From the NCBI GenBank assembly GCA_029265355.1, contig JAJUJL010000001.1:248001-312000 (forward strand): DNA of 64,000 bases, given 5' to 3'. Origin of the DNA: Chloroflexota bacterium. Lineage in GTDB: Bacteria; Chloroflexota; Anaerolineae; Anaerolineales; UBA4823. The notes under the pieces were generated by a model. The model ran no database searches. It was given only the letters and a program-made list of their open reading frames with translations, and was not told the origin of the DNA. The position numbers were made by a program, and so were the translations under genes. Position 1 is the stretch's first letter; every line of letters starts with the position of its first letter. This document shows, piece after piece, positions 1-64,000 of the stretch.

Positions 1-777
1 CAGTGTCATCAGCGAGGTCATCGCCAGCGGTATATAAAAATCGAGAAAGCTGCGCAGCGTGATCTGCTGGCTGGAGGGCGGAGCCGGGCGCACCTCGCTG
101 CGCAGCACAGGGCGCACCACCATCGCCACAAAAATCGCCTCCACCGTCACACCCACCGACATCGCCATGGTAGCCACCACAATTCCAGGCAGGTTTCCCA
201 GGGCATAGCCGACCAGCAGCATCGTGAGATTCGCGCCCAGGCGTACCAATGTCCCTGCGCCGACGATGCGGGAATGTCTGAAACGAATCAACACACCCTG
301 GTGAAAACGCCGGTAGGCGATAGCCCAGGTCCAGGGTGTCATGATCTGCAATCCAACACGGGCCGGTTCGATGATCTCAATCGGCACGCCCAGCACATCG
401 CCCACCAGCACATCATAGAGCGGTGTGAAAGCCACCACGACGTGCAAAACCGTCAGGGCAAAGCCAGTTCTCATCATATAACTGCGCAGCCGGGTATAGG
501 CCTGCCAATCTTTGCTTAGTGCAGTCGAAGCGGCCAGCAACATAATGACCGGCGACTCGATGATCAATGCCATCGGAAAAACCACACCGCCATAAGCAGC
601 CAGGTGCACCTCCGGATCGGGAAGGCGCGCCACAACCGCGCTCAAGGCGGGCATCTCAGCGCCCATCAAGATCCAGGATAAAGCCAGCGGCCACCAGGTC
701 GCAAATACGCTCCCAAGCCCAGACGCACGAATGATTTTCATGGTGATTTTGGTCTGACTCGCATTCCTTGTTGACAT
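1..777 (-). CDS. MOP/MATE-like multi-pass membrane protein (3' part outside window)
   Basis: The reading frame is open from an ATG at 777 down to base 1, so the 259 visible residues are the N-terminal part and the rest lies outside the window. Hydrophobic helices recur throughout (starting near residue 23, WWPLALSWILMGAEMPAL). The WWPLALSW and ESPVIMLLAAS segments resemble polysaccharide/MATE exporters of the MOP superfamily and ANKH-like proteins. A transporter or flippase role is an inference from that resemblance; the substrate is unknown. It is divergent from the LysE gene across about 106 bp. No strong ribosome binding site precedes the ATG, and a second in-frame ATG lies at 741. Confidence 0.55.
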   Translation of the reverse strand, partial: MSTRNASQTKITMKIIRASGLGSVFATWWPLALSWILMGAEMPALSAVVARLPDPEVHLAAYGGVVFPMALIIESPVIMLLAASTALSKDWQAYTRLRSYMMRTGFALTVLHVVVAFTPLYDVLVGDVLGVPIEIIEPARVGLQIMTPWTWAIAYRRFHQGVLIRFRHSRIVGAGTLVRLGANLTMLLVGYALGNLPGIVVATMAMSVGVTVEAIFVAMVVRPVLRSEVRPAPPSSQQITLRSFLDFYIPLAMTSLMTL

Positions 778-871
778 GCAGCAACCCTGAAGTATAGCAC
801 CAATCACATCCCTTAAATCAAGCTCGATAACCTCGCCTGGCAACAAGGGTGTAGAAGCCACGCATTTCGGC

Positions 872-886
872 TATAATCGCCACGTG
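872..886 (+). promoter_or_regulatory. -10 box directly abutting a GTG start (leaderless candidate)
   Basis: A perfect TATAAT at 872-877 is followed by only six bases before the GTG start codon at 884. Transcription starting about seven bases downstream would begin on the start codon, giving a leaderless mRNA. No Shine-Dalgarno sequence lies between. The -35 region is poor. Confidence 0.45.
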
Positions 887-1525
887 GAACTCGCGCCTCA
901 GATGTACCTGTTGCAAGGCATCGCCCTGGGAATCACCGCGGCTGGCTCGCCCGGCCCATTCCAGGCATACCTGATTAGCCTGGGTCTTTCCGGTAATTGG
1001 CGGCGCGGCCTGGCAGCCTCATTTGCTCCGCTGATCAGCGATGCGATGATTGTGACCATCATTATGCTGCTGCTCAGTCGCCTGCCGCCAACGTTCTTGC
1101 GCGTGGTTGGTCTGGTAGGCGGCTTTTTTTCCCTCTACCTGGCATGGGGGCTGTTCAAAACCTGGCGCACGGCAAGCTCAGACATCCTCGAGAACTCCGG
1201 CATTGATCACAGCATGAGCCTTTGGAAGACGCTCTGGCAGGCTGTGCTGCTGAACTCATTGTCACCTGGACCCTACACATTCTGGACGCTGGTTAACGGT
1301 CCGCTGGTATTGGAAGCGCTGCGTTCTTCAGCCCTGCATGGGCTGGCTTTCCTGGTGGGATTCTATGGCCTGTTTATTATCAGCAACATCCTGGTTATGT
1401 TGCTGTTTCTCCAGGCGCGACGGCTCGGACCGCAGAGCACACGCATGATGAAGCTGTTGAGCACCTTGATCCTGGCTGGTTTTGGCCTGTTCCTGATCGG
1501 GCGCGCCCTGCTGCGTGCAGGATGA
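884..1525 (+). CDS. LysE/RhtB-family amino-acid exporter
   Basis: A 213-residue integral membrane protein, the normal size for LysE/RhtB exporters, which expel amino acids or related small molecules in exchange for protons. The N-terminal helix carries the family-like GITAAGSPGPFQAY segment (residues 16-29), and about six hydrophobic helices follow. The substrate cannot be read from sequence. The start is GTG at 884, immediately behind a TATAAT box, and there is no visible ribosome binding site. The gene stands alone: the MOP-like protein diverges upstream, and a 166-bp gap with another TATAAT separates it from the next gene. Confidence 0.8.
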   Translation: MELAPQMYLLQGIALGITAAGSPGPFQAYLISLGLSGNWRRGLAASFAPLISDAMIVTIIMLLLSRLPPTFLRVVGLVGGFFSLYLAWGLFKTWRTASSDILENSGIDHSMSLWKTLWQAVLLNSLSPGPYTFWTLVNGPLVLEALRSSALHGLAFLVGFYGLFIISNILVMLLFLQARRLGPQSTRMMKLLSTLILAGFGLFLIGRALLRAG

Positions 1526-1647
1526 GCCATCGCAGAAAAGAAGATCCCGAATGCTTCGCCCAGCAGGATACGGCAAGCCAGGCATTGCAGGCCGGGCGCT
1601 TGCATTGCGCGCTGTGCGTGAGGAAGCAAAGCAGACGGAATTGGTGC

Positions 1648-1691
1648 TATAATTTGTCTTCTGAGGCAGGTGTCAGGAATAAGGAGCAAGC
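1648..1691 (+). promoter_or_regulatory. -10 box and ribosome binding site for the SRPBCC-PDZ-DinB gene
   Basis: TATAAT lies at 1648-1653, with AAGGAG about five bases before the ATG at 1692. The -35 hexamer is weak. Confidence 0.45.
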
Positions 1692-2912
1692 ATGTTAACC
1701 GATTCTCCGGTATTGCGGTACGAACTCAAGATTCAGGTTCCAGCGCGCCAGGTCTACCAGGCTTTTACGAATTCCACCTGGCTGCGCGAATGGTTCTGCG
1801 AGATTGCCACGGTGAATCCCAAGCCCGGCGGTCATCTTTTTATGGCATGGAACAACGGTTTTTTCGCCGCTGGCAGTTACACAGAGCTGGTGAGAGACCA
1901 ACTTGTGGCGTTTACCTGGCAAGGGCGCGGTGAACCAGCCCCCACCTGGATCAAAGTTGCCATCAGCCCTCAAAACGGCGCTTCCCGCGTCATCATCGAG
2001 CACGGCGGGATTGGCTCTGGTGAAGCCTGGACAGATATCGTGGAGGAATTCCGCAAAGGTTGGGATTCCAGCCTGGAAAACCTGGTATCAGTGCTAGAAA
2101 CTGGCAAAGACCTTCGTTTTGTGCGTCGCCCGATGCTGGGCATCAGCTTAACAGATTTCAATGAAGAGATTGCCCGCCACTTGAATGTTCCGGTCAGTAA
2201 AGGGATTCGCCTGGACAGTGTTGTGAAAGGTATGGGCGCCGAAGCAGCCGGTTTGCAGGGGGATGACGTTGTCGTTCGCATCGACGGCAAGGATGTGGTC
2301 GATTGGGGAACTCTCCTGGAATCTCTTTCTGGGCAGCATGCTGGCAATGTGGTAGAGGTTTCTTTTTACCGCGGTCCAAAACTGCACACCGTGCAGATGA
2401 AACTCTCGGGCAGGCCGCTTCCGGAAATCCCTGGCAGTATCGTCGAACTGGCAGCAGTGATTCGCAGCAGATATGAGAAATCGCTGGCAGAAATCCATAC
2501 TTTCATCACATCCATCACCGAAGAAGAAGCGAGATTCAAGCCCGAGCCAGGGGAATGGAGCGTCAAGCAAACCCTGGCCCACCTGATCCATTCTGAACGT
2601 TCCTACCAAAATTGGGTTGCCGAAGTGACCACGGGCTTCGAATCCTTCGCCGATGATTGGGGAGGCAATCTGGAGGCGCGGCTGGATGCTCTGATTGCAG
2701 TCTATCCAACCTTAACCGAACAGTGGCAGGCTTTCGAGCGAGCAGCGGCCGAAACAATCGAGCTCCTGGCGCGCCTGCCAGAAGAGCTGGTGACACATAA
2801 GGGTTCATTCTTCCGCATCGCCTACAATTTCATGGAGGATCCTCATCATCTGGCGCATTTAGATCAAATGGTCGCTGCGGTCGAGGCTTATCGCCAACAA
2901 ATCCCGGCTTGA
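1692..2912 (+). CDS. SRPBCC (AHSA1-like) - PDZ - DinB three-domain protein
   Basis: A 406-residue soluble protein without signal peptide. Residues about 5-140 look like an AHSA1/SRPBCC hydrophobic-pocket domain (YELKIQVPARQVYQAFT, then W...G beta strands). Residues about 150-245 form a PDZ domain (GISLTDF, GMGAEAAGLQGDDVVVRIDG). Residues about 260-400 form a DinB-like four-helix domain with the His pattern LAHLIHSE and HHLAHLDQM suggesting a metal site. Each module is well known alone; the three-way fusion is unusual. DinB domains often act as thiol-dependent transferases, but no substrate can be named. AAGGAG precedes the ATG, and a strong terminator follows. Confidence 0.8.
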   Translation: MLTDSPVLRYELKIQVPARQVYQAFTNSTWLREWFCEIATVNPKPGGHLFMAWNNGFFAAGSYTELVRDQLVAFTWQGRGEPAPTWIKVAISPQNGASRVIIEHGGIGSGEAWTDIVEEFRKGWDSSLENLVSVLETGKDLRFVRRPMLGISLTDFNEEIARHLNVPVSKGIRLDSVVKGMGAEAAGLQGDDVVVRIDGKDVVDWGTLLESLSGQHAGNVVEVSFYRGPKLHTVQMKLSGRPLPEIPGSIVELAAVIRSRYEKSLAEIHTFITSITEEEARFKPEPGEWSVKQTLAHLIHSERSYQNWVAEVTTGFESFADDWGGNLEARLDALIAVYPTLTEQWQAFERAAAETIELLARLPEELVTHKGSFFRIAYNFMEDPHHLAHLDQMVAAVEAYRQQIPA

Positions 2913-2937
2913 TCCAAAGTGTGAGCTGAATTTGTAA

Positions 2938-2973
2938 AATGGCTGTCCTGCTGCAGGACAGCCATTGTTTTTA
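2938..2973 (+). terminator. Intrinsic terminator after the SRPBCC-PDZ-DinB gene
   Basis: AATGGCTGTCCTGC is repeated in inverted form with one base between, a stem of up to 14 pairs at 2939-2967. It is followed by GTTTTT. The T tract lies downstream on the plus strand. Confidence 0.85.
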
Positions 2974-2977
2974 TCGC

Positions 2978-2983
2978 TATAAT
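2978..2983 (+). promoter_or_regulatory. -10 box upstream of the DUF58 gene
   Basis: TATAAT at 2978-2983 lies 21 bases before the first candidate start of the DUF58 gene. A GGACA-containing -35 candidate at 2955-2960 has a 17-base spacer. Confidence 0.4.
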
Positions 2984-3004
2984 GGGGTGGTGACCTGACT
3001 CCGA

Positions 3005-4318
3005 GTGCTTATGCAAACCACAGCCTACAACAGCCGAATCATACTTCGCAATCGCCTGCTGCCCGCCCTCCTGGGACTGGTGATTGTCATGCAGTTGCTG
3101 GATCCTTCGCGGGTATGGAGCGTGTTGCTGCTTGGTCTTGCAGGAACCTGGCTGGTAAGCTATGTGTGGGTGCGCAGCATGGCGCGCTCGCTGTTCTTGC
3201 GCCGTGAGATGCGCTTCGAATGGGCCCAAGTCGGCGATCTTATGGAAGAGCGCTTCACGCTGGAAAATCGCGGCCCCTTGCCAGCGCTGTGGGTCGAGGT
3301 GAACGATCATTCCAATTTACCCGGCTATCATGTCAGCCGAGTCAGTGACGTGGGCGCAAACAGTCAACGGCGTTGGGTGACGAATGGAACATGCGAGCGG
3401 CGAGGACTGTTCACCCTGGGCCCAACCAGCCTGAGCTGCGCCGATCCGTTTGGCCTGTATGAGCTGACCATCTACTACCCTTCCAGCACTTCGATCATGG
3501 TCATGCCTCCGGTGGTTCCGCTGCCTGAAATCGAAGTGGCGCCAGGCGGGCGCAGCGGAGAAGGGCGTCCCAAGCCAGATGCGCCTGAGCGCATCGTCTC
3601 GGCAGCCGCGGTGCGCGAATATATCCCTGGCGACAGTTTGCGGTATATCCATTGGGCGACCACCGCCCGTAAAGGGCAGCCCTATATTCGCCTCTTCGAT
3701 GGCACACCAGCCAGCGACTGGTGGATTTGTCTGGACCTTCAGGACGCAGTTCAAGCTGGCGAAGGCTGGGATTCGACAGTGGAGCACGGCATCGTTCTGG
3801 CAGCCTCGCTGGCAGACCGCGGTCTGCGGTTGGGACGCGCCATTGGCCTGGCCTCCAACAGCACGCCTGTCATCTGGCTGGCGCCACAGCACAGCGACTC
3901 CCAGCGCAGCAGGATGCTGCGCGCCCTGGCCCTGGCAGAGCCCGGACCCTTTTCGCTGGCAGAATTGTTGGAACGCAACAAGGCCTCGTTCGGTCAGCGA
4001 TCCAGCCTGATCATTATTACCGCCAATCACTCTCCCTCCTGGCTGGATGCAGTGATCACACTGACGCGCAAAGATATCACTCCCACCATCCTGCTGCTCG
4101 ATCCAGCCAGCTTCGGCCTTTCACAACCAGTCACAGGCCTGCCAGGTCTGCTGACAACCTGGGGGATCTCTGCTTATTTGATTCCCCGTACACTTCTGGA
4201 TCGTCCCGAAGCTCGCCCTGGCACGCAGGGGCGGTGGGAGTGGCGGGTATCCGCAACCGGACGCGCTGTGCCTTTGCACCGCCCTGGCGGCAGCGATTGG
4301 AGGCTTATCTCGGGATGA
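3005..4318 (+). CDS. DUF58 domain membrane-anchored protein
   Basis: A 437-residue protein. Two hydrophobic helices lie near residues 17-33 and 36-52, then a beta-rich segment, then the DUF58 core with the family signature REYIPGDSLRYIHW followed by TARKG (residues about 205-225). The C-terminal half has a vWA-like fold pattern (WWICLDLQD). DUF58 proteins usually sit beside a MoxR AAA ATPase and a membrane transglutaminase. Here the transglutaminase overlaps by ATGA and forms a transcriptional unit, but no MoxR gene is adjacent. The molecular role is undefined. An alternative start is ATG at 3011. Confidence 0.85.
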   Translation: MLMQTTAYNSRIILRNRLLPALLGLVIVMQLLDPSRVWSVLLLGLAGTWLVSYVWVRSMARSLFLRREMRFEWAQVGDLMEERFTLENRGPLPALWVEVNDHSNLPGYHVSRVSDVGANSQRRWVTNGTCERRGLFTLGPTSLSCADPFGLYELTIYYPSSTSIMVMPPVVPLPEIEVAPGGRSGEGRPKPDAPERIVSAAAVREYIPGDSLRYIHWATTARKGQPYIRLFDGTPASDWWICLDLQDAVQAGEGWDSTVEHGIVLAASLADRGLRLGRAIGLASNSTPVIWLAPQHSDSQRSRMLRALALAEPGPFSLAELLERNKASFGQRSSLIIITANHSPSWLDAVITLTRKDITPTILLLDPASFGLSQPVTGLPGLLTTWGISAYLIPRTLLDRPEARPGTQGRWEWRVSATGRAVPLHRPGGSDWRLISG

Positions 4319-6672
4319 GCGACCTGCCAGCAAAGGCTTTGCATTGGGTGGTGGTCAATAGTGGGGTGCGCAACCTGCTTGCTTTGGGGATGATGCTCCT
4401 GGCGCAGATCAGCGTGGCATACGGCCTGGATATCTCCATCCGCAGGCTACCCGATAATTACCTGCTGAACGCGGCTGTGGTTGGCTCATTCACCGGCTGG
4501 TTTTTGGGCGCAAAACGCTGGAATAGTTTTTGGGGAGCTGTCGTTGGGTTGACCGCGGCCACAGCCTGGAATTTGATCGTTGCCGGTAAGCTGTTTTTTC
4601 TTATCCTTCAGACAATTGCACTCTCCATTGGATTGCTGTTCAGTGGACTGCCGTGGAAAGTGGATTGGACCCCTGCAGCGGACCTCATCTTGAGGCTGAG
4701 CGCATCCACCCAGGCTGCCCTGCTGGAACTTAATCATTGGCTTTACCGCCTGTGGCAGGGCAATCTGAGCTTCTCTCCTGTGGCAACCGCCATGTTTTGG
4801 GGATTTTGCTGCTTTGTGAGCGCAGCCTGGGGGAGCTGGCGCCTGCGCAGGCAGCATACCCCGCTGGCAGCAATCCTGCCCGGCGGCTTGCTGTTAGCGG
4901 CGGTCTTGAACTACACCCGCAGCCCGGTGCTCAGCCTGGCGTCTTTACTGGCATTGCTGTTGATGCTCATGGCATTGGAAAACTATGCCGCGCGCGAAAC
5001 CCATTGGGAGTCGAATGGCCTGGATTTTTCGGAAGAGTTGCGCCTGGATGTGGCCGTGACTGCGATTGCGCTCTCTTTGGGAATTGCCACAGTTGCCGGA
5101 GCCGTGCCTTCGCTGTCGCTTGAGCCAGTGGCGGAAATGGCTCGCCGGGTGCTTCCCTCACCCCAAAACAGGCCGCTGGCTGAGTCTTTGGGGCTGGACG
5201 CCAGGCCTGGCGCATTCGGTGAGCCGTTAGCTTTGGGGGCGACGGGGCTGCCACGCCAGCATCTGCTCGGCAGTGGCAGCGAGCTTTCGCAGAAGCTGGT
5301 TTTTACGGCGAGCACCAACGATCCGCCCGTCTCACCCTCGCAAGCGCCTGAGAATCCGAGCGCGCCGCGCTACTATTGGCGTAGCCTGGTTTACGACGTT
5401 TACACCGGGCAAGGGTGGCAAACCAGCGCCACCACCGAAGCCGGTTATTCACCGGGCGAGTTTATCTTTGAAAATTTCACCACCCCTGGCCGTTACCTGG
5501 TTCAGCGGATCGAAGGCGCGGTGGATTTGAACGGTCTACTCTACACCGCCGGCGCGCCAGCAGCCGCGGACCGGCCTGTCACAGGTCTGTGGCGAACGCC
5601 TCCCCAAGCGGACGACCCCGGTGATGGGTTTGCTTTCACTCTTACCAGCAACCGCTATCAGGCTGTATCCTGGCTGGCAGCGGCTGGCAGCCAGGATTTG
5701 CGCCAGGCAAGCAATTTATACCCACCGGCAATTGCACAGCGCTACTTGCAGCTCCCCGATAGCCTTCCAATGCGGGTGCGCCAGCTCGCCTTACGCCTGA
5801 CGCAGGCGCAACCCACCAACTATGATAAGGCGCTGGCAATTGAAAGTTACCTGCGTCGCTACACCTACAATCTCGCTCTTCCAGATCCACCCTATGACCG
5901 CGACTTGTCCGATTATTTTCTGTTTGAGCTACAGCAAGGCTACTGCGATTACTACGCCACCGCCATGGTTGTCCTGGCGCGCGCCGCAGGCATTCCCGCT
6001 CGCCTGGTCACCGGCTACGCGACTGGCGCATTCGACCCACAGCAATCCCAATACCGCGTCGTCGAAGCCGATGCCCATTCCTGGCCGGAGTTATACTTTC
6101 CCGGTTTTGGCTGGATCGAATTCGAGCCGACCGCCGGATTAAGCGCCATTCAAAGAGAGGCGTTGGCTGCGTCCGCTGGCGTGCTGGGCCAGACGCCACC
6201 ACCACCAGATCTGTCCCTGGCATTCTCGCCTGAGAACGATCTGCTTTGGCGTGTCTTGATCGCCAATCCAGCATGGCTGATCAGCCTGCTGATCGCCACC
6301 GCGCTGCTGATTCTTTCGCTGGTTGCTTTCTTCAAGGCCAGGATCGTTTCACAGCCTGAGCTGATCGAATCCATGCTGATCAAGATGAAGCGGCAAGCGC
6401 AACACCTGGATATCGAAACTTCAGCCGGGCAAACCGCCTATGAGCTGGCATCCGCTTTGCAAAGGCGCCTTGATCCCGCAACGACGGGTGGCTTGTGGCG
6501 GCGCATCCTCTATCCCTGCCAGTCCGACCTGGATCGATGGGCGCAAGCCTACTCACGCAGCGTGTATGGACCACCACCACTGCCGCTTCTTGCGCATGGG
6601 CAAGCCATCTCCGCCTGGAAAAGATTGCGTTGGAGGCTGTGGGTGGCTCGCTACTGGCGGCCAAAGCATTGA
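4315..6672 (+). CDS. Membrane transglutaminase-like protein (TgpA/DUF3488 type)
   Basis: A 785-residue protein whose ATG at 4315 overlaps the DUF58 stop codon (ATGA). About six to seven N-terminal helices span residues 15-290. A large extracytoplasmic part follows, with the transglutaminase core at about 490-620: catalytic Cys544 in QGYCDYYATAMV, His588 in DAHSWPE, and a third acidic position in GWIEFEPT. A last helix near 655-680 precedes a cytoplasmic tail. The reading frame stays open far upstream of 4315, but that stretch lies inside the DUF58 gene. The fold suggests a peptide amide-bond or protease-like reaction at the cell surface; the substrate is unknown. Confidence 0.88.
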   Translation: MSDLPAKALHWVVVNSGVRNLLALGMMLLAQISVAYGLDISIRRLPDNYLLNAAVVGSFTGWFLGAKRWNSFWGAVVGLTAATAWNLIVAGKLFFLILQTIALSIGLLFSGLPWKVDWTPAADLILRLSASTQAALLELNHWLYRLWQGNLSFSPVATAMFWGFCCFVSAAWGSWRLRRQHTPLAAILPGGLLLAAVLNYTRSPVLSLASLLALLLMLMALENYAARETHWESNGLDFSEELRLDVAVTAIALSLGIATVAGAVPSLSLEPVAEMARRVLPSPQNRPLAESLGLDARPGAFGEPLALGATGLPRQHLLGSGSELSQKLVFTASTNDPPVSPSQAPENPSAPRYYWRSLVYDVYTGQGWQTSATTEAGYSPGEFIFENFTTPGRYLVQRIEGAVDLNGLLYTAGAPAAADRPVTGLWRTPPQADDPGDGFAFTLTSNRYQAVSWLAAAGSQDLRQASNLYPPAIAQRYLQLPDSLPMRVRQLALRLTQAQPTNYDKALAIESYLRRYTYNLALPDPPYDRDLSDYFLFELQQGYCDYYATAMVVLARAAGIPARLVTGYATGAFDPQQSQYRVVEADAHSWPELYFPGFGWIEFEPTAGLSAIQREALAASAGVLGQTPPPPDLSLAFSPENDLLWRVLIANPAWLISLLIATALLILSLVAFFKARIVSQPELIESMLIKMKRQAQHLDIETSAGQTAYELASALQRRLDPATTGGLWRRILYPCQSDLDRWAQAYSRSVYGPPPLPLLAHGQAISAWKRLRWRLWVARYWRPKH

Positions 6673-6722
6673 AGATAACCTGCAACTTGGATAAGACAAA
6701 TCCAATTTTTTAATAAAGTTCG

Positions 6723-6728
6723 TTATAA
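6723..6728 (+). promoter_or_regulatory. -10 box upstream of the CAP lipoprotein gene
   Basis: TATAAT lies within an AT-rich stretch between the transglutaminase stop and the lipoprotein ATG at 6789. No good -35 hexamer is visible. Confidence 0.35.
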
Positions 6729-6788
6729 TATCTATCTCATCGCGCCTCTCAAACTCACAAGGCCCTTTATGAATCCAGGAAACCTCGA

Positions 6789-8003
6789 ATGCGCTTACGA
6801 CTTTTTATATTTGTTCTCTTAGCCGTCTTGCTCAGCGCTTGCACCGGAGATGGCACACCCACAGCCACCAGCCAGCCTGCCCTTGCTTCACCCACCGCTA
6901 CGGCCCAAGATTCCGCGCCCACAACATTCACTCCAACGCCAACCACTCCCAGCCAGACGCCGGCTGCCCCAGCAGAGACAACCTCGCCCCCAACCCAGGA
7001 ACCCAAACCTACCCAGGAAGCCACATCCACCAGCCCACCGGCGCCGACCAGCCAGCCATCCCCCACCCAGGCTACTCCGGTTTCATCCACCCCACAGACC
7101 CCTCCCCCCACACCCACCGCGGCCGCTAGCGCCTGCCTGAACAGAGCGATCTTTGTCGACGATATCACCATACCGGATGGCACTTTCATCACCCAGGGTG
7201 CAGATTTCGTGAAGACCTGGCGGATTAAGAATGATGGCACGTGCAGTTGGAACGAAAACTACACGCTGGTCTTTGCGGGCGGAGAGGCAATGAACGGCCC
7301 CATGTCCCAGCCCCTCGCGCCAGCCAACCCCGGTGATAGCATCGATATCTCGGTTAATCTGCAAGCGCCGCTGAGAGGCGGCAGCTATACCGGCAATTGG
7401 TGGTTCAGCAGCGATACGGGCGAGAACTTCGGTGTGGGTGTGCCAGCCAATGGCAAGATCTGGGCGGCAATCAATGTTGGCTTCCTACCCCAAGGCGGAC
7501 AGGGAAGCCCAGCCGCGCCAACGCCTGAACCGGGAGGCAACCAGCCTCCACAGCCCACCCAACCCGCTCAGCCTGGAGCAGGGTGTCCACTTCAAAGGGA
7601 TACCGCCTACGAACAACAGGTTCTGGCATTGATCAACCAGGGGCGCAGCGCACAGGGGTTACCCATATTGGTCGCCGAGCCCCGCTTGCAGGCTGCGGCA
7701 CTGAGCCACAGCAACGATATGGCTTGCAACAATTGGGCCAGCCATATCGGTACAGATGGAACAGATTGGTATGCACGCGTTGCCCAGGCTGGCTATGCCA
7801 ACTACAACAGCGCCCGGGAAAACGTTTGGTATGGCCTGCCCAAGTTCGGTGCAGATGCCCAATGGTTTTACAACCAGATGTACAACAGCCCCGTGCATCA
7901 CGACAACATGTTCTTTCCGACTGCCACCGAAATTGGGATTGCCTTTGTGCTCAATACCTCATCCGAAGAAGGCTACATCACCCTTGTCGTTGCCAGGCCA
8001 TAA
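6789..8003 (+). CDS. Secreted lipoprotein with NBR1-like Ig domain and CAP/SCP domain
   Basis: 404 residues. A lipoprotein signal ends in the lipobox LLSAC, with Cys18 as the lipidated residue. Residues about 22-115 are a Pro/Thr/Ser linker. Residues about 118-225 match the NBR1-type Ig-like domain (TFVTQGADFVKTWRIKNDG-like start and GSYTGNWWFSSDTGENFG). After a second Pro/Gln linker, residues about 270-404 form a CAP (SCP/PR1) domain with LINQGRSAQGLP, LSHSNDMA, ARENVWYG and HHDNMF. The protein should sit outside the membrane. CAP domains are linked to peptide or lipid binding or proteolysis; the role here is unknown. Confidence 0.88.
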   Translation: MRLRLFIFVLLAVLLSACTGDGTPTATSQPALASPTATAQDSAPTTFTPTPTTPSQTPAAPAETTSPPTQEPKPTQEATSTSPPAPTSQPSPTQATPVSSTPQTPPPTPTAAASACLNRAIFVDDITIPDGTFITQGADFVKTWRIKNDGTCSWNENYTLVFAGGEAMNGPMSQPLAPANPGDSIDISVNLQAPLRGGSYTGNWWFSSDTGENFGVGVPANGKIWAAINVGFLPQGGQGSPAAPTPEPGGNQPPQPTQPAQPGAGCPLQRDTAYEQQVLALINQGRSAQGLPILVAEPRLQAAALSHSNDMACNNWASHIGTDGTDWYARVAQAGYANYNSARENVWYGLPKFGADAQWFYNQMYNSPVHHDNMFFPTATEIGIAFVLNTSSEEGYITLVVARP

Positions 8004-8021
8004 AGCACATGGATAGCCGCT

Positions 8022-8579
8022 ATGCAGTCGTATAAAGTCATTGCAACCAAGGTTTTATTCGAGCATCCTGCCGCCCGCATCCTGGTCGAGACGATCGAAC
8101 ACCAGGGTAAACAGCGGGCTTACTTCTACCTGGCAAGCCCGATAGAAGCTGTGGCAACGCTGGGTGTGAAAGCCGATGGATGCATCTTGCTAACCCGGCA
8201 ATACCGTCACCCCATTCGCAGCACGATCTATGATTTACCGGCAGGTCGTCTAAACCCAGGCGAGAGCCCATTGGATGGCGCCCGGCGCGAATTCGAAGAA
8301 GAGACCGGCTATTTCCCACGCCGCATCGAAAAGCTTGGCTATTACAACCAGTTCCCGGGCACGCTGCGCGCCGCCACCACGCTGTTCTTTGCCTCGGAGC
8401 TGGTGCCCACTCAGCAGAACCTGGATGAAGGCGAGGAGCTGGAAGTCGTGGCCCTGCCTGCTGCCCAGGTGTTGAATATGGTGCTCTCCGGAGAGATCAT
8501 CGATGGCTCATTGCAGCTTGCGCTGCTGCTGGCGCTCCAAAAGGGCCTGATTACCCTTTCGCCGATACAATTAGCATGA
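8022..8579 (+). CDS. Nudix hydrolase, ADP-ribose pyrophosphatase-like
   Basis: 185 residues, typical for the ADP-ribose pyrophosphatase branch. The complete Nudix box is present (GRLNPGE, seven residues, REFEEETGY), which coordinates the metal ions for cleaving a nucleoside diphosphate linked to another moiety. The following YNQFPGT segment is common in ADP-ribose and nucleotide-sugar hydrolysing members. The gene starts 18 bases after the CAP lipoprotein, so co-transcription is possible. The exact substrate cannot be settled from sequence. Confidence 0.85.
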   Translation: MQSYKVIATKVLFEHPAARILVETIEHQGKQRAYFYLASPIEAVATLGVKADGCILLTRQYRHPIRSTIYDLPAGRLNPGESPLDGARREFEEETGYFPRRIEKLGYYNQFPGTLRAATTLFFASELVPTQQNLDEGEELEVVALPAAQVLNMVLSGEIIDGSLQLALLLALQKGLITLSPIQLA

Positions 8580-8659
8580 GTACGAATGTAAGGGTTTGAG
8601 AGCCCAATAAACCGCTTCTCTTGTCCTCCCAAACTCATGCTGATTAGAAAGGATCGTCA

Positions 8660-9625
8660 ATGGACTATAAGTATTTAGGCCGCACGGGTTTGAAAGTTTC
8701 CACCCTTTGCCTTGGAACGATGCAGTTTGGCTGGACGGCGGACGAAAATCTCTCTTACCAGATCCTGTCACGCGCTTATGAAGCTGGCATCAATTTCATC
8801 GATACTGCGGACATCTACTCACGCTGGGTGCAGGATAACCCGGGCGGCGTGGCCGAGACGATCATCGGACGTTGGATGAAACGCAGTGGAATCCCACGTC
8901 ATCAGCTTGTCATCGCCACCAAGGTGCGCGGTCGCATGGGGGATGGCCCCAACGATGAAGGGCTTTCACGGGGGCACATCCTGAAGGCAGTGGAAGACTC
9001 GCTGCGCCGCCTGGACACAGATTACATCGATCTCTACCAGACCCATTGGTTCGATGAAAACACGCCCATCGAAGAGACCCTGCGCGCCCTGGATGACCTG
9101 GTGAAGCAGGGCAAAGTGCGCTATTTGGGTTGTTCGAATTACCCGGCCTGGCGGCTGACAGAGTCTGAATGGACGGCGCGCTCGCTCGGGCTGGCGCGCT
9201 TCGACTCGCTGCAACCGCATTACAGCCTGGTGCACCGCGCTGAATTCGAGCGCGAGCTGGCTGAGGTGTGCCGCAAGTATGGTATCGGCGTGATTCCATA
9301 CAGCCCGCTGGGGGGAGGTTTCTTGACGGGTAAATATCGCCGCGACCAGGCGCCGGAGAGCGCACGCGCGCGCGGCGCCAACCGTTTCTTCACCGAAAAG
9401 AACTGGCAATTATTGGATCTGATGGAAACAATCGCCCACCAAAGGGGAGACTGCTCCATCAGCCAGATCGCACTCGCCTGGCTGATGGCTGATCCACTGA
9501 TCACCAGCCCCATCATCGGTCCGCGCAGCCTGGAGCAATTGGTTGATAACCTGGGAGCAGTCAACCTGCACCTCAGCGAAGACGAGAAAATCAAGCTGGA
9601 TGAAGCCAGTTCTTGGCGAGATTAA
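8660..9625 (+). CDS. Aldo/keto reductase
   Basis: A 321-residue TIM-barrel oxidoreductase that reduces aldehydes or ketones with NAD(P)H. It carries the AKR start ([20 protein letters not shown]), FIDTADIYS with the catalytic Asp/Tyr, IATKVRG with the Lys and YQTHWFD with the His. [11 protein letters not shown] and [11 protein letters not shown] belong to the cofactor-binding side. AAAGGA precedes the ATG. HPPD starts 18 bases after its stop, so it probably heads the tyrosine catabolism transcript, though its substrate in that setting is unknown. Confidence 0.9.
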
Positions 9626-9643
9626 TTCTGCAAAGGAGCGTAC

Positions 9644-10774
9644 ATGGTCAATTCCGCACTGGTATCTGAACATCGCCCGATGACTGAAGAGGCTGATTTT
9701 CTACAGATCAAAAGCATCGATCATCTTCACTTTTGGGTAGGCAATGCCCGCCAGGCGATGTATTACTGGTGGAAAGGCTTTGGTTTCACCCCCGTTGCAT
9801 ACTCAGGTCTGGAGACGGGCAATCGCGAGTTTGCCTCGTATGTGCTCCAGTCCGGGCAGATTCGTCTCGTAGTCTCGGCTGCGTACACGCCTGCCAGCCA
9901 GATTGCCTCTCACCAAATGGTGCATGGCGACGGCGTCAAGATGATCGCCCTGGAAGTCGAAGATGTGGAACAGGCGCACCGCGAAACAACCGCACGTGGC
10001 GCGATCTCTGCCTGGGCGCCGCGCCAGGAACAGGATGCCGCTGGCCTGTACCGCACTTCCGCGATCCGCATCTACGGGGATACTCTGCATGTGTTTGTGG
10101 ATCGCTCGCAGTATTCTGGCGTCTTTGCGCCGACCTATCAACCATTGAAACAGGAAGCCTCTGCAACCGGCCTGGCAGCCATCGATCATATCGTTGCCAA
10201 TGTGCCGTTAGGAAAAATGAACCAATGGGTGAATTTCTACCATCGGGTGATGGGCTTTCGCCAATTGCTGCACTTCGATGATAAGGACATCTCCACCGAA
10301 TATTCTGCCCTGATGTCCAAAGTGATGCAGAATGGCAGCGGACGGGTCAAATTCCCGATCAATGAGCCAGCAGAAGGCTTGCGTAAGAGCCAGATCGAAG
10401 AATACCTGGACTATTACCTGGGCGCCGGCGTCCAGCACATTGCCCTCTTGACGGGAGACATTTTGCACACCGTGCGCGAGCTGCGCCAGCGCGGCATTGA
10501 GTTCCTGCGCGTTCCAGAAGCCTATTACGACGCCCTCCCTGGAAGAGTCGGGAGCATCAAAGAGCCCCTGGATGCCATTCGTGAACTTGGCATTCTGGTT
10601 GACCGCGATGATGAAGGCTACCTGCTGCAGATCTTCAGCCGCCCGATCCAGGATCGCCCAACCGTGTTTGTCGAGATCATCCAACGGCATGGCAGCCGCG
10701 GTTTTGGCAAAGGCAATTTCAAAGCCCTGTTCGAGGCGATCGAGCTCGAGCAAGCCCGACGCGGCAACCTGTAG
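9644..10774 (+). CDS. hpd: 4-hydroxyphenylpyruvate dioxygenase
   Basis: 376 residues with two vicinal-oxygen-chelate domains. The enzyme converts 4-hydroxyphenylpyruvate to homogentisate with Fe(II) and O2. The three iron ligands are visible: His182 in AIDHIVANV, His265 in GVQHIALLT and Glu344 in FVEIIQRHG. The C-terminal GFGKGNFKALFEAIE is characteristic of true HPPD over glyoxalase relatives. AAAGGAG lies ahead of the ATG. The downstream enzymes of the same pathway follow closely, supporting the assignment. Confidence 0.95.
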   Translation: MVNSALVSEHRPMTEEADFLQIKSIDHLHFWVGNARQAMYYWWKGFGFTPVAYSGLETGNREFASYVLQSGQIRLVVSAAYTPASQIASHQMVHGDGVKMIALEVEDVEQAHRETTARGAISAWAPRQEQDAAGLYRTSAIRIYGDTLHVFVDRSQYSGVFAPTYQPLKQEASATGLAAIDHIVANVPLGKMNQWVNFYHRVMGFRQLLHFDDKDISTEYSALMSKVMQNGSGRVKFPINEPAEGLRKSQIEEYLDYYLGAGVQHIALLTGDILHTVRELRQRGIEFLRVPEAYYDALPGRVGSIKEPLDAIRELGILVDRDDEGYLLQIFSRPIQDRPTVFVEIIQRHGSRGFGKGNFKALFEAIELEQARRGNL

Positions 10775-10791
10775 ACCAGGCGAGAGCGCTT

Positions 10792-11787
10792 TTGAAACTG
10801 GTCACCTTCAGCACCCCTCAGGGCGACAGCCTGCATGTAGGCGCTCTGCACCTCACCCGGCAGGTGGTCGTTCATCTCGTCTCTGCCTGGGCATGGTACC
10901 GCGCCAATTCAAACCAGGCGCTGCCAGAAAATCTTCCCGACAACATGCTGGCTCTCATCGCCAGCGGTGAGGGGGTGCTGCAGGCGGTCCAGCGAATGCT
11001 CGCCGCGCTGGAAACACGTCTGGATAGCCCACCAGCTACACCGCAGGGTGGCCTGGTCTACTACCCTTTGAAGACCGTGCGGCTGCATGCCCCATTGCCA
11101 CGACCACCCAGTTTTCGCGATTTTTACGCCTTTGAGCAGCATGTACGCACGGCGTTTGCCAACCGCGGGCGTGAAGTGCCGCCCGAATGGTACCGCGCCC
11201 CTGTATTCTACTATTCGAATCCCGGCGCAATCATCGGGCCTGGCGATGATCTGCCATACCCATCTTATAGCCAGCAGTTGGACTTCGAACTGGAAATTGC
11301 CTGCATCATTTCACGCCCTGGACGGAATATCCCCGCCAACCAGGCAGAGCAGCACATCTTTGGCTACACACTGCTCAACGACTGGTCGGCGCGTGATGAG
11401 CAGCGATGGGAGATGAAGGTTGGCCTGGGTCCCGCGAAAGGCAAGGACTTTGCCACCTCGCTCGGTCCATGGATCGTTACCCCAGATGAACTTTCGGCCA
11501 GGCATGCCGGTCGCCCTGGCGTGTATGACCTGGCAATGTGCGCCCGTATCAATGGCGTGGAGTGTTCATCCGGGAATTGGAAGGCGCTGCACTATTCCTT
11601 CGGCGAGATGATCGAGCGCGCCTCGGCTGAGGTGTGGTTGCAGCCCGGGGATGTATTGGGATCTGGCACCGTGGGAAGCGGTTGCCTGCTGGAAATCACC
11701 CGCGGTCGCGGCCCATGGCTGCAGCCTGGCGACCTGGTGGAGCTGGAAGCGGAAGTCCTGGGAGTCCTGGCGAATAAGATCGTTTAG
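10792..11787 (+). CDS. Fumarylacetoacetate hydrolase family protein
   Basis: 331 residues with the FAH fold: DFELEIACIIS, FGYTLLNDWSARD and GSGTVGSGCLLE carry the conserved acidic metal ligands and active-site residues. The size and the YYSNPGAIIGPGDD segment match bacterial fumarylacetoacetases, which split fumarylacetoacetate to fumarate and acetoacetate as the last step of tyrosine breakdown. Position between HPPD and homogentisate dioxygenase makes that the most likely reaction. The start is probably TTG at 10792, 18 bases after hpd. Other FAH-superfamily hydrolases cannot be fully excluded. Confidence 0.85.
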   Translation: MKLVTFSTPQGDSLHVGALHLTRQVVVHLVSAWAWYRANSNQALPENLPDNMLALIASGEGVLQAVQRMLAALETRLDSPPATPQGGLVYYPLKTVRLHAPLPRPPSFRDFYAFEQHVRTAFANRGREVPPEWYRAPVFYYSNPGAIIGPGDDLPYPSYSQQLDFELEIACIISRPGRNIPANQAEQHIFGYTLLNDWSARDEQRWEMKVGLGPAKGKDFATSLGPWIVTPDELSARHAGRPGVYDLAMCARINGVECSSGNWKALHYSFGEMIERASAEVWLQPGDVLGSGTVGSGCLLEITRGRGPWLQPGDLVELEAEVLGVLANKIV

Positions 11788-12176
11788 ATCCGCATATTTC
11801 ATTCTTGAGGGATCGCACACAGCCGAACTGTAGAGGTCAAGCAACCAGCCTGGCCCGCCTGTCCATCATGAGCGCAGATCCAACCGTATGCTTGACCCGT
11901 AAGGCGTATCGATAATGGCGTACAAGCTGCGAGAATTAGTTCGACTGACGAGGGTTGCGTAGAAGCCAGGCGAAGCAGTCTCCTGGCTGGCGAGGAGATT
12001 GCCATGATCAGCACAGCACGCTGGCCTCGCGATGACAGCTTAGATCAAAAGCTGCTCGCACAATGTGGGCCACGCAAAACGACCTGATAGGAGATTGCCA
12101 CGACCAGCACAGGCGGGTAAAAAACACCCGACGCTGGTCTCACAATGACAGCTAAGGTCAAATAAGGAGTAGATAG
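11788..12176. other. Gene-free gap inside the tyrosine cluster, with dispersed repeats
   Basis: No convincing gene in 389 bp. The left half is unremarkable. The right half holds two units of a dispersed repeat. The small ORFs that cross it translate the repeat and are not credible. GGAG lies before the hmgA ATG. Confidence 0.7.
11958..12152. repeat. Dispersed intergenic repeat, two units
   Basis: Two related units, each with GGAGATTGCCA and an end in ATGACAGCT, at about 11958-12040 and 12049-12152. The second unit shares most of its length with 41464-41550, including AAGCTGCTCGCA, ATGTGGGCCACG and GGAGATTGCCACGACCAGCA. Similar GAGATTGC...CAATGAC units recur at 38800-38873. They look like non-coding, partly hairpin-forming repeats. 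Confidence 0.75.
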
Positions 12177-13340
12177 ATGCCCATTTATCACAAGCTCGGG
12201 GAAATCCCCCACAAACGCCATACGCAGTTCCGCAAGCCTGACGGAGGCCTATACCGCGAAGAGGTGATGGGTCTGGAAGGTTTTTCCAGTCTGCAATCGA
12301 TCCTTTATCACCATTTTCTACCCCCACGCGTGCTGCACATCGAGGATTTGGGACCTGCCGCGCCCGAATACGTTGACTTCGGCCCCATCCGCCACCGCGC
12401 GTTTGCCACTGCCGACGCGCCAATTGGCGGGGATGCGCTCTCTGCACGGCAGGTGTTGCTGGGAAATCGGGATGTCACCCTCGGAATCAGCACCCCCAAC
12501 CAGAGCATGGACTATTTTTATCGCAATGCCCAGGCGTATGAAGCCTGGTTCGTTCACGAAGGAAGCGGTTTACTGCGCACCCAATTCGGGCAGCTCAACT
12601 TCCAGGCCGGCGATTACCTGGTGATTCCTTTCGGCGTGACCTGGCAGATGCAGCTCGCGACAGCTTGCCGCTTTTTCGTTATCGAGGCCGCTTCGCAAAT
12701 TGAACCTCCCAAACGATACCGCAATGAATATGGGCAACTCCTGGAACACGCCCCATATTGCGAGCGCGATTTCAGGCTGCCGGAAAACCTGGAAACGCAT
12801 ACCCAGCGGGGTGAATTCCCGGTGCACGTTAAGGTGCGCGACCGGCTCAGCCTGCATATCCTGGACCACCACCCTCTGGACGTAGTCGGCTGGGATGGCT
12901 ACCTCTACCCGTGGATCTTCTCGATCCATGATTTTGAACCGATCACCGGGCGTATTCACCAGCCGCCGCCGGTCCACCAGACTTTCCAGGGACACAATTT
13001 CGTAGTCTGCTCTTTTGTGCCGCGCCTGTTCGACTACCACCCACAAGGTATTCCTGCGCCCTACAATCATTCCAATGTCAATTCAGACGAAGTGATCTAC
13101 TATTGCGAAGGAAATTTCGTCTCTCGAAAAGGTATCGAGCGCGGCGATATCACGCTTCATCCCTATGGCTTGCCGCATGGGCCGCAACCTGGCGCAACCG
13201 AGGCTTCGCTGGGCAAGGAGCGCACCGAGGAACTGGCTGTCATGGTGGACACGTTTTACCCCTTGCACCTGACGCCTTCAGCCTTGAAACTGGAGAAGCC
13301 CGGATATATGGCTAGCTGGTTGGAAGGCAGTGGAGCATAA
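12177..13340 (+). CDS. hmgA: Homogentisate 1,2-dioxygenase
   Basis: A 387-residue cupin dioxygenase that opens homogentisate to maleylacetoacetate with Fe(II) and O2. The start (PIYHKLGEIPHKRHTQFRKP) and the C-terminal metal-site region (YNHSNVNSDEVIYYCEGNF, then HPYGLPHGPQPG) match the family. It is somewhat shorter than the roughly 430-residue proteobacterial and animal enzymes, mostly by lacking N-terminal length. It lies in line with hpd and the FAH-family gene, separated from them by the repeat-filled gap. A flavin reductase starts 15 bases downstream. Confidence 0.92.
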   Translation: MPIYHKLGEIPHKRHTQFRKPDGGLYREEVMGLEGFSSLQSILYHHFLPPRVLHIEDLGPAAPEYVDFGPIRHRAFATADAPIGGDALSARQVLLGNRDVTLGISTPNQSMDYFYRNAQAYEAWFVHEGSGLLRTQFGQLNFQAGDYLVIPFGVTWQMQLATACRFFVIEAASQIEPPKRYRNEYGQLLEHAPYCERDFRLPENLETHTQRGEFPVHVKVRDRLSLHILDHHPLDVVGWDGYLYPWIFSIHDFEPITGRIHQPPPVHQTFQGHNFVVCSFVPRLFDYHPQGIPAPYNHSNVNSDEVIYYCEGNFVSRKGIERGDITLHPYGLPHGPQPGATEASLGKERTEELAVMVDTFYPLHLTPSALKLEKPGYMASWLEGSGA

Positions 13341-13355
13341 ATCAGGAAGAAGCGT

Positions 13356-13991
13356 ATGGAAGTGAATCCCAACCTGTTACCCTGGAGATCGGTGTATAAA
13401 CTGCTCACCGGCGCCATCGTGCCGCGCCCAATCGGTTGGATCTCGACGATCAGCCTCCAGGGCGCGCCCAACCTGGCGCCATTTTCGTTTTTCAATGTCG
13501 TCTCTTCCAATCCCCCTCACCTGGTGTTTGCCCCCAGCATTCGCACGACCGACAGATCGGAGAAGGATACATTGAGAAACATTCGCCAGGTTGGCGAATT
13601 CGTGGTTAACATCGTCAGCGAAGACCTTCTCGAAGCGATGAACCTGACATCAACCGAGTTGCCCGAGGATGTTGATGAATTTGCTTACGCAGGGCTTACC
13701 CCTGCGCCATCATACAGGGTGCAGCCGCCGCGGGTGGCTGAGAGCCGGGTACATTTCGAATGTACCCTGCACCAGCTCATCGAACTTGGCGACCAACCCG
13801 GCGGAGGCACCTTGGTCATTGGGCGGGTGGTGCATATTCATGTGGATGAGGGGGTCTTATTGGGCGAAGACAAGATTAATCTCGAAAGATTGAAACCCGT
13901 CGGACGCCTGGCAGGCAACGCTTACTGCCGGGTCAGCGACTTGATCGAACTTCCCCGCCCCAATTCGCAGATCGTCCCGAAAACAGGCTGA
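13356..13991 (+). CDS. Flavin reductase family protein (FMN-binding split barrel)
   Basis: 211 residues. The N-terminal TGAIVPRPIGWISTI and NLAPFSFFN segments and the later EFVVNIV are characteristic of the FMN-binding split-barrel flavin reductases. Family members bind FMN or reduce it with NAD(P)H for partner oxygenases. The gene follows hmgA by 15 bases and ends the plus-strand tyrosine run. HPPD and homogentisate dioxygenase do not need flavin, so its role may be in a related aromatic oxidation not encoded here. Confidence 0.85.
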   Translation: MEVNPNLLPWRSVYKLLTGAIVPRPIGWISTISLQGAPNLAPFSFFNVVSSNPPHLVFAPSIRTTDRSEKDTLRNIRQVGEFVVNIVSEDLLEAMNLTSTELPEDVDEFAYAGLTPAPSYRVQPPRVAESRVHFECTLHQLIELGDQPGGGTLVIGRVVHIHVDEGVLLGEDKINLERLKPVGRLAGNAYCRVSDLIELPRPNSQIVPKTG

Positions 13992-14034
13992 TCGGGTGAC
14001 AATTGTGAGCCGTCTGCTGCGGTTCCGGCGCAGT

Positions 14035-15018
14035 CTAAGCAGCGTCCTGGCGTAATCGCTCCAAAATCGCCGGCCAGGCTGCCTTGAAAGCTTCGACAAC
14101 GAGTGGGTCATACAGCCTGCCGCTCTCTGCCAGAATCTGCTGGTATGCCACATCGGGAGCGACCCCTTGTTGGTAAGGGCGAGTCGCGCACATGGCGTCT
14201 ACCGAATCAGCCACCGCCACGATCCTGGCTGCAAATGGAATATCTTCTCCCCTCAGGCCATCCGGATAGCCGCTGCCATCCCACCGCTCATGGTGCGAGC
14301 GGATGACCGGGATTGCAGCAACCAGGTATTGGATCTCTTTGACAATTTCGACACCGATGAGCGGGTGCCGGTGCATGAGTTCCCACTCTTCTTCATTCAG
14401 CTTAGAGGGTTTTTTCAGCACGCTTTCGGGTATATGGATCTTACCAACATCGTGGAGGATGCTGCCATATTCCAGGTCTCGTAATTGCTCATCCTTCCAA
14501 CCAACTTGCCTCCCAATCAGCAAGGCGATGTCGCGAACGCGTTCGACATGGTTGCGCGTCCCCTGGTCGCGCAGCTCAATAGCATTCGCCAGCATGATCA
14601 GGCTGGATGCATAAGCTTGCTGGAGCTGCACGTACAACAATTGCTGGTTGCGAGCCAGGCGAGAACGGATCGTGGTAGTCAGTTCTTTGCGCGTCACCGG
14701 CTTGACCAGGTAATCCTCCACGCCCATCCGTTTGCCAGCAAATATCTCATCCCGCCCGCGACGCGCCGTTAGAAATATAAACGGGATTGACATCCAGGCT
14801 TCCCGAGAGCGCACTTGCTCATAAAACTGGTACCCATCCATCTCCGGCATGGAAATATCCGAGAGGATTAGATCGGGCACATGGTTAGCCATCTTATCCA
14901 GTGCTTCATGCCCGTGTGCGGCTGTCACAGCCACATATCCCTCGGACTGCAACAACGCCTCCAAACCATGGCGCAGCACATCGTTATCCTCAACGATCAG
15001 AATGACTTCTCCGGCCAC
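14035..15018 (-). CDS. Response regulator with HD-GYP output domain
   Basis: 327 residues. The receiver domain (1-120) has Asp54 in LILSDISMP and Lys106 in DYLVKP. After a helix linker comes an HD-GYP domain (about 140-320) with His189-Asp190 in ILHDVGK, HHERWDGSGYPDGL and the last Asp in VADSVDAM. HD-GYP domains hydrolyse cyclic di-GMP, so the expected output is a change in c-di-GMP, not direct DNA binding. The GTG start at 15018 overlaps the kinase gene by 22 bases, so the two are translationally coupled. It ends convergently 43 bases from the flavin reductase gene. Confidence 0.93.
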   Translation of the reverse strand: MAGEVILIVEDNDVLRHGLEALLQSEGYVAVTAAHGHEALDKMANHVPDLILSDISMPEMDGYQFYEQVRSREAWMSIPFIFLTARRGRDEIFAGKRMGVEDYLVKPVTRKELTTTIRSRLARNQQLLYVQLQQAYASSLIMLANAIELRDQGTRNHVERVRDIALLIGRQVGWKDEQLRDLEYGSILHDVGKIHIPESVLKKPSKLNEEEWELMHRHPLIGVEIVKEIQYLVAAIPVIRSHHERWDGSGYPDGLRGEDIPFAARIVAVADSVDAMCATRPYQQGVAPDVAYQQILAESGRLYDPLVVEAFKAAWPAILERLRQDAA

Positions 15019-17837
15019 TTTTGTCTCTCCGTGGAAGGCAGTTTAACCGTAAAAGTTGAGCCTTGTCCAACTTTGCTCTGGATCTGAATTGTACCAGCAT
15101 GTCGATCAACGATTTCTTTTACAATCGAAAGTCCCAAGCCTGTGCCGTGTTTTTTGGTCTGGCGTACACGTTTCCCCCTGTAAAATCGTTCGAAAATATG
15201 CGGCAAGTCTTCCTCATCGATACCAATACCGGTATCCTGGACTTGTAGGATGATATCATCTTCATCAGCAAAGACCCTTACCTTTACATCCCCTTTCATC
15301 GTGTAATTCAACGCATTGTACACCAGGTTCGTGACCACCCGCGAGAGCTGGTTAATGTCACCAGCCACAATCGCAGGCGCTTGACTGCCTTCGAAACTCA
15401 ATTGCAACCCCGCCATATTTGCCAGCGGTTTATGTGCGATAACCACTTCATGGACCAACCGGTTCAGGTCAATCTCGCGGAACTCGACTTCCCGGGCTTT
15501 GCCGGAGGATAGGCGCGACAGGTCCAGGATATCTTCTACCAGTTTGATGAGCAACTGGGTTTGTTCCTTCAGGATGTTCAGGTAACCATCCCGGCGATCA
15601 TCGGGGGCAGACTCTAAGAGCTCCAGATAAAGGCCGATATTGGTTGTCGGTGTGCGCAGCTCGTGTGAAACATCTGAGACAAATAAATCTTTGAGCCGGT
15701 CGAGCTCCTTTTGGCGGGTAACATCGCGCTGGCTGCCAACGAAGCCATAAACTTCTCTATTTGGGTTCCGCAAGGGCGAGATGGTGAGTTGCACATCATA
15801 AACGCCACCATTCTTCCGCTTCCCTCGTAGCTCGCCCGTCCAGGTTGGAAGGTGCTCCAAAGTCTCATTGATCTGTTTCCTGAGCAGGTCAACATCGGCA
15901 ATCTCGTACAACGACCAAATCGATTGACCCGCCAATTCCAAATTTTGGTATCCAGACTGGCGCTCATAGGCTTCATTGACGGTTTGAATGTGACCGATCA
16001 AATCGATAACAATCACCCCTTCACCTACCGAGGCCAGGATGGCCTGCGAGCGTTCCATGGCAGCGTTCAATTCAGCGGTGCGTTCGAGGACGCGTTGTTC
16101 CAGGTCTTCCGCATGCCGCCTGAGCTGGGTGACCAAATGGATGTTTTCGATGAGCGGGCTGAGCTGGCGAGCCAACACCCGCATAATATCCAGGTCTTCG
16201 GTGCTGAACTCATCCCCGCCAAATTTCGGGCCCAGAGCGATCAATCCCAGCATGCGACCATGACCAATGATTGGCACCCATAGGTGCATTTGAGGGCTGT
16301 TCAACAGGCGCTCCTCTTCAGGAGAGAGCACAGTTTGCGCAAGCGCTTTTTTCAACTCAACGCGTTCCATTGTGCCGCCCATCTGCAGCAGGTAGTTCAA
16401 GCTGCTGCGAGGCAGAGCCGAGTACGCTGATTGGTCGCGCTGGGTGGGCTGAGGAGCAACTGAAACAATCGAGTAGTTGCCCTTGATATCGGAGAAAAAC
16501 ACGCAGACTTCTTCCAGGCGCAAGGTTTTATGCAGTCGGTAGCTAATTAAGTCTGCCAGTTGCTGCAAATCTCCGATCTGTTCCGTTCCCTGGCTGATGG
16601 TGGTGATCGCAGAACGATAATCGTACCAACCCCCATAAAAGATTGTGTCGACAAAGCGAGACAACACTCTTTGGAGAGGCACAAAAATGCTCACCAACAG
16701 CAGCACGATGACTGTGTTCAATGCCGGCGCGCTGAGCACATCCAATGGCAACAACTGGACCAATACGAAATTCAGCAACAGGTAAACGCCGCCCAACAAG
16801 GAGTAAACCAGGATCACCGTTGCGCCGCGGTTGACATGCGCTTCGATCGCAATCAGTTGGTGGCGGAAGATCGCATACCCATAGGTGATCGGAAAGAGCG
16901 CAAGGAATAAAGGGAACAGCGCATCCGCAATGATGGCTTCGCCTAGAAGTGCATCGGGTAAGATAAACAATGTGACAAGCGGTACCAGGCTGATCGCACC
17001 GCCCAAGACTACCAGGCGAATCTTTGCACGGGTCCCAGTCGTGGTTGTATTTCGATATGCGTAGAACAACAAACCAACAACAAATAAAAAATTGATCGCA
17101 ACATAATAACGGGCCGCAAAATTTAATACAGGATACAATGGAAGCGAGCGTAATCTCTCTGGTCCTACAAACAAGTATGGCAGACTTGCAATCGCACCCA
17201 CCAAGTACAGGAAGATGATAATGCGCCGCTGAAGGCGTAATCCAAAGTTTTGTGGAAAATTAAAATGAAAATGAACCGCCAAAGGTCCAAGAAACCACAA
17301 TAGAAAGCCAAATAACCCTGAAGCCCATTGAGGTCCCAAATAAGTATTTACCCCTGCAGATAAAAGGGCAGCGAATGCCTGAAAAAAAAGAAAAGGTTGA
17401 ATTAAGGATTCTTTGACTACATTGAAAGCCAGTAAAGCCAGGCCAATGCCCCAGAAGGTCAGCGCCAAAACCAGGGGCGCCAGGCGGCCAGCTATCTCCC
17501 AGGGCGGCGCATGCACCAGCGTGAAGCTGCGCGTAAAAGTCGCTTCCCCGCGCTTGATCAGCAAAGAGACATCATCACCCGCATGTTTATCCTGATAGAA
17601 GGGAAAAGCCTCGCTGAAATTCACCTCATCGATCGAAATGACCTGGTCGCCAACTTGCAGGATCGAACTGGTAGGCCCCCGGGGATTGATCTCCTGGATG
17701 ATTCCGGATGACGTGTAGCGCACAATCCCGTCGTAGGGATAGGCAAGCGCCTGCCATCCGCTCCAGATAATGAATACCAGGACGGCCAGCGCCAGGACAA
17801 AAGGCGAGCCACTACGCAAGCGCTGCACATTCACCAT
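14997..17837 (-). CDS. ComP-like multi-TM sensor histidine kinase (PDZ, GAF, PAS, HisKA, HATPase)
   Basis: 946 residues. Topology from sequence: TM1 near residues 12-32, an external PDZ-like domain at about 40-110 (IQEINPRGPTSSILQVGDQVISID), about eight more TMs to residue 385, GAF at about 420-560, a coiled coil, PAS at about 595-705, HisKA with phospho-acceptor His725 in DVSHELRTP, then HATPase with FERFYRGK and GTGLGLSIV. TM-PDZ-multi-TM is the plan of the Bacillus ComP pheromone receptor, although the kinase core here is the common HisKA type. It has its own promoter, lies after the prenyltransferase-like gene and precedes its response regulator. A peptide ligand is inferred from these neighbours. 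Confidence 0.9.
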   Translation of the reverse strand: MVNVQRLRSGSPFVLALAVLVFIIWSGWQALAYPYDGIVRYTSSGIIQEINPRGPTSSILQVGDQVISIDEVNFSEAFPFYQDKHAGDDVSLLIKRGEATFTRSFTLVHAPPWEIAGRLAPLVLALTFWGIGLALLAFNVVKESLIQPFLFFQAFAALLSAGVNTYLGPQWASGLFGFLLWFLGPLAVHFHFNFPQNFGLRLQRRIIIFLYLVGAIASLPYLFVGPERLRSLPLYPVLNFAARYYVAINFLFVVGLLFYAYRNTTTTGTRAKIRLVVLGGAISLVPLVTLFILPDALLGEAIIADALFPLFLALFPITYGYAIFRHQLIAIEAHVNRGATVILVYSLLGGVYLLLNFVLVQLLPLDVLSAPALNTVIVLLLVSIFVPLQRVLSRFVDTIFYGGWYDYRSAITTISQGTEQIGDLQQLADLISYRLHKTLRLEEVCVFFSDIKGNYSIVSVAPQPTQRDQSAYSALPRSSLNYLLQMGGTMERVELKKALAQTVLSPEEERLLNSPQMHLWVPIIGHGRMLGLIALGPKFGGDEFSTEDLDIMRVLARQLSPLIENIHLVTQLRRHAEDLEQRVLERTAELNAAMERSQAILASVGEGVIVIDLIGHIQTVNEAYERQSGYQNLELAGQSIWSLYEIADVDLLRKQINETLEHLPTWTGELRGKRKNGGVYDVQLTISPLRNPNREVYGFVGSQRDVTRQKELDRLKDLFVSDVSHELRTPTTNIGLYLELLESAPDDRRDGYLNILKEQTQLLIKLVEDILDLSRLSSGKAREVEFREIDLNRLVHEVVIAHKPLANMAGLQLSFEGSQAPAIVAGDINQLSRVVTNLVYNALNYTMKGDVKVRVFADEDDIILQVQDTGIGIDEEDLPHIFERFYRGKRVRQTKKHGTGLGLSIVKEIVDRHAGTIQIQSKVGQGSTFTVKLPSTERQKWPEKSF

Positions 17838-17913
17838 TCTTTACACCTGTCGAGATAGGTGTTTCGCTGAAGTTGTTTTTATAAGTATGCCAATGAACAC
17901 CGGCGAAACCCTG

Positions 17914-17968
17914 AAGTAAACCGTCATGACGATTGCCGAGCTACACCAGACACTTCGGCGGTTTACTT
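17914..17968. promoter_or_regulatory. Long-range inverted repeat in the kinase leader (hairpin or operator)
   Basis: AAGTAAACCG at 17914-17923 is perfectly repeated in inverted form at 17959-17968, with 35 bases between. It lies just downstream of the predicted kinase promoter and would be in the 5' leader of the mRNA. There is no T tract, so an operator or leader structure is as likely as a terminator. Confidence 0.55.
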
Positions 17969-17980
17969 AGTTACCGATTT

Positions 17981-18009
17981 ATAATACTATCATTGTACCT
18001 GTAAATCAA
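17981..18009 (-). promoter_or_regulatory. Sigma-70-like promoter of the kinase/response-regulator operon
   Basis: Read on the minus strand: TTGATT (18009-18004), a 17-base spacer, then TATTAT (17986-17981). Transcription would start near 17974 and cross the inverted repeat before the ATG at 17837. Confidence 0.65.
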
Positions 18010-18089
18010 TACAAACTGCGCCGCCTTTCATCACTGTCAGGCAGCGCAGTGCAACGCCTGCTCACACGAACATGAGCACAGGAAGTGGG

Positions 18090-19031
18090 TTAACTCGACT
18101 GAAAGATCGAGAGAATTGATACCAGCTCGTCGTAAGCCGGTGGGGTTGGCGCTGCCGCCTGCAGCGCCTGCTTTGCCAGGGCAAGATGCTTTTCCTGTTC
18201 CGCGCGGATGTACACCCCTGAGCGGCAATCATCCAGCATAGCCAGGGCTTCACTGGCGGCTGCAGGGCTTTCCTGCGCCTTGGACAACAAATCCAACAGG
18301 GTCTGCTGCTCTTTTTCCGGCAGCACCTCCAGGGCATAAAGCACTGGCAATGAGCGCCGCATGCCTTTCAACTCTCCGTGCACACCGCCCGGCGAGGCAG
18401 GCAGGATTTCTGCCAGTTCGTCCGCAATCTGCACCAGCACGCCCAGGTGAACGCCAAACGTTTCATAAGCCCTGAGCTGCGCCTCGCTGGCACCTGCCAG
18501 GCGGGCGCCTCCCCAACTGGCCATCGAAAAGAACGCCCCTGATTTCGCTTCTGCCAGGCGCCAGAACATCTCCAGACTTGGCCGAGATGTGACCAGGTCG
18601 GCGTGCTGTCCGCTGCACATCACCAAAAACCGGCGGTAGAATTCCGCCGCTACGTGGCGGGCGCGTTCACCCAGTTGCGCTCGCTCCTGCATGCGGGCCA
18701 GCAGCAATGAGGCAGTGAAGTACAATCCGGTGGCCGTGTTCAATGCAACGCCGGGTCCATGCTCAGCCCACCAGTGCTGCGGCGGGTCGCCATCCTGGAC
18801 GCTGTCCATCAGATGAGCCGCCAGGTAGAGCAGCACCCAGGCCTTCGCCAGTTCTTCAGCGTTCTGTGGGTCGCCGCCGGCGCCCTGGTGGCAGATGACC
18901 GGCAGCCGGGCCAGCTTTAACCCGCCGCCAGTCCCGCCACCGCCAGAAAAAACAGCCAGGCGCATGGTGGCGATAAACTCCGGCCATGCGCCTGACTGCT
19001 CCCAAGTTTGGGACAGGAGATCTGCGGTCAA
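18090..19031 (-). CDS. ComQ-like polyprenyl synthetase family protein
   Basis: 313 residues from a TTG at 19031 (ATG at 18965 is an alternative; neither has a good ribosome binding site). Isoprenoid synthase features appear in order: an Asp-rich first motif HLMDSVQDGD (D76, D80, D82), GQHADLV, KSGAFFSM at 163-170, FGVHLGVLVQIADELAEI (second Asp motif reduced to DE, 191-209), and LKGMRRSLPVLYAL. Both Asp motifs are weaker than in housekeeping prenyl synthases, as expected for specialised members such as ComQ, which isoprenylates the Trp of ComX. The frame is the same as that of the upstream peptide gene, 21 bases away beyond its TAG. The role is inferred from context. Confidence 0.75.
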   Translation of the reverse strand: MTADLLSQTWEQSGAWPEFIATMRLAVFSGGGGTGGGLKLARLPVICHQGAGGDPQNAEELAKAWVLLYLAAHLMDSVQDGDPPQHWWAEHGPGVALNTATGLYFTASLLLARMQERAQLGERARHVAAEFYRRFLVMCSGQHADLVTSRPSLEMFWRLAEAKSGAFFSMASWGGARLAGASEAQLRAYETFGVHLGVLVQIADELAEILPASPGGVHGELKGMRRSLPVLYALEVLPEKEQQTLLDLLSKAQESPAAASEALAMLDDCRSGVYIRAEQEKHLALAKQALQAAAPTPPAYDELVSILSIFQSS

Positions 19032-19052
19032 ATAATTACTCGTGTGTTGGGA

Positions 19053-19265
19053 CTAGAGAACCCAGGAGGCTGCCCCGCCGTTGGCCAGCGATACCAGGCG
19101 GGTTTTTTCCTGCTCACCGCGAGTGGGCGCGCTCAGCAGAAATGCCAGTTCTTCTTTGCTCAGCTTGAGACCGCGCTCTTCCAGCGCCGTTTCCGGGTCG
19201 GCATAAAGCTGGGAAGCGAAGTCATTGTCCTTCGAGAGTTGGTATACAACTTGTGCCAGTGTCAT
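19053..19265 (-). CDS. Trp-containing small peptide, ComX-like/RiPP precursor candidate
   Basis: 70 residues. The ATG at 19265 sits five bases after a perfect GGAGG; an adjacent in-frame ATG at 19268 is too close. An upstream extension to 105 residues would ignore this site. Residues 1-46 look like a RiPP-type leader (QLSKDNDFASQL, DPETALEERGLKLSKEEL). The tail is basic, then ANGGAASWVL, with a Gly-Gly that could be a cleavage site and the only Trp at position 68, third from the end. ComX pheromones carry their prenylated Trp at a comparable place. There is no Cys. A prenyl-synthetase-like gene follows at once and a ComP-like kinase comes next. Processing and product are predictions. Confidence 0.7.
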   Translation of the reverse strand: MTLAQVVYQLSKDNDFASQLYADPETALEERGLKLSKEELAFLLSAPTRGEQEKTRLVSLANGGAASWVL

Positions 19266-19424
19266 CATAACCTCCGTGTCGTGATGAGTGAAAAATTGTA
19301 ACGTGCGATGCTGTTTGCTGGCCTTAGGTATCCAGCCCCGCCATTCCGATCTCCTGATAGAAAAGTTCACCTTTCAATTTTGTTAGGTTAAGCCTATCAT
19401 ATTTGCAAGGTCTAGGACAAGTGT

Positions 19425-19453
19425 CATCTGTCACATGAAAAATATGACAGATG
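19425..19453. promoter_or_regulatory. Inverted repeat between the divergent peptide and MBL genes
   Basis: CATCTGTCA at 19425-19433 and TGACAGATG at 19445-19453 form a perfect 9-bp inverted repeat with an 11-base AT-rich centre. It lies in the 258-bp divergent region and could be an operator for either gene. On the minus strand, a possible promoter TTGCAA-17-TAACAA for the peptide gene lies just downstream at about 19381-19409. Confidence 0.55.
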
Positions 19454-19523
19454 TTTCTGGTGATCCAGATCAAGGAATCCAAGTATACTTGCATTTATTA
19501 AAATCGCTTCTGGGAGACGCACA

Positions 19524-20441
19524 ATGGGAAAAAAGTCCTTGATCACCCTCGACTTGAATTTTATGGGTATGCCAGGCACAATTGCCGCCTATCTGCTGCC
19601 CTACAGCTCTGGGGTAGTATTGATCGAATGCGGGCCTGGCTCAACCAGAGAGGCGCTGATTGCCGGTCTGAGGGCTCACGGTTTTACCCCAGGCGACATC
19701 AGCGATGTTTTTCTCACCCACATCCATCTCGATCATGCCGGGGCTGCCGGCTGGCTATCACGCCAGGGCGCCCGCATCCACGTCCATCCAGTGGGCGCAC
19801 CCCACCTGATCGACCCCGAAAAATTGCTCGCCAGCGCCCAACGCATTTACGGGGAACACATGCAGCGCTTGTGGGGTGAATTCCTCCCCGTATTGCCCGA
19901 TAAACTTTCGGTTCTTTCCGACGATCAAACTGTCGAAATCGATGAGCTGCATATTCGAGCCATTGACACTCCCGGCCACGCCGAACATCATTTTGCTTAC
20001 CTTTGCAACGGTATCTGCTTTACAGGTGATATTGGTGGCGTGCGCATGGCAGGGTTTCAACACATTCGCCTGCCCATGCCCCCGCCCGAATTTCACCTGG
20101 AGAAATGGCGGCGCAGCATCCAACGTCTGCAGTCTGAATCCTTCCAATTCATCGCACCCACCCACTATGGTCTCTTTGCAGACCCACAGCGCCACCTGGC
20201 GGCAGTCTGGCAGGCGCTGGATGAAATCGAGGCCTGGATGGAAGCAATCATGCCGGGCGAACCTGACTTCGAGACACTCAACCGCCAGTTTCTGTCATGG
20301 ACTGAGCAGCGCTCCCTGGCAGCCGGGCTGACCCACGAACAGCTCCAGGCATACGAACTCGCCAACCCCTCCTGGATGTCGACTTATGGCATCCAGCGCT
20401 ACTGGCGCAAACAGCGCAACTTGGGCAACCCATCGATGTGA
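19524..20441 (+). CDS. MBL-fold metallo-hydrolase
   Basis: 305 residues of the metallo-beta-lactamase fold: THIHLDH (H66, H68, D70, H71) binds the two metal ions, DTPGHAEHHFAYL carries the next His and FTGDIGG the bridging Asp. Members hydrolyse thioesters, lactones or other esters and amides; the substrate cannot be assigned. GGGAG precedes the ATG. The gene is divergent from the peptide gene and shares its regulatory gap, so a link to signal turnover is conceivable but unproven. The sirtuin gene overlaps its end by GTGA. Confidence 0.85.
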   Translation: MGKKSLITLDLNFMGMPGTIAAYLLPYSSGVVLIECGPGSTREALIAGLRAHGFTPGDISDVFLTHIHLDHAGAAGWLSRQGARIHVHPVGAPHLIDPEKLLASAQRIYGEHMQRLWGEFLPVLPDKLSVLSDDQTVEIDELHIRAIDTPGHAEHHFAYLCNGICFTGDIGGVRMAGFQHIRLPMPPPEFHLEKWRRSIQRLQSESFQFIAPTHYGLFADPQRHLAAVWQALDEIEAWMEAIMPGEPDFETLNRQFLSWTEQRSLAAGLTHEQLQAYELANPSWMSTYGIQRYWRKQRNLGNPSM

Positions 20442-21187
20442 TCAGGCTCCCCGAAGGATTGATCGCTAGACTTCAAAACTGCCAACACCTGGTAGTTCTG
20501 AGCGGTGCGGGTTTATCCGCCGAGTCGGGAGTGCCCACGTTTCGGGGCGCCCAAAACGGCCTGTGGTCGCAGTATCAGCCAGAAGAACTGGCTACCCCGC
20601 AAGCTTTTCGCCGCAACCCTGCCCTTGTATGGGATTGGTACGCCTGGCGCAGGGAGCTGGTAGCAAAAGCCCAGCCCAATCCAGCTCACCTGGCCCTCGT
20701 GCAATTAGAAGTGAAGTTCATACGATCGGGTAAGCGCTTCTGCCATATCACACAGAATGTGGATGGGTTAAGCCAGCGCGCAGGCGGCACAGCCATCATA
20801 GAACTGCACGGCAATCTTCATCGCTACCGGTGTTTTGAGGAGAACACACCCATCGTGAATATACAGGAGAGCCAGGAGACTCCGCCCCGCTGCCCAAATT
20901 GTGGTGGACTGCTACGACCCGACGTGGTCTGGTTTGGCGAAAATTTGCCGCAGGAAACCTTGGAGAGCGCCATCCAGGAAGCCAGGGAGTGTGACTTGTT
21001 CATCACCGTGGGCACCTCTCTGCTGGTACAGCCGGCTGCTTCGCTCCCATACATCGCCCAGCAGAACGGTGCAACCCTGGTCGAGATCAATCCTGTACCG
21101 ACTCAACTGGCAAGCAGCGCCAATTATTGTATCCTGGCGCCCGCCGCGCAGGCGCTGCCAGCTTTGGTGCAGGCTGCCTGTGAATAA
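20438..21187 (+). CDS. Sir2-family NAD-dependent protein deacylase
   Basis: 249 residues. GAGLSAESGVPTFRG (23-37) binds NAD, TQNVDGLSQRAG (105-116) and ELHGN (122-126) carry the catalytic residues including His124. WYAWRREL has the Tyr68/Arg71 pair of class III sirtuins, which prefer succinyl- or malonyl-lysine. The zinc module seems incomplete: Cys132 stands alone, followed by Cys152 and Cys155. GTG at 20438 overlaps the MBL stop codon, so the two are translationally coupled. Confidence 0.9.
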   Translation: MIRLPEGLIARLQNCQHLVVLSGAGLSAESGVPTFRGAQNGLWSQYQPEELATPQAFRRNPALVWDWYAWRRELVAKAQPNPAHLALVQLEVKFIRSGKRFCHITQNVDGLSQRAGGTAIIELHGNLHRYRCFEENTPIVNIQESQETPPRCPNCGGLLRPDVVWFGENLPQETLESAIQEARECDLFITVGTSLLVQPAASLPYIAQQNGATLVEINPVPTQLASSANYCILAPAAQALPALVQAACE

Positions 21188-21228
21188 AAAAAGGGCGATG
21201 CACACCGACTAAATCGGCATGATCGCCC
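21186..21228 (-). terminator. Intrinsic terminator of the korAB operon
   Basis: GGGCGAT (21193-21199) pairs with ATCGCCC (21222-21228), with an inner CCGA/TCGG. The A run at 21186-21192 gives a U tract on the minus strand, so it terminates korB transcripts. Confidence 0.8.
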
Positions 21229-21251
21229 GAAATGCGCCTCGCTCAAAATGC

Positions 21252-22301
21252 TCAGAACATCATGTCATTCACTTTTTGGATGCTCTCACGCGGCGGTCGA
21301 ATGCGGTGCTCGGGCAAGCGATTGAGCGGCGTCTTTGGCAGGTTATAGAGATCGGTCAGCGAGGGCTGGGTGGTATCGATGTAGATCAAACCCGTGATCA
21401 GGCAATTGCAAGCATTGGCTTCTTCCAATACCCGCATCGCCTCGCTGCGGTCGGTCGGATCGTAATCCCGATCTAGCTTCTTCAGCATGATGATCGAGCC
21501 ATCGTGCATGGTCACTTCTTTCGCCTCGCCCGGCTCATAATCCACGGTGATCTCCTCCGCTGGCGGCACGAAAGCCAACTCGTGCAAGGCTACCTCGTGA
21601 TTCTTGCCCCACGAATAGGAATGCATGGCGGTGTCGCTGTTGTTAAAGGTGACACAAGGGCTGATGATGTCCAATACGGCGATGCCATTGTGCGCCAGGG
21701 CCGCCTTGAGCAACTCCTTGACCTGTTTGGGGTCGCCTGCAAATGAGCGAGCAACGAAGGTGGCGTGTCCCACCAACGCCTCCCAGGCGATATCCACTGG
21801 CATGTACGGGTTGGTGCCCTGGCTTTTCAGCGTCAGCCCCACCTCTGCGGTGGCAGAAAACTGTCCTTTGGTCAAACCGTAGACGCCATTGTTTTCCACA
21901 ATGTAGACCAGGCGCAGGTTGCGGCGCAGCACATGCTTGAACTGCCCCATGCCAATGCTGGCAGTGTCGCCATCGCCGCTCACCCCGATCCCTCGCAAGG
22001 TAACATCGCCAAACAAGGCTCCGGTAGCCAGGGAAGGCATGCGCCCGTGAAGACCATTGAAACCAAAGGAGCGGTTCAGAAAATAGGTCGGACTTTTGCT
22101 GGAGCAGCCAATGCCGCTGAACTTGACCACATTTTCCGGCACAATATCCATCTCGTAGCAGGCCGCGATGATCTGGCTGGAAATCGAATTGTGCCCGCAA
22201 CCCTGGCAAAGCGTGCTGGGATTGCCGCGATAATCGCTCTTGGTCAACCCTGCCAGGTTGGTTTGGGCGCGTGATGGTTGAGAGCTCGTCTGGTCGGACA
22301 T
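21252..22301 (-). CDS. korB: 2-oxoacid:ferredoxin oxidoreductase, beta subunit
   Basis: 349 residues. With the alpha subunit it oxidatively decarboxylates a 2-oxoacid to acyl-CoA and reduces ferredoxin. The beta subunit holds thiamine diphosphate: CQGCGHNSI near the N-terminus, then SGDGDTASIGMGQF and VENNGVYGLTKGQ. The ATG at 22301 follows GAGGAG, which overlaps the alpha stop region; an upstream ATG at 22316 lies inside korA. 2-Oxoglutarate is a good guess from the two-subunit organisation, but a branched-chain or other 2-oxoacid is possible. Confidence 0.88.
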   Translation of the reverse strand: MSDQTSSQPSRAQTNLAGLTKSDYRGNPSTLCQGCGHNSISSQIIAACYEMDIVPENVVKFSGIGCSSKSPTYFLNRSFGFNGLHGRMPSLATGALFGDVTLRGIGVSGDGDTASIGMGQFKHVLRRNLRLVYIVENNGVYGLTKGQFSATAEVGLTLKSQGTNPYMPVDIAWEALVGHATFVARSFAGDPKQVKELLKAALAHNGIAVLDIISPCVTFNNSDTAMHSYSWGKNHEVALHELAFVPPAEEITVDYEPGEAKEVTMHDGSIIMLKKLDRDYDPTDRSEAMRVLEEANACNCLITGLIYIDTTQPSLTDLYNLPKTPLNRLPEHRIRPPRESIQKVNDMMF

Positions 22302-22302
22302 G

Positions 22303-24141
22303 TTATTTCTCCTCAAAGGCTAAGATCGACTGGCGCACCCGCCGAGCGGTCATCGGCAAGCCGTCGGTATAAGCAACCGAGATCAACTTGTGGGCAAATT
22401 GTGGGTATTCGATCAACAGCAACTGGTACAACTGCCCATCGCGATTCATCTCGACCACATACAGGCGATCATGCTGGTCAATGAAATCATGCACTTCCTC
22501 GGTGAATGGAACGGCCCGGATGCGCAGGAAATCCGAGTTCAACCCGCGCTGGCTAAACTGATGGCGGGCCTCCTCGACTGCTGGATGTGTCGAACCCATG
22601 GAAATGATCCCAAAAGCTGGGTTTGGCATACTCTCAATGATCGGTTTTGGAACATACTGGCGGGCAGTGTTGAACTTGCGCTTCAAGCGATCTAGGAGCT
22701 TATGCCAGACTTCGTTATCTTCGGAATAACGCGCATTTTCATCATGGCCGGTGCCACGCGTGAAATACGCAGCCTGGGGGTGCCGGTTGCCCGGCAGTGT
22801 TCGATAGGGAATGCCATCGCCATCCAAATCTCGGTAGCGCCCCCAATCCCCGCCCAGGCGATCCAGGTCTTCTTCCCAGAGAACTTTGCCGCGATCGATC
22901 GGCGTGTCCGGGTAGCGGAATGGCTCGGTCATCCACTGGTTCATACCCAAATCCAGGTCCGAAAGCACAATGATCGGTGTCTGCAGCCGTTCTGCCAGGT
23001 CGAAGGCTTTCCAACCGAATTCGAAACATTCGTTGACCGAGCCAGGGATGAGAACTACCTGCTGCGTATCGCCGTGCCCCATCAGATGGGCGAAGGTCAA
23101 ATCCCCTTGCGCAGTTCGCGTTGGCAGGCCGGTGCTGGGACCCACGCGCTGCACATCCCATACCACGATCGGCACTTCTGCGAAGTACGCCAGCCCAGCA
23201 TATTCTGTCATCAGGCTCAACCCAGGGCCCGAGGTCGAGGTCATGGCGCGCAGCCCGGACCATCCCGCGCCGACTGCCATGCCGATCGCCGCCAGCTCAT
23301 CTTCTGCCTGAATGACCGCAAAGGTATTCTTCCCCTCTTCTTCAGGATCTTTGCGCATCGTGGGCAGGAAGGCATGCAAGCCTTCTGCAAGGCTTGAAGC
23401 CGGGGTGATCGGATACCAGGAGACGAAGTGAACGCCGCCGTAAATCGCGCCCAACGCTGCGGCAGTGTTGCCATCCGCCATGATCAGGTCGCTGGTCGCA
23501 TTCATCGGCTCCACCCGGTAAGGATCCGTCTTCTCGAGATTGACTTTTGCCCACTCGACAGCCTTGTGCACCAGTTGGTAGTTCATCTCGATAGGCTTCT
23601 TCTTGCCTTTGAAATGGAATTCCAAGGCCTGGTAGATTTTATCCAGGTGGATGCCCAGCAGATGCGCCAGCACACCCACGTAAACCATATTGGCCACATA
23701 ATCGCGCAGTTCGGCAGGGGCTCCAGATTCCCTCACCAGCGCTTTCACCGGCATGGGATAGACGGAGACATCTTTGCGGTTTATCGGCATGCGGATATCG
23801 TCGGCATAGAGGAAAGCGCCATTGGGCAGCACATCGGCCAGGTCGCGTGCAAACGTCGCTGGATTCATTGCCACAACGATCTCATGCTCTTCTCTGCGAG
23901 CAATGAATCCATCGCGACTCACCCGAATGGTGTACCAAGTGGGAAGACCCTGAATATTGGAAGGAAACAGGTTCTTTCCAGAAACAGGAATTCCCATCTT
24001 AAACAGCGCCCGCAAAAGCGTGCTGTTGGAGGTCTGGCTGCCAGATCCGTTGACCGTCGCCACAGTGATGGAAAAGTCATTCACATACGGGTCGGCGACT
24101 GCTTGAGAATCAGGCTGTAGAGCGTTTTGCAGTGAACTCAT
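22303..24141 (-). CDS. korA: 2-oxoacid:ferredoxin oxidoreductase, alpha subunit (gamma-alpha fusion)
   Basis: 612 residues. Residues about 25-200 are the gamma domain (ATVNGSGSQTSNSTLLRA) and the rest is the alpha pyrimidine-binding part (AALGAIYGGVHFVSWYPITPASSLAE, then STSGPGLSLMTEYAGLAYFAE). This is the KorA/ForA-type fusion used with a separate beta chain. AAGGAGAAACT precedes the ATG. korB starts two bases from its stop codon. A GntR/FCD regulator lies upstream in the same direction. Confidence 0.9.
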   Translation of the reverse strand: MSSLQNALQPDSQAVADPYVNDFSITVATVNGSGSQTSNSTLLRALFKMGIPVSGKNLFPSNIQGLPTWYTIRVSRDGFIARREEHEIVVAMNPATFARDLADVLPNGAFLYADDIRMPINRKDVSVYPMPVKALVRESGAPAELRDYVANMVYVGVLAHLLGIHLDKIYQALEFHFKGKKKPIEMNYQLVHKAVEWAKVNLEKTDPYRVEPMNATSDLIMADGNTAAALGAIYGGVHFVSWYPITPASSLAEGLHAFLPTMRKDPEEEGKNTFAVIQAEDELAAIGMAVGAGWSGLRAMTSTSGPGLSLMTEYAGLAYFAEVPIVVWDVQRVGPSTGLPTRTAQGDLTFAHLMGHGDTQQVVLIPGSVNECFEFGWKAFDLAERLQTPIIVLSDLDLGMNQWMTEPFRYPDTPIDRGKVLWEEDLDRLGGDWGRYRDLDGDGIPYRTLPGNRHPQAAYFTRGTGHDENARYSEDNEVWHKLLDRLKRKFNTARQYVPKPIIESMPNPAFGIISMGSTHPAVEEARHQFSQRGLNSDFLRIRAVPFTEEVHDFIDQHDRLYVVEMNRDGQLYQLLLIEYPQFAHKLISVAYTDGLPMTARRVRQSILAFEEK

Positions 24142-24181
24142 AGTTTCTCCTTAGTCAAGGTGTTGATCTCTGAGGATTATT

Positions 24182-24916
24182 TTAGGGGGTGTTACGCCTG
24201 GATGAGGGCGCGTCTGGCTGGCCATTCAAGCGACCAGCCTCGGCGCTGGGATGCGGACGATGATAAAGTAAGTCTTTGTGTTCCACTAAAGCCTGGTAAC
24301 CGGCTTCGAAATCGCCGGTGCAGATTGCGTCTACCATGCGCTGGTGGTATTCCCACACTTTTTGCAAGTATTCATATCCAGCATAAACATTCAGTCCAAC
24401 AGCCTCATAGGCTTGCCAGTAGGCCTCTAAAATACCGGTGACAAAAGGGTTGTCCAGCCGCCTGAAAATTGTCAGGTGAAGTCGACGGTGTTCATCGTGC
24501 GGGATGTGCACTTGCTCTGCGTGCAGCTTTTGCCAGGCGCTGTCGACAAGTGACTGCAACTCCTGCAAGTCTTCTTTTGTCAGGCGTTCAACAGCTTCGT
24601 ACCAGTAACTGGCTTCGACATGGTTTCTCAAGTCTGCGTAGGCGTCAAAGTAGATGCGGTCCAGTTGCATTGCATACGCCAGGCTTTGGTAGACTGCCGG
24701 CTCAAACCGATATGGCAGCCGCCGGATGCCGGTGCGCGGCTTGACATCCACCAACCCCATGGCGCGGGCAACTTCCATTTGTTCGCGCAGACGCGCCACG
24801 CTGATGCCCAATTCATTCGACAGCTCGTTCAGGGAAGGAAGCCTGAGTTCATCCGAGGCTTCGGCGCGGCCGTTCGCCAGGAGGTTGAGAAACTCATTCA
24901 AATGGGGATTATTCAT
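24182..24916 (-). CDS. GntR-family transcriptional regulator with FCD domain
   Basis: 244 residues. An N-terminal winged helix (LPSLNELSNELGISVARLREQM, shortened here as residues about 27-48) is followed by an all-helical FCD ligand domain (DLRNHVEASYWYEAV, HDEHRRLHLTIF, YHQRMVDAI). The acidic and His positions could form the metal site common in the family. FCD regulators usually repress an adjacent catabolic operon until an organic acid binds. Its position directly upstream of korA in the same direction suggests control of the 2-oxoacid oxidoreductase or of itself. Confidence 0.85.
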   Translation of the reverse strand: MNNPHLNEFLNLLANGRAEASDELRLPSLNELSNELGISVARLREQMEVARAMGLVDVKPRTGIRRLPYRFEPAVYQSLAYAMQLDRIYFDAYADLRNHVEASYWYEAVERLTKEDLQELQSLVDSAWQKLHAEQVHIPHDEHRRLHLTIFRRLDNPFVTGILEAYWQAYEAVGLNVYAGYEYLQKVWEYHQRMVDAICTGDFEAGYQALVEHKDLLYHRPHPSAEAGRLNGQPDAPSSRRNTP

Positions 24917-24960
24917 GTCAATCAGGCTGCGACCAGGGACATGTACTATTAATTACATTA

Positions 24961-24976
24961 ATCTGATCATTCAGAT
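24961..24976. promoter_or_regulatory. Palindromic operator candidate upstream of the GntR gene
   Basis: ATCTGATCATTCAGAT, a 6-bp inverted repeat around four bases, in an AT-rich region 45 bases upstream of the GntR start. A second GATCATT follows. This is a plausible autoregulatory site. Confidence 0.45.
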
Positions 24977-25040
24977 CATTGATAATTGTATCATCCCCTG
25001 AGATCAACGTCAAGATGATTGCACTCGATGGCCAGGATTT

Positions 25041-25928
25041 TCAGGCGCTGAGCAGCGCTGGCAATTCACGCAGCGCCTTTCCCAGGCGTGTCCCCGGCCA
25101 GGTGATGAGCGTGCCATCGATCAGTAGCACACGCCTGTTCCGAATGGCTCGCATCTCGGGCCACAACGCCGCCATGTGCTCGATATCTCGTTCGGTGAAA
25201 GGATAGGGCTCACTGGGCAGCAGGATTAAATCTGGGTCAGCCTGCTCGATCTCATCCGCGGTCAAGCGCGGATAGCGTACATCCCGGTCTCCCGCTGGCT
25301 CGGCCGACGCCTGGTTCAGGTCGGCTGCCAGCGGATACTTGCGTTGGCGGTCGGCAAACACGTTTACACAGCCGAACAATGACAACAAGTCGTGAGCATA
25401 GGTGTCGCGATTAAATGTCATCCACCACTCAGTTTCTTGCGCACCGCTGTGCCGCCAGATTGGGCAAAAGTAGCGTTCACTCACCAACCCTGAAGACGCG
25501 GTGCGCGCCCAATCCACCGCCATGGCAAGCGTTTTCAGTTTAATAGCTGCCGCAGGATTTTGGAACAATCCAGCCAGATACCACAAATCATCTATAGCTT
25601 GCTGAACGTTCTTGGGAAAAGAAAGCCAGACCGGTATGCCCGCGGCGCGCAGCGCCTCCACAGTGCTGCGAGTATTCTCCTCCTGGCTTGCCAGCACCAC
25701 ATCCGGTTTCAAAGCCAGGATATCTTGCACCCGCGGATTTTTAGTACCTCCCAGGCGAGGAATGCCCGCCAGAGCATCCCGAGGGTGTAGACAATAGTCC
25801 GTCACCCCCACCACCTCGCCGAGCTCAAGCTCGAACAAGCTTTCAGTCAGGGATGGAACAAGAGAAACCACCCGGCGCGGCGGGTGGTCAAAAGCCAATG
25901 TGTATGGCATCTCTCGAGCGGCGGGCAT
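25041..25928 (-). CDS. BtuF-like (helical-backbone metal receptor) binding protein without signal peptide
   Basis: 295 residues of the TroA/BtuF fold: RRVVSLVPSLTESLFELELG, VGVTDYC, LGGTKNPRVQDILALKPDVVLAS. These are typical of cobalamin- or siderophore-binding proteins of ABC importers. There is no signal peptide or lipobox and no ABC permease or ATPase nearby, so it may be a cytosolic stand-alone family member. It begins four bases after the stop of the M20 gene, suggesting one transcript. Confidence 0.75.
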   Translation of the reverse strand: MPAAREMPYTLAFDHPPRRVVSLVPSLTESLFELELGEVVGVTDYCLHPRDALAGIPRLGGTKNPRVQDILALKPDVVLASQEENTRSTVEALRAAGIPVWLSFPKNVQQAIDDLWYLAGLFQNPAAAIKLKTLAMAVDWARTASSGLVSERYFCPIWRHSGAQETEWWMTFNRDTYAHDLLSLFGCVNVFADRQRKYPLAADLNQASAEPAGDRDVRYPRLTADEIEQADPDLILLPSEPYPFTERDIEHMAALWPEMRAIRNRRVLLIDGTLITWPGTRLGKALRELPALLSA

Positions 25929-25931
25929 TGC

Positions 25932-27107
25932 TTACTGCGCCAAGATCTCGAATGCGGCCGCAGCCATCAATGCGGCGCCATGAACCAAGGCTCGTTCATC
26001 GAAGTCGAAGCGCGGGTGATGGTGCGCAGCATCCAGGCCCAGTTCGGAGTTTGCAGATCCAACAAAGACGAAGCAGCCAGGAACTTCTTTCATGAAGTAG
26101 GCCATGTCCTCTGATCCCATCGTCCGATTGGCGTGATCTTGCCTGACCAGGGGGAGCGTCTTTGCTGCTGCTTGCCGGACGAATTCGGTCACATGAGCGT
26201 CATTTGATACAGCCGGCGTCAGAGACTGCAGCTTGATCTCAACACTGCAGCCCAGCGCGCCTGCCACGCCCTCGACCACTTCGCGGAAGCGCTTGAGCAC
26301 CAGCTCTCGCACTTCTGGCTCGAAGGTGCGAATGGTGCCTTTCATCTCTGCGTGTGGGGGAATCACGTTGAACGCTTCCCCTGCTCGCAGGCTGGTTACG
26401 CTGATCACGGCAGCCTGCAGTGGGGAGACATTGCGCGCCGCGATTGACTGCAGAGCGGTGATAATTTGTGCGCATGCCAGAACAGGGTCGACGGTCTGAT
26501 GAGGCAACGCGCCATGCCCGCCCTTGCCCTTGACGCGAATCTCAAATATTTCCGAAGCTGCCATCACCGGGCCGCTGGCAAGCCCCAACCAACCCAACGG
26601 CTTCTCATTCCACAGGTGCAAGCCAAGGGTATATCTTGGGGCAGGGTCGCGCAGCGCGCCATCGGCAATCATCGACTCGGCGCCTCCCAGGCCTTCTTCT
26701 GCGGGTTGAAAAACGAACTTCACTGTTCCAGGAAGCTCCTTTGCCCGCTCATGCAGCAACCGCGCCACCGTCAGGCCGATGGCGGTGTGACCGTCGTGAC
26801 CACAGGCGTGCATGACTCCCGGAGTTTGCGAGGCATATTCCGCGCCAGTCTCTTCAACGATCGGCAGGGCATCCATATCGAAACGCATCATCAAGACCGG
26901 ATCTGGTCGATTGCCTTCCAGAAGCGCTACAACCCCTGTTTTCCCAATTCCGGTAGTCACTTCCAGGCCCAATTCCTGCAGTTCGCGCGCTACAATCCCG
27001 GCTGTGCGAACTTCTTGAAATCCCAATTCGGGATGGCGGTGAAAATCCCGGCGTAACTGTTGTGTATAGGAAAAAAGTTTTTGCGCTGCCGAATATAGAT
27101 CGTCCAT
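25932..27107 (-). CDS. M20-family amidohydrolase (hippurate/N-acyl amino acid hydrolase type)
   Basis: 391 residues. The metal centre is visible: HACGHDGHT (H100, C102, H104), QPAEEG with the catalytic Glu pair, and a His near the C-terminus (LDAAHHHPRFDFDE). These enzymes cleave N-acylated amino acids or indole-acetyl-amino acid conjugates. The 391-residue length and the Cys ligand place it in the M20D-type amidohydrolases. The exact substrate is unknown. RicT lies 11 bases upstream and the BtuF-like gene four bases downstream. Confidence 0.88.
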   Translation of the reverse strand: MDDLYSAAQKLFSYTQQLRRDFHRHPELGFQEVRTAGIVARELQELGLEVTTGIGKTGVVALLEGNRPDPVLMMRFDMDALPIVEETGAEYASQTPGVMHACGHDGHTAIGLTVARLLHERAKELPGTVKFVFQPAEEGLGGAESMIADGALRDPAPRYTLGLHLWNEKPLGWLGLASGPVMAASEIFEIRVKGKGGHGALPHQTVDPVLACAQIITALQSIAARNVSPLQAAVISVTSLRAGEAFNVIPPHAEMKGTIRTFEPEVRELVLKRFREVVEGVAGALGCSVEIKLQSLTPAVSNDAHVTEFVRQAAAKTLPLVRQDHANRTMGSEDMAYFMKEVPGCFVFVGSANSELGLDAAHHHPRFDFDERALVHGAALMAAAAFEILAQ

Positions 27108-27118
27108 CTTTCTACCTT

Positions 27119-28105
27119 TTAATTATTTCCGCGACGTTTCTTTCTTCTCGAAGATCGCTTCTGCTGTCTTGGCGCTGGCTCTGCAGGTTGTTCGGCTTTC
27201 TGCTCGGGCTTCACTTTACCACAATCGCACTCCCCACCCTCATGCTTATCACACGGCGCCTGGGCTTTCTGCCTGAGCGCCTGCAATTCATCATAGGGCT
27301 GGACATCAGCATGTGGATACTCCTGGCGGACGCCTGAATTCAGTTCCACCAACACAGACATCTTCAGCGGGAAAATATCGATCACTTTCCCCTCGCCTCC
27401 AGGGGTCTCCACCATTTTTCCCCGTTTGGGCAGGGATTTGCGAGCTTCCACGTATTGTTCGTATTCATATACCAGGCAGCAGCGCAATCGCCCACACATA
27501 CCCGTGATTTCGGTCGGGGTCAATGAGATGCCTTGTTCTTTGGCCATCTTAATTGAAATCGGGCTGAACTCGGTCAAAAACATTGAACAGCAGCGGGTTT
27601 CTAAACCGCACGCACCCATGCCGCCGAGGATCTTGGCCACATCGCGTGGGCCAATCTGACGCATCTCTACCTGGGCGCGAGGATAGATGCGCTGCATCAT
27701 GCTGCGCAGCTTCTTCAGATCAACTTTACCCTCAGTCTCGGTGCTATAAAGGAAAGAGAGTCGGCTGCCATCGAAGCTGTACTCAGCAGCGACGATCTTG
27801 ACTCCGTCCAGCTTGAGCTCAGCGGCCTTCGCCCGGCAATTGACCATAGCCTCGATTTCTTTTTGCTGCCAGGATTGACGGAGCACCAGGTCGCGAGGCG
27901 TTGCCGGGCGGATGATCGGTTTCCAACTGCCCTCGGGCGGCCTGGGTGGATCTTGCAGGATCTGCACAATCTCACCCAACTGCCGTCCGCGGCTGGTTTC
28001 AACGACAGCGAAGTCACCGATCTTGACATCCGGAGACTGAGAAGCGTCAAAATGATATACCTTACCAATCTTCTGAAAACGTACACCGACAACGAAAGGT
28101 TGCAT
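27119..28105 (-). CDS. ricT: PSP1 domain protein RicT (YaaT)
   Basis: 328 residues. The conserved core has the two Cys clusters that bind Fe-S in the Ric complex: GACGLETRCCSMFL (C166, C172, C173) and GMCGRLRCCLVYE (C204, C209, C210). In Bacillus RicT works with RicA and RicF to assist RNase Y in mRNA processing. Neither partner is visible here. The C-terminal 60 residues are a Cys-containing, then Lys/Arg-rich tail not typical of the Bacillus protein. Mrp, an Fe-S carrier, lies immediately upstream. Confidence 0.9.
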   Translation of the reverse strand: MQPFVVGVRFQKIGKVYHFDASQSPDVKIGDFAVVETSRGRQLGEIVQILQDPPRPPEGSWKPIIRPATPRDLVLRQSWQQKEIEAMVNCRAKAAELKLDGVKIVAAEYSFDGSRLSFLYSTETEGKVDLKKLRSMMQRIYPRAQVEMRQIGPRDVAKILGGMGACGLETRCCSMFLTEFSPISIKMAKEQGISLTPTEITGMCGRLRCCLVYEYEQYVEARKSLPKRGKMVETPGGEGKVIDIFPLKMSVLVELNSGVRQEYPHADVQPYDELQALRQKAQAPCDKHEGGECDCGKVKPEQKAEQPAEPAPRQQKRSSRRKKRRGNN

Positions 28106-28178
28106 AATCCCTACTTTTAAATCAGAAAACAGTCTCTAAGGTCATTATACACGCCTTTTGGACTGCTTTCTGGGGGGT

Positions 28179-29261
28179 TTAGCCGATTAAGTTGATGGGT
28201 ATGAAGCTGGATTGATTCACAGCAGCCACAGAGATCCTGGCTGCCAGCTCACGGGCAATCTGGGCCAACGCCTGGGCTACCGGCGATTCCGGATTGGAGA
28301 TGGTCACGGGGACGCCGCTATCACCACCGGCGCGAACTGCCGGGTCCATCGGTATCGCGCCGAGGAAGGGCACACCCGCTTCGGCTGCCAGACGTTCACC
28401 ACCACCCGAGCCAAATATGTCCATGCGGCTGCCATCTGGCAACTCCAGGTAGCTCATATTCTCCACCACGCCAAAGACATGCACATCCAATTGGCGGAAC
28501 ATCTCCAGGCCGCGGCGAGCGTCATCCAAAGAGACCTGCTGCGGCAATGTGACAATGACACCACCGCTCAGCGGGAGCGATTGGGCCAGGCTCAAGCCCG
28601 CATCCCCTGTCCCGGGGGGCAAGTCAACGATCAAATAATCCAGCTCGCCCCAATTCACATCCGTCAAGAATTGGCGGATTGCGGAGTGCAACATTGGGCC
28701 GCGCCAGATCAGCGGTTGATCGGGTTTGACCAGGAAGCCAATGGACATGATCTTGACCCCATAAGCTTCTGCTGGCACCAGCTTATTATTTTGCGGAGCG
28801 GGTAGCCGATCTACGCCCATCATGGTAGGCACATTCGGCCCGTAGATATCGGCATCCAGCAAGCCAACCCGGGCGCCATCTTTGGCAAGCACTGTAGCAA
28901 TGTTTACAGCCACGGTGCTCTTGCCCACACCGCCCTTCCCCGAGGCGACCGCGATGGCGTTGCGAATTGGCAGTTCCAAAAGTCCGCGCGATCGTCCGTC
29001 ATTGGGCACGTTGGCATCCAACTTGACATCTACGGCAGCAACCCCCGGCAACGCCAACACGGCCTCGCGCGCCTCACGCTCGATGCGGGATTTTAGCGGG
29101 CAGGCTGGCGTGGTCAACATCACCGTAAATCCGACCCGGTCCCCCTGGATCTTGATGTCACGGATCATATTGAGCGTGACCAAATCTTTGTGCAATTCTG
29201 GTTCCTGGACTTTTCCAAGCGCCGTCAATATCTGTTGTTCACTAACCACAGGTTTTCCCAT
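28179..29261 (-). CDS. Mrp/ApbC-type P-loop Fe-S carrier ATPase with MIP18 domain
   Basis: 360 residues. An N-terminal MIP18/DUF59 domain (about 8-85) precedes the ATPase with the deviant Walker [10 protein letters not shown] at 108-116. Family members carry [4Fe-4S] clusters to apoproteins. The CxxC that bridges the cluster in many Mrp proteins is not present at the usual place ([17 protein letters not shown]), so cluster binding would use other ligands or be absent. Its location directly downstream of complex I genes and the Cys-rich protein suggests service to those Fe-S subunits. Confidence 0.9.
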
Positions 29262-29270
29262 AATTTCCTT

Positions 29271-29615
29271 TCACACTTTCAATCCACTCTCATCCCTGGT
29301 CGTTAAGTATCGCACGATCTCATGTTTGGCTTGTTCATAAATCTTGAGCAGCTCTTGATCACCGCCTCGAAATCGGCGCAACGACTGCCGGGCGCATGCT
29401 TCGCAACCCTGCAAGGCGCGATAGGAATTGGCATGACAGGTATTACAGCCGCTGATGCGTACCATCATGAGCACAAAGGCAACCCGTTCCAGGCTGTTCT
29501 CCGGAGACTGCTGCACCCTATTGACCAGCTCTTGCCAAGCTTGTCCGCGCTCATTGAGCAGCTCGGGTATCAAGCGCGGCGGGAAAAGCACTTCGAGGTT
29601 GATCGTATCCAGCAT
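29271..29615 (-). CDS. Small protein with two CxxC motifs
   Basis: 114 residues, mostly helical, with no recognised family. Two CxxC pairs (C57/C60 in GCNTCH and C71/C74 in GCEAC) could bind zinc or an Fe-S cluster, or act as thiols. The layout slightly recalls AhpD-like helices but lacks a clear match. It lies nine bases upstream of mrp and 30 bases downstream of nuoI, so it is part of the same operon. A role in cluster handling or redox control of complex I is an inference from position. Confidence 0.75.
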   Translation of the reverse strand: MLDTINLEVLFPPRLIPELLNERGQAWQELVNRVQQSPENSLERVAFVLMMVRISGCNTCHANSYRALQGCEACARQSLRRFRGGDQELLKIYEQAKHEIVRYLTTRDESGLKV

Positions 29616-29645
29616 ACTCCACCGCCAGGTCTAAAGACAGCCATG

Positions 29646-30254
29646 CTACCGGGCAGCTTTGCGGGCAGCCTTGGCTGCGGCCTCCTCGGCGCGCGCTTTT
29701 TCCTCGCGGGCGTAGTTCGTTGGTCGAATCGACGCGTAGTAAGAGACAGGCTTGGAAAGCCTTTCCTTATTATAAATGTTCTTTGCGCGCCGATCGTACA
29801 CCGAAAGTTCGTAATCGTGGTCCATCTTGATTGCATCGAACGGGCAATACTCTGCGCAAAAGCCGCAATTCATGCAGATGTCCACATCAATGTAGAACTC
29901 CGCCGGTTCTGGAATGGGGCGCCCGGTATTGGGATCGTTTGTGCGCACAATCCAGATGCACTGCGGCGGGCAAACTTTTGCACAGATGCCGCAAGAGGTG
30001 CAGCGATCCTGCTTCTCACCATTGGGGCCTTCTTCATACACCAGGAAGGGGATATAGCGAAACTCTTCCGGCGTGATCAGCTTCTCTTCAGGATATTGCA
30101 CCGTGAAAATGCCACGCGTCTTGGCGCTGCTGCGCAATTCCACGCCTTCCCTCGTATAGTAACGCTTGCCCCACCAACGAATATCTTCCAGATAGGTGTC
30201 CACGAACCGCTTGAGGGTGACACCCATGCCTTTGATGATGCCTAATCCATCCAT
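29646..30254 (-). CDS. nuoI: NADH-quinone oxidoreductase subunit I
   Basis: 202 residues with two [4Fe-4S] sites: CTSCGICAKVCP (C85, C88, C91, C95) and CMNCGFCAEYCP (C127, C130, C133, C137), the N6a/N6b clusters that pass electrons toward quinone. The start is ATG at 30254, preceded by GGGAG seven bases upstream; it overlaps the nuoCD region only by its ribosome binding site. The Ala/Lys/Glu-rich C-terminal 25 residues are an extension. Confidence 0.92.
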   Translation of the reverse strand: MDGLGIIKGMGVTLKRFVDTYLEDIRWWGKRYYTREGVELRSSAKTRGIFTVQYPEEKLITPEEFRYIPFLVYEEGPNGEKQDRCTSCGICAKVCPPQCIWIVRTNDPNTGRPIPEPAEFYIDVDICMNCGFCAEYCPFDAIKMDHDYELSVYDRRAKNIYNKERLSKPVSYYASIRPTNYAREEKARAEEAAAKAARKAAR

Positions 30255-30267
30255 TTTCCTGCTCCCG

Positions 30268-32001
30268 TTACCGGTCTGTCTCGCCCAGCACAATATCGAT
30301 CGAACCCAGGATCGCCACCGCATCCGCGATTTTGTCGCCCACAGCCATGGTCTCCAGGGCGGTCAAATTGATGAACGATGGGGCGCGCACATGGTAACGC
30401 CAGGGATTGGCTTTGCCATTGGAGACAATATAGTACCCCAGCTCACCCTTTGGCCCCTCGACACGCCCATAAGATTCGCCAGCAGGCACGCGCACCTGGT
30501 ACTGCGGCTTGCCTTCCTGGATGGGACCTTCGGGCAAATCCCGCACTGCCTGCTGCAAGATGCGCAGGCTCTGGCGCATCTCATCCATGCGAATCAGGTA
30601 GCGGTCATACACATCCCCGTGGTAACGCACCGCCACATCGAACTCGAAACGATCGTAAATGCTGTACGGGTCGGCGCGGCGGATGTCGTATGGCACGCCG
30701 GAAGCGCGCAGCACCGGGCCAGCGGCTGAGTAGGCAATCGCTTGCTCTGGCGTCAGCACGCCAACGCCTTCGCCGCGGGCGCGTATGATCTCGTTGTTGG
30801 TCAGGTAGAGATCCAACTCATCCACCTTGCGCGGCAGGCGATCCACCACCAGGCTGCGGATCTTCTCTAAGACGCCCTCTGGGAGATCGCGAGCCACGCC
30901 GCCGAAGCGGAAGTAATTGCACATCATGCGCGACCCGCTGACCGCTTCAAAGATATCCAGGATCAGCTCTCGTTCCTGGATGGCATACAGCGCAGGTGTG
31001 AAATAGGCTCCCAGGTCATTCAGGAACATGCCGATGGCAAAGATGTGATTGCTGATCCGGGTCAACTCAGCCATGATCACCCGCAAGTACTCGGCCCGCT
31101 CGGGGGGCTTGATGCCCATCAGCTTCTCCACCGCCAGGGCATAGCCAAAGTTGTTGCTCATCGAAGACAGGTAATCCAGCCGATCGGTGAAGGGCATGTT
31201 CTGCAAGAAGGTGTTGCGCTCGCCGATCTTCTCATGGTTGCGGTGCAGGTAGCCCATGACTGGCTTGAGCTTGAGGATCGTCTCGCCATCCAGCGTAACG
31301 ACCATGCGGAATACCCCATGCGTGGAGGGGTGCTGCGGACCAAGGTTGACCACCACATGATCGGTGCGCAGGTTGCTGCCCACGTCCACCGCGCCCATGC
31401 CGGCATACAGGGCTGCTTCGCCCTCTGGCACCCAGCTTTCGGGGTCAAAACCTGCGGGATAATCGACATTTTTCGCAAATGGGTTTTTGTCTTCGATGCG
31501 ATAGACATGCCCGTCAGGCCAGCGACTTTTAAAAGGCTTACCCTCTTCTTCGAAGTAGGCCTCGCGCCAGTCTTTGCGCAGCGGATGACCGGCGAAACCT
31601 TCCCACATCAGGATTCGGCGCAGATCGGGATGCCCTTCGAATTTCACACCCATCAAATCCCAGGCTTCTCGCTCCTGCAATTCAGCGCCCGGATAGACAG
31701 GAACCAGGGAGGGCACGCTCGTATTTTCACGGGGGGCGTCTACTTTGATCACCAGGGAGGGACCGCCGGTGGATTTAAAGAGGTGATACACCACCTCAAT
31801 TTTGTCTTCTGGCAGGTAATCGACGGCAGTGACCGATGACAGGTAATCGTAACCAAACTCGTCTCGCAGGGCAGTCGCCACCTCAACCAGTTTCTCTCGT
31901 TTGACAAGATAGCCTTCGTAGCCCTTGCGCCCGTCCGCTTCGACTGCCTCACCAAAGCGAGTCTTGATGATGTCTTCTGCAACCAGAGTCTGCTCGCTCA
32001 T
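30268..32001 (-). CDS. nuoCD: NADH-quinone oxidoreductase subunit C/D fusion
   Basis: 577 residues. Residues about 1-165 are subunit C ([34 protein letters not shown]) and about 200-577 subunit D ([24 protein letters not shown]), which contributes to the quinone site. The fused form is known in several phyla. It lies between nuoB (nine bases) and nuoI (13 bases). Subunits E, F and G and all membrane subunits are absent from this locus. Confidence 0.93.
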
Positions 32002-32010
32002 ACATTCCTC

Positions 32011-32673
32011 CTAAGCGGTCGGCGCAGCAGCCGTTTCGGCCGCAGCCTGTTCTTTTTGGAGTTTTTCCGCAGCTACTTTGCGGATCAGTTCATATTCACG
32101 CGGGTCCATAATATCCGGTCCCAAGACCGGTACGGGAACGACCTCTGTGCCTTCCTTCTGGTACCAGCGCACGCTCTTGATGGATTGAGCATCGATCCGC
32201 TTCTGCAGCGTGATCAGCCCGTGCAACAGCGCCTGCGGAGTGGGAGGGCAGCCAGGAATATAGACATCCACAGGAATGTAGTTATCTACACCGGAAACCA
32301 CATTGTATCCCTCTTTGAACGGTCCGCCACCCGAAGCGCAAGCGCCCATCGCCACCACATACTTGGGCTCTGGCATCTGGTTGTACAAGCGCACAATCTG
32401 GGGGATCATCTTCTTGGTCACCGTCCCCGAGACGATCATCAAGTCCGCCTGGCGGGGGCTGGGGCGCATCACTTCCATACCGAAACGGGCAAAATCGTAG
32501 CGGCTGGCAGCGGTGCAGATCATCTCGATGGCGCAGCACGCCAGGCCAAACATCATTGGCCAGATGGATGAGCGCCGGCCCCAGTTGTAGATCTTGTCCA
32601 GCGTGGTGATGGCGACCTGCCCTTGCATCTCCGGTGGGATGTCGTAACCGGGTGTGTTGAACTCATTGCTCAT
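32011..32673 (-). CDS. nuoB: NADH-quinone oxidoreductase subunit B
   Basis: 220 residues. It holds cluster N2: Cys46-Cys47 in GLACCAIEM, Cys112 in GACASGGG and Cys142 in PGCPPTP. The ATG at 32673 overlaps the iscX stop (ATGA) and follows GAGGAGGT, so it is preferred over a GTG 24 bases upstream. The Ala/Glu-rich C-terminus is a lineage-specific tail. Confidence 0.94.
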
Positions 32674-32882
32674 TGAGAATTTACCTCCTCGAACCACTCC
32701 AGATAAATGGCTGACAGGATGGCATCGTTGGCCAGTTCCGGGTCATCCTGGAACTCTGGGAGAGCCTTGGTCCATTCATAGATCATGCCCAACGAAACCG
32801 ATTCCAGGTTCACCTGGGGATGCAGCTCCCGTAAAGCACGGGCGATGGCATATGAGTCATCCCATGTCAGAACATCGCTCAT
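32670..32882 (-). CDS. iscX: IscX-like Fe-S assembly accessory protein
   Basis: 70 residues, the usual IscX size: [30 protein letters not shown] and a D-D-P-E-L-A-N-D run followed by [13 protein letters not shown]. IscX binds iron and the desulfurase IscS and modulates cluster assembly. Outside the isc operon this is an uncommon position: it heads a complex I operon. Expression starts from a consensus promoter 30 bases upstream, and nuoB overlaps its stop codon. Confidence 0.88.
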
Positions 32883-32887
32883 GATCA

Positions 32888-32904
32888 GCTCGCTCCCAGC
32901 GAGC
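32888..32904. promoter_or_regulatory. Hairpin at the 5' end of the iscX-nuo transcript
   Basis: GCTCGCT and AGCGAGC are separated by three bases (17-base hairpin). It starts at the predicted transcript start and contains the only GGAG-like sequence before the iscX ATG, so it may protect the mRNA or mask the ribosome binding site. Confidence 0.5.
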
Positions 32905-32911
32905 CCTATCT

Positions 32912-32939
32912 ATTATACTGCCTTAATGGTCGCTGTCAA
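32912..32939 (-). promoter_or_regulatory. Consensus sigma-70 promoter of the iscX-nuo operon
   Basis: On the minus strand: TTGACA (32939-32934), a 16-base spacer and TATAAT (32917-32912). Both hexamers are perfect. Confidence 0.88.
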
Positions 32940-32946
32940 CCGTTAT

Positions 32947-32960
32947 ATATATCGATATAT
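32947..32960. promoter_or_regulatory. Palindrome between the divergent iscX and SufR-like promoters
   Basis: ATATATCGATATAT, a perfect 14-bp palindrome. It lies seven bases upstream of the iscX -35 and abuts the -35 of the opposite gene. A regulator bound here could act on both promoters; the divergently encoded SufR-like protein is the obvious candidate. Confidence 0.6.
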
Positions 32961-32961
32961 C

Positions 32962-32999
32962 TTTACATAATTCGTCGGGTCGTTTACAATCACCTCGTG
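32962..32999 (+). promoter_or_regulatory. Promoter of the SufR-like gene, leaderless GTG start
   Basis: TTTACA at 32962-32967, 17-base spacer, TACAAT at 32985-32990, then GTG at 32997 only six bases later. No ribosome binding site fits in between, which predicts a leaderless mRNA. Confidence 0.65.
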
Positions 33000-33650
33000 A
33001 AAACGATTCGCCAGCGCATCCTCGGATTGCTCGAAGCGCAGCGCCAGGCCACCGCGGCCGAAATCGCCCGCGCCTTGGGGCTTCCCGCTGCCAACGTGCG
33101 CTATCACTTGAAAATCCTGGAAGACGAAGGCGCCCTCCAGGTGATTGGTAACCGCCGCCCACCGGGACGCGGCCGGCCCAAGCGCATCTACGCCACCAGC
33201 CGACAGGCCGCGATGCACAACTATGACCTGCTCTGCTCGGTGCTGCTCAGCCAAAATCTGGAAAGCCTTGCCGCGGACGAGGTGCCGCATTTCCTGCACC
33301 AGACCGCTGAGCGTTTGCTGCAGACCAGCTCTGCTGCGGAGGACAGTCGCCCTTCGCTTGAGCCGGTCGCTGGCCCACCCTCGATCTCGGGCAAAGCGCT
33401 GGCCTCCCGCCTGGTTGCTGCCGTGCAGCGGCTAAACCAGCTCCATTACCAGGCCCGCTGGGAAGCGCATCCAACCGCGCCGCGCATCATCTTCGCCCAC
33501 TGCCCATTCCGGAAGTTGGTGGAGCGGCACCCCCAACTTTGCCAGCTCGACGCTGCCATGCTGCACAGCTTGCTGAACGCACCGGTTGTCCAGCTCGAAA
33601 AATTGGCTCAAGATCGCCGCGGCATGGTGCGCTGCGTCTTCAGCCTGTGA
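32997..33650 (+). CDS. SufR-like winged-helix repressor with Cys cluster
   Basis: 217 residues. Residues 1-65 are a winged helix (AEIARALGLPAANVRYHLKIL, wing with RRPPGRGRPKRIY). The C-terminal module carries HCPFRKLVERHPQLC (C169 and C182) and a final C213 in VRCVFSL, the spacing seen in SufR-type regulators that sense [4Fe-4S] status. The middle segment (about 105-135) is low-complexity. It is divergent from iscX-nuoB-nuoCD-nuoI, a set of genes for Fe-S proteins, which fits an Fe-S-responsive regulator. Target and cofactor are inferred. Confidence 0.75.
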   Translation: MKTIRQRILGLLEAQRQATAAEIARALGLPAANVRYHLKILEDEGALQVIGNRRPPGRGRPKRIYATSRQAAMHNYDLLCSVLLSQNLESLAADEVPHFLHQTAERLLQTSSAAEDSRPSLEPVAGPPSISGKALASRLVAAVQRLNQLHYQARWEAHPTAPRIIFAHCPFRKLVERHPQLCQLDAAMLHSLLNAPVVQLEKLAQDRRGMVRCVFSL

Positions 33651-33751
33651 TCACCATTCTGCCCAGAGCCAGGTATCTCACCCGGCGCGGCAGAGCCTCT
33701 ACACCGCCTTCGGCAAGACAGCTCCGCGAAGCCTGTGTGTGAACAACCCTC

Positions 33752-34729
33752 TCATCCCTTGCAGCTCAAGCTGGCTTTGTACTGTTCCCGTTCCGGTAAA
33801 ATCCGTTCCGGAGATCGCCCCGCGACATTGAGCTGCGCCAACGCCGGGTATCGCTCGCTGAGCTGCGTCAGAAACGCGCGGCTGACCGGCTTGAGCACAC
33901 CATCCTCCGCCCAAACCAGCTTGAGCGTGCGGCGCAGACCTTTTTCTTGGATGGGTATGGCGCGCAGCTTGTGCTGGCTGATGTCCTGCAGCGCCAGGTC
34001 TGGCAAAATGGCCGCCCCCATACCGCTGGCAACCGCTTGCTTGATCGCCTCAGGGTTATCAAAATCAGCAATGACCCTGGGCGCCACCCCGTGCTGCTGC
34101 AGCACCTGGTCGATCCAGACCCGCGTTTGCGAGCCCGGCGGGCGGGTGATGAAGGCCTCTCCATCCAGGTCGCGCAACGAGATCGACGTGCGCCCCCAAA
34201 AGCGGTGCCCCGCACCGACGACCACCAGCAACTCCAACTCCTGTAGCGCCAGGGTGTTGATCCTTGCCGCCGGCTGTAGTTCGCCCTCCACGAAGCCCAG
34301 GTCCAGCTTGCCAGCCAGAAGATCGGTCGTGATGTTAGGCGTGGTATCTGTGCGCAGCAAAATCCCCAATCCGGGGAAGCGCTGGTGAAAATCCTGTATC
34401 CAGGCCGGCAGCAGGTAGACGCTGGCGGAGGGCGTGGCGCCGATGGCGATGTTGCCCTGCTCCAGTCGCTCCAGGCTGACCAGCGCTTGCTCAGCTTCGC
34501 TCACCAGGCGCAGGATGCAGCGCGTGTAATCCAAGAGTATCTCGCCCGCCGCAGTCAGTTTGACGCCGCGCGAAGTGCGCTCGAATAGCGTTTTTTGCAC
34601 CCCGCTTTCCAGGTCGCGCACATGCTGGCTGACCGCTGGCTGGGTGAGGCGCAGGCGCGCAGCAGCCTTGCTGAAGCTGCCTTCTATCGCCACAGAATTG
34701 AAAATCTCTAACTTGTACAGGCTAAGCAT
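33752..34729 (-). CDS. LysR-family transcriptional regulator
   Basis: 325 residues. The N-terminal winged helix (FNSVAIEGSFSKAAARLRL, then TQPAVSQHVRDLE) is followed by a type 2 periplasmic-binding-like effector domain from about residue 90. It resembles the CysB/CysR-like branch often tied to sulfur or carbon metabolism. It is divergent from the persulfide dioxygenase-rhodanese gene with a 199-bp gap holding two inverted repeats, the standard LysR arrangement, so it probably controls the sulfur genes in response to a small metabolite. Confidence 0.88.
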   Translation of the reverse strand: MLSLYKLEIFNSVAIEGSFSKAAARLRLTQPAVSQHVRDLESGVQKTLFERTSRGVKLTAAGEILLDYTRCILRLVSEAEQALVSLERLEQGNIAIGATPSASVYLLPAWIQDFHQRFPGLGILLRTDTTPNITTDLLAGKLDLGFVEGELQPAARINTLALQELELLVVVGAGHRFWGRTSISLRDLDGEAFITRPPGSQTRVWIDQVLQQHGVAPRVIADFDNPEAIKQAVASGMGAAILPDLALQDISQHKLRAIPIQEKGLRRTLKLVWAEDGVLKPVSRAFLTQLSERYPALAQLNVAGRSPERILPEREQYKASLSCKG

Positions 34730-34752
34730 GCTGACCTCTGCATCAGGAGAGA

Positions 34753-34770
34753 TATAAGTTTTCGCTTATA
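34753..34770. promoter_or_regulatory. Inverted repeat at the LysR gene promoter
   Basis: TATAAG and CTTATA separated by six bases, 24 bases upstream of the LysR ATG. It fits the dyad spacing of LysR sites (T-N11-A type) and may be the autoregulatory site. Confidence 0.5.
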
Positions 34771-34808
34771 CCTATTATAAAGGATTCGGGGCTTGTCGCC
34801 GCGCACAA

Positions 34809-34844
34809 ATAAGACTATTATTCCTACCAGATTGGTAGTCTTAT
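34809..34844. promoter_or_regulatory. Nested inverted repeats upstream of the persulfide dioxygenase gene
   Basis: Outer arms ATAAGACTA (34809-34817) and TAGTCTTAT (34836-34844) are a perfect 9-bp dyad. An inner dyad CTACCA (34824-34829) and TGGTAG (34833-34838) overlaps the right arm. The two structures are mutually exclusive. This could be an activator site or a switchable leader. Confidence 0.55.
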
Positions 34845-34928
34845 CAGTGTTATCGGGAAGTGATCTGGGGAGACTGCGCTGGCGCTGCCCGCTCAGTCTC
34901 CCTGGTCAAATCCACAAAGGAGATTGAC

Positions 34929-36320
34929 ATGTATTCAGAGCAATTTTTTGTCGAGGGGCTGGGCTGCGCCTCCTACATCATCGGCTGCGAGGCGCACGGC
35001 GTGGCTGCGGTGGTTGACCCGGACCGCGACGTTCAAAAGTACCTGGACGCCGCCGCCCAACGCGGCCTACGCATCACCCACATCTTCGAGACCCACCTGC
35101 ATGCCGATCACGTTTCTGGCAACAGCGACCTGGCAAAACGCACAGGGGCGACCATCTTCATTCACGAAGACTCCGGCGCTGAGTTCCCCCACCAACCGCT
35201 CAAACACGGCGATGTGCTCTGGTTGGGGAATATTCGCCTGGAAATCCGCCACACACCAGGGCACACCCCGGAAAGCATCACCCTGCTGGTCAGCGACACC
35301 ACCCGCGCCGAAGAGCCCTGGCTGGCGCTCACCGGCGACACCCTCTTCGTCGGCGACATTGGGCGCCCCGACCTGGTTGGCGCTGACAGCGCCCGCCAAC
35401 TCGCCGGGGAAATGTACCACTCGCTCCACAAACAGCTCCTGCCGCTCAACGACAGCCTGCTGATCTTCCCCGGGCACGGCGCCGGCTCGCTGTGCGGCAA
35501 GTCCATCGGCGCAATGCGCAGCACCACGCTGGGCTACGAGCGCCGTCACAACCCGGCCCTCGCCGAGCGCTCGCCCGAGGAATTCGTGGCCTTCGCCACC
35601 GCCAACCTGCCCGAGCAGCCCGGCAACCACCGCCGCATCAAGAGCCTCAACCGGCGCGGCCCCACCTCATTGGGCGAGGTCAGGCCCCGCCCGCTCACCA
35701 TCCGCGAGTCCATCCCCCACTTCCAGCGCGGCGCTGCCCTGTTGGACACCCGCTCCAAGGAAGCCTACGTCGCCCTGCACGTCCCCGGATCGGTGCACCT
35801 GGAGGCTGACGAGCAGCTCAGCAACCGCGTCGGTTTCATCCTGCCGCCTGACCTGCCCGTGATCTTGATCGTCGAGAATGAAGACGCCTACCGCCGTGTG
35901 GTCTACAGCCTGGCGCGCGTCGGTTACGACAAAGTCACCGGCTATCTCTCCGAAGGGCTGGATGCCTGGCAGGCGATGGGCCTGCCGGTCGCCAGCGGCG
36001 ACATCCAGAACATCAGCCCGCTGGAATTGCACGACCTGCTGCTCAACGGCAACGGCAATCGCCCGGTCGTGGTAGATGTGCGTGAGCCCTGGGAGTATGC
36101 CCAGGGACACGTCCCTGGAGCGGTGCTCATGCCGCTCGGGCAGCTTGCCTCCCGCCTGAATGAATTGGACAGCGAACGCGCCGTGGCCCTGATCTGCGCC
36201 TCCGGCAACCGCAGCCAATCCGCCGCCGCGCTGCTGGGACAGAAGAACTTCAAGAAAATTTACAATGTCACGCACGGCACGATGGGCTGGATACAGCAAG
36301 GCCTGCCCATCGAGCGGTGA
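34929..36320 (+). CDS. Persulfide dioxygenase-like MBL protein fused to two rhodanese domains
   Basis: 463 residues. An ETHE1-like MBL domain (1-240) has THLHADH (H56, H58, D60, H61), which in persulfide dioxygenases binds one iron and oxidises glutathione persulfide to sulfite. A first rhodanese domain (about 255-355) lacks the catalytic Cys (ILIVENEDAYRR at that place). The second (about 365-463) has Cys423 in ICASGNRSQ. The start is ATG at 34929 after GGAG; the frame runs 69 bases further up without a good start. Fusion of sulfurtransferase and dioxygenase suggests direct handling of persulfide sulfur. Confidence 0.88.
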   Translation: MYSEQFFVEGLGCASYIIGCEAHGVAAVVDPDRDVQKYLDAAAQRGLRITHIFETHLHADHVSGNSDLAKRTGATIFIHEDSGAEFPHQPLKHGDVLWLGNIRLEIRHTPGHTPESITLLVSDTTRAEEPWLALTGDTLFVGDIGRPDLVGADSARQLAGEMYHSLHKQLLPLNDSLLIFPGHGAGSLCGKSIGAMRSTTLGYERRHNPALAERSPEEFVAFATANLPEQPGNHRRIKSLNRRGPTSLGEVRPRPLTIRESIPHFQRGAALLDTRSKEAYVALHVPGSVHLEADEQLSNRVGFILPPDLPVILIVENEDAYRRVVYSLARVGYDKVTGYLSEGLDAWQAMGLPVASGDIQNISPLELHDLLLNGNGNRPVVVDVREPWEYAQGHVPGAVLMPLGQLASRLNELDSERAVALICASGNRSQSAAALLGQKNFKKIYNVTHGTMGWIQQGLPIER

Positions 36321-36346
36321 GTCAAATCCATTCTCGAGGAACCACG

Positions 36347-36880
36347 ATGAGCAAGAAATCGCAGAAAACCAACCTGAAGAAAGCCGCCTCTAACCCGGCC
36401 TCCCAGCCTGCCTCCAGGTCCACCACCAGAGCAGGCATAAAGCCAGCGAGCAAGTCTGCCTCCAAGAACATCTACTGGATGCTGGGCGCCCTGGTGCTGA
36501 TCGCTGTGCTGATCACCGGCGGCGTGCTGCTATCCCCAAACACCAGCGGAGCAGCCACCGCCGCAATGCCCAAAGAGATCTCTGTGCAGGAAGCCTACGC
36601 CATGCGCCAGGACGGCGCTTTCATCCTGGACGTGCGCCAACCAGAGGAATGGGAAGAGTATCATATCCCCGGCTCCACCCTGATCCCGTTGGGTGAGCTG
36701 GAGACCCGCCTGGACGAAGTGCCCAAAGACAAAGAAATCGTCGTGGTGTGCCGCTCCGGCAACCGCAGCCAGCAAGGGCGCGACATCCTTGCCAGCGCCG
36801 GCTTCACCCAGGTGACCAGCATGGCCGGCGGCTTGAAAGACTGGCGCTCCAACGGTTACGAAACGGTCAGCGGCCCGTAG
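36347..36880 (+). CDS. Membrane-anchored rhodanese-like sulfurtransferase
   Basis: 177 residues. A Lys/Ser-rich cytosolic head (1-42) is followed by one TM helix (YWMLGALVLIAVLITGGVLL, residues about 44-63) and a single external rhodanese domain with LDVRQPEEWEEYHIPGS and catalytic Cys135 in VVVCRSGNRSQ. GAGGAACC precedes ATG at 36347; a GTG at 36317 overlaps the previous gene but has no ribosome binding site. It follows the persulfide dioxygenase gene by 26 bases and likely moves sulfane sulfur outside the membrane. Confidence 0.85.
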   Translation: MSKKSQKTNLKKAASNPASQPASRSTTRAGIKPASKSASKNIYWMLGALVLIAVLITGGVLLSPNTSGAATAAMPKEISVQEAYAMRQDGAFILDVRQPEEWEEYHIPGSTLIPLGELETRLDEVPKDKEIVVVCRSGNRSQQGRDILASAGFTQVTSMAGGLKDWRSNGYETVSGP

Positions 36881-36909
36881 CCTCTCAACTCGCCATCCCC
36901 ATGCCCATC

Positions 36910-36932
36910 CAGCGCCGGCTGAGCCGGCGCTG
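36910..36932. terminator. GC-rich hairpin between the rhodanese and SulP genes
   Basis: CAGCGCCGGC and GCCGGCGCTG around three bases, followed by AATTTT. It is a possible weak terminator or mRNA stabiliser; the T tract is short. Confidence 0.5.
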
Positions 36933-36979
36933 AATTTTGCACACAGCCACTTCACACACTGCCCAGGAACTAACCCAGC

Positions 36980-38758
36980 ATGAACCAGCGCCCGGCGTCC
37001 CAGCCCCTCCTCCAAACTGACCAGCCCGCAGGAGCAGCCGCCTCTGCCGTCCGTTGGCTGCCGGCCTGGCTGCGCTCCTACCGGCGCGCCGACCTGGGCA
37101 GCGATCTGCTGGCTGGCTTGATCGTCTCCTTGATGCTGGTGCCGCAGGCCATGGCCTACGCCCTTCTGGCGGGGCTGCCGCCGCAGGTTGGCCTGTACGC
37201 CAGCATCCTCCCGCCGATGCTGTACGGCATATTTGGCTCCAGCCGTGCGCTGGCGGTCGGCCCGGTGGCGCTCGTCTCGCTGCTGGTCGCCTCAGGCTTA
37301 CAAGACCTGGCGCCGGCAGGCTCAGGTGAATACCTGCTATTGGCGCTCACCCTGGCATTGCTGACCGGCCTGGTGCAAATCGTGATGGGCGCCGCCCGCC
37401 TGGGACGCCTGGTGAGCTTCATCAGCCATCCCGTGATCTCAGGCTTCACCAGCGCCGCAGCCCTGATCATCGCCTTCTCCCAGGCCTCTCACCTGCTGGG
37501 CGTCCGCCTCCCTTCCCAGGAGCGCCTGCCGGAGTTGCTCTCCGCCCTGTTCGTCCACTTTTCGCAAACCAACCTGGCCACCCTGGCGCTCAGCCTGGGC
37601 AGCCTGGCCGCATTGATTTTCTTCCGCAGCCGCCTGGAGGGCCTCTTGACGCGCCTGGGCGCGCCTGCTAACCTGGCGCTGTTCGTCAGCAAGAGTGGGC
37701 CGCTGCTGGTCGTGCTGGGCAGCGCCCTGCTGGTCTGGCTGCTGCGCCTGGATCAAAGCGCGGGTGTGCCGGTGGTTGGCGCGATACCCAGCGGGTTGCC
37801 TCGCCTGGCGCTGCCGTCTTTCGACCTGCACACCTGGCGTGAGCTGGCCGCCCCCGCGCTGACCATCTCGCTGGTTGGCTACCTGGAAAGCATCTCGGTG
37901 GCGCGCGCGCTGGCCAGCCGCCGCCGTCAGAAAATCAACCCCAACCAGGAGCTGGTCGCCCTGGGCATCGCCAACCTGGGGGCGGCTTTCACGGGCGGCT
38001 ACCCGGTGACGGGCGGCCTGTCGCGCTCCATGGTCAACTTCAGCGCCGGCGCAAAAAGCGGTCTGGCGTCCATCATCAGCGCCAGCCTGGTAGCGCTGGC
38101 GGCGCTCTTCCTGACCCCGCTGTTCGCCTTCTTGCCGCGCGCCGCTCTGGCAGCCATCATTATTGTGGCAGTCGCCAGCCTGCTGGATTTCAGCGCGCTG
38201 CCGCGCACCTGGCGCTACAACAAAGCCGACGCCATCTCACTGGCGGCGACCTTCCTTGTGGTGTTGGGATGGGGCGCCGAGAGCGGCATACTGGCGGGCG
38301 TGGCCATCTCGCTGGCGCTCTATCTTTGGCGCACCTCCCGCCCGCACATCGCCATCGTCGGGCGCGTGGGCGACAGCGAGCATTTCCGCAACATTCTGCG
38401 TCACAAGGTGCGCACCTGGCCCAATATCCTGGCCGTGCGCATCGACGAGAGCCTGTATTTCGCCAACTCTCAATACCTGGAATCAGCGCTGCTCAACGCC
38501 ATCGCCGAATACCCCAAGGTCGAGCATCTGCTGCTGATCTGCAGCGCAATCAACTTCATCGACGCCAGCGCACTCGAAACGCTCGAAAGCCTGGCGCATG
38601 AGCTGGCTTCGGCCGGCGTGGCGCTGCACCTGACGGAAGTCAAAGGGCCGGTCATGGACCGCCTGGAGCGCTCTGGTTTCATCGCCCGCCTGGGGTGCGA
38701 GCGCGTGCACCTCTCCACGCACATCGCCGTCAGCAAATTGGCCCACCCGTCGCAATAA
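36980..38758 (+). CDS. SulP-family anion transporter with STAS domain
   Basis: 592 residues. The N-terminal two thirds are hydrophobic helices, with the SulP signature region near residues 45-75 (LIVSLMLVPQAMAYALLAG, GLYASILPP). A cytosolic STAS domain occupies about 450-585 (VRIDESLYFANSQYLE, INFIDASALETLESL). SulP proteins carry sulfate, bicarbonate or related anions. Placement after two sulfur-oxidising genes suggests sulfate or sulfite movement, but bicarbonate cannot be excluded. Confidence 0.9.
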   Translation: MNQRPASQPLLQTDQPAGAAASAVRWLPAWLRSYRRADLGSDLLAGLIVSLMLVPQAMAYALLAGLPPQVGLYASILPPMLYGIFGSSRALAVGPVALVSLLVASGLQDLAPAGSGEYLLLALTLALLTGLVQIVMGAARLGRLVSFISHPVISGFTSAAALIIAFSQASHLLGVRLPSQERLPELLSALFVHFSQTNLATLALSLGSLAALIFFRSRLEGLLTRLGAPANLALFVSKSGPLLVVLGSALLVWLLRLDQSAGVPVVGAIPSGLPRLALPSFDLHTWRELAAPALTISLVGYLESISVARALASRRRQKINPNQELVALGIANLGAAFTGGYPVTGGLSRSMVNFSAGAKSGLASIISASLVALAALFLTPLFAFLPRAALAAIIIVAVASLLDFSALPRTWRYNKADAISLAATFLVVLGWGAESGILAGVAISLALYLWRTSRPHIAIVGRVGDSEHFRNILRHKVRTWPNILAVRIDESLYFANSQYLESALLNAIAEYPKVEHLLLICSAINFIDASALETLESLAHELASAGVALHLTEVKGPVMDRLERSGFIARLGCERVHLSTHIAVSKLAHPSQ

Positions 38759-38799
38759 TCCGTTTCCTCTACTGAGCTGCGAGCGGGGGTTCTCCGAAC

Positions 38800-38873
38800 T
38801 GCGCAGCGAAGCAGTCTCTCGCGAAGCAGGAGATTGCTTCACCCGGCAAAATACGCCAGGTTCGCAATGACAC
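38800..38873. repeat. Dispersed GAGATTGC-type repeat copy
   Basis: It has GCGAAGCAGTCTC, GGAGATTGCTTC and TCGCAATGACA, the same building blocks as the repeats at 11958-12152 and 41464-41550. Confidence 0.65.
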
Positions 38874-38951
38874 GCCGCCAAAAAGAACTTCTTGTCCCGG
38901 GATATTCGTAAAGCCCTATCCTCCCCACCTGCCTGAGCTTCGGACAAATGA

Positions 38952-39070
38952 TCGGACAACATCCATTTCACCGGTCAGGGTGAGCCCCGCAGGGGCGTGG
39001 CAATCTCCTGCATGAGCGCGGAGATCGCTTCGCTGTCGCTGGCGATGACTGCCTGATCCCGGTTGTCCGA
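38952..39070. repeat. 119-bp element bounded by 9-bp inverted repeats
   Basis: TCGGACAAC at 38952-38960 and GTTGTCCGA at 39062-39070 bound a segment holding CAATCTCCTGCATGAGCGC and GAGATCGCTTCG, an inverted version of the dispersed repeat. A partial second TCGGACAA lies at 38940-38947. It may be a small non-autonomous mobile or REP-like element; no target duplication is evident. Confidence 0.45.
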
Positions 39071-39208
39071 ACTCTTGCCTTAACTTGAGCCCTGCCTCTT
39101 GACATTCCCCGCTAAAAGAGCGATAATAGAACAGGCGTTCTAATCTGTACCTGCTCCCTCACGACGGGGGAGCCAACCAGGCTCCATTGGACGGAGAACA
39201 TACCCGGC

Positions 39209-40633
39209 GTGCCCGCACTGATTGCCAAACATCCACGGCTGTTTCGCTTATTTCTCTTCCTGGCGCTCGTGGCGCTCTGCCAGCCGCCCGCCTTTGCCCG
39301 CGCCCAGTCCCGGCCGGAGGCTGAAGTCCCCGCCGGTTTCCGCATGGTGGATTCCGCCGCCGGCGTCGAGCTGTACCGCAAGGATTACCCAGCCGGCAGC
39401 CCGGATTTCGTTCAGGTGCTCGATCTCAGTCTCGGCGCTGAACTGCGCCTGGTTTCCGGTAAGATCACCGAACAGCGCAGCGGCAAGGGCGCTTACCAGG
39501 GCAACGACGCCCGCTTCCGATCCAAAACCGTGCAGGCCCACTACGAGAGCGTGCAGAGCCAGGAGCCGCGCCTGTTCTGCGCCGCCAACGGCAGCTTCTT
39601 CTACATGCCCGAGTACCCCACCCGCCTGCCCTTTCCGCTCAAGATCGACGGTCAAATGCTCACCGATGGCTACGCCGCTACCCAGTTCGCCGACAAAAAG
39701 CTCATCCTGGAACTGTGGCCAGGGCGCGCCAACATCCAGCCGCTCAGCGGCGAAACGCTCTACCAGTCCAGCGCCCCCAACATCCTCGGCGGGCTTTCCG
39801 AAGAGGCCAATAAGCGCGCCACCCATTACACCGGGCGCACCTTTGTCGGCGTGATGGACCGCAACAGCGACAGCGCTTACGAGACGCTGCTGGTCTTCTC
39901 CTCCCGCACCGCCACCCAGGCGCACGCCGCTGAAACGCTGCGCAGTTTCGGCGCGCAGAAGGTGATGATGTTGGACGGCGGCGGCTCGACGCAGTTGACC
40001 TGCCGCGGCAAGCCGCTGATCGCCTCCGAGCGCCTCGTGCCGCAGGCGATGGCCATCCTTTCGGGCGACGCCACCAGCCAGGCGGCTGCCCAGGCGCAGC
40101 AGGGACTGACTCTGGAAAGCCTGCCGGCTTCCAACCTGATCCATGCCGCGCCCGAAACAGCCGGCGCAGCCTTCGCCAACCCTACCAGCGCCACACCCAC
40201 CGCCGCCAGCGCGCCCACCAGCGTGCCTTTCAACCCCGCCGACGACCGGCCAGCGGTCATCCTCCCAGGGACGACGGAGATGCAACCCGGTTCCGCCGAC
40301 TCTCCACCCACCCTGGAAAGCCAGGCGCCGCCTGCATCCGCTGAATCCTCAACGCGACCAGGATCCAACACAGCGGAATCCCAGCGCCAGCCCCCGGCAG
40401 ACAGCTTGCTCGCCGATTACCTGCCGCGACCCGCAACGACATCCGCTGAACTCGCCTCCGCCTCACCCGCTGCCGACTCGCAACCCGCTGCCCAGGCCGC
40501 TGCAGTGCTCGCCCCAGGCGAACCGATCTACGACGCTTCCGATATTCTCAGCATACCCATGTTCATGTTGCCGGTGATGGTGGTCATCGTCGCCGTGATC
40601 ATCCGCCGCCAGCGCCTGCGCTTCGGTTCGTAG
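39209..40633 (+). CDS. Secreted phosphodiester glycosidase-domain (NAGPA-like) protein, C-terminally anchored
   Basis: 474 residues from a GTG at 39209. The signal peptide spans about 1-31 (LFLFLALVALCQPPAFA). Residues about 55-300 match the phosphodiester glycosidase fold (FRSKTVQAHYES, RLFCAANGSFFY, HYTGRTFVGVMD, MMLDGGGSTQLT). A Pro/Ala/Ser linker (about 300-440) ends in one TM helix (FMLPVMVVIVAVI) and a basic tail, so the enzyme is held on the outer face. Relatives remove GlcNAc from phosphodiesters or act in spore and exopolysaccharide metabolism. The next gene is a cell-wall peptidase. Confidence 0.82.
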   Translation: MPALIAKHPRLFRLFLFLALVALCQPPAFARAQSRPEAEVPAGFRMVDSAAGVELYRKDYPAGSPDFVQVLDLSLGAELRLVSGKITEQRSGKGAYQGNDARFRSKTVQAHYESVQSQEPRLFCAANGSFFYMPEYPTRLPFPLKIDGQMLTDGYAATQFADKKLILELWPGRANIQPLSGETLYQSSAPNILGGLSEEANKRATHYTGRTFVGVMDRNSDSAYETLLVFSSRTATQAHAAETLRSFGAQKVMMLDGGGSTQLTCRGKPLIASERLVPQAMAILSGDATSQAAAQAQQGLTLESLPASNLIHAAPETAGAAFANPTSATPTAASAPTSVPFNPADDRPAVILPGTTEMQPGSADSPPTLESQAPPASAESSTRPGSNTAESQRQPPADSLLADYLPRPATTSAELASASPAADSQPAAQAAAVLAPGEPIYDASDILSIPMFMLPVMVVIVAVIIRRQRLRFGS

Positions 40634-40695
40634 CTGCGCGGCGGCGCCTTCTGCCCTGCCCCGAGCCGATCCTTCTGCGACCCTGATCAGAACAA

Positions 40696-41397
40696 ATGTT
40701 CAGAGAAATCGAGTACCCCGAAGAGACACAGCTTCCTGCCCTGCACATCGATGGCCTGGCGCTGGTTGGCATCGCCCTGGCGCTCTACATGGCCTTTTAC
40801 ACCCTCAGCCAGGTCTTCTCTCATCCCCAGGCTGGCCCAACAGCCGCCCTGCAGAGCGCCCCCCGCGAGCTGGCTCTGCCCGCCCCAGGCAACCCCGAAC
40901 TGGCTCAGAGCTCCGCCACCCCCTTAGAAGAAGGCGCGCTCTACGCCGCCGCCGTTTGGGACGCGCCGCCCAGCGCCACGGGCGACCCATACACCTTCCT
41001 GGCGCCCTACTCCGACTACACGCTGACCCAGGGACCTCACGGCCAATCCTACGGGCACCTGGCAATCGACCTGGCCGCCGGGCGCGGCGCAACCATCTAT
41101 TCCCCGATCAATGGCGAAGTGGTCGAAGTCGGCGTGGACCAGTACGGCAACACCCGCCTGGTGATCGAAAACGAGGTCTACCAGGTGCTGCTGCTGCACG
41201 GCGATTACACCGTCCGCCCGGGCGACCTGCTGCGCGCCGGCGACTTGGTGGGCAGCGAGTCCAACCACGGCTACACCATGGACATGGCCGGACGCCTGTG
41301 CCGCGGCGCCCCAGCCTGCGGCAACCACACCCACCTGAACGTCTTCGACAAGACCCGCGGCGAAAATATCAACCCGCTCACCCTGATCGGCGATTAA
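40696..41397 (+). CDS. M23-family metallopeptidase, membrane-anchored
   Basis: 233 residues. One TM helix near 19-37 (LALVGIALALYMAFYTLSQVF) anchors an external domain. The M23 core shows the zinc ligands HLAID (HxxxD) near residue 117, then VLLLHGDY and HTHLNVF. M23 enzymes cut peptidoglycan cross-bridges or act as inactive wall-binding adaptors; here all three motifs are present. It follows the glycosidase gene by 62 bases, so a shared envelope function is likely. Confidence 0.87.
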   Translation: MFREIEYPEETQLPALHIDGLALVGIALALYMAFYTLSQVFSHPQAGPTAALQSAPRELALPAPGNPELAQSSATPLEEGALYAAAVWDAPPSATGDPYTFLAPYSDYTLTQGPHGQSYGHLAIDLAAGRGATIYSPINGEVVEVGVDQYGNTRLVIENEVYQVLLLHGDYTVRPGDLLRAGDLVGSESNHGYTMDMAGRLCRGAPACGNHTHLNVFDKTRGENINPLTLIGD

Positions 41398-41414
41398 CCC
41401 CCAAATAACCCATC

Positions 41415-41624
41415 GATCAGCACGAAGCGCACAAAGGTTTGCACAAAGCTCACCAAGGTTCTTAAGCTGCTCGCAAGATGTGGGCCACGTAAAATGACCT
41501 TGCAGGAGATTGCCACGACCAGCACAGTACGCTGGTCTCGGAATGACAGCAAAGATCAAAATTCGATCAAGCCAACTTTGTGTTTTGCGCGCTTCCTTGG
41601 TGATCTTTGTGTTTTTGTTTTTGG
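41415..41624. repeat. CACAAAG-type repeat tracts flanking a dispersed repeat copy
   Basis: GCACAAAGG, GCACAAAGC and CACCAAGG follow each other at 41430-41460, and on the other side CTTCCTTGGTGATCTTTGTG lies at 41591-41610. They resemble degenerate CACAAAG repeats also seen at 46970-47090. The GAGATTGC repeat lies between them. Confidence 0.5.
41464..41550. repeat. Dispersed GAGATTGC-type repeat copy
   Basis: It is closely related to 12049-12152 over AAGCTGCTCGCA, ATGTGGGCCACG, GGAGATTGCCACGACCAGCA and an end in GAATGACAGC, 29 kb away. Confidence 0.75.
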
Positions 41625-41634
41625 TTAAATAAAA

Positions 41635-41661
41635 AGCCCCCTTCTCTCTGAGTAGGGGGCT
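41635..41661 (-). terminator. Intrinsic terminator of the LysM/SH3 gene
   Basis: AGCCCCC and GGGGGCT enclose 13 bases. The A-rich run to the left gives a U tract on the minus strand. Confidence 0.8.
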
Positions 41662-41680
41662 GTGGGCGATGCTCGATCGC

Positions 41681-42541
41681 TCATTTGGTCGAGGTGTTGT
41701 AGAACCAGTTGTAGGCGTAGTAACCGCTGGCGCTCTCCAGCCGGATGGCGATCCTGCCGCGCTCGGTCAGCGATGCCGGGATGGTGAACTTGAAGGTCAG
41801 CTCGCCGCCCTTGCCGGAATTGACCGTGGTCACGTACACACCGCCGATGCCCAGCGTCCCGTAGCGTCCCATGCGCACCACGAAATCGGTGTTCTTGGGG
41901 AAGTTCGCCGTGCGGATCGTGACCGAGGTATCCTCCACCACCGAGACGATCGAGAAGGTGGGGATGAGCTCCTCATCCTTGTCGCCCTCGTCGCCGAGCA
42001 CGATCACATCCACGTACTTCGGGTTCGCCGTCACCCAGCACTCGCCAGAGATGGTGCTCGGGCAAACGATCTGGTACCAGTTGCCGTCAGCGCTTTTGCC
42101 CAGGATCAACGCCGTTTGCCAGGAGCGCAGGATACCGAGAACCTTGTAGCTCATGCCCGGCCCCTTGCGGATGTTGACGTCGATCTTCTTGACCTGCACG
42201 TACATGGCGCCTTCGGTGCTCTCGCCGGGGATGCACAGCACCTGCCCGGTGTAGATGCGATTGGCGTCCTTGAGCTTGTTGGCTGCGGCGATCTCTTTCC
42301 AGGAAACGCCGTACTTCAAGCCGATGCGGTAGAGCGTCTCGCCGCGCGCCACGGTGTGGTAGGTGCTGCACAGCACGGCCGCCTCGGTTCCGCCGCCGCC
42401 CTCGGTGGCCTCCTCGGCGCGAGCCGGGTTGACCGCCATCGCCAGCAGGCTCGCCAGCAACGAAAGCGCAAACAACAACCGAACTAACTTTGCACTGAGT
42501 GCAGATTTGGATAAGGATAAAGTCGATACTGTGGTGTTCAT
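41681..42541 (-). CDS. Secreted LysM and SH3-like domain protein
   Basis: 286 residues. AGGAGG lies seven bases ahead of ATG at 42541; a longer frame upstream has no such site. A signal peptide (about 1-42, FALSLLASLLAMAVNPARA) precedes a LysM domain (about 57-102, HTVARGETLYRIGLKYGVSW), which binds glycans such as peptidoglycan. A bacterial SH3-like domain follows (about 110-180, VNIRKGPGMSYKVLG), then a C-terminal beta-sandwich of unknown type. It probably acts in the cell wall. A separate terminator isolates it from the upstream small membrane protein. Confidence 0.85.
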   Translation of the reverse strand: MNTTVSTLSLSKSALSAKLVRLLFALSLLASLLAMAVNPARAEEATEGGGGTEAAVLCSTYHTVARGETLYRIGLKYGVSWKEIAAANKLKDANRIYTGQVLCIPGESTEGAMYVQVKKIDVNIRKGPGMSYKVLGILRSWQTALILGKSADGNWYQIVCPSTISGECWVTANPKYVDVIVLGDEGDKDEELIPTFSIVSVVEDTSVTIRTANFPKNTDFVVRMGRYGTLGIGGVYVTTVNSGKGGELTFKFTIPASLTERGRIAIRLESASGYYAYNWFYNTSTK

Positions 42542-42636
42542 CTTGTGCCTCCTGAGATTTCCTTTCAAGGATAGAGACGAAGGCTCAAGAAATTTAGTTC
42601 CCGGATTCTCGAAAATTCGTGGCCAAGTAAACAAAA

Positions 42637-42660
42637 AGGCCGCCCTGATCAGGGCGGCCT
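42637..42660 (-). terminator. Intrinsic terminator of the 79-residue membrane protein gene
   Basis: AGGCCGCCCTGA is followed at once by its inverted copy, a 24-base perfect palindrome. AAAAA on the left becomes a U tract on the minus strand. Confidence 0.88.
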
Positions 42661-42684
42661 CGAAAATGGCTTATCGTTACGGGC

Positions 42685-42924
42685 TTAGCGCAGCACTTCT
42701 GCGACGCGCGCCACCACCACCATGACGAAGGCGATCATCAGCGGCACGATGCCGATATTGAGCGCCTTGCTCAGCGACTCGAAACGCGTACCGGCAGCGG
42801 CGCTGGACAGTTCCTTCTGCACCAGGAGCACCAACAGCACCAGGATGCCAATCAACGCCACAGACCCGGCTAACGCGGCGGTGGTCACAGTCGAGACGGT
42901 CGAAGTGGTCACAGTTGAGATCAT
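42685..42924 (-). CDS. Small two-TM membrane protein, unknown function
   Basis: 79 residues. A Thr/Ser/Val-rich head (1-15, STVTTSTVSTVTT) precedes TM1 (about 18-36, AGSVALIGILVLLVLLV), a short polar loop with KELSS and FESLSKAL, and TM2 (about 57-74, GIVPLMIAFVMVVVARV). No known family is recognised. Expression signals are exceptionally good: a perfect TTGACA/TATAAT promoter, GGAGGGG five bases before the ATG, and a strong terminator. This suggests an abundant single-gene product. Confidence 0.8.
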   Translation of the reverse strand: MISTVTTSTVSTVTTAALAGSVALIGILVLLVLLVQKELSSAAAGTRFESLSKALNIGIVPLMIAFVMVVVARVAEVLR

Positions 42925-42954
42925 AGAAGCCCCTCCATGGACAAACTAACCTTT

Positions 42955-42982
42955 ATTATACCGACAAACCATAAAATGTCAA
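42955..42982 (-). promoter_or_regulatory. Consensus sigma-70 promoter of the small membrane protein gene
   Basis: On the minus strand: TTGACA (42982-42977), 16-base spacer, TATAAT (42960-42955). An AT-rich stretch upstream (42990-43060) could act as an UP element. Confidence 0.88.
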
Positions 42983-43204
42983 TAGCAAAACAATCTTTAC
43001 GCATTAGCAATCAATTTTGTTAGGATGATTTAGCAATAAAAATAATTCTTGTACGGGCAGGCGCATACGTAGAATATAACGGGCGTGGCGCGGCTGTGTT
43101 ACACCCCAAAAACGCCGCACCGATGCCCTCACCCTGAGCGAGGAGGCGAAAAGCTGGCGAGAGAGCCAGGCCTCGCTCCGCTCAGCAATGCCGCGGCTGA
43201 ACCT

Positions 43205-43460
43205 TCACGGCGTGGGCGAAGGGCGCACCGCCGGTTCGGTCGGTGTGGGCGAGGGGCGCACCACCGGCTCGGTGGGCGTGGGCGGCGGCGCGGTGGGCGT
43301 GGGAGGTGGAGGCTGCGTGGCGGTCGGCGGCAGGGTCGGCGGCGGCAGCGTCACGCGCACCACCGGCTCGGTGGGTGTGGGCGGCGGCGCGGTGGGCGTG
43401 GGAGATGGCAGCGGCGTGGCGGTCGGCTTGGGCGGCAGCGTCGGGCGCGGCGTCGCCGTC
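43205..43460. repeat. GC-rich imperfect repeats encoding the Pro/Thr tail
   Basis: GGGCGTGGGCGGCGGCGCGG-like units and GCACCACCGGCTCGGT units recur at least three times. They encode PTPTAPPPTPTEPVVR on the minus strand. Length variation between strains is likely. Confidence 0.7.
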
Positions 43461-45028
43461 GGCGGCAGGAAGGGCACATAGATCTCCTGTCCCACCTTCA
43501 ACTCCTCCAGGTCACGCGGCAGGCAGCTCCCGTTCAACAGCTCGATCTTTTTCAGGTTGTAAAGTTGGCGCAGCGAGGCCAGCGTATCGCCCGGCTGCAC
43601 CACGTAGCGCACCCAGGCCGGGTTGACCACGCACGGCGTGGGGGTGAATGTGAACGCCGGCGTGACAGTCGGCGTAGCTGCCGGCGTCTGCGTGGGACGC
43701 GGCGTGGGCGTGGGCGGCGCCATGAAGATATCCGGCAGCCTGGCTGGCTTGGCGGCGCTGAGCGCCGCCGCGGCCGTCGGCGAAGCGATCACCGTCGCCG
43801 TCGCCCCCGGCGCTTGCTGCGTGACGCCTGGCGCAACCAGCGTCGTCTCCGGCTTCAACGGCGCGCCGATCAGGAATGGGAACACCAGGAACAGCGTGAT
43901 ATTGGTCAGCCCGTGCGCCAGCGTCACCCCCCAGATCGAGCGCGTGCGCTCCACCACAACGCTGAACAGGAAACCCACCGCGAACACGAACAGCAGGTCG
44001 ACCCACGACTGGTAGCCGATGTGCAGCACGGCGAACAAGAGCGAGATGTACAGCGGGCCCAGCCTGCGCAGCGGCTCCGCCGAAGCGCGCTGCATCAAGC
44101 CGCGAAAGATCAGCTCCTCCAGGAAGCCGGTGAACACCAGCAGGATCAGCGCCGGCCGCCAGAGGTGCTCCAGGCTCAGGCTGGCAGCCAGCGGCTCCGG
44201 GCGCAGGATCAGGTACTCCAGGTAGCCCAGCCCCACCCCGCCCAGCGCAATGATCAACTGCAGCGGCAGGTTTTTGCCCAACCCCAGCCCCACCTGCCCC
44301 GGTCGGTAGCCCCCCAGGCGGTACACCACCGCCGTCGAAACCAGCAGCGGGATACCGATGATCATGTACCAGTACATGTAATCGAAGTTGAGCAGCGGCA
44401 TGGACAGGCTCATCAGGCGGATGAGCGGCGCCAGCCCCAGCGCCAGCAGGAACTGCCGCTCGGCGGCGCTGGCCCAAAACGAAGCGTGGAGCAGCACCGC
44501 CACCAGCAGCGCCCCGTGGATCACCAGCCCGGCGTGCGGGCTGAGGAAGGTGGTCACCGTCTCCGCCAGGGTGATGCCCAGCATATAGACCGCCAGGTAA
44601 ACGACGAAGCTGTGCGCCCCCAGGCGCATCCGCAGTTGCGCCCACAGCGAGTCGAGCGCCATGCCCGGCGCCGCCGCCGCGCCCCGTCCAACCAGGCGCG
44701 GCAGCGCCGTCTCCGGCAAAGCCCCCGGGGCAGACGGCTTCCATTCCCTCCCCGACCACGGCGCCGAACCGCGCGCCCGCGGGTGATCCGGCTGCAGGCG
44801 CTGGGCGCGCTTGAAGAACACCTCCGCCGAGCGCCGCGACGGCGCCGTCCAGGCCAGCAGCAGCCACAGCTCGGGATTCTGCCCGTCCTCGTCGAGCATG
44901 GCGCGCAGCCAGCGGTGCGCCTGCTCCAGCTCGCCGGCCTGCAGCGCTGCACGCACCCGGGCATACACCGCTTGTCGGTCGACCGGCTGCTGATCGGGAA
45001 TTCTCAGTTTGCTCTCGCTAAATTCCAT
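43205..45028 (-). CDS. CPBP-family intramembrane protease with TPR head, LysM domain and Pro/Thr repeat tail
   Basis: 607 residues from ATG at 45028 (a weak ribosome binding site; the frame is open for 16 more codons). The head has TPR-like helices (about 18-85). About eight TMs follow, with the CPBP glutamic protease motifs EELIFRG (E304, E305, R309), FAVLH (H336) and LAHGLTN (H372). After the last TM comes a Pro/Thr linker, a LysM domain (about 474-520, YVVQPGDTLASLRQLYN) and a tail of PTPTEPVVR-type repeats. A LysM on a CPBP protease is unusual and should place it in contact with the wall. The substrate is unknown. Confidence 0.82.
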   Translation of the reverse strand: MEFSESKLRIPDQQPVDRQAVYARVRAALQAGELEQAHRWLRAMLDEDGQNPELWLLLAWTAPSRRSAEVFFKRAQRLQPDHPRARGSAPWSGREWKPSAPGALPETALPRLVGRGAAAAPGMALDSLWAQLRMRLGAHSFVVYLAVYMLGITLAETVTTFLSPHAGLVIHGALLVAVLLHASFWASAAERQFLLALGLAPLIRLMSLSMPLLNFDYMYWYMIIGIPLLVSTAVVYRLGGYRPGQVGLGLGKNLPLQLIIALGGVGLGYLEYLILRPEPLAASLSLEHLWRPALILLVFTGFLEELIFRGLMQRASAEPLRRLGPLYISLLFAVLHIGYQSWVDLLFVFAVGFLFSVVVERTRSIWGVTLAHGLTNITLFLVFPFLIGAPLKPETTLVAPGVTQQAPGATATVIASPTAAAALSAAKPARLPDIFMAPPTPTPRPTQTPAATPTVTPAFTFTPTPCVVNPAWVRYVVQPGDTLASLRQLYNLKKIELLNGSCLPRDLEELKVGQEIYVPFLPPTATPRPTLPPKPTATPLPSPTPTAPPPTPTEPVVRVTLPPPTLPPTATQPPPPTPTAPPPTPTEPVVRPSPTPTEPAVRPSPTP

Positions 45029-45091
45029 ACCATTACATTCCAATCGGCGCTGCGACCGGCTGGCGGCGCCTGCCAATCACCACACCGGTAT

Positions 45092-46960
45092 TCACCTCAG
45101 CAACCCCGCCGGCCGCGCGCTCGCCTGCACGCCAGCCTGCAGCGCATTCTGCGCCGCCTCGGGCTGCGCCAGGTGCTCGCCCAGCAGGAGCGCCCTCAGC
45201 AGGTAAGCCTCCGCCCGCTGCGGGAAGCGCGTGTTCCACGCCTGGTAGATCTTCAACCGCTCGGCTGGCGGCCCCGCTTCCGCCTCGACCTGCAGCGCGA
45301 TGCGCAGCGCCTGCACCGGATTATAACTGAATAATTGCTGCTGCAAGTCCAATGCCACCATTGCCCGGTAATGCAGGCGCGCCTCGTCCATCTTGCCGGC
45401 GGCGGCCGCCAGGCGCGCCAGCAGCAGGTGCGGCTGCGGCTGGGACGGGTCCTCCTGCAGGGCGCGTTCCAGGTACCAGCGCGCCAGCTCGGCCTGCGCC
45501 GCGGCCGGGGCCGCCAGCGCCGCCTGCGGAAAGGGATGCAGCGCCCACATCGCCTGCAGCGTCCCCAGGTTCAGCCAGGCCTTGCCTGGAAAGAGCAGCG
45601 CCAGCACCGCGAAGAGCGTGGGGAGGAGCAGGAGGCCGGTTTGCCCCTCACCCCGCCCTCTCCCCACCTGTCCCCTCTCCCTTCCAGGGAGAGGGTCAGG
45701 GTGAGGGTGCGCCGCCCCGATCCCCAGCAGCGCCCACACCGCGAAGCCCGGCTTGGCGCCCAGCATCATCGCATCCACCAGCCCGTGCGCCAGGTAAGAG
45801 GTCACTCCCGCCAGCGCGGCGATCAGCAGCAGCCGCGCCGCCGGGCGGCCGGCGGCCGCCTGCGCCCCGCCTGGCGTGCGGATCGCCCGCAGCGCGCCCC
45901 GCGCCCACAGCGCAATGAACAGCGCAAAAGCCGCCAGCCCGGGCAGCCCCAGGTCCAGCGCCGTCTGCAGGTACAGGTTGTGGGCGTGCGGCTCGGGCCC
46001 GATGATATAGCCGGTGTAGAACTCGCTCTGCACCAGCGGGAAAACGTTCAGCCCGATGCCGCTGAACGGCATATCCTGCAGCATGGCCCACGCCCGGCTC
46101 CAGATGTCCAGCCGCAGCACCAGCGCCTTGCCCAGGGCGTTGTCCAGGGTGAGAAAAGCCGCGGCCACGCCCTGCGGCCCCATCCGCCACAAGACGCCCG
46201 CCAGCGCCAGCCCGCCGAGAGGCAGCAGCAGCCAGAACCAGGGCGAGACAAAGATCAGCACGATGAAAACACCCGCCGCCAGCCCCAGCAGCCCCTGGAT
46301 CGACTGCGTCAGCAGCGCCATCCCTGCCGTTGCCAGGAAAGCCAGCCCCAGCAGCAGCCGCAGCCAGGGCTTGCCCTGCAACCGCAGCAGCGGCAGGTAG
46401 GCCGGCGCCAGCACGCCCATGGTGATCCCCACCCAGCGCGGGTTGAACAGGTCGCTCGACCCCGGCTGCTGGATGCCGCTGCCCGGCAACCCGCGCAGCA
46501 GCGCCGGCAGGCGCTCGTACAGCCCGGGCAGCTCGAAGAAACGCAGGTTGGACCAATCCGTGCCCACCAGCGAGACCGCCGCCAGTCCCAGCCCCAGCAG
46601 CGCCAGCCCGGCGGCGATCCAGGCCGCGTCTCGCTCCAGCTCCAGCGCGCTGCGCAGCACGGCAAACACCAGCAGCCCGTACAGCAGGCTCCACCAGCGC
46701 GGCCAGGACAGCTCCGGCTCGATGGAGATGAACAGCCCGAGCAGCGCCATGCCCGCCAGCAGCAGCAGCGGCATGTCCAGCGACCCCAGCCGCGGCCGCC
46801 CGGCCAACCGCCAGCGCAGCCCGAACAGCCCTAAGCGCCACAGGACGCCAGCCAGCGCCAGCCCGATCCACGGCAATGTGCCGCGCGGAAACAGCATCAG
46901 CGGCGCCATCACCGCCAGGGATAAAAGAGAGATTAACCGCCAAGGCGCAAAGAATTTCAT
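45092..46960 (-). CDS. O-antigen ligase/polymerase-like membrane protein with TPR tail
   Basis: About 622 residues from ATG at 46960. The frame extends 24 codons further, but those codons lie in a CACAAAG repeat and encode an unlikely extra hydrophobic run. The N-terminal two thirds hold about 11-12 TMs with the Wzy/WaaL-type region (GIGLNVFPLVQSEFYTGYII, then HAHNLYLQTALDLGLPGL). The C-terminus (about 490-620) has TPR-like helices. Such proteins polymerise or attach surface glycans outside the membrane. It is part of the polysaccharide cluster. Confidence 0.82.
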   Translation of the reverse strand: MKFFAPWRLISLLSLAVMAPLMLFPRGTLPWIGLALAGVLWRLGLFGLRWRLAGRPRLGSLDMPLLLLAGMALLGLFISIEPELSWPRWWSLLYGLLVFAVLRSALELERDAAWIAAGLALLGLGLAAVSLVGTDWSNLRFFELPGLYERLPALLRGLPGSGIQQPGSSDLFNPRWVGITMGVLAPAYLPLLRLQGKPWLRLLLGLAFLATAGMALLTQSIQGLLGLAAGVFIVLIFVSPWFWLLLPLGGLALAGVLWRMGPQGVAAAFLTLDNALGKALVLRLDIWSRAWAMLQDMPFSGIGLNVFPLVQSEFYTGYIIGPEPHAHNLYLQTALDLGLPGLAAFALFIALWARGALRAIRTPGGAQAAAGRPAARLLLIAALAGVTSYLAHGLVDAMMLGAKPGFAVWALLGIGAAHPHPDPLPGRERGQVGRGRGEGQTGLLLLPTLFAVLALLFPGKAWLNLGTLQAMWALHPFPQAALAAPAAAQAELARWYLERALQEDPSQPQPHLLLARLAAAAGKMDEARLHYRAMVALDLQQQLFSYNPVQALRIALQVEAEAGPPAERLKIYQAWNTRFPQRAEAYLLRALLLGEHLAQPEAAQNALQAGVQASARPAGLLR

Positions 46961-47094
46961 GGGGGAGAAAAAGACAAAAACACAAAGGAAAAGATTGAAA
47001 CACAAAGAACTCAAAGTAAAAACTAAGATCACAAAGTTTTTATATTAACCCTTTGGGTTCTTTGAGACTTCTTCGTGTCCTTTGTGTTGATCTT
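46961..47094. repeat. CACAAAG-type repeat tract
   Basis: ACACAAAGG, ACACAAAGAACTCAAAG and CACAAAG on one side, and TCCTTTGTG on the other, fill the gap between two genes of the cluster. It resembles the tracts at 41415-41624. Confidence 0.5.
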
Positions 47095-48027
47095 TTATCT
47101 TTCTGTTACGTTCACCCACAGCCGCAGCCGGCGGTAAGGCTCCGTCCCCTGGCCAGCGAAGAGCAAAATATCCACGCGCTGATCCTCCCCCGCCCAGGGC
47201 ATCGCCCAGACCAGCGGCGCCTCCACCGTCTCGCCCACCTGCAGCTCGAACGGCCCCAGCGCCCCCACCTGCTGGCGGCGCGTCTCGTCCCAACCGTTCT
47301 GCACCCAGACCTCCACCCGGTAAGACATGGCCGTGCGCTCGCGGTTGGTCACGCCCATGGTGACGGTGAGCGGCTCGCCGACGGACGCCTGGCGCGGGTA
47401 ATCCTCGGCCAGCCCCTCCTTGCCCAGCACGTAGAACTCGGTCATGAAATCGGCGTCGGAGGGAACCAGGAAGATGTAGACCGCCGCCGACCCGGCGAAG
47501 AGCAGCGCCGCCAGCATCGCCAGCATCAGTCGTCGCTCGCCCCTATCCAAAGAGCGCCACCAACCGCGCAGGTCCGGGCGCAGATCGGGCGCGTAAGCCT
47601 GCCCAGGCGGCTGGAATCGGCGCACCAGCGCCGCCGCCAGCGCCAGGAACAGCACCAGCCCGCCCTGCCCGATCACGATCGGCCACAGGCGCAGGCCCCA
47701 GGGCAGCGCGTCCAGCAGCAGCGCCAACAAGGGTACCAGCGCCACGCTCAAGCCCAGGCTCAAGCCGGCGCGCTCGACCCCGTCCAGGTCATCCTGGCGG
47801 GGGAAGAACAGCGCCTGCAACAGGTAGCCCGGGGCGTAAAGCACGTACACCAGCCCCAGCAGCGCACGCAAGACGGCAAAGAGCGGGTTGGAGAGCGAGG
47901 GCAGCAGCTCGCCCTGGACGATCAGCGCCCCCAGCAGCAGCCCGCCAGCCAGGATCAGCAGCAGGTCGCGGGAGCCGGCGGTCTGCGGCGTAGCCGACGC
48001 CGGGTTTTCGGAGGGAGGCTTATTCAT
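47095..48027 (-). CDS. DUF1616 membrane protein
   Basis: 310 residues. Two N-terminal helices (LLLILAGGLLLGALIV, LLGLVYVLYAPGYLLQALFF), then a pair near 85-135, then a fifth near 165-185 and an external beta domain with the DUF1616 pattern (FYVLGKEGLAEDYPR, GVTNRE). The family is common in archaea and Chloroflexota next to glycosyltransferases and has no defined activity. Its ATG shares its first base with the last base of the GT4 stop codon, so the two are coupled. Confidence 0.8.
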   Translation of the reverse strand: MNKPPSENPASATPQTAGSRDLLLILAGGLLLGALIVQGELLPSLSNPLFAVLRALLGLVYVLYAPGYLLQALFFPRQDDLDGVERAGLSLGLSVALVPLLALLLDALPWGLRLWPIVIGQGGLVLFLALAAALVRRFQPPGQAYAPDLRPDLRGWWRSLDRGERRLMLAMLAALLFAGSAAVYIFLVPSDADFMTEFYVLGKEGLAEDYPRQASVGEPLTVTMGVTNRERTAMSYRVEVWVQNGWDETRRQQVGALGPFELQVGETVEAPLVWAMPWAGEDQRVDILLFAGQGTEPYRRLRLWVNVTER

Positions 48028-49181
48028 CAGAGCAGCTTCTCCCCGAGCACCTTTTCGTACACCGCGATCGTCTGGCGGGCGGTCTTCTCCCAGGTGAAGA
48101 GCTTCGCCCGCGTCAGCCCCTTCTGGCGCAGCTCTTCGGCCAGCGCCGGGTCTTCCAGCACGCGCCGCATGGCGGCGGCGATGGCCTGCACGTCGTATGG
48201 ATCCACCAGCAGGGCGGCGTCGCCCGCCACTTCGGGCAGCGAGGAGGTGTTCGAGGTCACCACCGGCGCGCCGCAGGCCATCGCCTCCAACACCGGCAGC
48301 CCAAAGCCTTCATACAGCGAGGGGAAGACGAACAAAGAGGCGGCGTTGTACAGCGCCGGCAGGTCTTCGTCCGGCACATAGCCGGTGAAGGTCACCTGAT
48401 CCTGCAAGCCCAGTTGGCTCATTTTTTCCGCCACCGGCGAGGATTTCCAATAATTGCGCGCCCCCACGATCACCAGCCGCCAGCGCGGCGCCGAACGCGG
48501 CGCTGAGCGCTCAGACCAGCGCAGCACTTCCTGGTAGGCGTCCAGCAGGCGCAGCAGGTTCTTGCGCGGCTCCACCGAGCCGACGTATAAAATGTAGGGG
48601 CGCACCACCCCGGCCCGTTCCAGGGCGGGGGCGATTTCGGCTTCGCTCAACAGGCGGAATTTATTACCTGCAGCCAAATGCGTCACAGTGATCTTGCTCC
48701 CGGGTAGCTTGAGATATTTCTCGAGGTCGTTCTTGGAATGCCGGCTGATGGTGAGCACCGCATCGGCGCCGCGCGCCGCCAGCGGCAGCCAGCAGCGATA
48801 CACCAGTCGGTCCAGCGCCGTGCTGGCCTGGGGGTAGACATACGGTATGGCATCGCAGATGGTGACCACGCGCCGGGCGGGGCACAGCGCCAGCGCCATC
48901 ACGCCAGTGGGGTCGTGCACCAGCCGCAGGCCATGCCGTCGCGCCTGGTACGCGATCTCGAGCTGCCCCAGCGTGAGCAGGACGGGCAGAAGACTTGCGC
49001 CAGGCAAATGGGCGACCTGGAAACCATCCGCTGAAAAGCCCGTCGGCCAGCCGCCGGACTGCAGCACCCACGGGGAAAGACCCAGCGCCTGCTGCGCCTG
49101 CAGCAGCCGCAGCGTGTACTGGCCGATGCCGGACGGGCTGCGATCGAGAGCATAGGTGAGCAGGCCAGGCGGCGGCGTCAC
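48027..49181 (-). CDS. Glycosyltransferase family 4
   Basis: 384 residues from GTG at 49181, which overlaps the stop of the upstream membrane protein (GTGA); the same frame is open 246 bases further but lies inside that gene. GT-B fold: the N-terminal LDRSPSGIGQYTLRLL and the donor-site region VEPRKNLLRLLDAY, then SLYEGFGLPVLEAMACG and the E-x7-E pair. It transfers a sugar from a nucleotide donor, retaining the anomer. Part of the surface glycan cluster. Confidence 0.88.
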   Translation of the reverse strand: MTPPPGLLTYALDRSPSGIGQYTLRLLQAQQALGLSPWVLQSGGWPTGFSADGFQVAHLPGASLLPVLLTLGQLEIAYQARRHGLRLVHDPTGVMALALCPARRVVTICDAIPYVYPQASTALDRLVYRCWLPLAARGADAVLTISRHSKNDLEKYLKLPGSKITVTHLAAGNKFRLLSEAEIAPALERAGVVRPYILYVGSVEPRKNLLRLLDAYQEVLRWSERSAPRSAPRWRLVIVGARNYWKSSPVAEKMSQLGLQDQVTFTGYVPDEDLPALYNAASLFVFPSLYEGFGLPVLEAMACGAPVVTSNTSSLPEVAGDAALLVDPYDVQAIAAAMRRVLEDPALAEELRQKGLTRAKLFTWEKTARQTIAVYEKVLGEKLL

Positions 49182-50749
49182 TTCTGGAAAGGCGTCACCG
49201 GGCGTTTGTGGTGCACCTGGGCGTCGCCGTTGTCGTAAGTCACCAGGCTGTCGGCTGGCGCTGGGATGGGCTGGTTGACCCTCGAAGCATACAGCAGCGT
49301 GGCCTGCGAGAGCAGGAAATCGCGGGTATAGGGGTCGACCGTGTAGGTGTCCAGGTACACCTCCATCGTTCGGCCATCGGTGCGCAGGGCATACCCGACC
49401 GCCACGCGCTCGTTGAAGCCCACCCACAGGCTGCCGCCAGCCAGGGCGCGCTCGCTCCAGGCCGCCGCCTGGTATTCGCTGGGCGTGTAGAAAGTCCAGT
49501 AGTTGCTCAGCGCCGGCTCGATGGTGGCCTTGAGCAGCGAAAGCGCCATCAGGACGGTCATGCCCGTTCCCAGCGCCCAGCGCAGGCCGCGGCTGGCAAA
49601 CGCTGGCGCGCCTCGCGGCGTTTGCCAGCGCTGCGATACCCAGTAGGCGGTCAATGGCGCGGCCAGCATCACGAACGAGGGAAAGGTGCGGTGCTGCAGG
49701 TTGTTGGCGATCGCCCCGCTGATATCAACGGCCATACTGAAAACACCCTGCACGATGAAAGCGGCGTAGAAAGCCCACAGCAGCAGCACGTGAGGCGGCG
49801 CCTGGCGGCGCTTCAGCCAGCGCAGCGCCTCGGCCCACCACACGACCACCGAGCCTCCCAGCAGCAGCCAGTTGGCAGAACTGACGGCAAAGTACACCGG
49901 GTGGCTGATCCAGCCCAGGCTGACCACCGTGTACGGGTTGCTGCTGGCTTCCTCCACCTGCAGGAAGAGCTGCACCAGGCGATCGATGACGCTTTCCCAC
50001 AGCAAGATTTGGTGCTGTGCGGGAGGGTAGGCGTAGAAGGTAAAGATGAAGGCCACCACCAGCATGGCAGCCACCACGTAGCCCAGGCGCGCCACCAGCC
50101 GGCGATCGATAGCTGCGCTGCTCGTAAAAAAGCGACCATACGCCCACACCAGAAGCAGCGCCAGTCCCACGGCGGTGATGAACGAGCTGCCCAGCAGGTT
50201 GTTGAAAGCGATCATGGCATAGGCGCACAGGTAGAAAGCCACGACCTGCAGGCTGAGCTGGCGAGGCGCACGGCTGCGCAGGCTGCGCAGGAGCAGGTAG
50301 AGGCACAGGAACATCAGCCCGCGGGTGAACTTCTCGTGCGTACCGCGCAGCAGCGGAAAGATGAAATCCGGCTGCGCCAGCAGGATCAGCGTGGCCAGCG
50401 AGGCCGCCAGTTCAGAGCGGGTGAATTCGCGGCAGGCCAGCCAGGCCGGCAGCACGATCCAGGCCAGCAGCAACGCTCCGCCGACGAGTTGCAGCTGTCC
50501 AAGGGTGATTGCGCTGAGATCAGCTAAAAACAGCCCCAACGCAGGGTAACCATAACCGTTGGTGTAAGCCCCGCCGGCGCTCGGCGCCAGTTCGCCGGTT
50601 TGCTGAACAATCGAAATTGATCGTAGGAAAGCCGCGCTATCGATTTCGCCTGGTGTCGGGCCATAGCGCAAGAGTTGAGCAAACCCCACAAGAAGACCAA
50701 TGACCAGCAGGAGGCATACCCCCCGGCTTAATCTCCACGAGGTATCCAT
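49178..50749 (-). CDS. Multi-TM protein, GT-C-like candidate
   Basis: 523 residues from ATG at 50749, eight bases after AGGTGG; a GTG at 50755 overlaps the previous stop but is too close to that site. About 11 TMs. The first external loop has acidic residues (PGEIDSAAFLRSISIV) as in GT-C glycosyltransferases that use lipid-linked donors, and the C-terminal part is soluble (VGFNERVAVGYALRTDG). No exact family is recognised. Its place in the glycan cluster supports a GT-C or glycan-modifying role, but this is an inference. Confidence 0.65.
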   Translation of the reverse strand: MDTSWRLSRGVCLLLVIGLLVGFAQLLRYGPTPGEIDSAAFLRSISIVQQTGELAPSAGGAYTNGYGYPALGLFLADLSAITLGQLQLVGGALLLAWIVLPAWLACREFTRSELAASLATLILLAQPDFIFPLLRGTHEKFTRGLMFLCLYLLLRSLRSRAPRQLSLQVVAFYLCAYAMIAFNNLLGSSFITAVGLALLLVWAYGRFFTSSAAIDRRLVARLGYVVAAMLVVAFIFTFYAYPPAQHQILLWESVIDRLVQLFLQVEEASSNPYTVVSLGWISHPVYFAVSSANWLLLGGSVVVWWAEALRWLKRRQAPPHVLLLWAFYAAFIVQGVFSMAVDISGAIANNLQHRTFPSFVMLAAPLTAYWVSQRWQTPRGAPAFASRGLRWALGTGMTVLMALSLLKATIEPALSNYWTFYTPSEYQAAAWSERALAGGSLWVGFNERVAVGYALRTDGRTMEVYLDTYTVDPYTRDFLLSQATLLYASRVNQPIPAPADSLVTYDNGDAQVHHKRPVTPFQK

Positions 50750-50751
50750 GT

Positions 50752-53214
50752 TCACGACCACCTTGCACGTACCATGTGAAACATCCAAAGCGCGCCGGTA
50801 AAAACACTCACCAAGACTAACAACGCCCCGGCTGACCAGTATCTTCCAGACTCGCTGGAAATTGCCACGATATCTCTCTGCTGGAGCCAATAATTCTTCA
50901 CCGACTCTAGATGATGTGTTTTTTCAGTCAACACCCCGCCATCAGGTTTCAATACCTGTGCATAAAGCGTACATGAATTGTCAATGGGTGGCAATAACCT
51001 TAAAGATAGATGATATTCTTCACCAGCCAGGAGATTCAACTTTTGCCAACTTAACTCTCGCTCTTCACCACCACAAGAAGAAGTAATTTGTAAACTTAGA
51101 CCCCGCAAATCTTCATCACCGTGATTAGCAGCTTCCAGATACATTCCATAGGGCTCATGAATAACATGAAGTGCCAATTCAATTTCCGCAGGCCTGAATG
51201 GTGTGATGTTAAACTCCCCATCTATCCATTGCAGCACATAGACTCCCGGTTGTGGCATGGGCACGTCGATTTGCTCACTGCCAAATTGGCTTGACACATA
51301 GTTAATATAGAGAATTAGCCGATATCCCGATGCTACGTGTCGAAAATCCTTTGCGGCAACACCCGTCAGGCCCGATTCCTCTCCCGGCAAAGCAGTAAAC
51401 ATGCTTCTGGGAAGGAATGTCGGCGTTTCTTGACCAAAATTTGCCTCTAACTTTTGCATGTTTTTCCACGACGCATGATCATCTGGTGGCTGAAATAGCA
51501 TCCCCTGACAACTGGCTTTCTTCCACTTCAAGATTGACTCCACATGATCATAGTAAATTACTTGACCAGATACACACCACAACTCCTGGGTTGAATTACC
51601 CTCATGAAGGTAAATCCAATGATCAATATACCCTTCTGGTCCCAAACTCTCATATTTGACCGATTCTGATTGGTTAACTCTCCATACGCCATACTCAGAT
51701 TTAAAGAGATGAAGGAGCTTATCCACAGGAGAATAATATAGAGCTACTCGATCTCTCAACTGAGGCGCGACTTCGGCTCGCAATCCATCTGTGAGCTGAA
51801 TCTCCTCTGGTCCTAAGAGAGGGCTGGCATCTTCCCAGCCCCCCATATAAGCCCACAAAGCCTGATCCGATCCTGTTGAAATTGCGCCTGTTTCATAGAT
51901 GCCCTCTGTGCTCAGATAATTTCTCTGCTGGACTGAAATGAGGTTAACAATTTCCCATGGCTTTTCCATTATCCAACCGGGCAATTGTGCATAAGGGATT
52001 GTAACAAAGCTAAAATCAGGGAATTCTTCTCTACCATCAAGTTTATGATTGCCGATCAAGTCCAGTTTGTAATCCCACGATAACCCGGAAGTATTTTTTA
52101 AGTTCCAAGAATAGCGGATATTCTCAACTGTAACCCCAGGAAAAACGATAGGATCGTCGCTCTCAAAGTAACCTATCCGAGCATGCAGCTCAGGGTAATT
52201 ATCGCTATCTTCGGCTAAATCATAATAAGCCTGCATATTTTCAAAGTTAGCATAATTGGCTTCATGCAATTGGAATGCTGTAAAGGTATTTACGTGGTAA
52301 CCGGTTTCAATTGGGTAACCGTCAAAGGAAAGTCTATCAATCTGTCTGGAGTCCCAATCCACTGTAAAGTATGGCGTCGTATCGAAATACATTAGAGTGT
52401 CGTCAGGTTCGATCACAAGATATGGCCAGAAGAGGTATTGGCTTTGTAGTCTAGGCTTTTTCAAGCCAACGTTTTTCCACAGGAATGTTTTCCCGATCGG
52501 CAGAGTTATATCTGGCGCATCTGCAAGCAGACGCCACATACCATATTCTGGCGTTCCGTCAAGATTAATATCAAAAAAAACCAGGCTTGTATCGGGAGCG
52601 CCGTCATAGCCAAGGTAAGGTTGCCAGGTTTCACTGAACCGGTAAGTATTGCGTTGGTCAATATCAGAACCATCTACCAGGATCGATAAATTCCAATTGA
52701 CATCTCCATTATCGAGCCACCAACCCTGTTCGACACGAAATACCAACTTTGGAAAAGACGACTCTGACACCAACAAAGTCTTTCCTTCATACTCAAAGGG
52801 CAACTTCCCATCGCTGTTAATATCATCAAAGATCAAGGCTTCGAGGGCATCGCCGTTGCCATCACGAAACTTAATGATCAAATCGGCATGGAAGTCCCCA
52901 TAAAGATCAATTACCCAACTGCAACGTTCGTAACAAAGATATCGATCCAAACTACCTTCCCAGGGCATTTGATCCGTTTCGTCAAACACCAGTAGGCGAT
53001 CTCGATCATCCCGTATTTTGATCGAGATCGAAGCCACGTCTGGATCGGAATCCCCGTCGACATCCTGCACATTGACCGGGTCATCTGACTGACCATTGGA
53101 AATCAGGCTAGCGCGCGTTTCAGCCGAAGCATGAGCCGTCGAATGGTAAATAAACCCAATACCTAGCAAACAAATCATTAAACTCAAGAGAATCCAAAAT
53201 TTCCAGTTATTCAT
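50752..53214 (-). CDS. Large exported protein with Ca-binding-type loops, C-terminal anchor
   Basis: 820 residues. A signal peptide (about 1-29) precedes a long beta-rich region. Several DxDxDG-like loops occur early (VDGDSDPD, RDGNGDAL, DINSDGK, DINLDGTPEYG), as in FG-GAP/VCBS or thrombospondin type 3 repeats that bind calcium. A TM near 787-810 (ALLVLVSVFTGALWMFHMV) leaves a short basic tail inside. No complete known domain is recognised. It is AT-richer than its downstream neighbours. The next gene starts at its stop codon, so it belongs to the same operon and may bind the exported polysaccharide. Confidence 0.72.
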   Translation of the reverse strand: MNNWKFWILLSLMICLLGIGFIYHSTAHASAETRASLISNGQSDDPVNVQDVDGDSDPDVASISIKIRDDRDRLLVFDETDQMPWEGSLDRYLCYERCSWVIDLYGDFHADLIIKFRDGNGDALEALIFDDINSDGKLPFEYEGKTLLVSESSFPKLVFRVEQGWWLDNGDVNWNLSILVDGSDIDQRNTYRFSETWQPYLGYDGAPDTSLVFFDINLDGTPEYGMWRLLADAPDITLPIGKTFLWKNVGLKKPRLQSQYLFWPYLVIEPDDTLMYFDTTPYFTVDWDSRQIDRLSFDGYPIETGYHVNTFTAFQLHEANYANFENMQAYYDLAEDSDNYPELHARIGYFESDDPIVFPGVTVENIRYSWNLKNTSGLSWDYKLDLIGNHKLDGREEFPDFSFVTIPYAQLPGWIMEKPWEIVNLISVQQRNYLSTEGIYETGAISTGSDQALWAYMGGWEDASPLLGPEEIQLTDGLRAEVAPQLRDRVALYYSPVDKLLHLFKSEYGVWRVNQSESVKYESLGPEGYIDHWIYLHEGNSTQELWCVSGQVIYYDHVESILKWKKASCQGMLFQPPDDHASWKNMQKLEANFGQETPTFLPRSMFTALPGEESGLTGVAAKDFRHVASGYRLILYINYVSSQFGSEQIDVPMPQPGVYVLQWIDGEFNITPFRPAEIELALHVIHEPYGMYLEAANHGDEDLRGLSLQITSSCGGEERELSWQKLNLLAGEEYHLSLRLLPPIDNSCTLYAQVLKPDGGVLTEKTHHLESVKNYWLQQRDIVAISSESGRYWSAGALLVLVSVFTGALWMFHMVRARWS

Positions 53215-53223
53215 TTTTCAACA

Positions 53224-53922
53224 TCAGCCTGTCCGATCCCCAATAACAAACATAAATTGCCCCAAGCACTTCAATACCGGAATGTGATTGAAACCACTCT
53301 GAGCATGTTCCCAGCTTCTCAAGGCGCTGACACGAAAGCCATTCCTGATCAATTGTTTGGCAACAAACCCAACGTTTGGCAAAATTATCGCATCCCGATC
53401 TGGCTGCCACATCTCGTCGAATTTGAGATGTGGATTCTGAACAAGCAGTGGCTCAATTTCAGGCGCCAGCATAAACCTGAGTAGGCGTAATGGTAAAAAT
53501 CGGTCTAAACCACCAGGCTTGCCTTGGACAAAATTTGGACCAGCAATGATCACCCGCTTCTTTGCAACCCGGCACAATTCAGAGATAAATTGTATCGGCT
53601 CACCCACGTGTTCCAAAACATCATAACAGGCCAATGTATCAAAACTTTGCGACAAGAATGGCAGGTAACACGCATTACCAATTAATGAAGGCGTTCCTTG
53701 TTCATGACAATAGCGCATGGCATGGAAAGATAAATCCAGAACATAGTAATTCGCTCTGGGAGGTATTAATTTGCCAGCGCCGACTTCGAGGGTCTTACCA
53801 ATGAAATTGGGCCAATAATTTTTTCGAATCCAAACATCAGGCTTGCGTTCTCGATATTGATGGTACATTTCGTAGAACTGTTTGATATTCTCTACGGCGG
53901 GTGAATTATCCTCTTTGCTCAA
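53224..53922 (-). CDS. Class I SAM-dependent methyltransferase
   Basis: 232 residues from TTG at 53922, five bases after GGAAGG. Motif I is TLEVGAGKLIPP, followed by YVLDLSFHAM (acidic motif II), PFLSQSFDTLACYDVLEHV (motif for the type 11 subfamily) and KKRVIIAGPN. It probably methylates a sugar or lipid-linked intermediate of the polysaccharide. The acceptor is unknown. Confidence 0.82.
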   Translation of the reverse strand: MSKEDNSPAVENIKQFYEMYHQYRERKPDVWIRKNYWPNFIGKTLEVGAGKLIPPRANYYVLDLSFHAMRYCHEQGTPSLIGNACYLPFLSQSFDTLACYDVLEHVGEPIQFISELCRVAKKRVIIAGPNFVQGKPGGLDRFLPLRLLRFMLAPEIEPLLVQNPHLKFDEMWQPDRDAIILPNVGFVAKQLIRNGFRVSALRSWEHAQSGFNHIPVLKCLGQFMFVIGDRTG

Positions 53923-53953
53923 AGCGACCTTCCAACTGGTTTATAAAGGAGTA

Positions 53954-55246
53954 CTAAGTGTGTGCAAGAAGGGATATGCTCATAGACTTCCGGAAAAGGT
54001 AATATTGAACCAGAACCCCATTGGCAGATGCTACAACAACAAAGATACTTAGCTGAATTGCGCTGAGGTTCGCACTGCTCACCAAAATAGCGATGAATAG
54101 ACTCAGAGCCTGCAATCCAAGTCCGATGAGCGGCTTCCAAGGTTCATTGACTGCAAACAACCCCAAAGTAAGAAACGGTAACATGCTCCCCGTAATTGGC
54201 ACGATGCTCAGGATACGAAGATAGACCGCCGAATCCAGGTACTTAGCTCCATAGAGAATTTGGATGATCTGCTCCGCGAATATCATCAAGATTAATGAAA
54301 AACACGATAATAATCCTATAACCAAAATCGCCGTCTTATTAAAATAAGCGAAAACTTCGTGCTTCCCTAATTTTTTGTAGAGGAAGCTCGCTTCCGGGAA
54401 AAAGGTTGTCAGCACTGTTGGACCAATGACCGCAATCGGTAAGTTCACAATGCTAAACGCGACCCCAAATTCGGCTGCGTCTTCATACCGTCCCATCCAC
54501 CCTAAAGAGCCACTAGCCAACGAGCTCCATAATTGTGAGAGCAAGCTGGCAATATAGGAGGCAAGTATGAAACCTATAACTAACTTCAAATAACCGATTT
54601 TAAAGTACTCACGTTTTATACCCGTTAAAATTCTCTCTTTGACGATCAAAACTAATCCGGTCAATAACATCATGCCGAACGAAACAGCATACAAATTGAT
54701 GAATGCTGCTGAATATCGATTGCCCAGCTTTAATGCCATAATTGACAGCAACAAGTAACCAAACGGTTGAATAACGGTCATAATACCAACCAATGAGGTA
54801 CGCCGAGTGCCCGTCAAAATGGCGAAAGTAAAGTCCGCTGCCGATGCCAATGCCGCAGCGATTGTGCCGAAGAATACTCCCCAACGCCCCGAAACCTGCG
54901 CAACTGGCCAACCTGCCAGGACAATTATCAATATCGAAAGCAAACGAACTGCTCCTGTTGAATAAACAGCTATCATGACTTGTTGTGAGTCGCGTCCAGC
55001 CTGTGCAATGTCACGTGAAATATTCAAACCCAATCCTAAATTGGTGATCAATCTGAACATTCCAAAGCTGGCATAAAATGCAATCAGAGCGCCATAGGTG
55101 TCTTTTGCCAAAACCCGAGCTAATAATAGCCCTGTAATAATATTCACGCCTAAGTTTAAGAAATTTAGTGCTCCTATCGCAGAAATTCGGATAGATGTAA
55201 GCTGAAGCAAGTGCTTTTTCAAATTAGCTAAAGATAATTGATCCAT
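53954..55246 (-). CDS. Wzx-type polysaccharide flippase
   Basis: 430 residues with about 12-13 TMs, beginning GALNFLNLGVNIITGLLLARVL and DTYGALIAFYASFGMFRL, the normal start of the MOP-family Wzx/RfbX flippases. They turn undecaprenyl-linked repeat units to the outside for polymerisation. Pairing with the Wzy-like gene downstream suggests a Wzx/Wzy-type pathway. Base composition is AT-rich relative to the flanks, as usual for serotype-specific genes. Confidence 0.87.
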   Translation of the reverse strand: MDQLSLANLKKHLLQLTSIRISAIGALNFLNLGVNIITGLLLARVLAKDTYGALIAFYASFGMFRLITNLGLGLNISRDIAQAGRDSQQVMIAVYSTGAVRLLSILIIVLAGWPVAQVSGRWGVFFGTIAAALASAADFTFAILTGTRRTSLVGIMTVIQPFGYLLLSIMALKLGNRYSAAFINLYAVSFGMMLLTGLVLIVKERILTGIKREYFKIGYLKLVIGFILASYIASLLSQLWSSLASGSLGWMGRYEDAAEFGVAFSIVNLPIAVIGPTVLTTFFPEASFLYKKLGKHEVFAYFNKTAILVIGLLSCFSLILMIFAEQIIQILYGAKYLDSAVYLRILSIVPITGSMLPFLTLGLFAVNEPWKPLIGLGLQALSLFIAILVSSANLSAIQLSIFVVVASANGVLVQYYLFRKSMSISLLAHT

Positions 55247-55372
55247 GACAGTTTTTGTTCAAATAAAGAAGTGAGATGATTATCCTTTTCGCAATCCTTC
55301 AGTATCTACCAAATTCGATGCTTATTTTGACCTTGAGAATTGGTTGGTTCTGATTGATCAAGGAGCTTTCAT

Positions 55373-56209
55373 TCAGAGCTTCTGTGCAATTACTCCAATG
55401 CACCCTAACCATCGATAATACCAACGCTGATCTTCTAGCCAAAGCCACAGATCTTCAATTTTTTCCTTAATGTTATTTGGTAGCCAAATTGGCAATTTAT
55501 AACGCTCGTTGAGAGTATGCAAATTTCGAATTCCGTACACAAAGGACGGGAAATATAGCCATCCATAGGAGTCAACCACCCTCAAGCCACACTCTTTCAA
55601 TAGTCCCTCCAGTTCTTCTAATGAGTAATTCGTTTCCCATCCTGCAAACCAAGTACCCCTCATAATGTGCCAGCGCTTATAAAGGGTGGCGAGATTCCAG
55701 GTTTGTGGGACATCCACGCATATCAGGCCGCCAGGTTTTAACACCCGAATTTGCTCTCTTAATGCTGGACGCATATCCCGAAAATGTTCCATCAATCCTT
55801 GAGAGAAGACAAGGTCAAAAGAATTGCTACCGAACGGAATTGCAAAGGTATCCCCAGCTACTCGATGTATTTTATGACCCGGATTGCTCCTGGCAAACCT
55901 GGTTAGCGCCGACATGGAATAATCCATGCCGACTGCAATAAAGCCAAAATTTGTCAGATAAGCGCTGTCAACACCCGAGCCACAGCCCACTTCCAACGAC
56001 ATGCAGGGGCTGTGATCAATGTGGCTGAGGATCTTTTCTATGATTGTGTGATGCACAGGTCTCTCGATGGTGGTCGATTCCCATACATCGTCCCATTTTG
56101 ATCTTGTCGGCTCGATAGCCACAGTTTGTTTCCTTGTGAAAGTCATTTCAAGAAAGGAGATGCTTCGGCGTACCCAAATGAAGAAATTTTTTGGAAACCA
56201 TACGCTCAA
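55373..56209 (-). CDS. SAM-dependent methyltransferase (type 11)
   Basis: 278 residues from TTG at 56209; ATG at 56146 is an alternative and neither has a good ribosome binding site. Motif I is SLEVGCGSGVDSAYL, then VGMDYSMSALTR and FDLVFSQGLMEHFRDM. The C-terminal half (SYGWLYFPSFVYGIRNL) suits a substrate-binding extension of glycan or lipid methyltransferases. 126 bp of AT-rich DNA without a gene separate it from the flippase. Confidence 0.8.
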   Translation of the reverse strand: MSVWFPKNFFIWVRRSISFLEMTFTRKQTVAIEPTRSKWDDVWESTTIERPVHHTIIEKILSHIDHSPCMSLEVGCGSGVDSAYLTNFGFIAVGMDYSMSALTRFARSNPGHKIHRVAGDTFAIPFGSNSFDLVFSQGLMEHFRDMRPALREQIRVLKPGGLICVDVPQTWNLATLYKRWHIMRGTWFAGWETNYSLEELEGLLKECGLRVVDSYGWLYFPSFVYGIRNLHTLNERYKLPIWLPNNIKEKIEDLWLWLEDQRWYYRWLGCIGVIAQKL

Positions 56210-56281
56210 GGGGTTGTTTAAGGCATCTGTTCTTTACACTCAACGCAAGTATTCATACTCTAATCATAGAAAACAACTGGC

Positions 56282-57427
56282 TCAATTTATTAATTCCTTA
56301 AGATTACTAACAATTAAATCAACCTCTGTCTCAGTAAGTTTGGCAGACGAGGGTAGATTTAATCCCATTTTTGACAAATAATCTGCAACTGGAAAATGAG
56401 GTAATGCTTCCATAGATCTATAAGGAGGCAACGCATGCATTGAATAAAAGAAGGGCCTGGTCTCTATTCCTCGATTGGCTAGTTCTCTGATAAGTGAATC
56501 ACGATCAATCCTATGATGCTCAGCGAGCACCAAACAGTTCATCCAATATACATTTTTTGCCCAAGGCAGCTCAGGTTGATACTTAACTCCTTCCAGCTCA
56601 TCTAACCTCTCTTGATACCAATGCGCGACTTGCCTTCTTCTCTCGATGTGCCAATCAATTTTCTCCAATTGTGCAAGGCCAATAGCAGCTTGAATATTTG
56701 TCATTCGATAGTTATAACCAATTATGGGAAACCAATAACGATGATGAAAATCTTGCCCTTGTCCTTTGATTTGTCTCATCATGCTCGCTAACTGATCATC
56801 ATTCGTAACAATCATTCCCCCTTCACCTGAAGTAATGATTTTATTGCCATAGAAACTAAATGTAGCGGCAATTCCTAAACTACCGACTTTTCTTCCTTTG
56901 TATTCTGCCCCGTGAGCTTCGGCTGCATCCTCTAGAATAAACAAGCCATACCTGGCTGCTATATCTTCGATTGGCTCCATATCAACAGGGTGACCAAACA
57001 AATGAACAACAATAATGCCTTTAGTGCGGGGAGTAATTTTTTCTTCTATCCTGAGCGGATCTATATTCCAGCAATTCATTTCGGAATCAACGAAGACTGG
57101 CTTGGCACCACAATAGCTGACGGAATTTGCAGTTGCAATATAAGTCAACGTCGGTACGATGACTTCATCACCTGGCTTCACTCCTAATGCAAGCAATGCT
57201 ACATGCAAAGCGACAGTGCCATTACAAACTGAGATTGCGTGTTTAACCCCGATATAATTAGCAAATTGCTTTTCGAACTCATCAATATATTTTCCATTTG
57301 AAGAGATCCAGGTCGTATCTAGACAATCTAGAACATATCTTTTCTCATTCCCGGCGAATACCGGTTCTGCCACAGGGATAAATTTCCGGACGGTTGGTCT
57401 TGATCTTCTGTCTGTCAAAGCATCCAT
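56282..57427 (-). CDS. DegT/DnrJ/EryC1/StrS-family sugar aminotransferase
   Basis: 381 residues from ATG at 57427; ATG at 57439 is also possible, and both overlap the previous gene. PLP fold: VCNGTVALHVALLALG, YIATANSVSYCGAKPVFVD, LEDAAEAHG and the PLP-lysine in SFYGNKIITSGEGGM. It resembles perosamine synthase-type enzymes that aminate a 4-keto-6-deoxy sugar. The acetyltransferase immediately upstream would N-acetylate the product, as in bacillosamine or N-acetylperosamine routes. No dehydratase gene lies in the window. Confidence 0.88.
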   Translation of the reverse strand: MDALTDRRSRPTVRKFIPVAEPVFAGNEKRYVLDCLDTTWISSNGKYIDEFEKQFANYIGVKHAISVCNGTVALHVALLALGVKPGDEVIVPTLTYIATANSVSYCGAKPVFVDSEMNCWNIDPLRIEEKITPRTKGIIVVHLFGHPVDMEPIEDIAARYGLFILEDAAEAHGAEYKGRKVGSLGIAATFSFYGNKIITSGEGGMIVTNDDQLASMMRQIKGQGQDFHHRYWFPIIGYNYRMTNIQAAIGLAQLEKIDWHIERRRQVAHWYQERLDELEGVKYQPELPWAKNVYWMNCLVLAEHHRIDRDSLIRELANRGIETRPFFYSMHALPPYRSMEALPHFPVADYLSKMGLNLPSSAKLTETEVDLIVSNLKELIN

Positions 57428-58044
57428 CCTTTGCCGCATTCCTCTTTGGTATAAAAGCGCGCTGGCACGCCAATAGCTACCATATTTTCAGGTATATCTT
57501 TAGTTACCACAGCCCCCATGCCCACAATTGCATAGTCGCCTATTTGCAGCTTTTCCCTAATTAATGCGCCAGCGCCAATGTAAACACCTCTCCCCACCTG
57601 ACACCAACCTCCAATTGAAGCTCCAGGTCCTATAACCGACAATTCACCAACTACACAGTCGTGACCTACGGTTGCGTTATAGTTAACCACAACATGTTCT
57701 GAAATCACTGCATTTAGTGCAATTACTGCTCCTGGAGCGATTACACATCCCCGATCAATTTTTCCAAAAACCGTTGCTCGACTATGCACAATTGTCGCAA
57801 AAGGGGGTTTAATTTCATCCACCATCCTGATTCTGATCTCGCATCTACCTGATCCTAGTATCGACTCACTATCACCATTTTCTATCCGACTCCAATACTC
57901 ATTTACGGAGATACTACCTGCATCCTTTGAAGTGTCATCTACGAATATCGTCTTTCTCTCAGGAAAGATATCTGCTGCATACGCGGCAACTTCGTAAGCG
58001 AACCCAGAAGATCCGAGGATGAATAGGTATTCAGGATTGCTCAC
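57415..58044 (-). CDS. NeuD/PglD-like sugar acetyltransferase
   Basis: 209 residues. An N-terminal Rossmann-like part (LGSSGFAYEVAAYAADIF) is followed by a left-handed beta helix of hexapeptide repeats (about 95-195, VIAPGAVIALNAVI, YIGAGALIREKLQIG). This is the PglD/NeuD layout, which moves acetyl from CoA to a UDP-amino sugar. It overlaps the aminotransferase gene by 13 bases, so the two enzymes probably act in sequence. Confidence 0.87.
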   Translation of the reverse strand: MSNPEYLFILGSSGFAYEVAAYAADIFPERKTIFVDDTSKDAGSISVNEYWSRIENGDSESILGSGRCEIRIRMVDEIKPPFATIVHSRATVFGKIDRGCVIAPGAVIALNAVISEHVVVNYNATVGHDCVVGELSVIGPGASIGGWCQVGRGVYIGAGALIREKLQIGDYAIVGMGAVVTKDIPENMVAIGVPARFYTKEECGKGWML

Positions 58045-58062
58045 AGCTTTTCCAAACCTGAA

Positions 58063-59151
58063 TTAACCAAAATTCTGATAGAGCCCGACCATAGCATCGG
58101 CAGTAGCTTCCCAAGAGTATTTCTTTTCATGAATTAACCTATATCCTTTCTCAGCCAGATCTTCAGAATAATCAGGATCATCTAAAAACCGCTTAATTGC
58201 TGACACTAAGGCTTCCTGGTCTCGTGCGGGGAATAAAGATACGCACTGTTGAGCTTCAATAGGAATTTGTGCCATATCCGAGGCCGCAACCGGCTTCTTA
58301 CATGCCATCGCTTCCATGGCTAACCAAGCAAACCCTCCCTCCAATAACGAGGGGGTTACTGCAAGGTCTGCGGAATTATAAAACAACGGCAAATCATCTT
58401 CTGAGACAATATCAAATAAATGAACCTTCTGGCTCAGGGCCAGCCTGTCAATTTGAGTTAATGTCCGCTCCCTCCATCTAGTTCCGCCTGGTCCACCGAT
58501 TTTCAACAGCTCTACGGAATATCGATTATTACTTAGCGTCTGTAACGCCTTTAACAACATGAATACATTTTTCCTTGGTAGCTCGCTTCCAACGTAGATT
58601 AAATAAAAAGTAGATGGATCAAACTTGAAGCCATATTTTTCCGCAACAAGTTCTCTAGCCCCACTGATTGGTCTGAAATTTGTAGTATCAACTCCTAACT
58701 GCACAAACCTGATCTTTTCTTCTGGTATTCCGACTTTATCTACGAGAGAAGCTCGAGTATATTCAGAATTCACACATAAAGCATCCATGAGTTTCAAGCC
58801 TCGTATTTGTAAGGATAAGATCTTAAGATCTAAATTATTAAAGAGTTCCAGATCTTCCTTGCAAACCAGAATACCTAAATCATGAACTGTGGCAATTGCA
58901 GGGTGGATGGGGTTCCAGTGCATTTGGGCGCAACCCATGATCTGCGTAAAATGTGTAATATTGCCATCCTGATGATCAATCACTCCCAAAGGAAAATTTC
59001 GAAGTATCGTAAAACGGTTGTTCAATGGCAAAAAGTACGGAAAAGCCATGCGAACATCAACTCGATCCTTGAGATGACGATAAAGTTCACGATAATAACG
59101 ACCGATGCCGCTGGTTTGATTAGGAGGATTATGGGCGACTAACTCAATCAT
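58063..59151 (-). CDS. Glycosyltransferase family 4
   Basis: 362 residues, GT-B. PPNQTSGIGRYYREL near the N-terminus binds the acceptor side. ELPRKNVFMLLKAL, LLEGGFAWLAMEAMACKKP and the following acidic residue form the donor-nucleotide site. It is AT-rich like its neighbours. It starts 30 bases or more away from the split methyltransferase upstream and ends 18 bases before the acetyltransferase gene. Confidence 0.87.
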   Translation of the reverse strand: MIELVAHNPPNQTSGIGRYYRELYRHLKDRVDVRMAFPYFLPLNNRFTILRNFPLGVIDHQDGNITHFTQIMGCAQMHWNPIHPAIATVHDLGILVCKEDLELFNNLDLKILSLQIRGLKLMDALCVNSEYTRASLVDKVGIPEEKIRFVQLGVDTTNFRPISGARELVAEKYGFKFDPSTFYLIYVGSELPRKNVFMLLKALQTLSNNRYSVELLKIGGPGGTRWRERTLTQIDRLALSQKVHLFDIVSEDDLPLFYNSADLAVTPSLLEGGFAWLAMEAMACKKPVAASDMAQIPIEAQQCVSLFPARDQEALVSAIKRFLDDPDYSEDLAEKGYRLIHEKKYSWEATADAMVGLYQNFG

Positions 59152-59188
59152 GTTTGAATTAGCTCGGAGCGATTAAAATCCCCACTAT

Positions 59189-60142
59189 TCATCTCCCGGC
59201 CCTCATAACCAAGTCAATGCCTAGAAGCCGGTGCAATGGAAAAGTTAAATGCCTGGCAAATGGTTTCAAGATCGGCCAGAGAAGGCGGGCTGCACGAAGC
59301 CCGATGGTAGGAGGATAAGGCGATCTGCCTGACAATTGATGGCTCAACGAGTCCGGAAAGTATATTCTTGTCTGTAGGCCTGCAAGAGAAGCAGCGTTTC
59401 GGTATTCATCGATCGAATAAATGTGTTCGTTCATGCCAGCCAGTTTGTCGGCTTCCCCAAAATTCAATCCCTTCCGTAGTTTCCCGCGTACTGGTTCGTT
59501 CATTAAAACAATATACCCTCCATATTCCAGGCAGCGAGCGCACTCTGCAAAAACCACGCTCAGATCGTTGGCATGATGAATGGCAGCACTGAAGAAGATT
59601 GCCTGTACGGATTGATCGCGAAACGGAAGAATAGCCATATTAGCTGCCACGCGATTAAAGAAGATGCCTTTTTGGAATTGAGCTTCACCATCGATTAGCA
59701 TGCTGGTAGAAATGTCTACTGCGACTGCGTTTGCGCCGCGTTCGCACATCATACGCGTTGCTCAGCAGGTGGCTGCACCTATTTCCAACACCAATTTTCC
59801 TTGCAGCGGAAGCAAGTCGAGTCCTTGGATCACATTGGCGGTAAAAGCGGGCCAGATCCAGGGCTGGCCTGGATTATCATTGATGAAAGGTCGCTGCCGC
59901 TCCACTTCCCAATCGCGCTGCTTGTGCCCTGCGTTTCGTTCCTTTAGCGTATCGTCATCCAGGCCCGAAAGAAGCTCAACTACGCCATTGATGACTGGAA
60001 AGATTGTCCGGCAATCCAGGCAATGGATCTGCCCTTCACGAATCTCACATTCATTCGCGCTAACCGAGTCCAACGCGAGGTTTATACTCTTACAGATTGG
60101 ACATCGCAAGATATTAAGTAGCTCTTTGCGCATAAAAAGCAT
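59189..60142 (-). pseudogene. SAM methyltransferase with Trm112-like head, split by an in-frame TGA
   Basis: A single open frame from ATG at 60142 (or 60133) to 59189 is broken only by one TGA at 59762-59764. The first part (126 residues) holds a zinc-binding head (LRCPICKS and HCLDCRTIFP) and methyltransferase motif I up to LEIGAATC. The second part continues at once with ATRMMCERGANAVAVDIST, motif II and the rest of the fold. Trp is expected at the stop position in related enzymes, so a TGG to TGA change is the simplest explanation. A sequencing or assembly error is equally possible. Without readthrough no active enzyme can form. Confidence 0.8.
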
Positions 60143-60163
60143 CCATTTTTCAAGAAATACGAA

Positions 60164-61318
60164 TCAGAAATTCCTGCCTAAAACTTGTTTGTAAGCCTGG
60201 ATTGTTTTAGCGGCTGTATTTTCCCAGGTAAACTTGCTAACCCACGCCAAACCATCATTTCTTAGCCGGCTGACGGCGATGGGGTCACCCAAGAGGCATA
60301 AAATCGCCTGCGCAATGCCACTCACATCCTGGGGACTTACCAACCAGGCAGCTTCCCCGGCGAGCTCGGGCAGTGAAGCCGTATTGGAACATACTACCGG
60401 CGTGCCGCAAGCCATCGACTCCAGCACCGGGAAGCCAAATCCTTCCATCAGCGATGGTAATGCCGTTACGCTGGCAGCGCTGTAAAACATTGGCAGATCA
60501 TCATCCGGCACATTGTCGATGAAAATCACCTCGTTCTCCAGGCCTAGCTCACCAGTCAAACGCAGGTTAGCCAGGCGCTGCTGAGGATAAAGTGGGCGCC
60601 CAATCTTCAGCAGCCGCACATCGCGCTGCTCTGCGTGCACAAGTGCAAACGCCCGGATCAAGGCAGGGACGTTCTTACGCGCCTCTTCGGTGCTGATGTG
60701 CAGAACGTATTGTTTGTCAGGTTCCAGCTTGTATTTTTGATAGAAAGCTGGAGGAATCTCACGAGGCTGGAAGCGCTCCTGTTCTACACCCAGGTAAATC
60801 ACCTGCACCTGCTCCGGGGTGAGACCGGCGTGTTCGATCAGTGTCTGGCGGGTAAATTCCGAGCTGGCCAAAACCAAATCAGCATGCTTGAGCATCCGCA
60901 CCGAGAACAGGTCGAACCACTTTTGAATTGCGTGCCGGTAGACGTGCATATCCGGTTGGCTGCGGTGCAGGTAGTGAATGATGTCGTGTACCGTCACGAC
61001 TACTTTACGGCTGCCCTTGTTCCACAACAGGCTCGCCTGGCCGCGCTGCGGCAGGTGCACCAGGTTGCCAGCGCCTTTTGGCCAGGCAATCGGGTAGTTT
61101 TGAACGAACTGTCCCAATCCAAGCCCAGCCCTGGCCGCCAGATCGACAGTCCATTTTGGCAGGGGATCGGTATCTAAAGGAATCGCTTTTACCTGCACAT
61201 CCGGGTAAGCCGCCAACGCCTTGAGCAGACCGCGGTCGTACCGCGTCAGTCCGCTGACACCAGAGTATGTTTGGTTGACAAAGAAGCTCACATCGACAGC
61301 CGTCAAGGGCATCACCAT
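60164..61318 (-). CDS. Glycosyltransferase family 4
   Basis: 384 residues, GT-B. Features are FVNQTYSGVSGLTRYDRGLL at the N-terminus, STEEARKNVPALIRAF, SLMEGFGFPVLESMACGTP and SLPELAGEAAWLV. It is closely related in plan to the GT4 at 48.0-49.2 kb. Its start overlaps the GT2 stop by seven bases (a second in-frame ATG lies at 61312). Confidence 0.88.
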   Translation of the reverse strand: MVMPLTAVDVSFFVNQTYSGVSGLTRYDRGLLKALAAYPDVQVKAIPLDTDPLPKWTVDLAARAGLGLGQFVQNYPIAWPKGAGNLVHLPQRGQASLLWNKGSRKVVVTVHDIIHYLHRSQPDMHVYRHAIQKWFDLFSVRMLKHADLVLASSEFTRQTLIEHAGLTPEQVQVIYLGVEQERFQPREIPPAFYQKYKLEPDKQYVLHISTEEARKNVPALIRAFALVHAEQRDVRLLKIGRPLYPQQRLANLRLTGELGLENEVIFIDNVPDDDLPMFYSAASVTALPSLMEGFGFPVLESMACGTPVVCSNTASLPELAGEAAWLVSPQDVSGIAQAILCLLGDPIAVSRLRNDGLAWVSKFTWENTAAKTIQAYKQVLGRNF

Positions 61319-62490
61319 CTCATCCGGTTTTTACCGCTCAGATAAGATACCAAAGCGCTGGCGAGCATGATTTGATCCAGCAAAAAGAAGAACGGTGCGA
61401 GCAGGTAAGCGCGCCGGTCGATGCGCAAGCCCAGGGATTGCTGTCCGAACCACAGGTAGCGAGATCGAGATAGCCAGGCATAGGTGATCAGAATTACCCA
61501 GCCGGCTGCCGCCGCGCCTTTGCCTACCAGTGCAGCTACGCTGCTCATAAGAAGCAAGGCTCCGGAGATACACTGGCGCAGCGCGTCGCCGGATTGATTT
61601 TTGGCGCCAAAATCCTTGCCGTGGATCAGAATATTGCGCATCCAGCGAGTTTGCTGGCGCAAATAACCTGGCATAGCGGTATGAAATTCCGTAGCAACCA
61701 GACTGTGGTGGCGGTAAGCAATGCGCCTGCCCAATGCCAGGATTTGTCTGGCCAATACGTAATCGGTGCCGATTTGCACCGGGTGAGAGAAATCTCCCGT
61801 TTCTGCCAGCAGACCGCGGCTTACGGCTGCATTCCTGCCGATCAGACCTGGAAGGTAATCCCCCATCCAGGAGCGACCATAATGATCCACGCACCACTGC
61901 ATCTGCACAAAAGGGTGGCTTCTTTGCTCAACCAGCGGAGCGAAGCGCCCGGTTACCGCATCTTCCAGTCCTGCGGCAATCGGGAAGGCTACGCGCTCGA
62001 AGCTTTCATCGTCCAGACGGCAGTCGGCATCGGTGAGATAGATAATCTCTCCACTGGCCATCTTTAGACCGTGGTACAAGGCACGCTGTTTGCCTTCTCC
62101 TGGCGCCTGGCGCAGTACGAGCACCTGTTCTCCTGCGAACGGCTGTGCCAACTCGAAGGTGCCGTCCTCACCGCCTGCCACCAGCACCAACTGCTTGTGC
62201 GGGTAGCGCAGCTTCAGGAAGCTTTCGATATGCGCCCGGATGTGCTCCGCTTCGTTCCAGGCCGCCACCAGTGCGCTCACCTTGGGCAGGCGCGGCCAGT
62301 CTTTCAAATCCGGCAGCGGTGGCGCGGCTTTGATCTCTGTCAGCTTGCGCTGATCGCGCTGCCAGAGCTGCCACTGCCGCAGCAGCACCGCGCCCAGGCC
62401 AAGCAGGAACAGCCCGCCAGCATGCCTGTCCGCCCAGCGCCGAGTCCGGCCTAGTGCAGCCAGAAGGCCGGGGCGGCTTCCCTTGCCCAT
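61312..62490 (-). CDS. Glycosyltransferase family 2, membrane-bound
   Basis: 392 residues from ATG at 62490 after AAAGGAG; an ATG 18 bases upstream is weaker. One N-terminal TM (LFLLGLGAVLLRQW), then the GT-A core: VSALVAAWNEAEHI, YLTDADCRLDDESFE (DxD-like metal site), QTRWMRNIL (the QxxRW motif of processive synthases). Two to three C-terminal TMs follow. QxxRW suggests a polysaccharide synthase or lipid-linked transferase. The start lies within the end of the upstream gene (40 bases). Confidence 0.87.
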   Translation of the reverse strand: MGKGSRPGLLAALGRTRRWADRHAGGLFLLGLGAVLLRQWQLWQRDQRKLTEIKAAPPLPDLKDWPRLPKVSALVAAWNEAEHIRAHIESFLKLRYPHKQLVLVAGGEDGTFELAQPFAGEQVLVLRQAPGEGKQRALYHGLKMASGEIIYLTDADCRLDDESFERVAFPIAAGLEDAVTGRFAPLVEQRSHPFVQMQWCVDHYGRSWMGDYLPGLIGRNAAVSRGLLAETGDFSHPVQIGTDYVLARQILALGRRIAYRHHSLVATEFHTAMPGYLRQQTRWMRNILIHGKDFGAKNQSGDALRQCISGALLLMSSVAALVGKGAAAAGWVILITYAWLSRSRYLWFGQQSLGLRIDRRAYLLAPFFFLLDQIMLASALVSYLSGKNRMRW

Positions 62491-63761
62491 GATTCTCCTT
62501 TGATCCATAAATACACACTCTTTCCCGCTTGCACGGCCTGCACCCGCTCGCGGTCCTCAAAAAAATCCAGCGCCAGGCACTGGAAAGCACACTCAGACCG
62601 GTAGGGCTGGCTTTCAACCCCCGGCAGCGGCGCACCGCTGGCGTGTGCTGCCAGCCAGTGGAAGGCCTTGTCGCACCAGCCAACCACGTGCAGCAAGTCG
62701 CGAAAATCCGACTTCTTTCCGGGCTTCCCGCCGATCTGGGCCGCGAAGCCGCGGGCAGTCTGGAACCCGCCGCTGGCATCCTGCCCGTTGAGCATAAAGC
62801 GCTGCAGCTCTTCCAGGTCATACTGCACGCCGTGCGCCCCCAGCATCTCGGCTGCCAGCAGCACATCGCCCAGGGCGGCGATCCACATCGGCCAATGGTT
62901 GCCCTGCCCGCCGGGATACAGCGCCGGCAGCAGGCCGCCTTCTCGGCTCCGTTGGCGCAGCACAAAATCCATTGCCGCCTGCGCGGCCGCCAGGTATTTC
63001 TCCTCTCCGCTCCACTGATAGCCCTGCAGCAGCCCGGCTACGCAGCGGGCGATGTAATAGGGCATATATTTCGCCACGACCCGGCTGCCAAAGGAATTTT
63101 GGGCGATGGCGCCCTGCAGTCGACCCGGCTCGCTCACCTGGTGCGCCAGGATGCGCTCCAGGTTGGGCAGCGCGTACTGCTCGGCCCAGCGCGCTTCGCC
63201 CGTTAACCGGCTCCAGGCGAAGAATGCCTGGCAGGCGGTGGCGGCTTTGTTGGGCACGAAGGAAGCGATCTTGGGATGGTCGCGAAACGACCGTGTTTGC
63301 GCATCCCACAGCTTTTCCAGGTAGTAAGCGCGCAAGGTCTTTTCTGCCGCCGCCAGGCAGCCCTCCCACAGCGGGTCGCCGATCTCCTTCAGCGCCTCAG
63401 CCAGCGCCAGCAGCCCCAGGCAAACTGCGGCTTCGTGCGGCGTGCCGCCCGAGGCCGGGTTGATTTCGAAGGCCGAATACGGGTAATGACCGTTCTCCAT
63501 CTGCGCTTGCAGCAGGTCTTCCCCGGCGCGGCGGGCTTTGGCCAGCCAGCGCTGCTCGCCGGTGCGCCGCCACAGCGCCAGGTAGCCCTGCAGGATGCCT
63601 TCGTAGCGCCAATCAAAGCCCGGGCCGGTGTAGAGCAGCGACTGCTGCCACCAATGCGCCACCGGGCCGCCGTAGCCCTGCCTTCCCTGCGGGCCGCGGG
63701 TCGTCTCCAGCCAGGCTTCCAGGCGCGCCGCCGCCAGGTCGAATTCGCCAGGCGCGATCAA
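62451..63761 (-). CDS. Alpha/alpha-barrel carbohydrate-active-like protein
   Basis: About 436 residues from TTG at 63761, which overlaps the stop of the upstream gene (TTGA). The sequence repeats helix pairs with aromatic and acidic residues (YEGILQGYLALWRRTGEQRWLAKA-type units, given here only in part; HWPMWIAALGDVLLAAEMLG; ASGGFQTARGF), the pattern of (alpha/alpha)6 barrels of glycoside hydrolases, epimerases and lyases. No specific family is recognised. In a polysaccharide cluster it may trim or epimerise the glycan. A longer upstream frame lies inside the preceding gene. Confidence 0.65.
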   Translation of the reverse strand: MIAPGEFDLAAARLEAWLETTRGPQGRQGYGGPVAHWWQQSLLYTGPGFDWRYEGILQGYLALWRRTGEQRWLAKARRAGEDLLQAQMENGHYPYSAFEINPASGGTPHEAAVCLGLLALAEALKEIGDPLWEGCLAAAEKTLRAYYLEKLWDAQTRSFRDHPKIASFVPNKAATACQAFFAWSRLTGEARWAEQYALPNLERILAHQVSEPGRLQGAIAQNSFGSRVVAKYMPYYIARCVAGLLQGYQWSGEEKYLAAAQAAMDFVLRQRSREGGLLPALYPGGQGNHWPMWIAALGDVLLAAEMLGAHGVQYDLEELQRFMLNGQDASGGFQTARGFAAQIGGKPGKKSDFRDLLHVVGWCDKAFHWLAAHASGAPLPGVESQPYRSECAFQCLALDFFEDRERVQAVQAGKSVYLWIKGESWAREAAPAFWLH

Positions 63762-64000
63762 CGGCGCACCGCCAGCGCCAGCGCCACGCTCGCCCCCCAG
63801 GATCGAGAGAGGGGTTTGATGTAGCTTTTGCGGGCGGTGAATTCCAACCGGTCGCCGAGAGCCAGGCACCCGGCTTTGCGCGCCAGCGCCGCCAGGGCGT
63901 TGAGCAGCACGGATTGTCCGCTGTGCAAACCATGCAGCGAGTGCAGCGCAAAACTGTTGTCGGGCAGCGCCTGGAGGAAGCGCTCGAACCCGCCGGCCTG
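63758..64000 (-). CDS. C-terminal end of an unknown protein (5' part outside window)
   Basis: The frame is open from base 64000 to a TGA at 63758, giving the last 80 residues (FERFLQALPDNSFALHSLHG, then AALARKAGCLALGD and SYIKPLSRSWGASVALALAVRR). The sequence is helical and basic at the end. No family is recognised from this fragment. Its stop codon overlaps the next start by TTGA, so it belongs to the polysaccharide operon. Confidence 0.6.
   Translation of the reverse strand, partial: QAGGFERFLQALPDNSFALHSLHGLHSGQSVLLNALAALARKAGCLALGDRLEFTARKSYIKPLSRSWGASVALALAVRR

Follow-up and report, generated by a model that had tools for sequence, protein, structure and literature searches.

This locus raises the question of what is made from a 70-codon reading frame whose product ends in a short tail with a single tryptophan, and which neighboring proteins act on that product. 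The frame lies at 19,053–19,265 on the minus strand of the window (the whole 64,000-nt stretch of Chloroflexota DNA analyzed here) and encodes 70 amino acids followed by a stop codon (P0002; MTLAQVVYQLSKDNDFASQLYADPETALEERGLKLSKEELAFLLSAPTRGEQEKTRLVSLANGGAASWVL), with the C-terminal end LVSLANGGAASWVL as translated from the minus-strand ORF. A preliminary description had read it as a RiPP precursor with a leader and a short core in a ComX-type setting, and had named a double-glycine cleavage site and the hexapeptide AASWVL as its specific product. From comparisons with relatives and with known systems, we propose that the gene probably encodes the precursor of a secreted prenyl-Trp peptide pheromone that would be prenylated by the adjacent prenyltransferase (PT) and sensed by the adjacent histidine kinase (Table 1).

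The precursor gene and its leader

The 70-aa ORF is a real gene, and its start Met (the ATG just after a GGAGG sequence) is common to the relatives. The gene is not the plus-strand frame over the same positions. A promoter and terminator scan at the locus gave counts not above those in shuffled sequences. All elements listed in the preliminary description (DPETALEERGL, a basic segment, ANGG, AASWVL) occur in the translation, in which Trp68 is indeed the sole aromatic residue of the tail.

The precursor search took in 61 genomes, 37 of them from the window's family (Anaerolineales). Strong relatives with matching leaders were found in about 22 of the 37 family genomes and weaker ones outside the family; in public records, the relatives' loci belong to MAGs labelled Anaerolineales, Anaerolineae or Chloroflexota. 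The leader resembles those of the Os1348/Frankia_peptide precursors of the NHLP clan, with both matches under the curated cut-offs: NCBIfam NF038399 (Os1348) matched at E 6.5e-10 with 38.9 bits, 1.1 bits short of the cut-off of 40, and Pfam Frankia_peptide (PF14407) at E 1.2e-5 with 25.9 bits, well short of the cut-off of 48. The precursor also matched TIGR03793 (E 0.003), and 21 of 23 relatives share the Frankia_peptide match. Over the 23 aligned relatives, mean identity is 64% in the leader and 34% in the tail. The proposed organization of a leader and a short core is borne out. Substitution patterns among the relatives show that purifying selection acts on the whole gene, less strongly in the tail (leader pS about 0.2–0.9 vs pN about 0.02–0.23; tail pN mostly exceeding leader pN).

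The ComX family model (PF05952) did not match P0002 even at E 1; the genome search with this model is uninformative, as the B. subtilis control itself lay below the cut-off. Homology of the leader to ComX was rejected, since the profile comparison was not significant (Prob 1%, with 4 of 100 column shuffles scoring as high).

Table 1 Features of the locus in the window, with the evidence for each
Feature	Coordinates	Strand	Evidence
Response regulator, HD-GYP output	14035..15018	-	PF00072, PF13487; 22-nt overlap with end of kinase gene
Histidine kinase, 946 aa: TM1, PDZ ectodomain, TM bundle, GAF, PAS, HisKA, HATPase	14997..17837	-	Pfam; AlphaFold residues 1-412
TM bundle of kinase, TM2-10	16635..17504	-	helices in model; ComP profile match
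PDZ-like ectodomain, kinase residues 34-111, proposed peptide receptor	17505..17738	-	Foldseek; Pfam PDZ E 0.005
ComQ/Ord1-like trans-IDS-fold PT, 313 aa	18090..19031	-	PF00348, Ord1 match, AlphaFold fold
Second Asp-rich motif region QIADELAE, Q201 and D204	18408..18431	-	both invariant in 15 relatives; Q and D aligned in Ord1
First Asp-rich motif, D76...D80, MDSVQDGD	18792..18806	-	D76 and D80 invariant in 15 relatives
Precursor peptide gene P0002	19053..19265	-	translation, family relatives, purifying selection
Variable tail, residues 47-70, ends GGAASWVL	19056..19127	-	34% mean identity, invariant Trp
Trp68 codon, third from C-terminus, proposed prenylation site	19062..19064	-	invariant in 23/23 aligned relatives
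NHLP/Os1348-type leader, residues 1-46	19128..19265	-	NF038399 and PF14407 matches, 64% mean identity
Shine-Dalgarno-like GGAGG, 5' of precursor start	19271..19275	-	read from sequence

The prenyltransferase and the kinase

The product of the gene next to the precursor matches the Pfam polyprenyl synthetase family (PF00348, E 3e-14), and its AlphaFold model (pLDDT 87) has the all-helical isoprenoid-synthase fold. The closest solved sequence is Ord1 (PDB 9v4g–9v4j; E 7.9e-14 with the single sequence and 9.5e-21 with a profile), a Trp farnesyltransferase whose substrate is free Trp (PMC13290415). The two proteins share the fold, and in the second motif their Gln and Asp align, whereas they are only 24% identical, Ord1 acts on the free amino acid, and Ord1 has kept basic residues behind its first motif. 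When the PT model was aligned by structure, it showed a fold common to all polyprenyl synthases, with Z-scores that do not set Ord1 apart from canonical enzymes.

The PTs were aligned with canonical synthases of the same genomes and with six ComQ proteins from annotated Bacillales plasmid loci. The PTs and ComQ have both retained the first Asp-rich motif and lost two IPP-binding motifs, GGKRxRP and the RRG that follows the first Asp-rich motif; Q-x-x-D is common to both, and both carry KSG or KTG (KCG in one ComQ) in place of the KTA of canonical synthases. The Gln before the second Asp-rich motif (Q201) is invariant in 15 PT relatives; it does not discriminate Trp prenyltransferases, because canonical synthases also have it. 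The second Asp-rich motif itself reads ADELAE in the window and mostly DDxxD/E in the relatives, as against ND or GD in all six ComQ. Bacillus ComQ needs the ND/GD type of motif (PMC5331326). PalQ, however, keeps Asp residues of the DDxxD type and prenylates Trp, and a double mutant in these residues is still active (PMC10853753); therefore the difference from ComQ in this motif is no objection to Trp prenylation as such.

With a ComQ model, the PTs scored 54–88 bits (35 for the most divergent, L063) vs 24–46 for the canonical synthases from these genomes. Conversely, with a PT model the ComQ proteins scored 69–85; since some canonical synthases reached 113, the sequence relation between the PTs and ComQ is not an exclusive one. 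A FastTree tree of PTs, ComQ and canonical synthases held too few outgroups to settle PT and ComQ as one clade.

The next protein is a histidine kinase, whose model of residues 1–412 shows TM1 followed by a PDZ-like beta domain and then about nine more helices. The best Foldseek matches of the ectodomain were DegS PDZ domains with bound C-terminal peptides (E 3e-3, probability 1.00). In ComP, the sensor comprises ten TM helices and an extracellular PDZ domain, the proposed binding site of ComX (PMC9620489), and the sensor of the window's kinase is homologous to it: profile comparison with real ComP sequences gave E 4e-18 over 393 columns, spanning the PDZ domain and the TM region. PT-linked kinases had higher ComP-profile scores than other kinases retrieved with the same sensor (Mann-Whitney p 8e-7, indicative only because the sequences are related); the ComP-like sensor is also present in kinases of these genomes without an adjacent PT. 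The catalytic core, unlike that of ComP, is HisKA (PF00512) with GAF and PAS domains. Within the kinase, the ectodomain belongs to the most variable regions, with 36% identity vs 62–74% in the catalytic domains. The ComX-type setting of the preliminary description is borne out: downstream of the precursor lie a prenyltransferase that resembles ComQ and a kinase whose sensor resembles that of ComP.

Conservation of the trio and of the tail tryptophan

The order precursor-PT-kinase, with the genes adjacent, is found in nearly all relatives with enough contig. Two long single-contig assemblies (L046 and L047) have a PT split into short frames and no kinase detected beside it. Upstream of the trio, a divergent gene for a metallo-beta-lactamase-fold hydrolase (19524–20441, plus strand) occurs in about half of the family loci. 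The genes 3' of the kinase vary by subgroup: a PPDK-regulator-like gene, dnaG-like and sigma-factor-like genes (all identified from the sequence by eye), or the HD-GYP regulator of the window. No adjacent receiver gene was detected next to the kinase in the relatives, L063 excepted. Because the genes after the kinase differ between subgroups, the trio itself is suggested to be the functional unit. One relative (L039) carries a SAM methyltransferase gene between PT and kinase (positions 4098–5075), whose weak family matches include geranyl diphosphate 2-C-methyltransferase (70.6 bits vs a cut-off of 400).

Trp68 is one of nine invariant columns among the 23 aligned precursors, consistent with the earlier view of this Trp as the key residue. 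It is the second residue from the C-terminus in most relatives and the third in the window, L044 and L048; in the ComX of four annotated Bacillales loci it is the second. The family relative L048 has three copies of a unit of about 11 residues ending in VSWYQ or TSWYQ.

For loci outside the family, a PT profile was searched over 396 genomes of the class, and the best 20 outside loci were examined, of which 19 were assessable. The same kinase adjoins the PT in 18 of the 19, and a Trp-tailed precursor lies upstream of the PT in 16; the upstream peptide was not found for L204, L217 and L219, and the sequence of L208 begins inside the PT. Of these precursors, 12 were found by the leader model alone, with Trp not required, and all 12 have a tail Trp. 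Together with the 23 aligned relatives and three others, a tail Trp is present in 38 of 38 PT-linked precursors, vs about 36% expected at a Trp frequency of 1.4%, although the 38 are not phylogenetically independent. L174, from another family of the phylum, combines a precursor with the tail SFWWQ, a PT with the ComQ-type ND motif and a kinase. Upstream of the PT in L157 and L164 are candidate precursors that end in NKGWWSVI and TANWS and have no recognisable NHLP leader.

Four loci outside the family have tandem cores, in copies from 3 to more than 10: in L213 a unit containing GPNGPWDWQF occurs five times (54-bp repeat), L210 has four copies (48-bp repeat) and L214 three. The precursor of L212 has at least six AEGPFPGWQGMEL-like units and then, beyond unread bases, at least five of a VLSPAGRAWSWPK-like type; it seems to combine two different cores. 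Because repeat units in the multi-core precursors measure 11, 13, 16 or 18 residues, we suggest a core of roughly 6–13 residues ending just after Trp; the repeats do not fix the cut site in the window.

A proposed peptide signal, its alternatives and its precedents

How the parts might work together can be outlined, by analogy with ComX and PalX, as follows. The NHLP-type leader would be recognized by the product of the next gene, the trans-IDS-fold PT, which would no longer elongate IPP and would instead transfer an allylic prenyl chain (C10–C20 by analogy) to Trp68. A protease would then trim the leader, a short prenyl-Trp peptide would leave the cell, and its C-terminal end would be bound by the PDZ ectodomain of the neighboring kinase. 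The kinase is translationally coupled to the response regulator, and since that regulator is of the HD-GYP type, the output in the window's organism alone may be a change in cyclic-di-GMP. Neither a processing protease nor an exporter for the peptide was identified, which counts against this reading.

Among the alternatives, the one that survives best, although we regard it as unlikely, is that the prenylated-Trp peptide is antimicrobial or membrane-active, and that the kinase serves immunity or self-sensing and not quorum sensing. Leaders of the NHLP clan are often found in RiPP toxins and antibiotics, peptides with a prenylated Trp can have antimicrobial activity (PMC13290415), and a conserved response regulator is missing. 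However, the trio includes no exporter and no immunity gene, its constant partner is a kinase with a ComP-like, peptide-type sensor, and the tail diverges along with the ectodomain, as in pherotypes; both are fast-changing parts (34% and 36% identity).

It is less probable still that the PT product is a free polyprenyl diphosphate or another isoprenoid, sensed by the kinase, with the small protein as an accessory or regulatory subunit. The polyprenyl-synthase fold, the Z-scores that leave Ord1 among the canonical enzymes and the DDxxD kept in the second motif of most relatives would all fit such an enzyme, but the loss of GGKRxRP and RRG would not, and the invariant Trp in a variable tail, repeated in tandem cores, would have no role.

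A double-glycine cleavage that releases AASWVL, the product named in the preliminary description, is very improbable. ANGG does stand directly before AASWVL in this one sequence; among 24 peptides checked, however, a tail Gly-Gly occurs only in the window and in L043, where it directly precedes Trp, and it is missing from most units of the multi-core precursors. No C39 peptidase transporter was seen among the neighbor genes examined. The comparison of homologues thus upheld two expectations, a conserved Trp and a variable core, and failed the third, a conserved GG; because GG is not conserved, it was rejected as a cleavage motif, and neither the cleavage nor the hexapeptide is supported.

In its receptor and in the position of Trp, the locus comes closest to ComQXPA: the two share a PT with the first Asp-rich motif intact and the IPP-site motifs lost, a Trp second to fourth from the C-terminus within the last 5–10 residues (Trp68 of 70 here), and a many-TM kinase with an extracellular PDZ domain. 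The locus is not ComQXPA proper, and differs from the Bacillus system (as drawn from PMC4008528 and PMC5331326) as follows. First, the precursor leader is unrelated to ComX (PF05952) by the profile test, and some relatives have tandem cores. Second, the gene order is X-Q-P here and Q-X-P in ComQXPA. Third, the second motif is QIADELAE in place of the pseudo-SARM NDxxx or GDxxx of ComQ. At last, a HisKA kinase with GAF and PAS and an HD-GYP regulator stand where ComQXPA has a HisKA_3 kinase and the LuxR-type ComA. Acquisition of a bona fide ComQXPA system from Firmicutes, for which the same functional parts and the same Trp position speak, is accordingly hardly credible given this leader, these kinase and regulator classes, and a PT only distantly related to ComQ. 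A separate record, a plasmid labelled Stenotrophomonas rhizophila (CP031730.1), has a comQXPA nearly identical to that of Lysinibacillus fusiformis (NZ_CP130332.1) with the same flanks; it is likely mislabelled or contaminated and gives no evidence for comQXPA in Proteobacteria.

By parts list, the nearest published precedent is PalX/PalQ/PalP of Paenibacillus alvei, described in 2023, in which Trp prenylation of the precursor is proven (PMC10853753). Taken by its published description, PalXQP shares with the locus a set of three genes, for a precursor (with a leader that is probably of the NHLP type here), a trans-IDS-like enzyme that prenylates Trp in PalXQP and putatively does so here, and a histidine kinase (adjacent here), a conserved Trp at the C-terminal end, and a retained second Asp-rich motif with a conserved Gln before it. 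It differs in phylum, in that PalQ was placed in a separate cluster under the annotation terpene synthase, whereas the window's PT matches Pfam polyprenyl synthetase, and in that PalX ends in Trp whereas the window's family has one or two residues after it; PalQ activity is lost when residues are added after the terminal Trp of PalX (PMC10853753). The best reading of the pheromone proposal is of a system processed and sensed in the ComX style on a probably NHLP-type leader like that of PalX. As a ComP-like receptor is here combined with a PalX-like leader, the receptor-prenyltransferase pair may be the stable unit, with leader, kinase core and output interchangeable. With less confidence than for the locus itself, we lean toward a widespread, separately evolved class of prenyl-Trp peptide signaling in Chloroflexota, with an NHLP-type precursor, a trans-IDS-fold PT, a PDZ-TM kinase and freely exchanged outputs.

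If this is true, prenyl-Trp pheromones extend well beyond Firmicutes, outside which a 2014 census found no comQXPA-like locus (PMC4008528), and reach Chloroflexota, a phylum for which hardly any cell-cell signals are known; a search of full texts, mostly of open-access papers, found no report of peptide quorum sensing in Chloroflexota or Anaerolineae. With the trio conserved, ligand and receptor can be tested directly, and the multi-core precursors would be natural substrate libraries for Trp-lipidating enzymes.

Four further loci (L173, L175, L176 and L177) have Frankia_peptide/Os1348 precursors that end in or beside Trp (STW, TQWG, GLWL and ADEW, respectively). In L176 and L177 the precursor lies between a membrane protein, which in L176 has a SpoIIE phosphatase domain, and a protein without a Pfam match that bears Asp-rich, isoprenoid-synthase-like motifs. 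Loci of this type possibly represent a PalQ-like branch with a phosphatase instead of a kinase.
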